Positions 1-47,406 of a stretch of DNA of 47,406 bases are shown piece by piece. Within the stretch, counting starts at the first letter, position 1; each line of letters opens with the position of its first letter. The position numbers were made by a program, and so were the translations under genes. The stretch lies in assembly GCA_034926675.1 (NCBI GenBank), contig JAYFQW010000035.1:1-47406 (forward strand), read 5' to 3'. The stretch is from Clostridia bacterium. GTDB taxonomy: Bacteria > Bacillota > DTU025. The notes under the pieces are model-generated. The model was given only the letters and a program-made list of their open reading frames with translations. It did no database searches and was not told where the DNA came from.

Positions 1-289
1 CTGCCGCCGGCTGACGCAACGATGGCGCTGCCTCCGGTTGAGTAGGAAACAGCGCATCCTATCGGCTCTCCAAACCGGCTGAAGCACGGCCATGGAATCG
101 CACGGGGCACAGCGCCGCCGCCGGCAAGGAGCCCCTGATGCGGCTCCCAGGCGGCGGCGCCCACCGATGGAACTGCGGCATCAGCTTTCAGCAGTTCCGC
201 AGATGTGGCGCACGTATCGGAAGAGCCAGGTTGCGTGAGGCGGCTAGAGGAGACTCGGGAGTCTGAACGCGAAGAGAATCACAACGGCA
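1..289. other. no recognisable gene; presumed inner side of an IS terminus
   Basis: I translated both strands and found no continuous recognisable protein; all frames are short or stop-rich. The stretch lies on what should be the inner side of the IS256-like terminal repeat at 290-318, yet it does not read as an IS256 transposase C-terminus. The missing rest of hsdM is not here either. It may be a non-coding part of the element or other rearranged sequence. Confidence 0.4.
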
Positions 290-318
290 ATTTACACCAC
301 TTGACAAGACGTGACCCA
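290..318 (-). repeat. IS256-like terminal inverted repeat, left copy
   Basis: These 29 bases are an exact reverse complement of 42702-42730. The layout, an outer tract GGGTCACGTCTTGTCAAG followed inward by TGGTGTAAAT, resembles IS256-family ends, where the inner part carries a TGTGTAAA-like run. By that analogy the element would extend leftward from 318, away from the hsdM remnant. The element family is inferred; the perfect inverted match is seen directly. Confidence 0.6.
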
Positions 319-373
319 CCCCTTTTCCGTCGCATCCGAAGGTTTCCTTAAATTGTATCCAACTCGTCAGCAT

Positions 374-1057
374 TATTTCGTAGATCGTGTTGCCCGCCTC
401 GGGCTTGGTGAGCTGAACCAGGAGGCGCACGACCTCGACAGGAGTGTAGAACTCCCCGCCTTTCTTGCCTGCGCTGTCGGCAAAATACTTGATAAGGTAT
501 TCATAAGCCGCGCCCAGCAGGTCGGGGAATTCGAAATTGTCATTGACCAACACGAATTGAGGTTGGTTGAAATGGTCCAGCAGGTCTTTCCACTTCTGGT
601 CGGGGATCTTGGTCTTGCCTTTGACGGCGTTGAAATCGATGTTGTTCTTGAGCACTCCGGCGAGGGCATCGTTTTCGTCTTCAATCGCAGCTATCGCCTT
701 ATTGAGCATATTGCCGATATCGTATTTCAGGTCCTTCAGCGCTGGAACCGTTTCGCCGTTTTCGTCGATCCACGACTGATGCCAGCGAGCGCGCACAGGA
801 ACAAAGAAGGTCTCGCCGTAAGATGTCTTGTCCTCAAGGAGCTCGTCAATCAGTTCGGGCCTATCTTTCAGATGAGCAAAGGACTCATGAACCAAGTGTT
901 CGCGCCTGAGATCGAACTCATCCGATAAACGCTTAAGAAATAGCATGCCGAATATGAATTCTTTGAACTCCGAAGCATCCATGCTGCCACGCAGGATATC
1001 GGCAGCCCTGAGAAGGAAGTGCTCCAGCTTGGAAAGGGTTATCTTTTCGGTAGACAA
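374..1057 (-). pseudogene. hsdM: type I restriction DNA methyltransferase (HsdM), 3'-truncated
   Basis: N-terminal part of the modification subunit of a type I restriction system, which would methylate adenine using SAM. The HsdM_N helical domain is clear ([20 protein letters not shown]) and the methyltransferase domain begins with [17 protein letters not shown]. The frame then leaves homology just before the SAM-binding DPxxGxGG motif, about 55 bases from the IS256-like repeat at 290-318. The NPPY catalytic motif is missing and no hsdS or hsdR is in view. The start is best placed at TTG 1057 with GGGGGAG five bases upstream, giving the expected N-terminus ([20 protein letters not shown]); a longer open frame running up to 1579 has no homology there. 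It is almost certainly dead. Confidence 0.85.
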
Positions 1058-1825
1058 ACGAAACTCCCCCTGCGCCGTGAATCTCTGGCATAGTTCGTCA
1101 GAACGAGACGATGTCCCTGCAGCGGTTGGGGCTAGATCAGCGATGTGCTCTACTGTGCCGCGAGCGAAGACGAAATGCCATCGTTTGAGAGCCCCAACTG
1201 ATTGAACTGCTCTATCCTGGGCACGGTGATGGGAGACGGCGAGACGATCAAAAGATGTGAACTCGGATAGAGGCCAGAGAGCGGGCACTGCTCCCATCGC
1301 GTTCCACTTGCCGGGAGATCCCAGCCGCGCAGCCACACCATCGCACCGCGCCACAGCGCAGCCGCCCCGCCCCGCTGCCCCGATCGATGGCTTAACCTGC
1401 AAACCCGCAGGGTGATCCGGGTTGATCCAAGGGGTGGTTACTATCTGTCCATCGAGAGGCAAAGCCTGCATCAGAAGTGTCCACCCAGTGCTGCTCGTGC
1501 GTCCGGGCCCCCCGAATCGCACAGCAACTGGGATCGAACCAGGCAAACTGGGACTCAGGACAGCCCCGCCTGCCCTCAAAACCCGCCATCATGCCGAGGG
1601 GTGGTGAATTACGATCCAGCGAAACGCGAAGGCTGCACAGAGAATGACCAGGGGGTGGATCGCAACTGTCCACCCCACCGTGGTTCGCAGGATCCGAGCC
1701 CGAACACGAGCCCAAACCCGGGGTAGGAGCCGAAGCCGAAGCCGATATCAGAGCAGAGCCCGCGCCGCCGCGGCTCCCTTCTGAGAAGTATGTTCTCAGC
1801 AACAGTGAGCGTTGGAATGAGGTTG
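1058..1825. other. intergenic debris
   Basis: About 770 bases without a supportable gene. Open frames on both strands are proline, arginine and serine rich and do not resemble known proteins. The only structure I can support is three repeats of IS21-end type between 1431 and 1672. Around 1720-1770 lies a low-complexity run rich in GAGCC and GAAGCC. Confidence 0.5.
1431..1672 (+). repeat. three 20-bp direct repeats, probable IS21-family end
   Basis: Units at 1431-1450, about 1598-1617 and 1651-1670 all begin GGGGTGG and mostly end in CTGTCC or GATCC (for example GGGGTGGATCGCAACTGTCC). Multiple short repeats starting GGGTGG and clustered at one end are typical of IS21-family termini. No istA or istB reading frame remains nearby, so this would be an isolated end left after loss of the element. 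Spacing is irregular (about 167 and 53 bp), which argues against CRISPR. Confidence 0.4.
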
Positions 1826-1853
1826 AAATGAAACCGGGCCTCTCGGCCCGGTC
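1826..1853 (-). terminator. hairpin downstream of the hexaheme cytochrome gene
   Basis: Minus-strand ACCGGGCC, loop GAGA, GGCCCGGT: a perfect 8-bp GC-rich stem followed by TTTCATTTC. It lies about 70 bases after the cytochrome stop, as expected for a Rho-independent terminator closing the long minus-strand run. The T tract is interrupted. Confidence 0.6.
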
Positions 1854-1923
1854 CTTATGTAATTGCCAGTCATCCTAACTCACAGCCTACGCCGCGCCAG
1901 TACGCCAGGGCATGCCTATCCGC

Positions 1924-2448
1924 CTACCACTTGTGGCATTTCACGCACTCGTCATCGTTCTCGATCCACTCTGCATGGCAGCCGATGCAGGTATCGTGGG
2001 AGATGCTCACCGGTGCTGATCCATTCTCTCCGTGCACCTGCCCACCGTGGCATGCCTGGCAATCAAGCCCAACTCCCTCATGGAGGGTGTGCGGGATCTT
2101 CATTGTCTCAGTCTCGCTGATGCTCTTGGCCTTAGGGTGGCACCTCAGGCAGAAACTCTCGTCCGCCTCAACCTTGAGGTCCGGCGTGGCCCCTGACTTC
2201 TCCACCCTCTTCATGCGTGCAATATTGAGCATGCCCCGGACCCATCCGCCGACGCCAGGTCCTGTGTGACAATCCCAGCACTCTACGTTCTTGTGGTTTG
2301 ATTCCTTCCATGACTGCGCATACGGCGCCATCGAGTGGCATGAACCACACGACTCCGACGCCTGCTCACGCCTCGAGGCTGCCACAGCCCCTCCAATTGC
2401 TACGACGAGAACGACCAAGATGATAGCCTGCAGCTTACGCGTAGACAA
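1924..2448 (-). CDS. membrane-anchored hexaheme c-type cytochrome (NapC/NrfH-like N-terminus)
   Basis: A 174-residue protein with an N-terminal membrane anchor (residues about 6-23, IILVVLVVAIGGAVAAS) and six CxxCH heme-binding motifs: CGSCH, CWDCH, CLRCH, CQACH, CIGCH and CVKCH. The first part (SCGSCHSMAPYAQSWKESNH) resembles NapC/NirT/NrfH quinol dehydrogenases, which usually bind four hemes. It should sit on the outer face of the cytoplasmic membrane and carry electrons from the quinone pool or another donor; the partner is unknown, and no nitrite reductase is adjacent. The start is TTG at 2448 with GGAGG eight bases upstream. It is the last gene of the minus-strand redox cluster, just after rex. 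Heme count is read directly; function is inferred. Confidence 0.85.
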   Translation of the reverse strand: MSTRKLQAIILVVLVVAIGGAVAASRREQASESCGSCHSMAPYAQSWKESNHKNVECWDCHTGPGVGGWVRGMLNIARMKRVEKSGATPDLKVEADESFCLRCHPKAKSISETETMKIPHTLHEGVGLDCQACHGGQVHGENGSAPVSISHDTCIGCHAEWIENDDECVKCHKW

Positions 2449-2485
2449 CTGACGAACCTCCTTTGTGATGAACGGGCTGCCCCAA

Positions 2486-3130
2486 TTAGTCGGTGTAGAA
2501 TGCCAGGCTCTGGAGCTCGAGGGTTAGGTCAGATGCATGGACCTTAACATCCTCAGGCGCAGTGAGGTTCACTGGCGCGAAATTGAGCACTGCCTTTATC
2601 CCCGCAGCCACGCACTGATCCATCACTGCCTGCGCGTGATCGGCCGGCGCCGCGATCACGATTATCTTGAGCCCAAGCTCGCTGATTCTATCCCTCAATT
2701 CATCCACATGAAAGACGGGAACGCCTGACTGCTCAGATCCGATCTTCGAAGGATCCACATCGAATATCGCAGCAATGTGCAGCCTATCTCTGACCACGCT
2801 GCCTGAACCGCCGTGGGTGTCAACGTGATAGTGAACGAGCGCCCGCCCCAGGTTTCCGAATCCCACCAGCCCGATATCTGTCCTCTCGCCCAATCGGAGA
2901 ATATCGTGGAGTTGAGAGATGAGGTATTTCGCATCGTAACCGATGCCCTGTTTGCCGAATTCCCCAAAGAACGTGAGGTCCTTTCTGACCTGCGCCGGGG
3001 TTAGCCCTGTCCATTGCCCCAATTCCTGCGATGATACGATGACGTGGTCTCTCCTTGCGTAGTCCTCAGCTGCCCTGAGATAGAGAGGCAATCGCCTCAC
3101 GACCACATCTGGTATCCTGCTCTTCCTCAT
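2486..3130 (-). CDS. rex: redox-sensing transcriptional repressor Rex
   Basis: 214 residues. Rex senses the NADH/NAD+ ratio and represses fermentation and respiration genes when NADH is low. The N-terminal winged helix contains the conserved SSQELGQWTGLTPAQVRKDL and FGEFGKQGIGY; the Rossmann domain has the nucleotide-binding GFGNLGRAL; the C-terminal swapped helix is present (LELQSLAFYTD). I chose the ATG at 3130, where MRKSRIPDVVVRRLPLY matches the family start, AGGGGG lies upstream, and the ATG overlaps the stop of the RseC-like gene (ATGA). A 14-residue longer form is possible. Its position in an operon with a hydrogenase-like sensor and HATPase proteins fits a local redox regulator, perhaps autoregulatory, but I found no clear Rex operator palindrome. 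Confidence 0.95.
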   Translation of the reverse strand: MRKSRIPDVVVRRLPLYLRAAEDYARRDHVIVSSQELGQWTGLTPAQVRKDLTFFGEFGKQGIGYDAKYLISQLHDILRLGERTDIGLVGFGNLGRALVHYHVDTHGGSGSVVRDRLHIAAIFDVDPSKIGSEQSGVPVFHVDELRDRISELGLKIIVIAAPADHAQAVMDQCVAAGIKAVLNFAPVNLTAPEDVKVHASDLTLELQSLAFYTD

Positions 3131-3603
3131 TTGCTGCCCCCTGGCCTCTCGCATTTGCCCATAGCTGAGCATTCTAGGTTGTCGGGGTCAACCACCTCTG
3201 TCGCCACCGACATGAACGAGGAGGCCCCGACCGATCGGTCGTAAAGATGAACCCCATAGTATCCAAGGGCAAGGAAGAGGAACCCGCCGATAGCCGAGGC
3301 CAGTGAATGACCGATTACGAGGCCTGCCCTGCTTGCCGCAGCCGGCCCCAACCCAAGGCCCGCTAGGAACGCAAGCAACGGGACTCCATATGCAAGCCCA
3401 GCTGCACGCATCAGCTCGCGGCCGGAAAGCTCCAACGCCACGGTGTCGCCTACATCCGCACCTGCCTCGTTCCTCACGGTCACGGCGTGAGGCGCGTTGT
3501 TTCCCAGCTGACATGCGCCACAGCTCTTGCACGCCGTTGGCCGGCTTACCAGCACCTCGACATGATCTCCGTTCAAGCGCTGCACTACCCCATACTGCCT
3601 CAT
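3127..3603 (-). CDS. RseC/MucC-like (SoxR-reducing system) membrane protein
   Basis: 158 residues of the RseC/MucC family. The N-terminal soluble domain carries a cysteine cluster (CKSCGACQLG, about residues 25-33) followed by a beta-rich stretch (VGDTVALEL) typical of the family, then two membrane segments (about 66-90 and 100-120). RseC works with Rnf-type electron transfer in SoxR reduction in proteobacteria; in Firmicutes it is commonly found near [FeFe]-hydrogenase or Nuo-like genes with unproven function. Both ends overlap neighbours by ATGA (start with the HATPase stop, stop with rex), so it is translationally coupled in the redox operon. Confidence 0.85.
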   Translation of the reverse strand: MRQYGVVQRLNGDHVEVLVSRPTACKSCGACQLGNNAPHAVTVRNEAGADVGDTVALELSGRELMRAAGLAYGVPLLAFLAGLGLGPAAASRAGLVIGHSLASAIGGFLFLALGYYGVHLYDRSVGASSFMSVATEVVDPDNLECSAMGKCERPGGSK

Positions 3604-4148
3604 GCCGACCCACCAAGCCCCCTCTCACCCTCTGCGATGAAATCCCGGATGAACAGGGCCACCTCGGGAAGGCTCAACGGCACATCTCCAAGAGCGGCCC
3701 GAATCTCTCTGGTATCCACGTGAAAAGATCTCTCCCCCCGCACGTGATTATACACGAAATCCACGTTTGGGTTACATACTGCCAGCACACGAAATGTGTC
3801 AGCCATGTTGCCCAGAGGCGCGCGGTCGATATGCGAGAGCCCAAACACCGCAGTGACAGTCGCCCCAGCGCCACACGAGCTGTCGATCCCGAGACCGCCG
3901 CCGCATCTTTCGGCCGCGGCAGCGAAAAGCGGAACTCCCAGGCCGACAGGGCGAGTAATGCGTGAGGTCACGAACGGGTCTACGATTCTTCGGGCGGTCT
4001 CTGGATCCATCCCGGATCCGTCGTCGGTCACACGTATGGTCATGGAGTCTGCTTGGGCATTCTCGATCACGTCGATCTGCACAAGCCCGGCGCCCGCGGA
4101 AATCGAATTCTGCACGATATCGAGAATGTGAAGCGATAACTCTCTCAT
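3600..4148 (-). CDS. ATP-binding protein, histidine-kinase-type ATPase domain
   Basis: 182 residues. The first 110 or so form an HATPase_c fold: N box HILDIVQNSISAGA, G1 box DDGSGMD and a G2-like loop GLGVPLFAAAAERCGGG. There is no phosphoacceptor histidine domain, so it is not a complete kinase. The C-terminal 70 residues (FRVLAVCNPNVDFVYNHV onward) are a small domain I cannot name. Proteins like this accompany DRTGG proteins and sensory hydrogenases in clostridial operons; a signalling role is inferred. The start is ATG 4148, behind GGGGGG at -6; a ten-residue longer frame lacks a ribosome site. The gap to the PHP gene is 66 bases; the stop overlaps the RseC-like start. Confidence 0.85.
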   Translation of the reverse strand: MRELSLHILDIVQNSISAGAGLVQIDVIENAQADSMTIRVTDDGSGMDPETARRIVDPFVTSRITRPVGLGVPLFAAAAERCGGGLGIDSSCGAGATVTAVFGLSHIDRAPLGNMADTFRVLAVCNPNVDFVYNHVRGERSFHVDTREIRAALGDVPLSLPEVALFIRDFIAEGERGLGGSA

Positions 4149-4214
4149 GCTGATCCCCCCGCCACTGAAAACGGCCAACCCCGCTGGAATTGCGCAGCCT
4201 TGCCTGCGGCCAGT

Positions 4215-5009
4215 CTATAGGACCTCCACCCGTCGGCCCCCCACTCCGCGTAAGGCCATGATGATCTCCGACGCCGTAGGCGCCTCAGCCCAGATGAGCG
4301 AGGAACCAAGTCCAATCTCGTCCAGGGAGTGAGCATCTGATGAACAGACGAGCGTGCGCCCTACAATGGCAGGGATGTGTGCAAAGGCCTGAGTTCCGCA
4401 GGTGTTGCGGGATATCTCGACCGCAGGTATGTCCAGGTGTTCAGGGATGAAACCAAGCTGCCCCAGTATGCTGAATGAGGGCCTGTCTACATGTGCTGGC
4501 AAGCAGATCCCGCCGAGCTCTGCAGCGCGGAACGCCACATCGTCCACAGACAGGCGCGTGGGTGCAGCAAGAAGCGCATGTTCCTCCCGGATTTCACCTG
4601 TGGCAGCGTCCTGCACCCATTGCTCTCCGAAGATCTCCCTTACATTGACTCCCGGCGCCCTCGCAATCGCCACTTCGCGCTCCCACTCCCCCAACGCCGC
4701 CAAGCTCGGGAGCAGCACCAACAGGTGGACGTCTTCCACGGTCGACACTTCCATGCCCGCGATTACGGTGAGCACGGATCGGCAGGGGTTCGCATTCACA
4801 TCCGCCGCCGCAGCTTCCGCCGCCGCCTCCGCGTTCGCTTCTGCAATCGCCCGGGCCACGTTGCCGCCAGTGTTGTGGTCGGTGATGGCAACGACATCGA
4901 TCCCCACCTCGCGGCATCTCCTCACGATGCTGCCCGGGCTCATCTCCCGGGAGGCGCACGGCGAAAGGAAGGTGTGTACATGCAGATCCGCCGCGAAGGC
5001 CCGGGGCAT
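4215..5009 (-). CDS. PHP-domain phosphoesterase-like protein
   Basis: 264 residues of the PHP superfamily, metal-dependent phosphoesterases. Metal ligands are visible in order: DLHVHT near the N-terminus, AITDHN (about 43), GMEVS (about 85), a histidine in DVHLLVL, PAHVDR (about 175) and CSSDAH (about 225). An alanine-rich insert (AEANAEAAAEAAAADVNAN, about 55-75) separates the first ligands. This subtype is regularly found beside DRTGG and HATPase proteins in hydrogenase operons of anaerobic Firmicutes; the substrate is unknown. The gene begins one base after the upstream DRTGG stop, with AGAGGGGAAG as ribosome site, so it belongs to the same transcript. Confidence 0.88.
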   Translation of the reverse strand: MPRAFAADLHVHTFLSPCASREMSPGSIVRRCREVGIDVVAITDHNTGGNVARAIAEANAEAAAEAAAADVNANPCRSVLTVIAGMEVSTVEDVHLLVLLPSLAALGEWEREVAIARAPGVNVREIFGEQWVQDAATGEIREEHALLAAPTRLSVDDVAFRAAELGGICLPAHVDRPSFSILGQLGFIPEHLDIPAVEISRNTCGTQAFAHIPAIVGRTLVCSSDAHSLDEIGLGSSLIWAEAPTASEIIMALRGVGGRRVEVL

Positions 5010-5010
5010 T

Positions 5011-5355
5011 CTACACTTCCCCTCTCACTCCGAGGGCGTACATCTTTCCTACTGTCTCGAAGGCCGTCATCCGCGTCGTCAGAACCGGTATTCCACGGGC
5101 CTCCGCCTTCTCCACCGCATCGGCGTTCATCGTAAGTCCTCCGACTACAACTACTGCCGACAGGTTAAGCAGCGCAGCAACTGCCACGACATTCTGATGA
5201 ACCTGCGAGGTAACCCATATTGCCCCATCCTTCGCGCGCCCCATCACATCGCTGAGCAAGTCGGATGAATACCCCGCCTCAACCTCGCGATCCAAAGAGC
5301 TGCACCCTGCGATGCACACCAATCCGAGGGCATCTGCGATCTCCCTCAACGTCAT
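5011..5355 (-). CDS. DRTGG-domain protein (second copy in operon)
   Basis: 114 residues made almost entirely of a DRTGG domain, named for a motif seen here only in part. Strand-helix pattern: MTLREIADALGLVCIAG, then GYSSDLLSDVM, AIWVTSQVHQNVVAVAALLN, AVVVVGGLTMNADAV, and the end TAFETVGKMYALG. DRTGG domains occur in HPr-kinase and phosphotransacetylase-related proteins and as stand-alone small proteins of unknown ligand. The start is fixed by an ATGA overlap with the hydrogenase-like gene; the open frame continues 44 residues further upstream but only as antisense of that gene. It pairs with the DRTGG gene at 7230-7616; the two share about the same length and layout. Confidence 0.85.
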   Translation of the reverse strand: MTLREIADALGLVCIAGCSSLDREVEAGYSSDLLSDVMGRAKDGAIWVTSQVHQNVVAVAALLNLSAVVVVGGLTMNADAVEKAEARGIPVLTTRMTAFETVGKMYALGVRGEV

Positions 5356-6695
5356 GGCAACGACTTCCCTTCTCGTTTCCCCATGGACGGCACGTCTTTC
5401 TTTGCGAGCCTGAGCAGTTCCTCGGCGACCTCCTGCATCCTCTCTCTCAGCTTGAACACGCAGTCTATCTCCGATGCCCTCCCGCATGCGATGTCTTCAG
5501 CGTGGGACCTGCATGTTGGAGATCCGCATGCTCCGCAGTCTAGGCCCGGAAGGCCCTCCACCATCCGCTCGAGTTCACTCATCTTCATTATTGCCGTCTC
5601 AAGGCACGCATCAAGCTCAAGGCCTGATAGGGGCGGAATCTCACCGGATATCGAGAAGAACTCCTCGCCCAGCTCGTCCACAGTGCCGATAGCAGATGCA
5701 ATCGCCTCAGCCGTGTTTCCCTCCAGGCTCTCGGAGATCTCCCTCATCCTCACCCTGGCCACAAATGGATTTTCAACGGTGACCGGCCCCCCAACACATC
5801 CTGCTGGGCAGGCCAGGGCCTCGATGTAATCCACTCCAGAGAGGCGCCCTCCGTCCGCCTCCTCAAGCACGCCGAGAACGTTGTGGATTCCATCCACTGC
5901 GAGAGAGTTCCGAATCCCGATGGCACGGAGTTCTCCTCCGTTTCTCGCCCATCCGAACCCCAGAGACGAGCCTCTGTGCATCGGTCGCGCGACCCCGTTC
6001 GCACCGAGGCGGCTTACGATCTGTCCGTAGATATCAGCGATGGATATAGCCCCATCCACATACGATTGCACAGAGCCCACAGGCGCAATGGCAGATGTTA
6101 CCTTGGCCGCACACGGAGTTATGAAGAACACGCCGATTCGGGCGTCGTCGATGCCGAGGCTTCGCGCGGCCTCCAGCCTGCTGACCCTGGCCGCCGCGTA
6201 CATCGGGCTCTCCACCCTGGCTATGTGCGGGATAAGACCTGGGAAACGCACCTGGATGAGGCGGACCACAGCCGGACAGGCAGCAGATATCAAGGGCCTG
6301 GGCTCGGGGTGACTGGAAACATACCGACGGATGCACTCTGTCGCTATGTCCGCGCCGTACGACACATCGCACACGGAATCGAAACCAAGCTGTAGCAGTG
6401 CCCACACCACTTCGTCAGGGTTTTGGGCCCGTCTGATCTGCCCATACAGAGTTGGCGCAGGCACAGCTATTCGGTAATCGAAGCGCATCAGGTCATCGAG
6501 GGAACTGGTGATCACGGCCTTCGCGTGGTTCTCGCATGTACGCACACATTCGCCGCAATCGATGCACCTTTCGACGCTGATCACGGCCTTTCCCTCCCGA
6601 ACCCTGATGGCCTCGGTAGGGCATCTCTTGATGCAATTCGTGCATCCTTTGCATTTGTCCTCGAGGAGTCTCACGGAATGGAATCTGGCAGTCAA
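5352..6695 (-). CDS. sensory-type [FeFe]-hydrogenase-like iron-sulfur protein
   Basis: 447 residues. Two N-terminal [4Fe-4S] ferredoxin motifs (C15, C18, C21, C25 and C44, C47, C50, C54), then an H-cluster domain, then a C-terminal Fe-S motif (GLDCGACGSPTCRSHAEDI; C387, C390, C395, C404). H-cluster cysteines are kept in SAACPAV (C140), TPCAAK (C195) and ACPAGC (C296, C300), but the residue before C140, a proton-transfer cysteine in catalytic hydrogenases (TSCCPGW), is alanine. That change is known in the sensory enzyme HydS of Thermotoga. I infer an H2 or redox sensor rather than a bulk hydrogenase. No PAS domain is fused. TTG start at 6695 with AAGGGG 11 bases upstream. Neighbours are ATPase, DRTGG and PHP signalling proteins. 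Confidence 0.88.
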   Translation of the reverse strand: MTARFHSVRLLEDKCKGCTNCIKRCPTEAIRVREGKAVISVERCIDCGECVRTCENHAKAVITSSLDDLMRFDYRIAVPAPTLYGQIRRAQNPDEVVWALLQLGFDSVCDVSYGADIATECIRRYVSSHPEPRPLISAACPAVVRLIQVRFPGLIPHIARVESPMYAAARVSRLEAARSLGIDDARIGVFFITPCAAKVTSAIAPVGSVQSYVDGAISIADIYGQIVSRLGANGVARPMHRGSSLGFGWARNGGELRAIGIRNSLAVDGIHNVLGVLEEADGGRLSGVDYIEALACPAGCVGGPVTVENPFVARVRMREISESLEGNTAEAIASAIGTVDELGEEFFSISGEIPPLSGLELDACLETAIMKMSELERMVEGLPGLDCGACGSPTCRSHAEDIACGRASEIDCVFKLRERMQEVAEELLRLAKKDVPSMGKREGKSLP

Positions 6696-6741
6696 GTCCG
6701 CATCAACCCCTTCACGACGTCGACGATAGCAGAGCCTCCCC

Positions 6742-7158
6742 CTAGTTTACGCCGATCACGATCGTCACTACGGTGCCTGCACCCATATTCGATTCGATGT
6801 TGAACAGATCGGAGCATCTCTTCATGTTCGGCAACCCCATTCCGGCCCCGAATCCCATCTCTCGCACCTCATCTGAGGCGGTGGAGAAGCCCTCGCGCAT
6901 AGCAAGTGAGATATCCGGTATGCCGGGGCCCTCGTCCCGCGATGTGAGGGTGATCCGCCCCGAATCCACCACAAGAGACAGACTCCCGCCGATTGCGTGG
7001 ATCACCAGGTTCATCTCAGCCTCGTAGGCCGCCACGGCAGCCCTCCGAACTAAGTCGGATGAGATGCCGAGCTGCCTGAGGATCTGCTTTATCCTGGCCG
7101 CTGCCTCGCCGGCCGCAGCGAAGTCGTATTGGACGATGGGGAATTCCATGGAGATCAT
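6742..7158 (-). CDS. anti-sigma-factor-type serine kinase / ATP-binding protein
   Basis: 138 residues, a stand-alone HATPase of the RsbW/SpoIIAB type. Motifs: N box AAYEAEMNLVIHA, G1 box RDEGPGIPD, and G2 region GFGAGMGLPNMKRCSD. Such proteins bind ATP and hold or phosphorylate partner proteins; in this operon type the partner is unknown and no sigma factor or anti-anti-sigma factor is adjacent. The start is uncertain: ATG 7158 gives MISMEFPIVQYDF behind GCGGGG; a GTG at 7233 overlapping the upstream stop (GTGA) would add a glycine-rich 25-residue leader that does not look like folded protein. It lies between the DRTGG gene and the hydrogenase-like gene (46-base gap). Confidence 0.85.
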   Translation of the reverse strand: MISMEFPIVQYDFAAAGEAAARIKQILRQLGISSDLVRRAAVAAYEAEMNLVIHAIGGSLSLVVDSGRITLTSRDEGPGIPDISLAMREGFSTASDEVREMGFGAGMGLPNMKRCSDLFNIESNMGAGTVVTIVIGVN

Positions 7159-7229
7159 GACCCCGCTCGCCCCATCCGCACCTCCCGCCCCGCCCGCGCC
7201 CTCTGGCTGCCCGCAGCAGCTCACGGCCC

Positions 7230-7616
7230 TCACACCCCAGAGGCCGGAGAGGGCCCGTGCTGCTCGCGAATGTAAGTGCCGCTGATTCCCGCGCCGTACA
7301 GCACTCCGCAGGTCTCAAACAGAGGCAGACAGGTTGCCATCAGAGGGATTCCCCGCTCACGCGCTAACGCGATCACGTCGTCGCTCGGGCGCTTGCCCCT
7401 TACGAATATTATGCCTGAGAGGCCCGCCACCTCAGCGGTCCTCACTACCTGAGCGCTTGTAAGGCCGGTGCAGAGCAGCGTGTTCTCATGAGTGAATGCT
7501 AGAACATCGCTCATGAGGTCCGCACCGCAGGCAGTGTCGATCTCCAGAACCGAGAGCTTGTCCTCGCCTGCAAGGATCTCAGCCCCGATGAGCTTCTTGA
7601 TCTCACCTAGCTTCAA
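7230..7616 (-). CDS. DRTGG-domain protein (first copy in operon)
   Basis: 128 residues, a single DRTGG domain: KLGEIKKLIGAEILAG, then CGADLMSDVLAFTHENTLL, GLTSAQVVRTAEVAGLSGI, IFVRGKRPSDDVIALARERG, ending FETCGVLYGAGISG. Function is unknown; stand-alone DRTGG proteins recur in redox and hydrogenase operons of anaerobes. The start is TTG 7616 with GGAGGG seven bases upstream; ATG 7631 and the longer frame to 7733 have no ribosome site, and the longer frame would read through a GC-rich hairpin. First of the tightly coupled sensor genes. Confidence 0.82.
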   Translation of the reverse strand: MKLGEIKKLIGAEILAGEDKLSVLEIDTACGADLMSDVLAFTHENTLLCTGLTSAQVVRTAEVAGLSGIIFVRGKRPSDDVIALARERGIPLMATCLPLFETCGVLYGAGISGTYIREQHGPSPASGV

Positions 7617-7688
7617 GGATTGTCCCTCCATTTGCCGCAGCTGAGTGCGTTGCCACGTGTGCTGCCGCGCCCGGAAAGCCGAGCGGGT

Positions 7689-7722
7689 GGCCCGGCCGGC
7701 GCAGTAGGCGCCTGCCGGGCCT
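7689..7722 (-). terminator. GC-rich hairpin between SPOR and DRTGG genes
   Basis: GGCCCGGC pairs with GCCGGGCC around a loop containing further GC-rich complementarity. It lies 12 bases after the SPOR-protein stop. No T run follows, so it may be an attenuator, an mRNA stabiliser or a weak terminator. Confidence 0.4.
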
Positions 7723-7733
7723 TCACATGGCAC

Positions 7734-8360
7734 TCACTCAACGATCACCACTTCATATCCTTGAGATGTGAGTGCATCACTGAGAGCTATTGCGTTCTCC
7801 CTCCGCGCAAAGGCCCCGACCTGCACAGAGTAGGGACCCCCGCCTGCCACGTAAATGGGATAACCCTGTGCTTCCAGTTCAGCCGCAACAGCAACTGCTG
7901 CCTCCTTGGTCCCGAACGACCCCACTCTGACCCGGAACAGCGGGCCTGAAAGCGCCGCCGCCTGAGTTCCCGAGCCAGATGAAGTAGTTTTGGAAGCGGC
8001 AGCGGCCTGCGAACCTGGTGAGGTCGACTCTGCTGACGGACCGGTCGATGTCGCTGTTGCTGTTCCAGCGGCGACTGTACTTGAGCTCGCGCTGGATTTC
8101 GGAACATCGATCTTCGGAACAGCCGCGGAAGGCTCCTTCGACGAATCCGTCGCACCGGAGTCGCCCGTGCTCTTCCATGGGTAGTAACTGTAGCCCGCAT
8201 CTGCTGAGTCGCTCTTGGCCTGCGAGCCCCGGTTGGGGTTCATCAGGCTCAGCACCTGCTGCCCGATGAGCCAGCCCACCCCGATCGCAGCCACACTCAC
8301 CAGGACCACGGCGAGGATCCACGACAGGGCGCTGCTTGTGGATGCCCGTTTGACCGGCAT
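7734..8360 (-). CDS. SPOR-domain membrane protein
   Basis: 208 residues. A short cytoplasmic N-terminus, one membrane segment (LSWILAVVLVSVAAIGVGWLI, about 12-32), a long Ser/Ala/Thr-rich linker (about 50-140), and a C-terminal SPOR domain (PLFRVRVGSFGTKEAAVAVAA through PYSVQVGAFARRENAIALSD). SPOR domains bind glycan strands stripped of stem peptides, at division septa or in spore-cortex remodelling. ATG 8360 is preferred because GGAAGGG lies eight bases upstream; an ATG 12 codons earlier lacks a site. The nearest upstream gene is the P-loop ATPase (85 bases); it may share that transcript. Confidence 0.88.
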   Translation of the reverse strand: MPVKRASTSSALSWILAVVLVSVAAIGVGWLIGQQVLSLMNPNRGSQAKSDSADAGYSYYPWKSTGDSGATDSSKEPSAAVPKIDVPKSSASSSTVAAGTATATSTGPSAESTSPGSQAAAASKTTSSGSGTQAAALSGPLFRVRVGSFGTKEAAVAVAAELEAQGYPIYVAGGGPYSVQVGAFARRENAIALSDALTSQGYEVVIVE

Positions 8361-8445
8361 AGACGATCCCTTCCTTTTGCTCGAATCATCCGGCACGGGG
8401 CATGGCCCCGTCTCAGTAGATACTTCTATTCGGTAGTAATACCAC

Positions 8446-9216
8446 TCATTCCTGACTGATTCCTTCCCACGGAGGCAACATGAACCTATCCACTACGAAA
8501 GCGGGCGCCCCGCGATCCCGGGTGATAGCGCTAACAAGGCCAGGGTTGGCCTGTTCAACCCCTCGTGAGACGGCGAAGAACCTCACCGGGACATCAACAC
8601 GCAGTGAAAGCTCTTCTGCAGCATCCAGGCCGGCTCTCACCTCATCCAGAGTGCTCTCGGCGCCGAGGTTCGTGTTGGACACAATGCCAGAGCACGACAG
8701 GCGGGACGCACGCTCTACTGCACGAAGCATCGAGATCATCTCATCCAACGTAGAGGAGAATGGCCTGAGTGTGTTGACAACGTACAGCATATCATAACCG
8801 GAGCGCTCCAGATGTATGTGGAACCGTCCGATGGCGCGGGCGCCGTCATCATCCCCACCCATATCCACAACGACCTGCACCAACGGATCATCAAAGGCCC
8901 CGAATATCTCCGGCGACACTGCAGGCAAGTCCGCCATCTCGAAACTGGCCATGGTGGAGACCACCCTGATGCCACGAGCTCTGAATCCCTCCGCAAGTTC
9001 CCTCGACCGGAACATGGGCTTCAGTATGTCGATATCCACTAGGGTCACGGGGCGTCCTTCATTGGCGATCGCCACTGCGAAGTTGGCCGCAAGTTCCGTC
9101 TTCCCGGAGCCGAACGCGCCTGTGAACACAGTAATGCGCGAACTGCGAAGCGAATCGATTCCGGCCTCCCCCAGATATCTCTGACGATTGCGGGCATCAT
9201 CTACCGAAGGCGTCAA
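8446..9216 (-). CDS. P-loop ATPase of the MinD/CobQ-like SIMIBI class, function unknown
   Basis: 256 residues. Walker A GAFGSGKTE near residue 30, then VTLVDIDILKPMFRSRELAEGF, a Walker-B-like VVVDMGGDDDGARAIGRF, and MLYVVNTLRPFS and GIVSNTNLG where nucleotide-base recognition is expected. The organisation resembles MinD/CobQ-type NTPases but I do not recognise a named family. The start is TTG 9216 with GGAGGG seven bases upstream, two bases after the folC stop, so it is co-transcribed with folC. Confidence 0.75.
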   Translation of the reverse strand: MTPSVDDARNRQRYLGEAGIDSLRSSRITVFTGAFGSGKTELAANFAVAIANEGRPVTLVDIDILKPMFRSRELAEGFRARGIRVVSTMASFEMADLPAVSPEIFGAFDDPLVQVVVDMGGDDDGARAIGRFHIHLERSGYDMLYVVNTLRPFSSTLDEMISMLRAVERASRLSCSGIVSNTNLGAESTLDEVRAGLDAAEELSLRVDVPVRFFAVSRGVEQANPGLVSAITRDRGAPAFVVDRFMLPPWEGISQE

Positions 9217-9218
9217 GA

Positions 9219-10529
9219 TCAGTCCCTCCACATCCCTCTTACTTCGCCGATGAGATACAGCGAACCAGACACCACCAGGAGTGAAGCGCCGCGCGTGCGC
9301 GCCTCCTGTAGGGCTAGCTCCACACCTCGGCCGGCCGGGCACTCCACACGAGCATCCACCCCGGTCGCTTGGACGAGCGACGCTATGTCGCTGGGCTCCG
9401 CCGCCCCGGAACGGGTGTGCTCAGGGGCAGTGGCAATCACCAGATCGAAATGCGGCGCCAGTTCGGCCACGATCTGGTCCACCCGCTTATCTTTGGAGCA
9501 CCCGAGCACGAGCACGCGCTGGCGCGCGCGTCGGCCCGAGCCTCCCATGATGTCCTCTACCGTGCGTGCAAGTGCGCGAGCGCCATCAGGGTTGTGGGCG
9601 CCATCGAGGACCACGGCAAAGGGAGATGTCTGAACCACCTCGAACCTCCCTGGGTGAACCACCGCTGCCAGCCCCAGGTCGATCTCGCTCAGGGATACGC
9701 CGCCGAGCACGCCCAGGGCCGCCATTGCCGTAGCGCAGTTCTCTGCCTGATGCCGCCCTACAAGGGCGGTTGTTACTCGAACACGGCCGAAGCCAGGCAT
9801 GTCGACCTCCATGGCAGCGCCCTGCATGCCAACGGATGCCACGCTGAACCCGACATCGCGCCCCACTGCTATCGAAGGCGCGCCCACATCCCGAGCAGCG
9901 CTCTCCAGCACCGCAAGCGCCTCCGGCTCCTGTGGCGCAAACACAACAGGGACACGAGGCTTGATGATGCCAGCCTTGTCGGAGGCGATCTCCCCAAGTG
10001 TGTTCCCAAGCTGCTCCATGTGGTCCATTGCGATATGGGTTATAACGCAGACGCTGGGAGTGATCACATTCGTGGAATCGTACCTGCCGCCTAAGCCCAC
10101 TTCGACTATTGCGATCTCCACACCCGAGCGCCGAAACCATTCAAAGCACGCGGCGGTCGCCACCTCGAACTCGGTTGGAGCGCCCACAGCAGGGTCAGCA
10201 GCGAGGCGTTGAATCGCAGGAACCATGTTCGAGATGATCCCCGCCAATTCATCCTTTGGGATCTCCTGCCCGGCTACGCGCATGCGTTCGGTGTATCGCT
10301 GCAGGTGCGGCGAGGTGAACAGCCCGGTCCGGCGGCCAGCTGCCCTAAGCACCGACTCGATCATCGCGGCAGTAGATCCCTTTCCATTCGTGCCGGCGAT
10401 ATGAACCGCGCGCATGCCGCGCTGCGGGTTCCCCATCGCCTCCAGCAGGCCCGCGGCTCTATCCAGCCCGGGCTTAATACCGAACCTGGAGAGGCCATGC
10501 AGATACTCCATGGTTTCATCGTAGTTCAT
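9219..10529 (-). CDS. folC: bifunctional dihydrofolate synthase / folylpolyglutamate synthase
   Basis: 436 residues. FolC joins glutamate to dihydropteroate and extends polyglutamate tails on folates, using ATP. Seen: the P-loop HIAGTNGKGSTAAMIES, SPHLQRYTERM, the central EVGLGGRYDSTNVI and HIAMDHMEQLG motifs, and the C-terminal Mur-ligase domain with VLDGAHNPDGARAL. Start at ATG 10529 (MNYDETMEYLHGL), preceded by GGTGGAAG; the longer frame adds 14 unrelated residues. It begins 16 bases after nth and is followed by the P-loop ATPase. Confidence 0.95.
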   Translation of the reverse strand: MNYDETMEYLHGLSRFGIKPGLDRAAGLLEAMGNPQRGMRAVHIAGTNGKGSTAAMIESVLRAAGRRTGLFTSPHLQRYTERMRVAGQEIPKDELAGIISNMVPAIQRLAADPAVGAPTEFEVATAACFEWFRRSGVEIAIVEVGLGGRYDSTNVITPSVCVITHIAMDHMEQLGNTLGEIASDKAGIIKPRVPVVFAPQEPEALAVLESAARDVGAPSIAVGRDVGFSVASVGMQGAAMEVDMPGFGRVRVTTALVGRHQAENCATAMAALGVLGGVSLSEIDLGLAAVVHPGRFEVVQTSPFAVVLDGAHNPDGARALARTVEDIMGGSGRRARQRVLVLGCSKDKRVDQIVAELAPHFDLVIATAPEHTRSGAAEPSDIASLVQATGVDARVECPAGRGVELALQEARTRGASLLVVSGSLYLIGEVRGMWRD

Positions 10530-10545
10530 CAGCTTCCACCCCACC

Positions 10546-11316
10546 TCAGTCAGACCGCAGCGGCCCTTCACCAGAATCCAGCGCCGCCTGACACCCCGGC
10601 CTCACCTGGCACAGGTCGCACGCCGGCTTTCGGGCATGGCACGTCCTGCGTCCATGCGTCACCATGTTCATGTGCAGCTGGTAGGTGATGTCGGCAGGCA
10701 TCGCCCGAGCGAGCTCAGCCTGGGTCTCAGCCAGGTCCTTCGTGTGCACCAGTCCGAGCCTGTTGGACACCCTGTGAACATGAGTGTCAACCGGGAAGAC
10801 CGGCCGGCCCAAGGCGAAAAGGAGCACACATGCAGCGGTCTTCGGCCCAACCCCAGGAAGCGACGTAAGGTAGCCGAACGCCTCCTTGTCGTCGATGCCC
10901 CCGAGCATATCAAGGGAGATACTCCCCTGCTCTTCCCTGATCCTGCGAAGAACCTCTACGATCCTGGCGGATTTGATCTCCGCCAGGCCTCCGACTCTGA
11001 TCAGATCCGCGATCACAGCCGCAGGTGCATCGGCAACATCCTCCCAGCTGGAGAAGGCGTCCCTGAGAGATGCATAGGTCCTGTCGGAGTTCACGTCCGA
11101 CGTGTTCTGCGTAAGTATCGTGTGAACTAGCTCACCCACAGGATCGCCGTGAGGCCGCAGGGGCTTAGGGCCATACATGGCCTCAAGCCCCCGGTTCACC
11201 CAGCGCAGGCGTTCCGTAAGCGCGCCCCGAGGGGATCCATCGCACCCGCCTGTGTGTATGCCTCCACAGTCCTCGGCGCAGCCAGACCCCATGCTCACGT
11301 GCTTTTCGTCTGTCAC
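10546..11316 (-). CDS. nth: endonuclease III-like DNA glycosylase/lyase
   Basis: 256 residues. HhH-GPD base-excision repair enzyme. The helix-hairpin-helix LPGVGPKTA carries the catalytic lysine, VDTHVHRV carries the catalytic aspartate, and the C-terminal [4Fe-4S] site is complete (CHARKPACDLCQVRPGC: C-x6-C-x2-C-x5-C). The usual arginine in GVGRKTA is proline, as in many thermophile and clostridial endonuclease III-like proteins. An extra cysteine-containing 30-residue N-terminus (GCAEDCGGIHTGGC) precedes the fold. The start is GTG 11316 overlapping the valS stop (GTGA), with AGGAG upstream, so it is coupled to valS. Confidence 0.93.
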   Translation of the reverse strand: MTDEKHVSMGSGCAEDCGGIHTGGCDGSPRGALTERLRWVNRGLEAMYGPKPLRPHGDPVGELVHTILTQNTSDVNSDRTYASLRDAFSSWEDVADAPAAVIADLIRVGGLAEIKSARIVEVLRRIREEQGSISLDMLGGIDDKEAFGYLTSLPGVGPKTAACVLLFALGRPVFPVDTHVHRVSNRLGLVHTKDLAETQAELARAMPADITYQLHMNMVTHGRRTCHARKPACDLCQVRPGCQAALDSGEGPLRSD

Positions 11317-13973
11317 TTCGTAAGCTCCTCGATCCTGGCCCTGACCTTCGCAAGGCTCAGCTCTGTTTCGGCGAGCTTGTCTCGGTGCTTCTGCACGACC
11401 TCAGCCGGCGCCTTCGCAACGAATGACTGGTTGGCAAGCCTGCCCCGCGAACGTTCCACCTCCGCCTCAAGAGCCTCAACTTCGCGGGTGAGCCGCTCTG
11501 TCTCCTTGCTGATGTCGATCATGCCCGCAAGCGGCAGGTAAACCTCAATGCCCAGGGCAACTGCAGCAGCGGCCTTCTCCGGCTTTGGCTCTGTGGTCGG
11601 CCGGATGGATGCACTCTCAATCCCTGCGAGATGCGACACCATCTCCAGATTGGCGGCAAGAGAGCCTGCGGCATCTCCGTCGGCATGGAATACCGCCTCC
11701 ACTTTCCTCGAGGGGGCCACATCGAACTCCGCCCTTATGTTCCGGATCGCTCGAACCGTCTCCATGAGAGCGGCCATCTCCGCTTCGGCCTGCGCGTCTA
11801 GCGCACAATCCTCCATCACCGGCCATGGCGCGATCATGATGCTCTCTCCCACGTGGGGCAGGTGCTGCCAGATCCCCTCCGTGATGAACGGCATGAACGG
11901 GTGAAGCAGCTTGAGCGCCCCGTCGAGCACCTTCCATAGCACGAACTGCGCCGTACGTCGACCTCGCGCGTCATCCTTGCTGTACAGCCTGGGCTTTGCA
12001 ATCTCTATATACCAATCGCAGTACTCGCCCCAGATAAAATCGTAGATGGTCCGGGCAGCCTCTCCAAGATCGTACCTCTCAAGCTGCTCGGTGATCTGCC
12101 CAGCCACTCTGGAGCACCGCGAGATGATCCATCGATCAGCCAGTGAAAGCTCGAGGTCGGGCGGAAGCGAGCCGTCGGTGGGCGCCTCGAAGCCCTCCAG
12201 GTTCATCTGCACGAACCGGCTTGCATTCCAGATCTTGTTCGCGAAGTTCCGCGAGGACTCCACCTTCTCCGGGCGCCACCTTATGTCGTTTCCAGGAGTG
12301 TTTCCGGTTATCACGGTGAACCTCACAGTGTCTGCTCCATATTCCTTCACGATGTCAAGGGGATTGACCCCGGTTCCCTTCGATCGGCTCATCTTTGACC
12401 CGTCAGCATTCCTTATCAGCCCGTGAAGGAGTACATCAGTGAACGGCCTCTCCCCGGTGAACTCCAGGCTCATGAAGATCATCCTGGCCACCCAGAAGAA
12501 AATGATATCGTACCCGGTCACCAGTACCGACGTTGGATGCCACTGCTCAAGCTCAGGCGTATGCTCGGGCCAGCCCATTGTGGAGAACGTCCACAGACCC
12601 GACGAGAACCACGTGTCCAGGACGTCCGGGTCCTGCTCCACCCCGCCCCCGCACGCGGAGCAGGAAGACGGATCCTCGATAGACGCGAACATGTGGCCGC
12701 AATCACGGCAATACCACACAGGGATCCGATGGCCCCACCATAGCTGCCTGGAGATGCACCAATCACGCACATTCTCCATCCAGTTGAGATAGGTCTTTGT
12801 GAACCGCTCGGGAACGAACCTTACATCCCCTTCTACCACGGCTCTGACCGCGGGCTCCGCGAGAGGCGCCATCTTCACAAACCACTGCTTTGATACCAGC
12901 GGTTCCACGGCAGCTCCACACCTCTGGCAGTGGCCCACAGCGTGAGTGTAGGGCTCGGTCTTTTCGAGGAGCCCGGAAGCATCGAATTCGGCAACAACTG
13001 CCCGCCTGCACTCCTCCAGAGAGAACCCGGCGTACTTCTGCGCATCGGCCGTCATATGCCCGTCCTTCCCTATCACGGTGATGGACGGCAGGCCGCACCT
13101 CTGCGCTATCTCGAAGTCATTTGGGTCATGAGCAGGTGTAACCTTCACAGCCCCGGTCCCGAATTTCGGATCCACGTGAGCGTCGGCAACAATCGGGATC
13201 TCCCTACTCACGATCGGGAGTGTCACATTGCGCCCGACCAATCGTGCGTATCTAGGATCCTCGGGGTTTACCGCCACGGCCGTATCCCCGAGCATCGTCT
13301 CAGGACGAGTGGTGGCGACTGTGATGAAGCCCGACCCATCCGACAGAGGGTAGCGCAGATGCCACAGGCTAGTCTCCACATCCTCATGCTCCACCTCCAC
13401 GTCGGAGAGTGACGTCCCACAGCCGGGGCACCAGTTCACCATGCGGTCTCCCTTGTACACCAAACCCTTGTTGAATAGGCGCACGAATACCTCTCGCACT
13501 GCCTTTGAGCACATCGAATCCATGGTGAACCTGCTTCGCTGCCAATCGCAGGAAGCGCCGAGCTTCTTCTGTTGCTCGACGATCTCGTCGCCATACTTGC
13601 TCTTCCACTCCCACGCGATCTCGAGAAACCTCTCACGCCCGATATCAGCTTTGGAGAGGCCATCCTTAGCGATGCTCGCGGTGACCTTGGCCTCCGTCGC
13701 GATGCTGGCATGGTCAGTTCCAGGTATCCAGCAGACATTGGCGCCCTGCATCCTCTTCCACCGGACAAGGATGTCCGGGATTGTCACATCGAGTGCGTGC
13801 CCTAGGTGAAGCGTACCCGTGATATTCGGCGGAGGCATCACCATGGTGAAGTGCTCTCTTGCAGGATCAGGGTCTGGCTCATCGTGGAAGTACCCACGGT
13901 CGAGCCAGAACTGGTACATCTGTTCCTCGATCTCCTTTGGATCGTATGCTGTCGGTATGTCCGTTCCTCCCAT
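11313..13973 (-). CDS. valS: valine--tRNA ligase
   Basis: 886 residues, the full family length. Class Ia synthetase: HLGH in PPNITGTLHLGHAL, KMSxS as GSKMSRSKG, the editing domain between them with TTRPETMLGDTAVAV, the anticodon-binding helices, and the C-terminal coiled coil (KETERLTREVEALEAEVE onward) that valine enzymes use to clamp the tRNA. The start is ATG 13973 behind AGGAGAGGCAC; an open frame continues 53 residues upstream but lies inside the T-box leader and is not coding. It is expressed under T-box control and followed by nth and folC. Confidence 0.97.
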   Translation of the reverse strand: MGGTDIPTAYDPKEIEEQMYQFWLDRGYFHDEPDPDPAREHFTMVMPPPNITGTLHLGHALDVTIPDILVRWKRMQGANVCWIPGTDHASIATEAKVTASIAKDGLSKADIGRERFLEIAWEWKSKYGDEIVEQQKKLGASCDWQRSRFTMDSMCSKAVREVFVRLFNKGLVYKGDRMVNWCPGCGTSLSDVEVEHEDVETSLWHLRYPLSDGSGFITVATTRPETMLGDTAVAVNPEDPRYARLVGRNVTLPIVSREIPIVADAHVDPKFGTGAVKVTPAHDPNDFEIAQRCGLPSITVIGKDGHMTADAQKYAGFSLEECRRAVVAEFDASGLLEKTEPYTHAVGHCQRCGAAVEPLVSKQWFVKMAPLAEPAVRAVVEGDVRFVPERFTKTYLNWMENVRDWCISRQLWWGHRIPVWYCRDCGHMFASIEDPSSCSACGGGVEQDPDVLDTWFSSGLWTFSTMGWPEHTPELEQWHPTSVLVTGYDIIFFWVARMIFMSLEFTGERPFTDVLLHGLIRNADGSKMSRSKGTGVNPLDIVKEYGADTVRFTVITGNTPGNDIRWRPEKVESSRNFANKIWNASRFVQMNLEGFEAPTDGSLPPDLELSLADRWIISRCSRVAGQITEQLERYDLGEAARTIYDFIWGEYCDWYIEIAKPRLYSKDDARGRRTAQFVLWKVLDGALKLLHPFMPFITEGIWQHLPHVGESIMIAPWPVMEDCALDAQAEAEMAALMETVRAIRNIRAEFDVAPSRKVEAVFHADGDAAGSLAANLEMVSHLAGIESASIRPTTEPKPEKAAAAVALGIEVYLPLAGMIDISKETERLTREVEALEAEVERSRGRLANQSFVAKAPAEVVQKHRDKLAETELSLAKVRARIEELTK

Positions 13974-14010
13974 GTGCCTCTCCTGCCTCCCATGTGAATG
14001 GTCCAGTAGC

Positions 14011-14325
14011 AAAAGAGCCTCCCCGCCCACCGTAGGGCGAAGAAGGCTCTCCTTCGCGGTACCACCTCTCGGCAACGCCGGCGCCCGAGTCCGCTCGCCA
14101 AATGGCCCGCGGACACGCGCAACCATGCGCAACTCTCTTCGGCTTTAACGGGCCACCCGCCCGGCCCTACCCAGCGTCCCAATTGGGGTATGGGCGCCTT
14201 CAGGCCAGTCGCTCGGGAGCGACCTTCGCGCACGCTTGCTGCCAGGGCGCCTTCCAGCCGTTGGACGCCCCTCTCTTTGGCTGCGCCTGCGCTACTCCTC
14301 CCCGTCATCGCGTCTTCAGTATTTG
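14011..14325 (-). promoter_or_regulatory. T-box riboswitch leader of valS
   Basis: The minus strand holds the T-box sequence GAGGTGGTACCGCG (14055-14068), which pairs with the CCA end of uncharged tRNA. It is followed by a strong terminator hairpin (stem within 14015-14050) and TTTT at 14011-14014. Upstream are stem I elements: an AGAGAGGGG tract and GGCTGGAAGG. A GTC triplet in GCGAAGGTCGC (14221-14223) is placed as expected for a valine specifier. Transcription continues into valS when uncharged tRNA-Val binds. The T-box and terminator are seen; the specifier assignment is inference. Confidence 0.88.
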
Positions 14326-14331
14326 ATGCAT

Positions 14332-14359
14332 ATCATATCATATTCCGACAGGCGTGCAA
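14332..14359 (-). promoter_or_regulatory. promoter for the valS T-box leader
   Basis: Minus-strand TTGCAC (14354-14359), a 16-base spacer, TATGAT (14332-14337). A start of transcription near 14325 would put stem I of the T-box at the 5' end of the RNA. A second TATGAT overlaps five bases upstream but would leave only an 11-base spacer. Confidence 0.6.
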
Positions 14360-14391
14360 CAGCGCGCTGCCATCGCCATCCAACACCCGCG

Positions 14392-16479
14392 TTATGCGTT
14401 CTCCTTTTGCTTCTTCGCCTGCTCGATCACTGCCGCAGCCACGCTCGAGGGCGCCTCTTCGTAGTGGTCGAACTCGGTGACGAAGGATCCGCGGCCGCCC
14501 GTCATCGACCTGAGGTCGATGGAATACTTGAACATCTCCGCCATTGGGACCAAAGCCTTCACGACCTGGTATCTTCCCTGAGGCTCCATGCCAAGAATGC
14601 GCCCGCGCTTCTTGTTGAAATCCCCCATGACATCGCCCATGTACTCCTCTGGCACCGTGACCTCGGCCTTGACAATGGGCTCGAGGATGATCGGGTTCGC
14701 ATCAGCGCACGCCTTCTTCAGGGCGAGCTGGGCGGCGATCTTGAAGGCCATTTCGGAGGAGTCAACAGGGTGGCTCGAACCGTCAGTCAGCGCGCACTTG
14801 ATGTCGACTAGGGGGTAGCCAGCCTGGATGCCCTCTGGCAACGCCTCTCTGAGCCCCTTCTCAACGGCCGGGATGAACTGCCTCGGGACCGATCCTCCAA
14901 ACACCCTATCTTCGAACTCGAAGCCAGAGCCTGCTGGAAGCGGCGAGACCTCGATCCACACATCTCCGAACTGCCCGCGTCCGCCGGTCTGCTTCTTGTG
15001 CCTGCCCTGCACCAGCACAGTCTTCTTTACTGTCTCGCGGTAGGGCACCTTCGGAGTATCAAGAGTGACCTCTACGCCGAACTTCCTCTTAAGACGGTCG
15101 GCAATGATATCGAGGTGCACTTCGCCCATTCCGGCAACGACGAGCTCGCCGGTTTCCAGTTCCTTTGTGTAGCGCAGAGTGGGATCCTCTTCGAGAATCC
15201 TCACGACGCCCTGCCCTATTTTATCTTCATCGCCCTTGGACTTCGGCTTGATGGCCATGGAAAGCACAGGGCTTGGGAATTTCACGCGCTCAAGCAATAT
15301 CGGCTTGTCCTTATCGGAGAGAGTATCGCTTGTAGTGGTGTCGGTCAGCTTCGCTACGCCCGCGATATCTCCAGGGCCGACCTCAGCGACTGCCACCTGC
15401 TGCTTGCCTTTCATAAGGAACACTTGGCCGAACCGCTCCATCTTCTCCTTGCTCGCGTTGTACACCTGAGAGTCAGACCTCACGATGCCGGAGTACACCC
15501 GAAACATCGTTATCTTGCCTACGTACGGGTCAGCGAGGGTCTTGAAGACCAACGCAGAGAATGGCTCAGCCTCTTCTGGCTTCCGCTCAGCACTCTCCTC
15601 GGTATGGGGAAGATGCCCGCGAGCGGCGCCTACAGCTACAGGAGATGGGCAAAGAGAGACGATGGAATCGAGAAGCGTTTGAACGCCCACCATGCGAAGG
15701 CCCGATACGCAGAACACCGGCACTACCGTGCCTGTTGCCACGCCCATGGCCAACCCGCGCTCGAACTCCTCCTGAGTGAGAGACTCCCCCTCGAGATACT
15801 TATTGAGCAGATCCTCATCATTCTCGGCGGCATACTCCACGAGCTTATCCCGGTACTCCTGAGCAATATCGGCGAGATCCGACGGAATGTCGCCGAGGGT
15901 GAAGCTCTTGCCGGTCGCATCATTCCATGTGCAGGCCTTCATGTGGACCAGGTCCACCACTCCACGGAACTTGTCGCCCTGGCCGATCGGAATCTCGGCG
16001 ACTGCAACATGATTGCCAAACGCGCTCTGCATAGAATCGATGGCCTTATCGAAATTGGCATTCTCACGATCTATTCGGCTGATCACCGCGATACGCGGAA
16101 TCTCAATGTCGTCTGCACGGCGCCACATGAATTCCGTGCCCACTTCGACGCCGGATACCGCATCCACCATTACCATGGCCGCGTCAGCGACGCGGAGCGC
16201 CCCCACTACCTCACCGACGAAATCGGAGTAGCCGGGGGTATCGATCACGTTGATCCTGCAGCCGTTCCACTCCACGGGAGCGACCGAGGCATTGATGGAT
16301 ATCTTGCGCCTCACCTCGTCTGGATCGTAGTCCATAGTGGCTGAGCCGTCGTCCACGCGGCCGAAGCGGTCAACGCCGCCGCTCAAGAAGAGCATGGCCT
16401 CGGTGAGAGTCGTCTTGCCCGCCCCACCGTGGGAAACGATAGCGAGGTTCCGCAGTTGATCCACCCTGTATTTCTTCAA
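14392..16479 (-). CDS. elongation factor G-like GTPase (EF-G paralogue)
   Basis: 695 residues, typical EF-G length. Domain I has the P-loop SHGGAGKTTLTEAM and the G3 motif DTPGYSDF; domains II to V follow (for example KFPSPVLSMAIKPKSKGDEDK, GMGEVHLDIIADRLK, and the C-terminal RSMTGGRGSF). The family is the EF-G-like branch common in clostridia and actinobacteria, often carried in addition to a str-operon fusA. The G4 motif, normally NKxD, reads SRID (VISRIDRENANF), so guanine recognition or turnover may differ. TTG start at 16479 with GGGAGGAG upstream; the frame upstream of this (to 16548) is not conserved. No str-operon genes (rpsL, rpsG, tuf) are adjacent, supporting a paralogue. Confidence 0.88.
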   Translation of the reverse strand: MKKYRVDQLRNLAIVSHGGAGKTTLTEAMLFLSGGVDRFGRVDDGSATMDYDPDEVRRKISINASVAPVEWNGCRINVIDTPGYSDFVGEVVGALRVADAAMVMVDAVSGVEVGTEFMWRRADDIEIPRIAVISRIDRENANFDKAIDSMQSAFGNHVAVAEIPIGQGDKFRGVVDLVHMKACTWNDATGKSFTLGDIPSDLADIAQEYRDKLVEYAAENDEDLLNKYLEGESLTQEEFERGLAMGVATGTVVPVFCVSGLRMVGVQTLLDSIVSLCPSPVAVGAARGHLPHTEESAERKPEEAEPFSALVFKTLADPYVGKITMFRVYSGIVRSDSQVYNASKEKMERFGQVFLMKGKQQVAVAEVGPGDIAGVAKLTDTTTSDTLSDKDKPILLERVKFPSPVLSMAIKPKSKGDEDKIGQGVVRILEEDPTLRYTKELETGELVVAGMGEVHLDIIADRLKRKFGVEVTLDTPKVPYRETVKKTVLVQGRHKKQTGGRGQFGDVWIEVSPLPAGSGFEFEDRVFGGSVPRQFIPAVEKGLREALPEGIQAGYPLVDIKCALTDGSSHPVDSSEMAFKIAAQLALKKACADANPIILEPIVKAEVTVPEEYMGDVMGDFNKKRGRILGMEPQGRYQVVKALVPMAEMFKYSIDLRSMTGGRGSFVTEFDHYEEAPSSVAAAVIEQAKKQKENA

Positions 16480-16554
16480 GCGATCTCCTCCCTTAGACGC
16501 GTCGCCCGCAGCTGTCACATGCGTTGCCAATGACCCATAAAGGCTCACTGTAAT

Positions 16555-16583
16555 ATTCTACACTCTAGCGGTTCGGGAGGCAA
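16555..16583 (-). promoter_or_regulatory. promoter for the EF-G-like gene
   Basis: Minus-strand TTGCCT (16578-16583), 17-base spacer, TAGAAT (16555-16560). It lies about 75 bases ahead of the TTG start, leaving a short untranslated leader. Confidence 0.55.
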
Positions 16584-16640
16584 TAGCAGATCGCCATCGG
16601 ATCGCAGTTCGCGCTGGTTGAGTCATTATCGTATCTCGTT

Positions 16641-17891
16641 CTAGAACTTGAAGGAAACGCCAACATCTGCCGAAGGCTCTGCAACAATCAACTCGGCTGC
16701 GCCTTTGGCTTTCTCCACAGTCACTTTCCATCCGATGCCGCCATCGACAGTCACCCCGTTCACCGGACCTATACGGGCTGACAACCCAAGCGACGTGGTA
16801 GTCTTCCGGCTTGATGCGTCTGCCTCGGGAGGCTGCACGCCATCTGAGGGCTCCTCGTCATCACCCTCTGCATCAGTGTCTGGGGCCCAAGTGGAGGTCA
16901 TGGCGCCGCCGGCGGTCAGCTTCACCCCACGCAAAGGCTCCCATCCAAAGCTGAGTTTAGCGGATGCCTTGGGGGATAGCTCAGAATCAGGCCGACCAAT
17001 GAGCTTGGAGCACCCGAGGCTAGCTGCCGCATCAATGCTCCACACAGCTAGCGGCCTGTAGTTCAGAGAAGCAGACGCGCTGATCCCGGCCACGTCCTTA
17101 GCAGGGGCGAACGCCCACTTCTTCATGTCCATCCCCACATCGAACTCGAGCGTGTGCTGCTTACCAGGTTTCCATCTGCACGCCATTCCAAGCGCGCCTG
17201 CTGAGTAGGACTTGCCAGGCGAGGCCGGATACTCCCGTCCCCTACCGGATAGCTGCGCCGATGCCATGATCCCGGGAGCGGGTTCCCATCCCAGCGCCGC
17301 AGATGATGCCCAATGAGACGAACTCCACTTGGGATTGCCAGGCATCAGTTTCCTGCCCACTTCAGCGTCGCTCGTGAAGCTGAGCTTTGGCCGTTCCCAA
17401 AGCAGCCCCGAGAGCTTGGCAGTGCACACGCCCTCGACGTAGTTCCTGGCGCTGTTGAAAGGATAGTCCCTGACAGCTGCGGAAGTCTTGCCCTCTAGCT
17501 GCCAGGGACTTACTGACTTCCCAGTACGCGCCCGCGCGGCCAACGATACATCACTGTGACTTGATGCAGGCTTGGACCAGGATGCCGAGTTCGCATAGGC
17601 CATGCTGCCGAAGAGACTGCCCCACGTTTCGGAGTGGGACACGTCGGCCGAGGCCTTGACGACGAGCGAGCCGTCAGAAGCCGAACGCGCCGACAGCAGC
17701 ACTGCACCCGCCTTGTAGGATGCGTTCACGTCGAATCCGGCGCCATATCCCAGTTTCAGATCGAGCGAAAGTGACCGCGTCGCCCCTGCCCCCCATGCCG
17801 GAACGGCGAGAGCAAGAACCAGCGATGCCGCCATCGCTGCCGCAATCACTTCATGACCAGGCCTTGGCCTAGCAGAGTGTTGAAACCGCAC
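16641..17891 (-). CDS. secreted beta-barrel-like outer membrane protein
   Basis: 416 residues. A signal peptide (about residues 15-35, VIAAAMAASLVLALAVPAWG) is followed by alternating polar/apolar strands throughout (LSLDLKLGYGAGFDVNASY, VKASADVSHSETWG, and so on), and it ends in phenylalanine after GVSFKF, the C-terminal signature recognised by the BAM machinery. An acidic loop (DTDAEGDDEEPSDG) lies at about 335-350. I see no named family. If real, it implies an outer membrane. GTG start with GGAGGTGATC, a nearly perfect ribosome site. Monocistronic: own promoter upstream and the EF-G promoter downstream. Confidence 0.65.
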   Translation of the reverse strand: MRFQHSARPRPGHEVIAAAMAASLVLALAVPAWGAGATRSLSLDLKLGYGAGFDVNASYKAGAVLLSARSASDGSLVVKASADVSHSETWGSLFGSMAYANSASWSKPASSHSDVSLAARARTGKSVSPWQLEGKTSAAVRDYPFNSARNYVEGVCTAKLSGLLWERPKLSFTSDAEVGRKLMPGNPKWSSSHWASSAALGWEPAPGIMASAQLSGRGREYPASPGKSYSAGALGMACRWKPGKQHTLEFDVGMDMKKWAFAPAKDVAGISASASLNYRPLAVWSIDAAASLGCSKLIGRPDSELSPKASAKLSFGWEPLRGVKLTAGGAMTSTWAPDTDAEGDDEEPSDGVQPPEADASSRKTTTSLGLSARIGPVNGVTVDGGIGWKVTVEKAKGAAELIVAEPSADVGVSFKF

Positions 17892-17956
17892 AGCAGATCA
17901 CCTCCGCAGGGTTTGCGCCTTGCGAGGATGCCTCCGTACCGCGTCGGCACGCCTCC

Positions 17957-17985
17957 ATGGTACCATTCACTGGAATGATTGTAAA
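17957..17985 (-). promoter_or_regulatory. promoter for the beta-barrel-like gene
   Basis: Minus-strand TTTACA (17980-17985), 17-base spacer, TACCAT (17957-17962). The -10 region sits inside the palindrome ATGGTACCAT. Confidence 0.5.
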
Positions 17986-18040
17986 CCGATGGAGAGGGTG
18001 ATTCTGCAGCCACCCTTCGGGTGATCCTGTGCGTTCTCCG

Positions 18041-19372
18041 CTATTTGCAGTTCCGCCGAAACACTCTAGCCCGGACTATATCGGCTAGGTCAGGGCCTGA
18101 GACTTGCTCAAGATCATATCTCACCCTAACCGCAGGCTTACGGATACTCAGAACGCGCCTGAGGTCGATTGGGGTGCCGATGACAACAACGTCGGCATCG
18201 GAGTTGTTGATGGTCTGTTCAAGCTCTGACACCTGCCTCTTGCCATAGCCCATAGCAGGCAGAAGCGGTTCTAGGTGATGGAACCTGTTCAGCGTATCCA
18301 CTATGCTTCCTACTGCAAACGGCCTCGGATCCACGAGAGAGGCCGCCCCGAACTGGTGCGCAGCAACAGTGCCCGCGCCGTACCCCATCCCGCCGTGGGT
18401 CAGTGTGGGGCCGTCCTCAACAACCAGGACCCGTGCGCCCCGGATGGCCTCGGCATCATCAACTCGAACAGGCGATGCAGCCTCGATTATCTGCGCACTC
18501 GGATTGATGCCAGCGACGTTCCGGCGCACCGCGTCCACATCCTCACGCTTGGCGGTGTCGACCTTGTTGATGATCACAACATCCGCCATCCTCACGTTGG
18601 CCTCGCCTGGATGGTATGACATCTCGTGTCCGGGCCGATGCGGATCGGCGAGGGTGATCATGAGATCCGGCGTGTAAAATGAAAGGTCGTTGTTCCCCCC
18701 ATCCCACAGAACCACATCAGCCTCCTTCTCCGCCTCGCGGAGAATCGCGCCGTAGTCAACACCTGCGTACACTACGACACCCCGATCGATGTGGGGTTCG
18801 TACTCCTCGCGCTCCTCGATTGTGCACTCGTGCTTGTCCAGATCCTCATATGTGGCGAAACGCTGAACCGCCTGGCGCGCCAGATCTCCGTACGGCATCG
18901 GATGCCTCACTGCAACAACCCGGAGCCCGGCGTCGATCAGCACCTGGCTTATGTATCTCGTCGTCTGGCTCTTGCCCACTCCTGTGCGGACCGCGCAAAC
19001 CGCTACGACCGGCGCCTTCGATTTGATCATGGTCGTGGCCGGCCCCATCAGGCGGAAGTCGGCGCCAGCCGCGAGCACTGCAGATGCCTTGTGCATGACA
19101 TCGACATGGGCGATATCGCTGTAGGCGAACACCACCTCAGTCACGTCATTCTTCTTTATCAGGTCAGTCAGCTCGGTTTCGGGGTGAATCGGAATTCCGT
19201 TCGGGTACAGCTTTCCTGCGAGCGCCGAAGGATAGACTCTCCCGGCGATATCAGGGATCTGAGTGGCTGTAAACGCAACCACCTCATACCTTTCGTTATC
19301 CCTGAAGTATACGTTGAAGTTGTGGAAATCGCGCCCTGCGGCGCCCATGATGATAACCCTGGTCCTCACCAT
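18041..19372 (-). CDS. cyclic 2,3-diphosphoglycerate synthetase-like GTPase (COG2403-type)
   Basis: 443 residues. An N-terminal Rossmann-like domain (VRTRVIIMGAAGRDFHNFNV) precedes a P-loop NTPase domain (CAVRTGVGKSQTTRYI), with NKVD in VVIINKVDTAKRED and DGGNNDLSFYTPDL. This matches the predicted GTPase family that includes cyclic 2,3-diphosphoglycerate synthetase of methanogens; members occur in many thermophilic and anaerobic bacteria where the product is not established. Start ATG 19372 behind GGAGGCGAAC; the longer frame (to 19537) covers the upstream control region. The gene stands alone. Confidence 0.85.
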   Translation of the reverse strand: MVRTRVIIMGAAGRDFHNFNVYFRDNERYEVVAFTATQIPDIAGRVYPSALAGKLYPNGIPIHPETELTDLIKKNDVTEVVFAYSDIAHVDVMHKASAVLAAGADFRLMGPATTMIKSKAPVVAVCAVRTGVGKSQTTRYISQVLIDAGLRVVAVRHPMPYGDLARQAVQRFATYEDLDKHECTIEEREEYEPHIDRGVVVYAGVDYGAILREAEKEADVVLWDGGNNDLSFYTPDLMITLADPHRPGHEMSYHPGEANVRMADVVIINKVDTAKREDVDAVRRNVAGINPSAQIIEAASPVRVDDAEAIRGARVLVVEDGPTLTHGGMGYGAGTVAAHQFGAASLVDPRPFAVGSIVDTLNRFHHLEPLLPAMGYGKRQVSELEQTINNSDADVVVIGTPIDLRRVLSIRKPAVRVRYDLEQVSGPDLADIVRARVFRRNCK

Positions 19373-19516
19373 CTGTTCGCCTCCACGCCCCTTTCGAGAA
19401 TTCGCGCACACCGCTTCATGCATACCCTGCGTAGGGTTATGGTACACAAGAAGGGGCAACTGCATCCACTGGCCTGCGCCAAGAGGACGATCCGTGAATG
19501 CAGTAAACCGTATGTA

Positions 19517-19532
19517 TATGCACTCGTGCATA
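19517..19532. promoter_or_regulatory. 16-bp perfect palindrome, candidate operator
   Basis: TATGCAC, two bases, GTGCATA: a perfect 7-2-7 inverted repeat about 145 bases upstream of the GTPase start. It is AT-richer than the surroundings and overlaps TATACAT, so it could be an operator at that gene's promoter. No binding protein can be named. Confidence 0.35.
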
Positions 19533-19605
19533 CTCATTGGTGTAGATTCGATTCCGTGCCGTCAATTCCTTCAGAGAGTAGAGACAAACTGCATCAGCAC
19601 ATCAT

Positions 19606-19645
19606 CTCAAAACAGCAGCGCAACCCTGATGGGTTGCGCTGTTTG
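19606..19645 (-). terminator. terminator downstream of lon
   Basis: An 11-bp perfect stem (CAGCGCAACCC with GGGTTGCGCTG, loop of four) located 28 bases past the lon stop, with a T run on the minus strand (GTTTTGAG). The plus strand also ends in TTT, so it could act in both directions. Confidence 0.8.
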
Positions 19646-19669
19646 ATCCCGTTGCATTGCCGCGCTCGC

Positions 19670-22153
19670 TCAGCACGACACTGGCGGCTGATGGTGATGG
19701 GGGACTGGCGGAGGCAACATGTCCTGAGGGCGAATCTTGATGGGAGGGCCCACCGGTTCTCCTGTGTCCGCACTGTTCATGCCTAAGCCCTCTCGATCAG
19801 CTGACTTTCGATGAGTCATGGCGACTGCAAGCACCTCATCCATGTGGGCAACCGCTACGAAGTGCATATCCGACCGGATGTTTTCCGGGATCTCCTCAAC
19901 GTCCTTTCGGTTCTCCTCAGGTATGATGACTGTACGGATGCCGGCTCTGCGCGCCGCGAGAGCCTTCTCCTTGAGCCCTCCTATGGGGAGGACACGTCCG
20001 CGGAGGGTGATCTCGCCTGTCATGGCTACATCGCTCCTGATAGGAACGCCAGATAGCGCCGACGCCAGTGCGGTCGCCATTGTGATGCCTGCCGAAGGCC
20101 CGTCCTTTGGTATCCCTCCCTCCGGGATGTGTATGTGGATGTCCGCCTTCTCGTAGAAATCCTCAGCAATCCCAAGCTCACGGGCTCGCGACCTTACGTA
20201 AGTGTATCCGGCCTGCGCCGACTCGCGCATTACCTCTCCGAGCTTCCCGGTGAGCATCAGTTTGCCGCTGCCCTTCATCGCCGATACCTCTATCGCGAGG
20301 ATATCCCCACCTGTTTCAGTCCACGCAAGCCCGGTGGCCACACCGACCTTGTCGTCGGCATCCACGACGCCATACCTGAACTGCGGAACGCCCAGGAATT
20401 TCTGAAGGTTCCCACTGTTCACGTTGAACGGCCCCTTCGCGCCTGCCACCACCTCGCGCGCCAGCTTGCGGCAGATCGAACCTATCTGCCTCTCCAGGCC
20501 GCGAACCCCGGATTCCCGAGTATACAGCCTGATGATCTCGCGGGTCACATCATCGCCCACAGCAACAGCATCGGCTTCCAGGCCATTCTCCCGCACCTGC
20601 TTCGAAATGAGGAACCTGCGGGCAATCTGCAGTTTATCCTCTTCTGTGTAGCCTGGAATCGATATGATCTCCATCCTGTCCTGCAGCGGGCGAGGGATCG
20701 AGTACAGGTTATTTGCCGTCGTGATGAACAGAACGTCTGACAGGTCTACTGTGACTTCCATGTAGTGATCTCCAAACTCGCAGTTCTGCTCTGGGTCAAG
20801 CGCCTCAAGCAGGGCTGCCGACGGGTCGCCTCGGAAATCGGCAGACATCTTGTCGATCTCATCCAGAAGGATGACAGGGTTCATGCTGCCTGCCTGCTTC
20901 ATGATCTGAACTATCTTGCCAGGCATAGCGCCCACATATGTGCGCCGATGCCCACGGATCTCCGCCTCGTCACGCACTCCGCCGAGGGAGAACCTCACGA
21001 ACTTGCGGTCAAGCGCTCGGGCTATGGATTTCCCGAGAGATGTCTTGCCCACTCCGGGGGGGCCGACCAAACAGAGGATCGGACCCCTCAGGCTATCTGC
21101 GAGCTGCCTCACGGCCAGGAACTCCAGTATCCTCTCCTTGACCTTCTCCAGCCCCCAGTGATCCTCATTCAGGATCTTCTCGGCGGCCACGATATCCAGA
21201 CGGTCTTCAGTTCGCACGCCCCACGGTATGGACAGAAGCCAGTCGAGATAGTTGCGCACTACAACTGACTCCGCAGCCATAGGCGGCATGTGCTCTAGCT
21301 TGTCCAGTTCCCGCACTGCATGATCGAGAGCCTCGGAGGGCAACTTCGACTCATCGATTCTGTGCCTCAGCTCGTCTACCTCCGCGGCCTTCTCGTCCTT
21401 TTCGCCCAGTTCCTTCTGGATTGCCCGAATCTGCTCACGGAGATAGTATTCCTTTTGCGTTTTCTCCATCTGTTTTCGTACTCGCTGGTGTATTTTGCGC
21501 TCCAGTTCGAGGATTTCCACCTCACGCGATAGGAGCACCGAGAGCGTCTCAAGCCTGCTCTTTACGTTGAGCGATTCCAGAACAGACTGTTTGTCTTCCA
21601 CGCGAAGAGGAAGATGGCCCGCGATATCGTCAGCAAGTTTCCCAGGATCATCTGTTCCTGCCACCGACACGACGATTTCCGCAGGTATCCGTTTGGATAT
21701 CTTCACGTACTGCTCAAAATCCCGCATTACGTTCCTAGAGAGAGCCTCAACTTCCATTCCGCGCTCTTCCTCGGTGGCCAGGCGCCTGACCCTTGCCATG
21801 TAGCATGGATCGGACGCGACATACTGGAGTATGCTTGCGCGTTCCATGCCCTCCACGACGACCCGCACCGTCCCATCAGGCAGTCGGACCAGCTGCTTGA
21901 TCTCTGCAATCGTCCCAAGGCTGAATATGTCATCTGGTGAAGGCTCGTTTATCCTAGCAGCTTTCTGAGCGGAAAGGAGAATGAGCTTCTCGCCTGACAT
22001 CGCCTCATCAAGGGCAGCGACGGATCTATCTCTCCCTACCTCTAGGGGTATCGTCATTCCAGGAAAAAGCAGGACACCCCGAAGAGGCAGAAGTGGCAGC
22101 ACTCTCTGTCCTGCTGTGTCGTCCCCAGTTTTCGTCTCTTCCGCTCTAGCCAC
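19670..22153 (-). CDS. lon: ATP-dependent protease Lon
   Basis: About 827 residues. Full LonA: N-terminal substrate domain ([19 protein letters not shown]), coiled region ([20 protein letters not shown]), AAA+ module with Walker [11 protein letters not shown] and Walker [10 protein letters not shown], and the protease domain with catalytic Ser in [12 protein letters not shown] and Lys in [12 protein letters not shown]. The C-terminus extends about 45 residues past the usual end and finishes [14 protein letters not shown], unusual for Lon. The start is taken as GTG 22153, 11 bases after AGGAGG; GTG 22165 overlaps that site. It follows lonB, separated by a terminator. Confidence 0.95.
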
Positions 22154-22257
22154 GGGTCTATGCACCTCCTGATTGCACGCTACCTATTCTCCTCCTGCCT
22201 TCATACTCCTTCAGGAAATGCAGGTCACGGAATCCAAAGTGTGGTGTAGCTGGGGTA

Positions 22258-22289
22258 ACAAAAATGGCGTCCCTCTTCGGGGCGCCCAA
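22258..22289 (-). terminator. terminator downstream of lonB
   Basis: On the minus strand GGCGCCCC, loop GAAGA, GGGACGCC, then ATTTTTG. One C-A mismatch breaks the eight-pair stem. It lies about 40 bases after the lonB stop and separates lonB from lon. Confidence 0.7.
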
Positions 22290-22327
22290 CATCCAGTGCG
22301 TGTCAGTATCTCATGTCGGGAACAGAG

Positions 22328-24115
22328 CTATCTGGTTGTTGCAACAGCAACCTGCGTCGCGGCCACGGTCGTCTTCGTCTGGGTTGCCGACACAGCAGGG
22401 CTCACTGGGCTCGCTGGGGTCACAGAAGACAGGGATGAGGCGGCAACGCCAGGCAAGACCACTAGATCGTGGGGAAGCCCCAGGGGTGCGTCATCAGCGC
22501 ATTTGGCAGCGAGAGCGACTGCCTCGGAGATGTCGCTGATCGCTACTGCCTGTATATCCGCCCTGTCCGCAAACCTATCCTGCCAATTCTCCGCGGGTAT
22601 GAGTACCTTGGATGCCCCCGCCGCCGCAGCAGCGTCGATCTTCGCGGGCACTCCGCCGACAGGCTTCACCGCTCCTAATATCGACAGCTCACCCGTAATA
22701 GCGATCCTGTTATCCACGGGCGTGCGCCTGACCGCCGATAGCACCGCGATTGCCATTGCCACTCCTGCGGACGGCCCGTCCACAGGGCCTCCACCTGGGA
22801 AGTTCACATGTATGTGGTAGCTAGATAGGTCGACTCCGAACCTAGATCGAAGCACAGTGGCCACATTGTCGACCGAACTCCGCGCCATGCTGCGCCTTCG
22901 GATTACCTTCGAGCCATCCCCCTGCTCCTCCTCATCCACGACTCCAGTAACGGTGAACGCGCAGGGATCTTTGCCGCCTATCGCCGGAGAAGCCGATGCC
23001 TCTATCTCGATTAGAGCGCCCATCGACGCTCCCCACACAGCAAGCGCGTTCACTACGCCGATAGCGGGCTTGTCAGGGATCCTTCGTTCAGGCCTTGGGG
23101 AGTGCCGACCGCTCTCCACAACCCACTCCATGTCCGACTGAAGCACCATCTGATGGCCATCGGTAATAGCGACACCCGCAGCGAGCTGCACCATGTTCAC
23201 GGCGTCCCGCCCATTCTGGGCATACTTCATGATGATGTCGAGGACGCCCTCCTGTGCCTGCATATGGAGTTTGTCGAGAGCCCCCGAAGCAACTTTGCCA
23301 ACCTCACTCGGCGAAAGCGCCCTGAAGTATACTTCCAGACAGCGCGAACGTATCGCCGGAGGTATCTCCTGGTTCGACCTTGTGGTAGCTCCGATGAGCC
23401 TGAAGTCCGCCGGAAGGCCATTAGTGAAGATGTCGTGGATGTGCTGGGGAATGCTGGCATCCTCAGAGCTGTAGTATGCAGATTCCAGGAATACCCTTCT
23501 GTCTTCGAGCACCTTGAGAAGCTTGTTCATCTGAACCGGATGCAGTTCACCGATCTCGTCGATAAACAGGACTCCGCCGTGGGCCTTCGTGACCGCTCCA
23601 GGCTTGGGCTGGGGTATTCCCGCGATCCCCAGAGGCCCGGCCCCCTGGTAGATGGGATCATGCACTGACCCTATGAGCGGATCCGCTATCCCTCTATCAT
23701 CGAACCTGGCCGTGTTTGCGTCGATCTCCACGAATTTCGCGTGGTCCTTGAAAGGGGAGAGGCTGCACTTCTTGGCCTCCTCCAGCACCACACGGGCAGC
23801 TGCGGTCTTTCCCACCCCAGGCGGACCGTACAGGATCACGTGTTGGGGGTTTGGCCCGCATAGCGCAGCCCGGAGCGCTCGGATCGCGTCAGCCTGCCCG
23901 ATCACATCCTCAAGGCACGTGGGCCGAGTCATCTCCGTGAGGGGCTTGGTGAGGCTTATGGCGCGGAGCTCACGGAGTTTCTCCATCTCGCGGCGGGACT
24001 CGCGGTCCACAGCAGATTTCGATCCTTGCTGCGCACGGAGAAGGTTCCAGAAATACAGGCCGATCACTGCGGCGAAAACCAGGTTAATCAGCCCAAGGAC
24101 CCCAATATTGCTCAC
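22328..24115 (-). CDS. lonB: membrane-anchored ATP-dependent protease LonB
   Basis: About 595 residues. Firmicute LonB, which in Bacillus is made in the forespore. Order: one N-terminal membrane segment (IGVLGLINLVFAAVIGLYFW), AAA+ domain with Walker [11 protein letters not shown] and Walker B VLFIDEIGEL, then the Lon protease domain with Ser in PVDGPSAGVAMA and Lys in GGVPAKIDAAAAAG. The last 45 residues are a Ser/Thr/Val/Ala-rich low-complexity tail (TPASPVSPAVSATQTKTTVA) not expected in the family. The start is GTG 24115; the open frame goes on 16 residues but without a site. Located between clpX and lon, as in many spore formers. Confidence 0.93.
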   Translation of the reverse strand: MSNIGVLGLINLVFAAVIGLYFWNLLRAQQGSKSAVDRESRREMEKLRELRAISLTKPLTEMTRPTCLEDVIGQADAIRALRAALCGPNPQHVILYGPPGVGKTAAARVVLEEAKKCSLSPFKDHAKFVEIDANTARFDDRGIADPLIGSVHDPIYQGAGPLGIAGIPQPKPGAVTKAHGGVLFIDEIGELHPVQMNKLLKVLEDRRVFLESAYYSSEDASIPQHIHDIFTNGLPADFRLIGATTRSNQEIPPAIRSRCLEVYFRALSPSEVGKVASGALDKLHMQAQEGVLDIIMKYAQNGRDAVNMVQLAAGVAITDGHQMVLQSDMEWVVESGRHSPRPERRIPDKPAIGVVNALAVWGASMGALIEIEASASPAIGGKDPCAFTVTGVVDEEEQGDGSKVIRRRSMARSSVDNVATVLRSRFGVDLSSYHIHVNFPGGGPVDGPSAGVAMAIAVLSAVRRTPVDNRIAITGELSILGAVKPVGGVPAKIDAAAAAGASKVLIPAENWQDRFADRADIQAVAISDISEAVALAAKCADDAPLGLPHDLVVLPGVAASSLSSVTPASPVSPAVSATQTKTTVAATQVAVATTR

Positions 24116-24154
24116 CGTGGCTCGCCCCCCATCCACGGTGTAGCATGCCCCTCG

Positions 24155-24198
24155 AAAAAGCAACTATCCCGGCGGGCACAGGCGCCACACCGGGATAT
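24155..24198 (-). terminator. terminator downstream of clpX
   Basis: Minus-strand TATCCCGG pairs with CCGGGATA around a 17-base loop, followed by GTTGCTTTTT. It ends the tig-clpP-clpX unit 27 bases past the clpX stop, ahead of lonB. Confidence 0.65.
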
Positions 24199-24224
24199 AG
24201 CAGGCATTTTATCGACGCCAGGCC

Positions 24225-25490
24225 TCAGGCGGTCTCCTCTTTCTTCCTGGCAGGCTTCTTCTCAACCAGCACAAGTGCGGGCTGGGCCTTGCCTTCCACT
24301 GATTCCTTGGTAACGACCACCTTTTTCACATCGGTACGGCCTGGTATCTCATACATGACGTCAAGCATCAGCTTCTCAGTGATGGATCTGAGGCCTCTTG
24401 CGCCTGTCGCTCTTGCGATTGCTTTCGACGCTATGGCTGTGAGGGCATCCGATGTGAACTCAAGGCCCACTCCATCCAGTTCAAACAGCTTTTGGTACTG
24501 CTTGACCAGGGCATTCCTGGGCTCAGTGAGGATCCTCACCAGAGCCGCTTCATCAAGAGCATCGAGGGGAACCACCACCGGGAGCCTGCCTATGAACTCG
24601 GGGATCAGTCCGAACTTGAGCAGGTCCTCCGGCATTGTCTGGCGGAGAATGTCGCCTATCAGCCGGTCGATCTTGGGTCGGAGCTCGGAGCCGAATCCAA
24701 GTGTCTTGCGGCCCACCCTGTTCTCGATCATCTTCTCGAGGCCCTCAAAGGCCCCGCCGCAGATGAACAGGACATTAGTGGTGTCGAGCTGGATGAATTC
24801 CTGATGAGGGTGCTTGCGGCCTCCCTGCGGAGGAACGCTTGCTACAGTGCCCTCGAGAATCTTGAGAAGCGCCTGCTGCACGCCTTCGCCCGAGACATCC
24901 CGAGTAATCGAAGGATTCTCCGACTTCCTGGCGATCTTATCCACCTCATCGATGTAGACGATGCCCTTCTCAGCTCGCTCGATGTCGTAGTCGGCATTTT
25001 GTATGAGCCTGAGCAGAATATTCTCCACATCCTCGCCCACATACCCTGCCTCTGTAAGGGATGTTGCATCAGAGATGGCAAACGGCACATTCAGGATCTT
25101 CGCCAGGGTTTGAGCAAGGAGCGTCTTGCCCGACCCAGTGGGGCCAAGCAGAAGGATGTTGCTCTTCTGGAGCTCCACGTCGTCGGTCTTGGATGCGGCG
25201 TTGATCCGCTTGTAGTGGTTGTATACCGCAACCGAAAGAGACTTCTTGGCCTCATCCTGCCCAATCACGTACTGATCCAGTGAGCTCCGGATCTCGTGGG
25301 GCTTGGGGATTTCGCCGAAATCCCCGCTGGATTCGGCGCCTATTTCTTCGTCTACGATTTCATTGCACAGCTCAATGCACTCATCGCAGATGTACACTCC
25401 AGGCCCTGCGATGAGTTTCTTGACCTGCTCCTGCTGCTTCCCGCAGAAGGAGCATTTAGGCTGGCCCTTTTCATCGGTGTATTTGAACAT
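24225..25490 (-). CDS. clpX: ATP-dependent Clp protease ATP-binding subunit ClpX
   Basis: 421 residues, standard length. The N-terminal C4 zinc finger is seen (CSFCGKQ and CDECIELC), then Walker [15 protein letters not shown], Walker [12 protein letters not shown], the pore loop [10 protein letters not shown], sensor regions, and the IGF-like loop replaced by [15 protein letters not shown]. It unfolds substrates for ClpP in the cytoplasm. ATG 25490 has AGAGGTGG upstream. Fifteen bases follow the clpP stop, so tig, clpP and clpX form one operon. Confidence 0.97.
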
Positions 25491-25505
25491 GCTACCACCT
25501 CTCGG

Positions 25506-26099
25506 CTATGGCTTGCCGGCCTTGCCCTCAAAGATGCTGTCGATAATGCCGTACTCCTTGGCATCGACGGGCGACATGTAGTAGTCGCGATCAGTGTCGC
25601 GCTCTATCCTGTCGACAGGCTGCCCAGTGTGCCTCGCCAGGATCTCGTGGAGAATCCCCTTGATCCGAAGAATCTCCTTGGCCTGGATCTCGATATCAGT
25701 GGCCTGCCCTTGGGCGCCCCCAGCAGGCTGGTGCATCATGATCCGGGAGTACGGGAGGGCATAACGCTTGCCATGAGCGCCAGCCGCAAGCAGCACTGCA
25801 GCCATGCTTGCCGCAAGCCCAACACATACCGTAGAGACCTGGGGTTTCACGTACTGCATAGTATCGTATATTGCCAGCCCGGCTGTGACAGACCCGCCCG
25901 GGCTGTTGATATACAGGTTGATATCCTTTTCAGGATCCTCACCCTGCAGGAATAGCATCTGCGCGATTATCAGGTTCGCCATAGTATCATCGATCTCGCC
26001 GCCCACGAAGATGATCCTATCCTTCAAAAGCCTGGAGTAGATATCGTAGGCGCGCTCGCCACGATTAGTCTGCTCAACCACAATTGGTACAAGAGTCAT
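25506..26099 (-). CDS. clpP: ATP-dependent Clp protease proteolytic subunit ClpP
   Basis: 197 residues. Catalytic triad: Ser in [14 protein letters not shown], His in IMMHQPAGG and Asp in [11 protein letters not shown]. The handle and the N-terminal axial loop ([21 protein letters not shown]) match the family. It forms the barrel served by ClpX encoded immediately after it. Start ATG 26099 with GGGAGG at the right distance and 12 bases after tig. Confidence 0.97.
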
Positions 26100-26111
26100 G
26101 CAACTGCCTCC

Positions 26112-27512
26112 CTACTCTTCGTTGGGGATGCCGTGGTCATCACCCTCCGCGTGCTCGTGGTCGCGGCCATGATCCTCGTTATCACATCCATCGCAGTGTG
26201 CGGTTTCCGGGTTGGCATCGCATGTATGCCCGAGGAACCCGCGCACGTTCTGGTAGGTGAGCAGATAAGCTGCGTCATCACGGGTCTCTGGGTCGGAAGC
26301 CAGCTTTCGCAGGTCCGCCTTGCTCGGATTGCCATAGGACCTGAAGAGCATCATCACCGCGTAGGTCACCTGTTCCTCAGTAGGCAGTAGGCTCTCCCTC
26401 TTTGCGACAGCCTCAACAACCAGCCTCTTCTTCGCGGATACTCCGGCGCCTTCTGCGAATTCCTTCACAAGCTCCTGCTCCGACGTGCTCTTCGCCAGAA
26501 GATACTGTTCCCATGTGAGGCCCTGCTGAACCACACGATCCCGCACGCGTCCTACGGCGCGCCAGGCTTCGCGGTCGACCAGGAGTTTCGGCGCCTCCAC
26601 CTCGGAGGTTGTGACGAGGGAATCCAATGCTCGCTCTCCAAGGTCAGACACGGAATCGTCCAATGCTCTGTGGATAAGCGAATGGCGCACCTTCTCACGG
26701 AGCTCATCAATGCTCCCCGCGCCACCCATGTCCCGAGCGAACTCATCGTCGAGATCAGGCAGTTGCTTTGCCTTAATATCCCTAACAACAACGTTGAAGG
26801 CAGCATCGCGCCCACGAAGATCCTCATTGCTGTGCGACTCAGGGAGCTTCACGGTGATCTCCTTCGGCTCGTTCAGCGAAGCCCCAATCAGTCCGCTCTC
26901 GACACCGTCAACGAGAAAACCCGAGCCTACCTCGAACTCCACGTCATCATCGGAAAGCTCGTCAATCTCCTTGCCATCCACCGAACCATGCAGGTCGGCT
27001 GTGATCAGATCTCCCTGCTCAACTGTGGTCCGTTCAACTGGAACGAACTCCGCCCGTTCCTGACGCCAGTTCTCAAACACCCGCTCCACATCAGCATCGG
27101 TGACTTCACGCTGCTCGCGGTCTAGCTTAATCGCAGTGTAGTCGCCTAGTTTGACCTCAGGCTTCACGGTCACCTTAGCAGTGAATGTGAGCGGTTCGCC
27201 GTTCTCAAGATCTGCCGATTCAAGCCCATCGAAACTGGGATCCTCCAGCGCAGTCAGGTCATTGTCGCGAAGAGCCTGCATGTACGCCTCGGGCGCGAAT
27301 GCCTGGATCGCCTCGTCGTAAAGCGCTTCCTTGCCAACGAACCTCTCGAGGATGGCCCTTGGCGCCTTCCCCTTACGGAAACCCGGAATGTTGACCCTCG
27401 ACGTTAGCCTACGGGCGGCGCTGCCCAATGCCTCTCGGAGGGCGTCAGGGCTTACGGATATTTCGATCGTTGCCAGCCCTGCCTCGATACTCACTACATT
27501 GCCTTTGTACAT
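26112..27512 (-). CDS. tig: trigger factor, peptidyl-prolyl isomerase chaperone
   Basis: About 466 residues. N-terminal ribosome-binding domain with the signature RLTSRVNIPGFRKGKAPRAI, an FKBP-type PPIase domain (QGDLITADLHGSVDG through VDGVESGLIGASLNEPKEI), and the helical C-terminal cradle. It meets nascent chains at the ribosome. The C-terminal 38 residues form a tail with eight His, three Cys and many acidic residues (HCDGCDNEDHGRDHEHAEGD), which suggests metal binding, as described for His-rich tails of some trigger factors and chaperones. ATG 27512 follows GAGGTG; the eight-residue longer start lacks support. First gene of tig-clpP-clpX. Confidence 0.95.
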   Translation of the reverse strand: MYKGNVVSIEAGLATIEISVSPDALREALGSAARRLTSRVNIPGFRKGKAPRAILERFVGKEALYDEAIQAFAPEAYMQALRDNDLTALEDPSFDGLESADLENGEPLTFTAKVTVKPEVKLGDYTAIKLDREQREVTDADVERVFENWRQERAEFVPVERTTVEQGDLITADLHGSVDGKEIDELSDDDVEFEVGSGFLVDGVESGLIGASLNEPKEITVKLPESHSNEDLRGRDAAFNVVVRDIKAKQLPDLDDEFARDMGGAGSIDELREKVRHSLIHRALDDSVSDLGERALDSLVTTSEVEAPKLLVDREAWRAVGRVRDRVVQQGLTWEQYLLAKSTSEQELVKEFAEGAGVSAKKRLVVEAVAKRESLLPTEEQVTYAVMMLFRSYGNPSKADLRKLASDPETRDDAAYLLTYQNVRGFLGHTCDANPETAHCDGCDNEDHGRDHEHAEGDDHGIPNEE

Positions 27513-27753
27513 GATGCACCTCGTTCCCCCGAGCATCGGCTCACCGCAACCTGCGCAAGGACTTGTTCCAGCTGAATGCCTTGGATCGAGCGGTGTCCTT
27601 CGGGTAACCTATTCGACGATACCTCGGACGATTCCTTTGCCAAATCGACGCTACCAAAAAGCATGCCCCGGCAGGCGGCTCGCATGGCCACAACCGAGGC
27701 AGGACTGATCATGCCCTATATGTACCCCTGATGCACCTCTCTGTGCCGTAAAT

Positions 27754-27830
27754 TGGCGCGCCCGGCAGGGCTCGAACCTGCGGCCTACGGATTCGAAGTC
27801 CGTCACTCTATCCAGCTGAGCTACGGGCGC
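27754..27830 (-). tRNA. tRNA-Arg (anticodon TCG)
   Basis: Cloverleaf with acceptor GCGCCCG/CGGGCGC, D arm AGCTCAGCTGGATAGAG, anticodon stem GACGGA/TCCGT with loop CTTCGAA, and T arm GCAGG-TTCGAGC-CCTGC. The discriminator is G and CCA is encoded. The anticodon TCG reads CGA and, with wobble, other CGN codons. Confidence 0.97.
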
Positions 27831-27852
27831 CCCCCCATCATGCCTGCGACAC

Positions 27853-27881
27853 AGTATAGCATAACCGCATAGGGGTGTAAA
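27853..27881 (-). promoter_or_regulatory. promoter of tRNA-Arg(TCG)
   Basis: Minus-strand TTTACA (27876-27881), exactly 17 bases, TATACT (27853-27858), ending 22 bases before the mature tRNA 5' end. Close to the sigma-A consensus. Confidence 0.8.
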
Positions 27882-27887
27882 GCGACA

Positions 27888-28301
27888 TCAGTCGGTCTCA
27901 ACTGCGACTCTAGCGGCGTCTACCACATTCCTCGCCATAGTGAGCGCCTCGTCGGCCATACCTTTGGAATACACGTCATCCGGGGGCTTGTACTCCCCCC
28001 TATGGACCTCGTACGGGTATCGGACATCAGACACATACTCCTCGAGCTCATCCACACACTCCACGAGATGCTGAACCTCGGGAACCGGGTCACCGTGAAG
28101 GAGCCTGGCGCGCATTATCGGAGACACCACGTGGGTCTTGCCAGTTATCACGCCGCGGTCCGCAAGGTACGCTTTCGCCGCCTTCTCCGCAGCCTGTTGG
28201 CAGTGGTACAGCACAAGGCCGTAGATCCCAGCATCGTAGAGGACCGTGGCGGCCTTGAGGTCCTGCTCTGCGTGGGCTAGGTATGCCGCCTTGAAATCCA
28301 C
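27888..28301 (-). CDS. HEPN-domain protein, putative toxin of an MNT/HEPN pair
   Basis: 137 residues. HEPN four-helix fold: FKAAYLAHAEQDLKAATVLY, the signature YHCQQAAEKAAKAYLAD, and an Rx4-6H-type motif in SDVRYPYEVHRG, the catalytic motif of HEPN RNases. The downstream half is DVYSKGMADEALTMARNVV. Together with the upstream MNT nucleotidyltransferase it forms the classic two-gene toxin-antitoxin layout. The start is GTG 28301, eight bases after AAGGAG, overlapping the MNT gene by 25 bases; coupling is likely. RNase activity is inferred. Confidence 0.85.
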   Translation of the reverse strand: MDFKAAYLAHAEQDLKAATVLYDAGIYGLVLYHCQQAAEKAAKAYLADRGVITGKTHVVSPIMRARLLHGDPVPEVQHLVECVDELEEYVSDVRYPYEVHRGEYKPPDDVYSKGMADEALTMARNVVDAARVAVETD

Positions 28302-28693
28302 GCCCGCCACTCCTTCTGGTACTCGTAGTCCCTGGCAATCCTGCTGCAGAAATCGTTGACCGCTGGGACCTGGCCAAACAGCACCCTGTGGCCCTCGCAC
28401 AGCCCGAACATGAGCGGTGCATCCTTATCAAGGTTCATCTCGAGTTCCTCAGGGGTGAGGAGGACTGGCGACACCCTCCACATGTGCTCTCCCACGCCGT
28501 GCATAGCTATGGCCAGGCGTCTGCGCTGATCCCTGCCTGCCGGAAGGTTATCGGCAATGATGAGAAGATCCACATCATCGCTTTCGTTGGTCTCCTCGCG
28601 CTGTGCGCGGCTTCCGAATAGTATGATCGCCTTGAGATCCGCCCCAAACTGGCTGACGATGCTATTGACAATCTCAGAGTAATCAGGAACCAT
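28277..28693 (-). CDS. MNT-type nucleotidyltransferase, putative antitoxin
   Basis: 138 residues. Minimal nucleotidyltransferase with FGSRAQREETNESDDVDLLI: the GS motif and the DxD metal ligands are intact, so it may still transfer nucleotides (family members AMPylate the partner HEPN protein). A further segment (WRVSPVLLTPEELEMNLDKD) matches typical MNT proteins paired with HEPN partners. ATG 28693 behind GGAGGGAGTCAC. First gene of the pair, between two tRNA genes. Confidence 0.87.
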   Translation of the reverse strand: MVPDYSEIVNSIVSQFGADLKAIILFGSRAQREETNESDDVDLLIIADNLPAGRDQRRRLAIAMHGVGEHMWRVSPVLLTPEELEMNLDKDAPLMFGLCEGHRVLFGQVPAVNDFCSRIARDYEYQKEWRAWISRRHT

Positions 28694-28845
28694 GTGACTC
28701 CCTCCAAGAGGTAGGCCTCAGGTGGTGCGCTCGCATTAGATTGTACCATATTGGCCAATTCCATACAATGCCATTAGGGGCCATTAGGGGCCTCCGCCGC
28801 GGGACATCCCGCGATCCAGTGGCCATCTCCAGAGCCGCCAAGATG

Positions 28846-28873
28846 AAAAAACCCCGAGCATACTCGCCCGAGG
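28846..28873 (-). terminator. terminator downstream of tRNA-His
   Basis: Minus-strand CCTCGGGC, loop GAGTAT, GCTCGGGG, then TTTTTT. Eight pairs including two G-T pairs. It lies 12 bases after the tRNA CCA end. Confidence 0.85.
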
Positions 28874-28885
28874 CTGGGAAGCTTA

Positions 28886-28963
28886 TGGGGTGGGTGATGG
28901 GACTTGAACCCACGGCCCTCAGAGCCACAATCTGATGCTCTAGCCACCTGAGCTACACCCACC
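28886..28963 (-). tRNA. tRNA-His (anticodon GTG)
   Basis: Cloverleaf with the extra G-1 typical of tRNA-His opposite discriminator C, acceptor GTGGGTG/CACCCAC, anticodon loop TTGTGGC with anticodon GTG, T arm GTGGG-TTCAAGT-CCCAT, and an encoded CCA. A Rho-independent terminator follows directly. Confidence 0.97.
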
Positions 28964-29044
28964 ATGTCGCTTTTTGAATTCTACCATGGGGCCTGCACTG
29001 GGTCAAGTGGGGTTCGACGTTCGTGGTTCGTTCATTTGCACAAA

Positions 29045-29074
29045 TTGACAAGGAGTCGCAGTAGGTGATAGGAT
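29045..29074 (+). promoter_or_regulatory. promoter of the K+ transporter operon
   Basis: TTGACA (29045-29050), an 18-base spacer, TAGGAT (29069-29074), about 30 bases ahead of the first ATG. It fits a housekeeping promoter for the divergent plus-strand operon. Confidence 0.6.
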
Positions 29075-29105
29075 TGGTGGCGTTCGAAAGGGGTGTTTTA
29101 CCCTA

Positions 29106-30479
29106 ATGGGCACAGATAACGCCCTGGCCGACAAGGTGAGGCGCGTGAAGCTCAACCCGTCGCAGGCTCTCGTCGCAGGCTTTGCCGCCGTTATTCTCCT
29201 CGGGGGGATCCTGCTCTCCATGCCTGTGGCCTCCAATGATGGCCACAGTCTCCGTTTCCTAGATGCGATTTTCACAGCGACCTCGGCGACCTGTGTAACT
29301 GGGCTGGTTGTGGTCGACACCGCCACCCAGTACTCGGTATTCGGTCAGGTCGTGATCATGCTCCTCATTCAGGTGGGTGGTCTCGGTTTCATGGCCCTTG
29401 CAACGATGATCGCCCTGGTCCTCGGCAGGCGCATCACCCTGCGCGGGAGGCTGTTCCTGCAGGAATCGCTCAATCAGTTCAGCATGGCGGGCCTAGTCCG
29501 CCTTACTCAGTATCTGCTTCTCACTACCTTCATAGTCGAAGGCGTTGGCGCCGTGATTCTGACTATACGGTTCTCATCTGTGATGCCACTGGCGAAGGCG
29601 GCCTACTTTGGAGTGTTCCATGCGGTATCCGCATTCTGCAATGCAGGATTTGATCTGTTCGGGATCATAACCGGCCCGTTTACGAGCCTCACATCCTGGG
29701 AGGCCGATCCCACGGTGGTGTTCACCATCTGCTCCTTGATCATCCTGGGAGGCCTCGGCTTTCCCGTGATAATCGAACTCGTTGGGCACAAGCATGGAAA
29801 CAGATTCTCGCTTCATACGAAACTCGCACTCAGCGTTACTGCCCTGCTGCTTCTCGTGGGCATAGGCGGGATACTCGTGCTCGAGCTCACGAACCCCGGC
29901 ACCCTCAAGCCTCTGCGATGGGATGGACGGCTGCTCGGGGCCATCTTCCAGTCGGTGACTCCCCGAACCGCGGGATTCAACACCCTCGATATCGGGCAAC
30001 TTCGACATGCCACGCTCTTCCTCATGGTCGTCCTGATGTTCATCGGCGCCTCTCCGAGCTCCACGGGAGGCGGGATCAAGACTACTACTTTTGGCGTGCT
30101 GCTAGCCTCGATCGCAAGCACTGTCCGAGGTTATGACGAGGTGGAGCTTTACGACAGGCGAATCCCCAGAGATCTCATAATGAAGGCGATAACCATAGCC
30201 ACGCTCGCGCTTGCGCTGGTTTCGGGCGTGACCATGATCCTGTCAGTGACTGAGCAGGCAACCTTCCTGCAGGTTCTCTTCGAGACCACATCCGCATTCG
30301 GGACAGTCGGGCTCACAATGGGGATCACGCCGGACCTCACCGACATCGGACGCATTCTGATCATCGCGACCATGTTCATGGGGCGCGTGGGTCCTCTCAC
30401 TGTTATGGTTGCTCTGGCCCAACGCAAGAAGGCCGCAGTTAACGTACACCTGGCGGAGGAGAAGGTGCTAATCGGATGA
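29106..30479 (+). CDS. TrkH/KtrB-family potassium uptake channel subunit
   Basis: 457 residues, ten or so membrane segments. The four pseudo-repeats of the K+ selectivity filter are readable: TSATCVTGLVVVD, SAFCNAGFDLF, TPRTAGFNTLD and TSAFGTVGLTMG, each with the conserved glycine. KtrB normally works with the cytosolic RCK subunit KtrA, but no such gene is adjacent here. ATG 29106 behind AAAGGGG, the first gene of the plus-strand set. The phosphatase gene overlaps its end by ATGA. Confidence 0.93.
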   Translation: MGTDNALADKVRRVKLNPSQALVAGFAAVILLGGILLSMPVASNDGHSLRFLDAIFTATSATCVTGLVVVDTATQYSVFGQVVIMLLIQVGGLGFMALATMIALVLGRRITLRGRLFLQESLNQFSMAGLVRLTQYLLLTTFIVEGVGAVILTIRFSSVMPLAKAAYFGVFHAVSAFCNAGFDLFGIITGPFTSLTSWEADPTVVFTICSLIILGGLGFPVIIELVGHKHGNRFSLHTKLALSVTALLLLVGIGGILVLELTNPGTLKPLRWDGRLLGAIFQSVTPRTAGFNTLDIGQLRHATLFLMVVLMFIGASPSSTGGGIKTTTFGVLLASIASTVRGYDEVELYDRRIPRDLIMKAITIATLALALVSGVTMILSVTEQATFLQVLFETTSAFGTVGLTMGITPDLTDIGRILIIATMFMGRVGPLTVMVALAQRKKAAVNVHLAEEKVLIG

Positions 30480-31087
30480 GACTATTCATCATCAGGCATG
30501 GCGACACGCACCACAACCGAGATGAGGTCTTCCGCGGACGGGCGGACATACACCTCGACGACTCGGGTGAAGCTCAGGCCGCCGCGACCGGCCGTGCGCT
30601 ATCTGGGAGCGGACTATGTGCGGTCTACGCAAGCCCCCTGTCGCGCACAGTCGAAACCGCCCGAGCCATAGCTGCGCCACATGGCCTCCCAGTTGAGACC
30701 GTGGACGGACTCAACGATATCGATGTCGGGCTGTGGGAGGGGCTCCCCGTCAAGCGCGTTCGCTCCGAGTATGGCATTGAGTTCGTGGCCTGGCAAACCG
30801 GCCCCGAGCTGTTCAGGTTCCCTGGGGGCGAGAGCCTCTCCGACGTCTCGCGCCGCTCCACGGATGCCCTCTCCTCCATCATCTCATCACACGGACAAGG
30901 AGACTCAATCGCCATCGTGTCACATCGAGTTGTAGCAAAGCTCCTACTGCTTCACATGGTGGGAGCGCCTGTGTCAAGCTTCTGGAACATATCGCAGGAT
31001 CCATGCTGCATAAACCTGATTCAGTGCACTGACCTAGGATACATACTGCACAAGGTGAACGATACATCACATCTTGCTTCGCTATAA
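30476..31087 (+). CDS. histidine phosphatase (phosphoglycerate mutase-like) family protein
   Basis: 203 residues. The RHG motif LFIIRHGDTHHN carries the phosphorylated histidine; the second histidine is in IAIVSHRVVAKLL; Glu/Asp in DIDVGLWEG matches the family. Substrate unknown: related proteins include alpha-ribazole phosphatase and cofactor-dependent mutases. It starts inside the stop of the K+ channel gene (ATGA), so co-translated. Confidence 0.9.
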   Translation: MRLFIIRHGDTHHNRDEVFRGRADIHLDDSGEAQAAATGRALSGSGLCAVYASPLSRTVETARAIAAPHGLPVETVDGLNDIDVGLWEGLPVKRVRSEYGIEFVAWQTGPELFRFPGGESLSDVSRRSTDALSSIISSHGQGDSIAIVSHRVVAKLLLLHMVGAPVSSFWNISQDPCCINLIQCTDLGYILHKVNDTSHLASL

Positions 31088-31111
31088 GTATAAGAGTAAG
31101 GAGCGGGATCT

Positions 31112-32935
31112 ATGGATCTCCACTCAGTGATGCATTTGCCGCACGACCCCATGGCATACCCAATCGGGCAAGATGAAATAGAGTTGGTGCTCCGAGCAGG
31201 CCGCGGTGACCTCAGCCGCGTGACGCTTGCCTTCACGGATCGGTATTCACCACGTCGGCGCCCTGCGCGCATTAGCATGGCTATTCTCGGACACGACTCT
31301 CTGTTCGAGTATTGGACTGCCCGAATGAGATTGAAATACGGCCGTTTCCAGTACTACTTCATTCTAGATGACGGCAACAAGGCGGTTCACTATGGCGAGG
31401 GGGGATTCGCTCAGGAGGTCCCGAAGCATCAGCCCTGGGCATGGTGCTTCCACTATCCCTACGTCTGGTGGCATCCTGAGATTGACAATCCACCTGCCTG
31501 GGCTCGCGATGCAGTAGTCTATCAGATCTTCGTCGACAGGTTCGCAGATGGCGATCGGTCCAACAACCCCCCAGGCGCCGCGCCGTGGGGCGCCCGGCCC
31601 ACCCCGCATTCGTTCGCCGGAGGCGACCTCTCTGGGATTCAGAGCAGGCTGCAGTACATCTCTTCCCTGGGAGTCTCATGCCTGTACCTGACTCCGGTAT
31701 TTCTGGCGCCATCGAATCACAAGTACGATACCACCGACTACTTCGCCATCGACCCGGCGTTCGGTGATGAGAATGCGGCTTTCGACCTTGTTCGCGCATG
31801 CCACGAACGGGGAATCCGGGTGATGCTCGATGCAGTCTTCAACCACTGCGGTTGGGATTTCTTTGCCTTCAAGGACGTCCGGGAGAATGGTGAACGATCC
31901 CCATATGCGAGCTGGTTCAATATTCATGAGTTTCCGGTGAGATCAGGCCCCAAAGGCAACTACGAGACATTCGGAACCGATGTGTGGCAGATGCCGAAGC
32001 TGCGCACAGATAACCCGGAGGTGCGCGAGCATCTCATATCCGCCGCGGAGCACTGGACGAGGGAACTCCGGATCGACGGGTGGCGCCTGGACGTCGGAGA
32101 TGATGTAGATCCAGGCTTCTGGCGGGAGTTCCGAAAACGCATCCGAGCCATCGACACAGATGCCCTGATCGTGGGGGAGGTCCTGCACGACGCAACGCCC
32201 TTCCTGCGCGGAGACCAGATGGATTCGATAATGAACTACCCCTGGCGCGAGGCGTGCCTGGCGTTCTTCGCCCGCCGCGACATCAGCCCCGCGGAGTTCT
32301 CAGACCGCCTGACATCACTGCAAGTTCGCTACAGGGCACAGGTATGGCAGGCGCTTTGGAACCTACTCGGTTCCCACGACAGGCCGCGGATACTGACCAT
32401 GTGCGGAGGAGACGCCCGTCGAGTCGCGCTGGCCGCCATGTTCCAATTCACCTGTGCTGGGGCGCCATACGTGTATTACGGGGATGAAGTGGGAATCGAG
32501 GGCCTCGATGACCCTGATTGCAGAAGGTGCATGCCATGGGACGAGGCCTCGTGGAACACGGAACTGCTGGCCCACTTCCGCGCCCTGGCAGCGCTGCGCA
32601 AGAGGTTCACATTGCTCAGGCGCGGGCGGTGCATCACCCTGATCGCCGGGGAATCCGCGCTCGCCTACGCCAGGTGGGACTCGCGCACCTGCATGATCGT
32701 TGCCATGAACAACTCGGATGAGCGGGCTGAGATAGGATTGAAGGCTCTCGATGAATCGCTCGGGGCCGCAACCGGAAGCCTCGCAAAATGGGCTGGGCGA
32801 CCGCTTCAAGCTTTGTACTCATATGCAGGAGCAAGCTTGGAGAAGACAGATGGCGAGGCCTGGGGCGGCGAATCCGGCGGTCAAGCGCAAATCGCCCTGC
32901 CTGCCATGAGTGCAATCCTGCTCAGGGTCGTGTGA
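31112..32935 (+). CDS. GH13 alpha-amylase family protein (neopullulanase/cyclomaltodextrinase-like)
   Basis: 607 residues. An N-terminal beta domain (about 20-120, CBM34-like) precedes the GH13 barrel, beginning WARDAVVYQIFVDRFADGD. Catalytic residues are the nucleophile Asp327 in GWRLDVGDD, the acid Glu356 in IVGEVLHD and Asp423 in LLGSHDRPR. A C-terminal all-beta domain closes it. There is no signal peptide, so it should act on maltodextrins or cyclodextrins in the cytoplasm. ATG 31112 behind AAGGAGCGGG, 24 bases after the phosphatase. Convergent with the next gene. Confidence 0.93.
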   Translation: MDLHSVMHLPHDPMAYPIGQDEIELVLRAGRGDLSRVTLAFTDRYSPRRRPARISMAILGHDSLFEYWTARMRLKYGRFQYYFILDDGNKAVHYGEGGFAQEVPKHQPWAWCFHYPYVWWHPEIDNPPAWARDAVVYQIFVDRFADGDRSNNPPGAAPWGARPTPHSFAGGDLSGIQSRLQYISSLGVSCLYLTPVFLAPSNHKYDTTDYFAIDPAFGDENAAFDLVRACHERGIRVMLDAVFNHCGWDFFAFKDVRENGERSPYASWFNIHEFPVRSGPKGNYETFGTDVWQMPKLRTDNPEVREHLISAAEHWTRELRIDGWRLDVGDDVDPGFWREFRKRIRAIDTDALIVGEVLHDATPFLRGDQMDSIMNYPWREACLAFFARRDISPAEFSDRLTSLQVRYRAQVWQALWNLLGSHDRPRILTMCGGDARRVALAAMFQFTCAGAPYVYYGDEVGIEGLDDPDCRRCMPWDEASWNTELLAHFRALAALRKRFTLLRRGRCITLIAGESALAYARWDSRTCMIVAMNNSDERAEIGLKALDESLGAATGSLAKWAGRPLQALYSYAGASLEKTDGEAWGGESGGQAQIALPAMSAILLRVV

Positions 32936-32949
32936 AGCAGCGTCGGGCA

Positions 32950-33513
32950 CTACGCCTTGGCAACAGTGAACACTATGGTTACGCCGTACCTATCTGCAGT
33001 ATCCTGCCAGGTGATGTCCATCTGGAAATCCATGGGCAGTTTCACCCAGTCTGGGCCCATACTCTCGTAGATCTGCGTAGACTGAGTTGAGAGAGGAATG
33101 AACTGCCCGGAACTGGATCGCCTCACCTTCATCTGGCTTACGGGGATCCGGTTTCCATTGGGCGAGACCAGCATCTCCTCGTCGGCGGCAACGGACACGA
33201 CAAACGGCACATTCCCGCGGACATCCGCGACGATGGAAGACGGTTTCCGGGCTGTCCGTCCCTCCACGGTCTCTTCCCCTGTCAGAAAATCCTCTGCCGA
33301 GAACGTCAGCAGAGATCGATCGAGGATCATGATCACAGTCTCAGGCACAAACACCCTCACCGGCAGGCTTGAGCTAGCAGCGCCTGGAGGAAGGGCGGGC
33401 CTTGCCGACGAGAGTGCAGCACATGCCGACCCACCCGCAAGGAGCAGTGCCGCCAGCATCACACATGCGGCCTCGAACCCTCTCCATGCAATGACATGCC
33501 CGATACGCGCCAT
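32950..33513 (-). CDS. secreted pilin-like beta protein (member of four-gene set)
   Basis: 187 residues with a signal peptide (about 12-32, FEAACVMLAALLLAGGSACA) and then an all-beta mature part. Midway it has DVRGNVPFVVSVAAD, and it ends DRYGVTIVFTVAKA. The same two elements recur in the secreted proteins at 37896, 38491 and 41130, resembling the donor or closing strand of spore-coat-U/archaic-pilin-like subunits. I know no named family. ATG 33513 has GGGGGGCAGGGGC in front; longer frames lack a site. Last gene of the secretin locus; it could be a minor subunit or adaptor. Confidence 0.6.
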   Translation of the reverse strand: MARIGHVIAWRGFEAACVMLAALLLAGGSACAALSSARPALPPGAASSSLPVRVFVPETVIMILDRSLLTFSAEDFLTGEETVEGRTARKPSSIVADVRGNVPFVVSVAADEEMLVSPNGNRIPVSQMKVRRSSSGQFIPLSTQSTQIYESMGPDWVKLPMDFQMDITWQDTADRYGVTIVFTVAKA

Positions 33514-33564
33514 GCCCCTGCCCCCCATCAGAATATGAACCAATGTGCGGGCTTACGCCGCGCA

Positions 33565-34962
33565 CTATCGATAGAACCCTATGCCCGCCTCAAAGGTCAC
33601 TGCGTTGTGGTCGTTTCCAGTGACCGACCCAGCTCCGATGCTCCGTACCGCGCCAAGCGACAGCCCGACCCCGCCCGGGAAGATGAACCCCCCGGTGACC
33701 CTGATGCCCTTCAGGCCGGGATCGCCCAGTATTGAAGCCGAAGCAGTCAGCAGCATGCCCTCACGCCGGTCTGGTTCGGCTCCTTCTGCTCGGTCCGATC
33801 CAAAAGACGCGGTTGCTCCTGCCTCCCACACCCCCAGGCCCCGATACACCCGAAAACGCTCATCGGCGCCGCCTGAGCTGCCTGCGCCGCCAGCGCCGTC
33901 TGCTGCGTAATCCTCGGAACCCTCTGCCACAAGCCCCACCGGATCCCATCGCGCCCATAAGCGAAGCCACTTGGCCACCTCTACCTGGTCTGAGAGGCCT
34001 AGCATCAGCGCTTTCGCGCCGCCGGGGCCCACGTTGCTTCCCATTCGGAGTTCGAAGGAAGAGCCCGGCTCAAGCCCAGTGGGCGCGTATGCAGCAAAGC
34101 TGAGGGTTCCGGCAGAGCTCAGGATCATCTGAACCCCAGCTCCAGCGGCGCTCGCAAGCGCTCCTTGTTCGCCCGTACGCGGGCCGAGGTTGCGATCGAA
34201 CGCAGACGACAGCCCGAAAGCGTCGGCGGCAAAGAGCACCGCGGATGGATGCTCAGCATCGCCCGGATTCACAGGCATCGCTGTCAGCAGCACTGCAAAC
34301 TCCCTATATTCGGCCTGTTCGGCCTGATGGCCATCCGTCGCGTCGCCGGACGCGGATGCAGCCTGCCCGGCAAATGCGGCACGCGCCACAGCGATGAGCG
34401 TTCGCTCGCCCGCACCGAGGGCTACTTCCTGAGTGACCCCATCCGTCCTGTATCCGCCACTGGATAGCGTGATCCGAGTGCGCGATTGCCCGGCAGCAGC
34501 GTCAAGGCCGAGCAGGACAAGCTCGATGACGTACTCATCGGTGACTGGCATCCCATGCGTGTACCTGGTGACGCTTGATGCGAAACGAGCCTTGCCGCCC
34601 TGCAGCACGATGAACCTGGCTTTACGCTCCGACTCTTCCCGAGCCGTCGTCGTTTCCGGAAGGATGTGCGGACCCACGTTCCCCATGAGCCCAACACTGC
34701 CAGGGGCGATGGCGAAATGGATGCCATGCGCCTCATCAAGGTGCGATGCAGCAATCTCCCTCGCGGCCGAAGGCCCAAAGACGCTGGCGATATCAACTAC
34801 CTCAATTTCGTACAGAACCGCCGCAAGGCCGATGGGATCGCCGCCCGAGGCAAATGCGTGGGAAGCTGCCGACAGCAACAGCAGCGCCGCCAGCACGATG
34901 GCAGCCAATTCCCGGCAGGCCCGCATGGAACCATGCTTGGGGGCTTGCTCCGAGGCCCTCAT
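33565..34962 (-). CDS. secreted protein with probable outer-membrane barrel domain
   Basis: 465 residues with a signal peptide (ELAAIVLAALLLLSAASHAFAS). The N-terminal half (about 45-270) is beta-rich with FIVLQGGKARFASSVTRY and is unfamiliar; the C-terminal half has repeated amphipathic strands (AGVQMILSSAGTLSFAAY, VEVAKWLRLWARWDPVGL, MLLTASASILGDPG, VGLSLGAVRSIGAGS, VTFEAGIGFYR) like a barrel. It begins right after the secretin stop (34962 against 34964) and must be co-translated with it. A glycine/acid loop (AADGAGGAGSSGGADE) interrupts the strands. A partner or cap of the secretin is possible. Confidence 0.6.
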   Translation of the reverse strand: MRASEQAPKHGSMRACRELAAIVLAALLLLSAASHAFASGGDPIGLAAVLYEIEVVDIASVFGPSAAREIAASHLDEAHGIHFAIAPGSVGLMGNVGPHILPETTTAREESERKARFIVLQGGKARFASSVTRYTHGMPVTDEYVIELVLLGLDAAAGQSRTRITLSSGGYRTDGVTQEVALGAGERTLIAVARAAFAGQAASASGDATDGHQAEQAEYREFAVLLTAMPVNPGDAEHPSAVLFAADAFGLSSAFDRNLGPRTGEQGALASAAGAGVQMILSSAGTLSFAAYAPTGLEPGSSFELRMGSNVGPGGAKALMLGLSDQVEVAKWLRLWARWDPVGLVAEGSEDYAADGAGGAGSSGGADERFRVYRGLGVWEAGATASFGSDRAEGAEPDRREGMLLTASASILGDPGLKGIRVTGGFIFPGGVGLSLGAVRSIGAGSVTGNDHNAVTFEAGIGFYR

Positions 34963-34963
34963 G

Positions 34964-36217
34964 CTATTTCACAACCTCAGCCGTGATGAAGACGAGAAGC
35001 TCATTCTCCACCTGCTGCTTCTCAGCCCTCTTGAACAGGAGACGGATCAGAGGGATATCCCCGAGCACGGGCGTCTTGGTCTCTCGGTCCAAAAGGTCCT
35101 TGCCGGAAAGCCCAGCTATGAGCAGGGTTTGTCCGGGAGTGATCCGCACAACCGAGCTGAACTCCGCCGCCCGCACCACAGGGCCGAATGTGGACTTGTC
35201 GGTGAAGTAACTCACCTTCTGGGATAGCTCCAGCTCTATCTGCTGGCCCCTGACCCGGGGCGTCACCTTCAGCTCAGTTCCGGCCTCGATCTTCTCCACG
35301 CGCGGCGTTGTGGTTGTTTCCGAACCGATCACTAGGTTGTACCTGTCGCCCACGAAGAGCGAGCCCGTCTTCCCATCGGAGATGATGATCACAGGATCGG
35401 CGTTCACACGCGCCCTGTCATCGCGCTCAAGCGCCCGGATCTTTGCAGCGATCCTTCCGAACACATCAGTGTCGAGGCCGATCGATCCCGATGCCAGGCT
35501 CAGCAGGGCGGTCCAGTCCGGTTTCACGGCCTGCCCATGCTCGAGCTCCCACTGGAAGCTATCGATGCCCCACTCCCGAACGACCTCACTCCTGACCTCG
35601 GTGACCAGCGCCTTGACCCTGATCTGAGGGCGGTCAGCGTCGATCTTGTCGAACAACGCCACAAGCCTGTTGATGGTCTCTCTCGGCGCTGATATCACTG
35701 CGATATCGCGTTCGGAGTCGAATTTCACGAATGGCTCATAAGCAGTGGGTGTAAGGAACCTGGCAGTAGAGGCGCTTATGCTCTTGAAGACGTACACCTC
35801 CGCCTCAGCGAGGTCCCCGAAGACTCTGTTTCTCGGATCGGCAAGGCCGACAATGTAGAAGTCATCCACGCGCCGGAATGCGTAGCCTCCTCCAGCGAGC
35901 ACCAAGCGAAGTGCACGCTCAACCGGAACATCGATGAGATCGAGGCTTACAGTGCCGGTGACGCTCGGATCCACTGCAATGTTCACGTCAGCCTGCAGCG
36001 CCAGCTCGGCTATGGCCTCGCGGATGTCGGTGTCGAAAAACGTGGCAGTGATGCTTGCATCCGCATGCTCCCCCGAGCCTTCGGCCACCCCGGATTCCGG
36101 CGAGCCAAGGGGCGCGGATGTAGGTGCAGCGCAAGCAATGCCCGTTGGCGACATTGACGAAGACCCAAGTAGAACTGCCACGAGAATGATGAATGCGGCT
36201 ACGTTGCCACTGCGCAA
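34964..36217 (-). CDS. secretin-family outer membrane channel protein
   Basis: 417 residues. Signal peptide, then an N-domain (ITATFFDTDIREAIAELALQ through VDPSVTGTVSLDLIDVPVERAL, a secretin/TonB short N-terminal fold), a ring domain (FVKFDSERDIAVISAPRETINRLVALFDKIDADRPQI), and the secretin core: VRVNADPVIIISDGKTGSLFVGDRYNL..., KVTPRV, IELELSQKVSYF, the pore signature TPGQTLLIAGLSGKD, and the end VPLLGDIPLIRLLFKRAE-like. Secretins form large multimeric pores in outer membranes for type II/III secretion or type IV pili. No GspE, GspF or PilQ-type neighbours are here; instead the neighbours are Ig-like and pilin-like proteins. Start TTG 36217 (AGGGG nine bases before) is preferred to 36226. Confidence 0.88.
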   Translation of the reverse strand: MRSGNVAAFIILVAVLLGSSSMSPTGIACAAPTSAPLGSPESGVAEGSGEHADASITATFFDTDIREAIAELALQADVNIAVDPSVTGTVSLDLIDVPVERALRLVLAGGGYAFRRVDDFYIVGLADPRNRVFGDLAEAEVYVFKSISASTARFLTPTAYEPFVKFDSERDIAVISAPRETINRLVALFDKIDADRPQIRVKALVTEVRSEVVREWGIDSFQWELEHGQAVKPDWTALLSLASGSIGLDTDVFGRIAAKIRALERDDRARVNADPVIIISDGKTGSLFVGDRYNLVIGSETTTTPRVEKIEAGTELKVTPRVRGQQIELELSQKVSYFTDKSTFGPVVRAAEFSSVVRITPGQTLLIAGLSGKDLLDRETKTPVLGDIPLIRLLFKRAEKQQVENELLVFITAEVVK

Positions 36218-36249
36218 GACGATCAACCCCTATCCCAGAAACCGTTTGC

Positions 36250-37785
36250 TCACTTAATCACTATTTCGAACGAGCTTGCGCCGATCTGCGCCTCATCCTC
36301 GTACACCCTGATCTCTGCCGTGTACTTGCCCGGCGCCACCCCCGACAAGAGCCCCGAGAGGGTGAGAAAACGGCCGGGCAGAACCGTTGGGCGATCCGCT
36401 CCCTCAACAGTAAGTCTGCTGGTTAAGGTCGCATTTCCGTTTGCTGGCCTCAGAACCAGAGTGGCCTTTGGCGACAACCTGACGTCTCCCGAGTTCCGGA
36501 TCACCATCGACACCAGCGCCTCTGCACCAGTGCGGTCTGCATTCAGACTGGCGACCTCCACAGCCCGAGCAGCCTTCCCGGGCACGATGGCTGCGAGGTC
36601 CACTGTCGTCTCCTCGAGGAGCCGTCCATCCGGTGAGATCGACTTGACCCTGAGAAGACCATAGTAGCCGCCTGGCGCAACATCCTTGGGAAGCCTTGCC
36701 GTAAGCACTACGGTGGCAGCCCGCCCAGCCAATAGCTGGAAGGAGGCGCCGTTCCTGACCTCCACATCGGCTGCACTGAATATCGATCTGGGGTAGTCGG
36801 TTTCGATCTCAGCAGGCTCCAAGATCACCTTGATGGGGCTGGAAGCTCGGTTCTCCACCTTGATGCCTTTGCTTGTCACAGCGCCTGCCCTGGCCTCGAA
36901 CTCGATCTCGGTTGGAGTCACCTTCGTCGACAACACTGAGGATTTTGGGTAGACAAAATCGCCGGGCTTCACCTGAACGCTCTTGACCTCAGTAATCTGC
37001 AATCCCGACGCGTACCGGAAGAATAGCCTGAGCTCGTAATCCCCTGGAGGCAGTGGCTCTTTGGGCATGCCGTAGTAGAGAACCTCAGCGTACGGATACA
37101 GACGCGGCTCTGAGATGTTCGAGGTCCACGATCCCTCAGGCTTGACCTCTACGCGCTCGACAAGCCTCTTCTTCGAGTCGCGAATCGTTGCCTCAGCAGA
37201 GGTGAGGTAGTCCATTGGAGATGCATTCCTGATCAATGCCCTCACCACTGGCTCTCCCTGCTCGCCCCTGGCAAGCTCCAACTTGCTGACCTGAGCTGAA
37301 GGCTTCTGGCCAGGTCGATCCACGCGGATATTCAGGCGCACCGCGTACCTAACTCGCAAGCTCACGCCCGTGTCCTTCTTCGCAAACTCCGGCTCCACCA
37401 TGATCACCACGATGTTTGAGCCGGCGGCGTCGTAGGGAATCCTCACGCTGCCTGCGACCCGAGTCTCCTGCCCTGGAGTGGATACGGCGGACTTGGGCAA
37501 GCTCACCCATGCCGAAGGCGGATACGTCTTGGAATCAGCCTGCTCATACCCGAGATTGCCGTTCTGCATCTGAACAGGGCGATACAGTGTGAACTCGACT
37601 CTCTCCTGCTTGTCTCCTGGCGTGAGGAACAGCTCGAACTCGGCAGTGTCGCCTGGGTTCACCGCTAGATCCAATACCAGAGGTCTGATGCCTGCGGCTG
37701 TGGAATGGCCTTCCGCAAGAACAAGCACGATCACGACAGCGAACGCCACCGTCAGAAAGCGTGCAAACCTGCAACTGATCCGCAA
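36250..37785 (-). CDS. secreted multi-Ig-domain protein, chaperone-like (PapD/DUF916-type N-domain)
   Basis: 511 residues with a signal peptide (about 8-30) and four Ig-like beta domains (about 35-150, 160-275, 285-400, 410-511). The first reads IRPLVLDLAVNPGDTAEFEL, then SAWVSLPKSAVSTPGQETR and VRIPYDAAGSNIVVIMVEPE: the order of strands and the basic/alternating pattern recall fimbrial chaperone and DUF916 domains. No LPxTG or membrane anchor at the end (SSFEIVIK). It lies directly upstream of the secretin (32-base gap). I infer a periplasmic chaperone or scaffold for the pilin-like proteins. TTG 37785 behind AAGGTGG. Confidence 0.6.
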   Translation of the reverse strand: MRISCRFARFLTVAFAVVIVLVLAEGHSTAAGIRPLVLDLAVNPGDTAEFELFLTPGDKQERVEFTLYRPVQMQNGNLGYEQADSKTYPPSAWVSLPKSAVSTPGQETRVAGSVRIPYDAAGSNIVVIMVEPEFAKKDTGVSLRVRYAVRLNIRVDRPGQKPSAQVSKLELARGEQGEPVVRALIRNASPMDYLTSAEATIRDSKKRLVERVEVKPEGSWTSNISEPRLYPYAEVLYYGMPKEPLPPGDYELRLFFRYASGLQITEVKSVQVKPGDFVYPKSSVLSTKVTPTEIEFEARAGAVTSKGIKVENRASSPIKVILEPAEIETDYPRSIFSAADVEVRNGASFQLLAGRAATVVLTARLPKDVAPGGYYGLLRVKSISPDGRLLEETTVDLAAIVPGKAARAVEVASLNADRTGAEALVSMVIRNSGDVRLSPKATLVLRPANGNATLTSRLTVEGADRPTVLPGRFLTLSGLLSGVAPGKYTAEIRVYEDEAQIGASSFEIVIK

Positions 37786-37895
37786 CGTGCATACCACCTT
37801 GCATAGGAATGTCCTGAGCGCACACTCGCGCGAAGGGCAGACCAGTGGAGGCAGATCCGCCCCACTCTCGCCTGCCCGCAGAAAACTGGGGAACC

Positions 37896-38417
37896 CTAGT
37901 TTGCCGCGACAGTTAGGATGAGGTTGCCGGTGTAGGCCTGGGAGAGCAGTTCATACCAGTCTGTCCAGGTCGCGCCGCTCTTCTTCGCAATAGAGAACGC
38001 GCCCGATGTGGTCCCATAGGTGGCCTTGGTGTAAACAAGCCCAGTGAGCTCCACACCTGTGCTCTCGTTCACGGGGACGCTCTTGGCGACAGATGATCCA
38101 TAAGTGAACACATACTCGACCAGAGGATTCAGCACAGTGGTGGAAAGGTTTGAGGTAGCCGTCACCTTCACTGGGGTGTTCGTCTTGAGGCTAAACGACG
38201 AGGAGTTCGCGCCCACCGCAAAATCACCAAGGCCGTCGGGGGTGATTGTGGCATCGAGGGACGCGCTTGTGAACGATATCTGGGCCGCCTTGGCCACATT
38301 GATGTTAACCGGAAGGGTTTGGCTCACCGGAGGCGCTCCATTGGGGGCCGCAAATGCGGAAGTCGATATCAGAGCCAGGGCCACAATCGCTAGGATAGTC
38401 ATCACTGTTCTCTTCAT
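37896..38417 (-). CDS. secreted pilin-like beta protein (major-subunit candidate)
   Basis: 173 residues: signal peptide MKRTVMTILAIVALALISTS ending SAFA, then a Thr/Ser/Ala-rich all-beta protein (SQTLPVNINVAKAAQISFTS; SFSLKTNTPVKVTATSNL) that closes AYTGNLILTVAAN. No cysteine in the mature part. Composition and closing strand fit a DUF4402/spore-coat-U-like subunit that would be completed by a donated strand. Start ATG 38417; AAGGAG is present about 12 bases away. Located between another secreted protein and the chaperone-like gene, where a major pilin would be expected. Confidence 0.65.
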   Translation of the reverse strand: MKRTVMTILAIVALALISTSAFAAPNGAPPVSQTLPVNINVAKAAQISFTSASLDATITPDGLGDFAVGANSSSFSLKTNTPVKVTATSNLSTTVLNPLVEYVFTYGSSVAKSVPVNESTGVELTGLVYTKATYGTTSGAFSIAKKSGATWTDWYELLSQAYTGNLILTVAAN

Positions 38418-38490
38418 TGTGGATCGATCTCCTTTTCATCTGAGTTCTACGTAGCAATATGCCTATCGCCGCACGGCGGCGAGATGACAT

Positions 38491-39375
38491 CTACTGCGGT
38501 TCCAGGGTGAACACCAGCTCTCCCCGATACTCCCCCGCCATCACTGAGTAATCAGTCTCAATAGAGAACTCCAGCTTTGCGAAAGGCGCCATGTATTGGG
38601 CTCCAGAGAAGAGCAGCGTGGGCAGTTCCCCCATCTGGAACCACTGGCTCGGTGTTCCGGTGTTCCATGGTATGGTGTGCCTCACTCGCATCGCTTCCGG
38701 CCCGATCACCGCCTCCGGGTGCTGCACGTTGGCCACTGCGCTCAGAGAGACCCTCACGGACCACTGCGCGTTCGGCGACTCCACCGTGACCATCGCTGGG
38801 CTCGTCGCCTGGTAAACGCCTGGCTGCGGAACATCGAACTCGAGCTGCGCGAGATTCACATTCACACTCCATCTGGGCCAGATCACCACAGAGAAGGGAA
38901 TCTCGGCGTGATCGACGGACCCGAGGAACACGTGGTCCACTATGAGCCTGATCGAGCCGGTGTATGTGCCAGGGGCGAGGCTCGCAACTTCGGGTGCAAC
39001 AGTGACATCGAACCATGATTCGTCATCAGCGTATTTCATGATTGTTGTGTTGAAATTGCACTTCGCGAATTGGTTGCTGTACCTGTGCCTCGCCCATATC
39101 GAGCCCACTGGAATCACGTGCCCGCCGCCGTCACTGAGGGGCGACACTTCCATGCGGACGTCTCCCACTAATATCCAGTACAATGAGGGCAAGCGAGTCA
39201 TTGATACCCGCTGCACGGGCCCATCTCCCACCGCCGAAAAAGGCCCATTCACAGCCAGTTGCACCGACGCAGGATTCGCCACAATACAGCCTGTCGCTGC
39301 CAATGCAGGCACACTCGCCATGGCGAGCAAGAGCATCAGCGGGACTGCGACTCTGGAAATTCGAGATTTACTCAA
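38491..39375 (-). CDS. secreted two-domain pilin-like protein (tip or adaptor candidate)
   Basis: 294 residues: signal peptide SRVAVPLMLLLAMASVPALA, then two beta domains (about 30-160 and 160-294). The second contains LAQLEFDVPQPGVYQATS, VESPNAQWSVRVSLSAV, and the end MAGEYRGELVFTLEPQ, which matches the closing strand of the neighbouring small proteins. Two-domain subunits at the start of pilus operons are often tip adhesins; that is only analogy. The start is uncertain: TTG 39375 has GAAGGG at 11 bases, while GTG 39411 gives a longer N-terminus but no ribosome site. Confidence 0.6.
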   Translation of the reverse strand: MSKSRISRVAVPLMLLLAMASVPALAATGCIVANPASVQLAVNGPFSAVGDGPVQRVSMTRLPSLYWILVGDVRMEVSPLSDGGGHVIPVGSIWARHRYSNQFAKCNFNTTIMKYADDESWFDVTVAPEVASLAPGTYTGSIRLIVDHVFLGSVDHAEIPFSVVIWPRWSVNVNLAQLEFDVPQPGVYQATSPAMVTVESPNAQWSVRVSLSAVANVQHPEAVIGPEAMRVRHTIPWNTGTPSQWFQMGELPTLLFSGAQYMAPFAKLEFSIETDYSVMAGEYRGELVFTLEPQ

Positions 39376-39538
39376 GTCCGCCAACACCCTTCGAGCGGAT
39401 TCGGCAGTCACATAGTTCAGTTTGTATTATCCACGGGAATGTTGCAGGAATGTTGCATTGGTTCGGCAGAAGCAGCCGGAACTGAAAGGAGAGGCGCTGA
39501 AAGCCGGGGGGAGAGCAACGGATGTACGCGTGATCCGC

Positions 39539-40879
39539 CTACCTGACAGGATCGAGAGCCCGGGTCGTCACATCAGCGATAACTCCGAGCAACTGAGGAT
39601 CAGTGGAGGCGAGGTCCCGAATTCTGCCTGCAACTATCTCTGCGCCCCGCAGATCGGTGGAGGTGAGAAGAAAGACGAGGTGGGCATCGTCAAACCTGCA
39701 CACCGCATCGCCCTTTCGGAGGGCGCCGCTGTACGCCGCCTCGATCCTATCCAGGGCTGCACCGTTTCCAACTAGATCAGGCTGGTCCGACGAGTCGCTC
39801 GATCCAACGGTAACGAAAACAACAGAGGACTCCTCGCCCGTCCTTGCCACTCGCCTTCTCTCCAGGGCCAGCAGTTGGTGGAAGACCTCCACATCGCACT
39901 TGAGTGCACCGGGCGCATCACCAACTGAGATGAGCATCTCCTCAAGCTCTGTACGCTTGCAGGTCCGCGCGGACTGGTCCATTGCCTTTCGGTCTGGCTC
40001 AGCCCGGTCTGAACCTGTACGCTTGCAGGTCCGCGCGGGCTGGTGCTCACGGAGATCCTGGTAGAGCTGCTTGTACTCCTCCGATGGACTGATCCCAAGC
40101 TCCCGGTAAAGAAGGCCGGTGCTGTACGAATAGTGGTCCGCAGCGCCAGTCCAGTCGCCTAGACCCATGAGCGCCCGAGCATAGAGAATGTGAAGCTCCT
40201 CTGCGAAGCTATCCTCAGCTAAAGCGTGCTGCAGGACAGCCCTTGCCCTTGTGCAGTCGGATGCGCCCATGAGAATCCTCGCGGCCTCCTTGGACGACTC
40301 CATGAACAGCCTGCGGTAATGCTCCCGTGGAACCACGGTCCAGTCAGAATATGGGTCCTCAGCAAGGAAATAGCCCCTGTACAACTCGAGAGCATCGCAG
40401 AACAGGTTGCCCGCCGCAGCCTCGTCCGACGCTCTGAGCTTGAGTGCATGAGCGCAGGTGCGTTCAAACTCCTCGACGTCGATCCACACCTTCGCGGACG
40501 GGTTGAATGCACACACATCCCTGGCGCACGTCAGATAGCTGGACCTAGAGTAGGACCTACTGCCAGGCTCCAGCATGCTCTTGAGCCTGGAGAGCGTCGT
40601 GCGCAGCTGGGATGTGTTGTCGTCGCTGTCGCTCTTGGGCCAGAACACCCGGATTATCTCAGAGGTTGGCGCCGCAGTCCCGCGCCGCGACACGAGATAC
40701 TTGAAAAGCGCCCATGCCTTCTGCGTTGAACCCACACCAATTGGGCTCGTGTCGCCTGGCCGCACTACCCTGAATACGCCGAGACAGTAGACGCGAAGCG
40801 CGTCCACGCCATCAACCTGGGGCGCAGCACAGTCCCCCCGAGAATGCGCGGAGTGGTCAGCCGCATCTGTCCATGTCAC
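39539..40879 (-). CDS. BTAD/SARP-type transcriptional regulator with degenerate GGDEF domain
   Basis: 446 residues, not secreted. The N-terminal OmpR-like winged helix (LRVYCLGVFRVVRPGD, STQKAWALFKYLVSRRG, LRTTLSRLKSMLE) is followed by a bacterial transcriptional activation domain of TPR-like helices (about 135-280), the SARP/BTAD architecture. The C-terminus (about 330-446) reads LLALERRRVARTGEESSVVFV, LRKGDAVCRFDDAHLVFLLT and follows the GGDEF plan, but GGDEF itself is FDDAH, so no cyclase activity is expected. A linker holds a repeated ARTCKRT. GTG 40879 with GGAGG nine bases upstream. Likely regulator of the adjacent secretin locus, possibly sensing c-di-GMP or GTP. Confidence 0.8.
   Translation of the reverse strand: MTWTDAADHSAHSRGDCAAPQVDGVDALRVYCLGVFRVVRPGDTSPIGVGSTQKAWALFKYLVSRRGTAAPTSEIIRVFWPKSDSDDNTSQLRTTLSRLKSMLEPGSRSYSRSSYLTCARDVCAFNPSAKVWIDVEEFERTCAHALKLRASDEAAAGNLFCDALELYRGYFLAEDPYSDWTVVPREHYRRLFMESSKEAARILMGASDCTRARAVLQHALAEDSFAEELHILYARALMGLGDWTGAADHYSYSTGLLYRELGISPSEEYKQLYQDLREHQPARTCKRTGSDRAEPDRKAMDQSARTCKRTELEEMLISVGDAPGALKCDVEVFHQLLALERRRVARTGEESSVVFVTVGSSDSSDQPDLVGNGAALDRIEAAYSGALRKGDAVCRFDDAHLVFLLTSTDLRGAEIVAGRIRDLASTDPQLLGVIADVTTRALDPVR
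39950..40038. repeat. in-frame tandem duplication inside the BTAD regulator gene
   Basis: A 23-base stretch at 39950-39972 recurs without change at 40016-40038, 66 bases (22 codons) apart. It encodes the peptide ARTCKRT twice in the linker between BTAD and the GGDEF-like domain. The intervening sequence is not repeated as clearly, so only part of the duplication remains recognisable. Confidence 0.8.
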
Positions 40880-41129
40880 CCGCCATCGCCTCCACACGCC
40901 CCAGCCAGGACCAAGTGATAGATGACACCATGATCATATATACGCCCCGCAACACTGATTGCCCTGCTGAGAATCGGCGGAGCACAAGGAGACTCCAGAC
41001 AGCCGCGAAGCCGGTAGAAACGATAGGCGCGGAGCATCCAAGCCAGCCTTCACCGACCAAGATGCCCCGCCCAGCGGTCGTGCATTCGCAACCGCAGCCA
41101 GCTCCGGCCCGTATTCGCCTGTTCGAGAC

Positions 41130-41609
41130 TCACTGAACTGACCAGAGCCCCACGCTGTACTGAAGCGGGTATGTCCCACTGTCCGCTGAGGAGGCTGGAA
41201 TCGAGAGATCGAAGGTCACCTCGTAGGCTCCTGCGCCAGCCCCTACAGCTGACCCCGTGACCACTGCATGCTGCTGGATCGTGCTTCCGCGGCCCACGCC
41301 CATAGTGGTTACCGTGACTGAACTCACCACCGGGACGACCCCAGGCGCCATCGGCTCCACATCCACAACAGCCTGCCACGGGACATTGGAGAATACCCCT
41401 AGACGGACTGCGCTCCTCACCATCATTGCCTTGCCGGTGTAATCCACCTGACTTACCTCGGAGATGCGATCGACCCTTTGCATTGCAGGAACCACAATCT
41501 CCACCTTCAGATCCGCGCGCGCCTGCGCCGCAGCGGCGGCGCCTCCGTACGCCTGAACAAGCAGCAAGAGCACGATCGTGAGCGCAGCGATGGCTCTCCG
41601 TGCCATCAT
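41130..41609 (-). CDS. secreted pilin-like beta protein under riboswitch control
   Basis: 159 residues: signal peptide (RRAIAALTIVLLLLVQAYGG), mature part with RADLKVEIVVPAMQRVDRIS, VFSNVPWQAVVDVEP, VTGSAVGAGAGAYEVTFDLS and the end DSGTYPLQYSVGLWSVQ. The mid-strand NVPWQAVV and the last strand GTYPLQYSV are shared with the secreted genes at 32950, 37896 and 38491. The start is ATG 41609, eight bases after AAGGAGGG; this ribosome site lies at the 3' edge of the c-di-GMP riboswitch. I read it as a surface subunit whose translation responds to c-di-GMP. Confidence 0.65.
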   Translation of the reverse strand: MMARRAIAALTIVLLLLVQAYGGAAAAAQARADLKVEIVVPAMQRVDRISEVSQVDYTGKAMMVRSAVRLGVFSNVPWQAVVDVEPMAPGVVPVVSSVTVTTMGVGRGSTIQQHAVVTGSAVGAGAGAYEVTFDLSIPASSADSGTYPLQYSVGLWSVQ

Positions 41610-41612
41610 GAC

Positions 41613-41708
41613 ACCCTCCTTCGGCTGCCCGGCTGCCATAGCGCATCAAGTGCGCCTTAGGCCCGTGGCTTTGCGTCCCCGTCTTTAGGCGGGTTTGCCT
41701 TTGTCGTG
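41613..41708 (-). ncRNA. c-di-GMP-I (GEMM) riboswitch
   Basis: The minus strand carries the aptamer core in order: GGCAAACCC (41691-41699), a short hairpin CCCG/CGGG, GGGACGCAAAGCCACGGGCC with the hallmark ACGCAAAGCC, CCTAA, a second hairpin GCGCA/TGCGC, and a closing GGCAGCCGGGCAGCC (3' limit near 41622). Each block and its order match the c-di-GMP-I class consensus. The ribosome-binding site of the next gene (41613-41621) touches its 3' end and no terminator lies between, so control of translation is likely. Family assignment is strong; ON or OFF polarity cannot be told. Confidence 0.92.
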
Positions 41709-41739
41709 AAGGCGACAAACACTCCGACGTTTGTCCCTA

Positions 41740-42400
41740 CATCCGTGTATCTCAATTGCTTGACAGTACAGGACGCGAGACAGCTCGCGCCCAGACTCCT
41801 AGATGCGTTTTCCCTAGCTCTCACTCACCTTGCTTCGTGCGCGAATACTCCGTGAGTTCCCCATCCCCCCTTTCCGGTTCCCCAGGCAGGCAAGAAGTGA
41901 AGCCACGGCTGCAATCAGCGTGGCCACAACCGCAGGAGCCGCAAACGGCCCCACAGCCGCGGTGGCCGCGAACGGCCGCAGCCTGATCGATACCTGCACG
42001 GGGGAAACCGCGAATCCCCCACACCCATCTCACAGACACACGAGCACGCTGTCCAAGGCATGGAACGCTGATGAGCTGATGTGCGATCAGCGGACGCCCG
42101 GAACACACTGCGCCCCGGCGCAAGTTCGACGGTTCTGGTCATTGAGACTATCGGCAGAGAACCCACACTGGGTTAGCCGCGCAGGCACAAATGCCTGTGG
42201 TGCAGCCCTGCCACATGCGCGAAACATGCCTTTGCGTCTTTCCCAATTCGCGGCATCTACGCACAGACGCGCTGCAAGAGGCCACATTCACAAATGGCGA
42301 GGCAATACCAGTAACCACCCGCTGTGGCGTCACGGTCACAGATTGCCGTTCATGTGGATCGCACACGTGCACCCAACCCGAGAACCCGAACGATAGCGTT
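41740..42400. other. long intergenic region, nothing recognisable
   Basis: About 660 bases between the riboswitch leader and the tRNA-Arg promoter. Open frames are short and not supported by ribosome sites. One minus-strand frame (41814-41999, 61 residues) could encode a small hydrophobic peptide (PAVVATLIAAVASLLACLG) but has no ribosome site, and I do not call it. The transcription start of the riboswitch must be in the first part. Confidence 0.5.
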
Positions 42401-42401
42401 T

Positions 42402-42430
42402 TTGACGACACCGAACGGTGATGCTATAAT
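42402..42430 (+). promoter_or_regulatory. strong promoter of tRNA-Arg(TCT)
   Basis: TTGACG (42402-42407), exactly 17 bases, TATAAT (42425-42430): near-perfect sigma-A promoter, 39 bases ahead of the tRNA. Confidence 0.9.
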
Positions 42431-42469
42431 ATTGAGGTAGGTTGTCGTCAGCACTCCTACACGCACCGC

Positions 42470-42545
42470 GCGCCTGTAGCTCAGGGGATAGAGCAACGGA
42501 CTTCTAATCCGTGGGTCGCAGGTTCGATTCCTGCCAGGCGCGCCA
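42470..42545 (+). tRNA. tRNA-Arg (anticodon TCT)
   Basis: Cloverleaf with acceptor GCGCCTG/CAGGCGC, D arm AGCTCAGGGGATAGAG, anticodon stem ACGGA/TCCGT around loop CTTCTAA (anticodon TCT, reads AGA), T arm GCAGG-TTCGATT-CCTGC, discriminator G and encoded CCA. Downstream of it begins a region of IS remnants. Confidence 0.97.
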
Positions 42546-42577
42546 TATCAAGCAGCTATATAGCAGGCATTATGATA

Positions 42578-42608
42578 AACGCGGCTGGGGTTGGTTCCCA
42601 GCCGCGTT
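42578..42608 (+). terminator. terminator downstream of tRNA-Arg(TCT)
   Basis: A perfect 12-bp stem AACGCGGCTGGG / CCCAGCCGCGTT with a seven-base loop, 33 bases after the tRNA. The T-rich tail is weak (CGCATTTG). Confidence 0.7.
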
Positions 42609-42701
42609 CGCATTTGTGTGCGAAATGAAAGGCCTGTGTGCATGCCCTATTTCCGATCCCCCGTAAACAGCATCCCTTCCATCTTGTCCACCGCGCTCTG
42701 C

Positions 42702-42730
42702 TGGGTCACGTCTTGTCAAGTGGTGTAAAT
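42702..42730 (+). repeat. IS256-like terminal inverted repeat, right copy
   Basis: Exact inverted copy of 290-318. Outer part GGGTCACGTCTTGTCAAG, inner part TGGTGTAAAT, so the element would extend to the right. No IS256 transposase follows directly; the only one in view is the damaged remnant beginning near 46794. The 29-bp match stops sharply at both ends. Confidence 0.6.
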
Positions 42731-42802
42731 CGCTTCTGCGTATTTTCGGCATCTCCTTCAAAGCCATCGGCCCCGATGCTCGCCCCCTAGAGGCCGAGCC
42801 GA

Positions 42803-43015
42803 TCATATTCCTCCCACGTGGGCTCCTGCCCCCGCTTGGTTCAGGGGGGACGCCAGGCTGCCCCTGATGATCGGCGCGAGCATCAGGCCCATTATCACCA
42901 GCGTTGTGATCTCGTTCTTACCGCACCTGCGGCAGGAACACCTATGCCGCACATGCTCCAATAACCTCCTAATCTTGGGGAGCAGCTCGGCGTCTTGTTT
43001 GCGCAGCCGCCCGAG
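42803..43015 (-). pseudogene. IS66-family transposase fragment
   Basis: About 70 codons readable without a stop until TGA at 42803. The centre reads LLEHVRHRCSCRRCGKNEIT then MGLMLAPIIRGSLASP, matching the zinc-binding segment and the GSLASPS block of IS66 transposases (normally about 500 residues). Both flanks are gone, and the C-terminal end after SLASP is unrelated. No intact IS66 genes (tnpB or the small accessory ORFs) are nearby. A decayed insertion. Confidence 0.7.
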
Positions 43016-43043
43016 TTGTAGTTGGTGGGTGGAATGGTATAAT
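43016..43043 (+). promoter_or_regulatory. promoter of the serine hydrolase gene
   Basis: TTGTAG (43016-43021), a 16-base spacer, TATAAT (43038-43043), 80 bases ahead of the GTG start. The -10 is perfect, the -35 moderate. Confidence 0.6.
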
Positions 43044-43123
43044 CAAAATACAATTGGCGGCGCGACGACACCACCCACAGAGGCACAGGGAGGCGCCTGT
43101 CCGCCGTTTGGGAGGATCGCTAA

Positions 43124-45232
43124 GTGAGAATGGGCACTCGGAACAAGCTCCATCTGCTGCTTGTGTTGTTGCTGGTTATGATCGCGCTGTTAGTGCCTTT
43201 CACATTCACCTCCGGCGCCGCGGGCTCGCCCGAGGCCTACCTTGGGCTCGCTGCTTTGGCGCAGCAGAAAGCCGATACCCTCGTGAGTGTCTTTGGAGTC
43301 ACCAGTGTTCAATACGCCGTAATATCCCAGGGCGAGACCATGCTCTCGGGCAGCGCCGGGGTATATAGCCGCACCGAGGATAAGCCCATCACGGCCGATA
43401 CCATGTATGGGATCGGATCCACCAGCAAGATGTTCACCGCCGCCGCGGTTATGCTCCTGGTGGATCGGGGCCTGATAGATCTGGATGCTCCTATCACTAC
43501 ATACATCCCGGAATTCATCATGGCTGACCGGCGCTATACCCAAATCACCGTCCGTATGCTGCTTAACCACTCGTCCGGCCTGATGGGCTCCACTTTTCGC
43601 AATGCATTCCTGTTCAACGATGGCGATCAGATGGCACAAGAGCAGCTCATCGCTGCTCTTGCAGGTCAGCGGCTCAAAGCAGACCCCGGTGAGTTCTCAG
43701 TGTACTGCAATGATGGTTTCACCCTGGCCGAGCTGATAGTAGAGAGGGTCAGCGGCGAGAGCTTCACCGATTTCATCAAAGCTAACATTACTGTCCCGCT
43801 TGGGATGAGCCATACGGCCACGCCGCAAAGCGATTTCGATCGCTCCGGCCTGGCCAGGACGTATGTCGATGTGGCCGGCGACCGCGAAGTGATCGAATCA
43901 CTGGGCGTGATAGGAACGGGCGGAATCTGTTCTACGGCCGAAGATCTATGCAAGTTCGCCGGAATCTTCATGGATGACCCTGGTTACGCACTCGCCCGGG
44001 GCATGCTTTCGGCCCAATCTCGCAGTGCTATGGCCGCTGCTGAATGCGAGAACGGAATCTGGCCCGAGCGGGGTCCGAGCATATTCAACTACGGTCTCGG
44101 CTGGGATTCTGTGAACACCTACCCCTTCAGCGCCTACGGCATCACAGCCGTCGCTAAAGGCGGCGACACCCAGCAATACCATTCTACCCTGCTCGTCTTG
44201 CCCGCTTACGATCTTGCGGCGGCGCTTGTATCATCGGGCGGATCCAGCACCATGAATCTGATCGTTGCAGGCGAACTGCTACAGCATGTGCTGGAATCAA
44301 GAGGCGCCCTCACCGCAGCTAGGCCCGAGATGCCAGGCGGTGCGCCCGCAGTCGCGCCTATGCCGCCCACCTTTTTGGGATATTCAGGGCTGTATGGGAA
44401 CGCATCCTTCCTCAGCTCAGTGGATCTTGCCGCTGATGGATCGTTATCCATCGCTGCGCTCGGCGACGATGCCCGGCCCGTCGAGAAACTGGTATACGTA
44501 GGCGGCGGCGTATTCACCTCCGCAGAGGGCAACAAACAGATGAGCTTTGTAACAGAATCGAACGGCCATACTTACATAAGGCGGGTGGCGCACCAAGATG
44601 TGCCCGGCCTGGGGCTTGCGGCGATAACAGAATACTCCATGCAGAAGCTCGCGCCGGCAGAGGTCGACGAGAGCACACGAAAGGCCTGGTGTGAGAGGGA
44701 TGGAGTGAGCTACTATCCGGTAAACGAGAAGTTTAGCTCGCAGTACTATGCGCAGCCTGGCAACGCTATGACAATCTCGTTATCGAAGGAGCAGCCCGGA
44801 TACGTTGGAACGCTGCAGATCATCGACGAGAACAACGCGGCGTCGCCCATGCAGATCCCGGGAATGGGCGGGCGCGACCTTGTCGATCTCACATTCTATG
44901 TGCAGGATGGCAGGGAGTACATGAAGGCCACTAACATGGTCTACGTAAGTGAGAAGAGTATGGATGTCCTCCCCACAGGCCAGAGCGCCACGTACACAAT
45001 AGGCCCGGATGGCCACGGGATATGGCATCGTATCACCAATGTCGGCGACGACAAAACGATCATCGTGAGCGTGCCCAGGCAGGGTTCTTTTGCGGTATAC
45101 GAGAACGGAAAGTGCATTGAGTTCTCGTGGATAACCGGCCATTGCGAAGCGAGACTGCCGGCCGAAGGCATGATCGTGTTCGCCGGCGCGCCTGGCGCAG
45201 TTTTCGAGGTGAGTTTCGAAACGGCCGAATAG
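43124..45232 (+). CDS. membrane-anchored serine hydrolase, class C beta-lactamase / penicillin-binding family
   Basis: 702 residues. N-terminal signal or anchor (LHLLLVLLLVMIALLVPFTFT), then the beta-lactamase-like domain: active-site SxxK as STSKM in GIGSTSKMFTAAAVMLL, the second motif as YCN in FSVYCNDGFTLAELI, and an expected KTG/HxG third motif represented by KGG (AVAKGGDTQQYHST). The last 250 residues form a beta-rich C-terminal extension ending EVSFETAE. Family members hydrolyse D-amino peptides, esters or lactams; the substrate is unknown. GTG 43124 behind GGAGG (spacing 8). It stands alone among IS remnants, but its base composition is like the core genome. Confidence 0.85.
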   Translation: MRMGTRNKLHLLLVLLLVMIALLVPFTFTSGAAGSPEAYLGLAALAQQKADTLVSVFGVTSVQYAVISQGETMLSGSAGVYSRTEDKPITADTMYGIGSTSKMFTAAAVMLLVDRGLIDLDAPITTYIPEFIMADRRYTQITVRMLLNHSSGLMGSTFRNAFLFNDGDQMAQEQLIAALAGQRLKADPGEFSVYCNDGFTLAELIVERVSGESFTDFIKANITVPLGMSHTATPQSDFDRSGLARTYVDVAGDREVIESLGVIGTGGICSTAEDLCKFAGIFMDDPGYALARGMLSAQSRSAMAAAECENGIWPERGPSIFNYGLGWDSVNTYPFSAYGITAVAKGGDTQQYHSTLLVLPAYDLAAALVSSGGSSTMNLIVAGELLQHVLESRGALTAARPEMPGGAPAVAPMPPTFLGYSGLYGNASFLSSVDLAADGSLSIAALGDDARPVEKLVYVGGGVFTSAEGNKQMSFVTESNGHTYIRRVAHQDVPGLGLAAITEYSMQKLAPAEVDESTRKAWCERDGVSYYPVNEKFSSQYYAQPGNAMTISLSKEQPGYVGTLQIIDENNAASPMQIPGMGGRDLVDLTFYVQDGREYMKATNMVYVSEKSMDVLPTGQSATYTIGPDGHGIWHRITNVGDDKTIIVSVPRQGSFAVYENGKCIEFSWITGHCEARLPAEGMIVFAGAPGAVFEVSFETAE

Positions 45233-45339
45233 CATACAACGCAGGCATGCCGTTGTCCGTCCGATGTGAATGCAGAGGTACGCCAGATCATCGGCATTGT
45301 GGAGAGATTGCTTGCGTTCGACCTGTTCCGCTGGGTATC

Positions 45340-45629
45340 CCGACTGGCACATGGATCTTCGATGCGAAATTCCGCTTGGATACGCAAACCGATGGCGATG
45401 GCACCGCCAAGTTCGGTGACATCTGCAAGATGCACGCGTACCACGATGCACTGCTGCGGTGTATCCCGGGGATGAGCGGATCATGTACAGCCCCACCCGC
45501 GGACAACTGGGCCCCGAGGTCGCAGTGGCCGTTGACGGCGTGGGAGCCATCCCTGCACGGCCAGGCGAGGGCGTGTTGAGCGCCGCGGTGCGTGATGCTG
45601 TGCGCGAGTTGCTTGGTCTGAGAGCATAG
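45340..45629 (+). pseudogene. C-terminal remnant of a DUF2357-type PD-(D/E)xK nuclease
   Basis: The frame reads GTWIFDAKFRLDTQTDGDG then GDICKMHAYHDALLR, matching the D-x-K catalytic strand and the DIxKMHAYxDA helix of DUF2357 restriction-like proteins (McrC-like nucleases). At about 45460 the frame shifts; from there VYPGDERIMYSPTRGQLGPE and VREALLGL-like end continue in another frame to TAG at 45627. The N-terminal several hundred residues are missing. Inactive. Upstream bases 45233-45339 hold nothing else that I recognise. Confidence 0.7.
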
Positions 45630-45658
45630 GCGGCGCCGGCTCCGGGCAGGGTGATTCC

Positions 45659-46057
45659 GTGAAGGTCAGCTTGCTAGCGGGCAAGATATCGGCGCCATTC
45701 CGAGCCTTTGTGCTAAGCCGAGAAACAAAGTGGTATGTCGTGTATCACGACTATGGTGACTTAACGGCGGAAGAAAGGCTGCGATTGAGTGCTTGCTTAT
45801 CCGTTAAGCACGGTATGCCAAATCAAGGCGAATTTGGTTGTTTGGAACTTGCGGGCGGGCATTATGCAGTCGGCACATTCCTGCTGAGATCTGACGAATA
45901 TCAGCGCGTTTGGAACTACATGCTTTCAAAATGGCTCCCAGATAGCGGTTATTTACCAGACGAAAGCTTTTGTTTTGAGTATTATCCAAATCAGGAAATG
46001 GAAAATGTACAATTGAAGCATATTGTTGAGATGCTTATACCAATGAAGTCTTTATGA
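45659..46057 (+). CDS. GyrI-like small-molecule-binding domain protein
   Basis: 132 residues. AraC effector-binding/GyrI fold: KWYVVYHDYGDLTAEERLRL, SACLSVKHGMPNQGEFGCLE, LAGGHYAVGTFLLRSDEYQR, VWNYMLSKWLPDSGYLPDES and FCFEYYPN follow the family pattern (two SHS2 repeats). No DNA-binding domain is present; stand-alone versions bind small molecules or protect gyrase. GTG 45659 follows AGGGTG. Codon use is much more AT-rich than the genes before 45.2 kb, pointing to horizontal origin. Confidence 0.8.
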   Translation: MKVSLLAGKISAPFRAFVLSRETKWYVVYHDYGDLTAEERLRLSACLSVKHGMPNQGEFGCLELAGGHYAVGTFLLRSDEYQRVWNYMLSKWLPDSGYLPDESFCFEYYPNQEMENVQLKHIVEMLIPMKSL

Positions 46058-46116
46058 ATATTAGGTGAATTGGTAGGCATTGTGTCATAATAAAGTTTAC
46101 GGAGTGATATGGGAAA

Positions 46117-46779
46117 ATGATGAGTTATTATGTCAATGCTGAAAAGATAAATCTTAATGAGTTGCGGAAAAGGATTGAGGATACCGATTTGGTTCCAAGT
46201 CGCAGTTGTCTACTGGAAGATATTAGTAGTCGTTTTGAGGCATTAAAAGAGAACGGATATGTTACGTTTGCGGATTTGCGCAGCGCTTTGAAAAACGCAA
46301 AAAATATCCCCTCAATTTCAGAAAAAACGGGTATACCATCCGAATATCTAGCATTGCTCAGACGGGAAATAGAAAGCTATTTCCCAAAACCGTTTCCAAT
46401 TAGTTCATTCGACTGGCTTCCGGAAATAGATATTGAGAAACTGGAAAAGCAGGGGTATAAGAATACCGCTTTACTTTTTGACGCACTTAATCCTCCAGAA
46501 AAAAGAGAAGAATTGCAAACTGCTCTTGGAATCAGTCATCAAGTTATTGATGAGCTTTCCCGTCTTGTGAATCTCACAAGAATACAGTGGACTAGCCCAA
46601 CGGCGGCGAGAATGCTGGTCGATGTCGGCTATTATGACGCAAAAAGCGTATCCGAGGCGGATGCGGACATAATGTGCAACGAACTGGATAAAGTAAACAA
46701 GGATAGTAATTACTTCAAAGGAAAAATTGGGCTTAGGGATATCAAGCGATGGATTCACGCCGCATCCTACGTTTCGTGA
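46117..46779 (+). CDS. DUF4332-like helix-hairpin-helix protein
   Basis: 220 residues, all-helical. Repeated units end in phrases such as SISEKTGIPSEYLALLRREI and LQTALGISHQVIDELSRLVN, then LTRIQWTSPTAARMLVDVGY, AKSVSEADADIMCNELDKVN, reminiscent of the tandem helix-hairpin-helix motifs of DUF4332 proteins (nucleic-acid or polymer contact suggested, function unknown). ATG 46117 with GGGAAA just upstream and GGAG further away. About 40% GC, far below the rest of the window: recently acquired. It is followed directly by an IS256 remnant. Confidence 0.7.
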   Translation: MMSYYVNAEKINLNELRKRIEDTDLVPSRSCLLEDISSRFEALKENGYVTFADLRSALKNAKNIPSISEKTGIPSEYLALLRREIESYFPKPFPISSFDWLPEIDIEKLEKQGYKNTALLFDALNPPEKREELQTALGISHQVIDELSRLVNLTRIQWTSPTAARMLVDVGYYDAKSVSEADADIMCNELDKVNKDSNYFKGKIGLRDIKRWIHAASYVS

Positions 46780-46793
46780 TACATCAAATAATG

Positions 46794-47406
46794 TATCACT
46801 GCTGGACATTCTCCGCCGGATGGGGATGGACGAGGACGCTGATTTTCTCAGGGACGGCGCACAGCTTCTGACTCAAAGGCTCATTGAACTGGAAGCTATG
46901 GAAAGGATCGGAGCGGACAGATACGAGAGAACGTCGGAGAGATCAACGTACCGGAATGGCTATCGGTCCAGACCCGGGGAAACGAGAGTAGGCAGTCTGG
47001 ATCTCAGGATACCCAAACTCAGGGAGGGAACGTTCTTTCCAAGCTTCCTGTCGCAGGCTTAGCGGAGTGAAGCTCGTGATAAGCGATACCCACGAAGGAC
47101 TGAAGAAAGCGATACAGAAGGCTTTCCTAGGGCGTCGTGGCAAAGGTGCACGGTGCATTTCATGCGCAACGCGCTTGCCCATGTGCCCGGGCCGCGCAGC
47201 AAATGGTTGCAGCCTACATCCGGACGATATTCGCTCAACAAACCCTCTTGAGAAGCTGAACAAGGAGATCAAGCGCCGCGCGGACGTAGTAGGCATTTTC
47301 GCTAACTCCGATTCAGCGCTCAGGCTTCTTGGATCGGTGATGATAGAGCAGAACGATGAGTGGATCGTACTGCGCAGGTATTTCAGCCAGAAATCCATGG
47401 GCAAGC
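46794..47406 (+). pseudogene. IS256-family transposase remnant (Transposase_mut), runs off the window
   Basis: The N-terminal part reads SLLDILRRMGMDEDADFLRD, GADRYERTSERSTYRNGYR and LRIPKLREGTFFPSFLSQ, all IS256-like, up to a stop at 47062. Immediately after, in another frame, GVKLVISDTHEGLKKAIQK follows, so the internal part with the first catalytic Asp region is deleted. Later pieces (VHFMRNALAHVP, then MVAAYIRTIFAQ, then STNPLEKLNKEIKRRADVVG) sit in different frames, which means at least two more frameshifts. The 3' end continues beyond the window. No functional transposase. Confidence 0.85.

What the first reader, a model, noticed from the sequence alone, without database searches (positions are those of the whole stretch)
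41613..41708. c-di-GMP-I riboswitch directly controlling a secreted pilin-like gene
The aptamer has all hallmark blocks, including ACGCAAAGCC, and its 3' edge touches the ribosome site, with no terminator between. GEMM riboswitches often control pili, adhesins and motility; here it points to a c-di-GMP-dependent surface protein and, by neighbourhood, to the secretin locus.
Basis: partly seen in the sequence, partly recalled or inferred. Interest (0 to 1): 0.72.

Follow-up and report, generated by a model that had tools for sequence, protein, structure and literature searches.

The report
c-di-GMP riboswitch on secreted surface protein
A bacterial RNA sensor for the signal molecule c-di-GMP sits right on the ribosome-binding site of a small secreted-protein gene, and the same sensor-gene pair recurs beside a previously undescribed cell-surface gene cluster in other Bacillota bacteria, several from lineages known to have two membranes.

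Summary
Window 41620-41709(-) is a full-length Rfam c-di-GMP-I aptamer (79.3 bits, E 4.5e-14), the only one found in this genome. Its 3' edge runs into the AAGGAGGG ribosome site of a 159-aa secreted protein (41609-41130). The protein is not a type IV pilin: it has a Sec signal and no prepilin motif. It belongs to an undescribed, probably beta-sandwich family.

What makes it more than routine is conservation. Relatives of this gene at 14 further loci were found preceded by one or two c-di-GMP-I aptamers. They lie beside a conserved cluster: a WxLIP-like protein (HHalign 93%, E 3.8e-7; resembles E. faecium WxLIP 9i1y), small secreted proteins, often a short secretin, and a BTAD regulator. Several loci also carry a c-di-GMP-II aptamer before a second small secreted protein.

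Predicted mechanism: c-di-GMP stabilises P1; a CUCC/CCUUC element 5' of P1 pairs with the ribosome site; translation goes OFF. This is clear in relatives and only weakly supported in the window. Direct control of the secretin genes is not supported.

Verdict: an ordinary riboswitch class in a new, conserved regulatory context. Ligand binding, ON/OFF direction and protein function are untested.

The parts
41620..41709 (-). c-di-GMP-I (GEMM-I) riboswitch aptamer
   Evidence: Rfam RF01051, 79.3 bits, E 4.5e-14, full length; only copy in the genome
41708..41712 (-). candidate anti-Shine-Dalgarno CCUUC at the 5' edge of P1
   Evidence: complementary to GAAGG at 41622-41618; flank duplex -12.4 kcal/mol, reached by 7.5-9.5% of shuffles; relatives have CUCC at this place
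41614..41621 (-). Shine-Dalgarno AAGGAGGG, immediately 3' of P1
   Evidence: sequence; start codon 10 nt after the aptamer end
41130..41609 (-). target gene: 159-aa secreted protein ('P41k' family), probable beta-sandwich
   Evidence: homologs behind GEMM-I aptamers in other genomes
39539..40897 (-). BTAD (SARP-like) regulator with a GGDEF-like, apparently degenerate C-terminus
   Evidence: Pfam BTAD 5e-14; homologs in related clusters; GGDEF-like tail judged by eye, Pfam GGDEF not reached
38491..39411 (-). 306-aa secreted protein
   Evidence: homolog in L076
37896..38417 (-). 173-aa small secreted protein; homologs in relatives carry a c-di-GMP-II riboswitch
36250..37797 (-). 515-aa WxLIP-like multi-Ig protein
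   Evidence: homologs at 30-38% identity; HHalign to WxLIP 92.9%, E 3.8e-7; fold match 9i1y
34964..36226 (-). short secretin, one of four in the genome
   Evidence: Pfam Secretin 7.8e-34; up to 53% identity to cluster secretins
33565..34962 (-). 465-aa secreted protein after the secretin, possibly outer-membrane
   Evidence: weak homologs at the same place
32950..33543 (-). 197-aa small secreted protein

Best explanation
A class I c-di-GMP riboswitch with a compact translational platform controls one small secreted protein (P41k). The Shine-Dalgarno sequence lies directly 3' of helix P1. When c-di-GMP binds, P1 is stabilised, and a pyrimidine element just 5' of P1 (CCUUC in the window, CUCC in relatives) is brought against the Shine-Dalgarno (GAAGG / GGAG), so translation falls. 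Without ligand P1 opens and the site is more accessible. P41k belongs to a conserved surface gene set: a WxLIP-like multi-Ig protein, several small secreted proteins, often a dedicated short secretin, and a BTAD regulator with a GGDEF-like tail. In relatives the same gene is often governed by a tandem of a terminator-type and a translational c-di-GMP-I switch, and another small secreted protein by a c-di-GMP-II switch. Shown: aptamer, position on the ribosome site, recurrent pairing with the P41k family, conserved cluster, WxLIP homology. Inferred: ligand binding, OFF direction, surface assembly function.
For: Rfam match. Aptamer end to start codon is 10-13 nt with the ribosome site touching P1 in the window, L036, L076, L077, L100, L101, L103, L106, L109, L118 and, read by eye, L155; in 30 other GEMM-I loci read by eye I saw no such arrangement. 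CUCC 5' of P1 pairs with GGAG in the L036-type relatives, reached by 0-2% of shuffles, and the P1-formed fold buries the site in most relatives. P41k genes are preceded by GEMM-I in the window and 14 loci plus L152 and L155, against about 3 GEMM-I per genome. The genome has 8 GGDEF and 2 EAL matches, so c-di-GMP is probably made there. WxLIP homology.
Against: In the window itself the anti-SD pairing is weak: shuffles reach it 7.5-9.5% of the time, and the fold with P1 formed leaves the ribosome site more open, not less (mean unpaired 0.62 against 0.41). In relatives the anti-SD helix also forms when P1 is forbidden, so equilibrium folding does not itself show switching. Class I switches can be ON: Vc1 raises expression with c-di-GMP (PMC4744006). 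Two P41k homologs (L154, L160) have no c-di-GMP-I aptamer. No ligand data.
Confidence: 0.72

Rival explanations
1. Same riboswitch and target, but a genetic ON switch: ligand-bound P1 stacks beside the Shine-Dalgarno and keeps it out of competing pairings, so c-di-GMP raises translation of the surface protein.
For: In the window, forcing P1 makes the ribosome site more open (0.62 against 0.41 mean unpaired). c-di-GMP commonly promotes surface attachment, and Vc1 (class I) and a C. difficile class II switch before a pilin gene are ON switches (PMC4744006).
Against: In relatives with the same layout the P1-formed state buries the Shine-Dalgarno in a conserved CUCC:GGAG helix. Vc2 is described as a translational OFF switch that works through P1 (PMC9262584).
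Confidence: 0.3
2. The riboswitch controls the whole minus-strand cluster 41609-32950, including the secretin, as one transcription unit.
For: All eight genes are on one strand with gaps of 1-232 nt, and no terminator-like site is seen in the first gap.
Against: The platform is translational and 232 nt separate P41k from the next gene. In relatives P41k lies elsewhere relative to the cluster and has its own aptamer. No transcript data.
Confidence: 0.12
3. The aptamer is a relic or binds a different cyclic dinucleotide (for example c-AMP-GMP).
For: UAAA instead of GAAA loop and a mismatch in P2; the only GEMM-I in the genome; absent from all seven same-family genomes searched.
Against: High full-length score. 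The selectivity position, which I map to the second G of GGCAAA, is G, the c-di-GMP type (PMC9481103; PMC9262584; mapping is mine). Same gene pairing in other genomes.
Confidence: 0.08

Closest known systems
c-di-GMP-I (GEMM-I) riboswitch, RF01051, e.g. V. cholerae Vc2
   Same: full-length aptamer match; predicted P1-based translational control as described for Vc2 (PMC9262584)
   Different: Shine-Dalgarno directly abuts P1, with the start codon 10 nt from the aptamer end; single target is an undescribed secreted protein; UAAA loop in P2
Tandem c-di-GMP-I riboswitches (PMC9481103: 347 doublets, 12 triplets)
   Same: relatives of this locus carry two class I aptamers before the same gene
   Different: in relatives the first has a terminator-like hairpin and the second a translational platform, with a class II switch on a nearby gene; the window has only the translational one
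WxL / WxLIP (csc) surface gene clusters of Bacilli (PMC10599100, PMC9772566)
   Same: one WxLIP-like multi-Ig protein with several small secreted proteins
   Different: small proteins do not match the WxL domain model; a secretin is often present; c-di-GMP riboswitches; relatives found in Limnochordaceae, Halanaerobiales and other Bacillota MAGs
C. difficile class II c-di-GMP riboswitch before a type IV pilin gene (cited in PMC4744006)
   Same: c-di-GMP RNA sensor on a surface-protein gene
   Different: class I, not II; target is not a type IV pilin

Membership tests
c-di-GMP-I riboswitch (RF01051) | covariance-model score above gathering over the full model | tested here: met
   79.3 bits against 35, 1-87/87
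c-di-GMP-I riboswitch (RF01051) | c-di-GMP contact residues (Vc2 G20, A47, C92) | tested here: inconclusive
   conserved blocks GGCAAA, GACGCAAAGCC and final CC are present in the alignment, but residue mapping to Vc2 is my own
c-di-GMP-I riboswitch (RF01051) | ligand binding and ligand-dependent expression | not testable with these tools
   needs in-line probing and a reporter
Translational riboswitch | Shine-Dalgarno pairing changes with aptamer state | tested here: inconclusive
   anti-SD helix in relatives, weak and of opposite sign in the window; no equilibrium switching
Type IV pilin | prepilin cleavage motif before a hydrophobic helix | tested here: not met
   none in the first 45 residues; AxA sites instead
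WxLIP (DUF916/DUF3324), window 36250-37797 | sequence and fold similarity to WxLIP | tested here: met
   HHalign 92.9%, E 3.8e-7 over 253 columns; 9i1y TMt 0.57; Pfam WxLIP_PGBD in 3 of 12 members, weak
WxLIP (DUF916/DUF3324), window 36250-37797 | C-terminal transmembrane helix | tested here: not met
   sequence and predicted structure end in beta strands; so WxLIP-like, not a typical WxLIP
WxL domain (PF13731), P41k | model or profile match and two WxL motifs | tested here: not met
   no PF13731 hit for A4 members or at these loci; HHalign 2.7%; an SNxxW and a later W/F-D-[VIL] motif are present but spaced about 47 residues

The most novel reading that the evidence does not exclude
A WxLIP-related, secretin-dependent surface assembly of diderm Bacillota whose small subunits are individually set by c-di-GMP through up to three RNA sensors of two unrelated classes, including a transcriptional-plus-translational class I tandem on a single gene.
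Probability: 0.3. Interest if true: 0.72.

Novelty: new variant of a known kind. Interest (0 to 1): 0.5.

Why it matters
Recurrent pairing of c-di-GMP riboswitches with one uncharacterised secreted family marks that family and its cluster as part of c-di-GMP-controlled surface behaviour in poorly cultured Bacillota, several of them from lineages with an outer membrane. It gives a concrete, testable target: how such bacteria export surface proteins through a dedicated secretin, and whether WxLIP-type complexes have an outer-membrane counterpart. The tandem in relatives is a natural case of one signal apparently read at both transcription and translation of one gene.

Tried and rejected
Type IV pilin: rejected (no prepilin motif). 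WxL domain for P41k: suggested by a recurring W-x-L-like motif, not supported by profile comparison or PF13731. Chaperone-usher chaperone for 36250-37797: my first guess, replaced by WxLIP-like. P41k structure: model confidence is low (pLDDT 69) and PDB matches are inconclusive (FimA, FedF and archaeal filaments among weak hits). c-di-GMP-II in this genome: none found (though its controls also rang nowhere; none in the window). An iterated small-protein profile drifted across all small secreted proteins, so membership was redone with a fixed profile. Comparison A4 against A5 shares a sequence and was not used. Literature: no held paper joins c-di-GMP riboswitch with Limnochordia or with Halanaerobiales and outer membrane, and none of the 12 papers listed for WxL/DUF916 mentions c-di-GMP; most subscription journals are not covered.

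Full report
Observation. Rfam places a complete c-di-GMP-I aptamer at 41709-41620 on the minus strand (79.3 bits, gathering 35, E 4.5e-14). It is the only c-di-GMP-I match in the 3.38-Mb, 97%-complete genome. The Shine-Dalgarno AAGGAGGG (41621-41614) begins inside the last two bases of the aptamer match and the ATG is at 41609. No terminator intervenes.

Target gene. The 159-aa product has a Sec signal peptide, no prepilin motif and no Pfam family. Its AlphaFold model is mostly beta strands but of low confidence (pLDDT 69), and the PDB search is inconclusive. I call the family P41k.

Conservation. A protein search found a homolog in G027 that starts 12 nt after the second of two tandem class I aptamers, in a locus that also has a c-di-GMP-II aptamer before a homolog of the window's 173-aa secreted protein. 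Searching with the neighbouring 515-aa protein, then scanning those loci with Rfam, gave the wider picture: P41k-family genes are preceded by class I aptamers in L036, L076, L077, L078, L080, L100, L101, L103, L105, L106, L107, L109, L112 and L118 (the gene is cut by the contig end in L106 and L109). The named contigs are Bacillota MAGs, including Limnochordaceae and Halanaerobiales. A fixed P41k profile over 398 genomes found ten strong genes (E below 1e-14) including the window; eight have a class I aptamer upstream. Of the four not used to build the profile, two have one (L152, L155) and two do not (L154, L160). Background is about three class I aptamers per genome (roughly 197 in 61 genomes, my sum), so on the order of one gene in a thousand. 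Ascertainment is not perfect: some rows of the profile were first noticed because they follow an aptamer. All seven same-family genomes searched lack the aptamer and none gave a P41k match.

Cluster. The 515-aa protein has full-length relatives at 30-38% identity. Its model (pLDDT 85) matches E. faecium WxLIP (9i1y, 9i25; TMt 0.57-0.60) among many multi-Ig hits. It lacks the C-terminal transmembrane helix of WxLIP as described in PMC10599100. Secretins at 29-53% identity to the window's accompany many of these loci. A BTAD regulator whose C-terminus looks like a degenerate GGDEF domain recurs; that reading is by eye. The genome encodes Omp85, four secretins, 8 GGDEF and 2 EAL matches, consistent with an outer membrane and c-di-GMP signalling.

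Mechanism. In eleven loci the start codon lies 10-13 nt after the aptamer end with the ribosome site touching P1 (L155 by eye). In the L036-type relatives a CUCC just 5' of P1 faces GGAG just 3' of it; flank duplexes there beat nearly all shuffles, and folding with P1 formed buries the site. That predicts translational OFF, as described for Vc2 (PMC9262584). In the window the equivalent CCUUC:GAAGG pairing is possible but not significant (7.5-9.5% of shuffles), and the fold does not show burial; hairpins formed by three alternating 7-mers at 41700-41736 compete. In relatives the helix forms with or without P1, so equilibrium folding does not demonstrate switching. I therefore hold OFF at only modestly better than even. 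In tandem loci the first aptamer is followed by a terminator-like hairpin with a T-run (by eye).

Secretin locus. The genes from 41609 to 32950 share a strand with gaps of 1-232 nt, but a translational platform at 41621 would act on P41k, not on genes 232 nt and more downstream. Synteny supports a shared function, not direct control.

Verdict. A known riboswitch class, correctly read, in a conserved context I did not find described. The riboswitch alone is a new member of a known kind; the riboswitch / WxLIP-like / secretin arrangement is a new variant. Ligand binding, direction, transcription units and protein function remain untested.

Noticed in passing
window 39539-40897 (-): BTAD regulator with a GGDEF-like, apparently degenerate C-terminus; homologs recur in related clusters, one seemingly just upstream of a P41k gene without a riboswitch (L154).
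   Followed up: partly
window 41700-41736: Three alternating 7-mers (TTTGTCG, CGACAAA, TTTGTCC on the + strand) at the 5' edge of the aptamer can form mutually exclusive hairpins.
   Followed up: partly
window 41639-41637 (-): An in-frame ATG lies inside the aptamer (GCTATGGCAGCC), giving a possible longer reading frame of 169 aa.
   Followed up: no
L078, L154, L160: SAM riboswitches near P41k genes; in L078 ahead of metNIQ-like genes.
   Followed up: no
L036 4152-4435, and L101, L106, L109 and others: Tandem class I aptamers before one gene: first with a terminator-like hairpin, second abutting the ribosome site, plus a c-di-GMP-II aptamer on a nearby gene.
   Followed up: partly
window 188-1579 (-): Protein matching the HsdM N-terminal domain but only the start of the methylase domain.
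   Followed up: no
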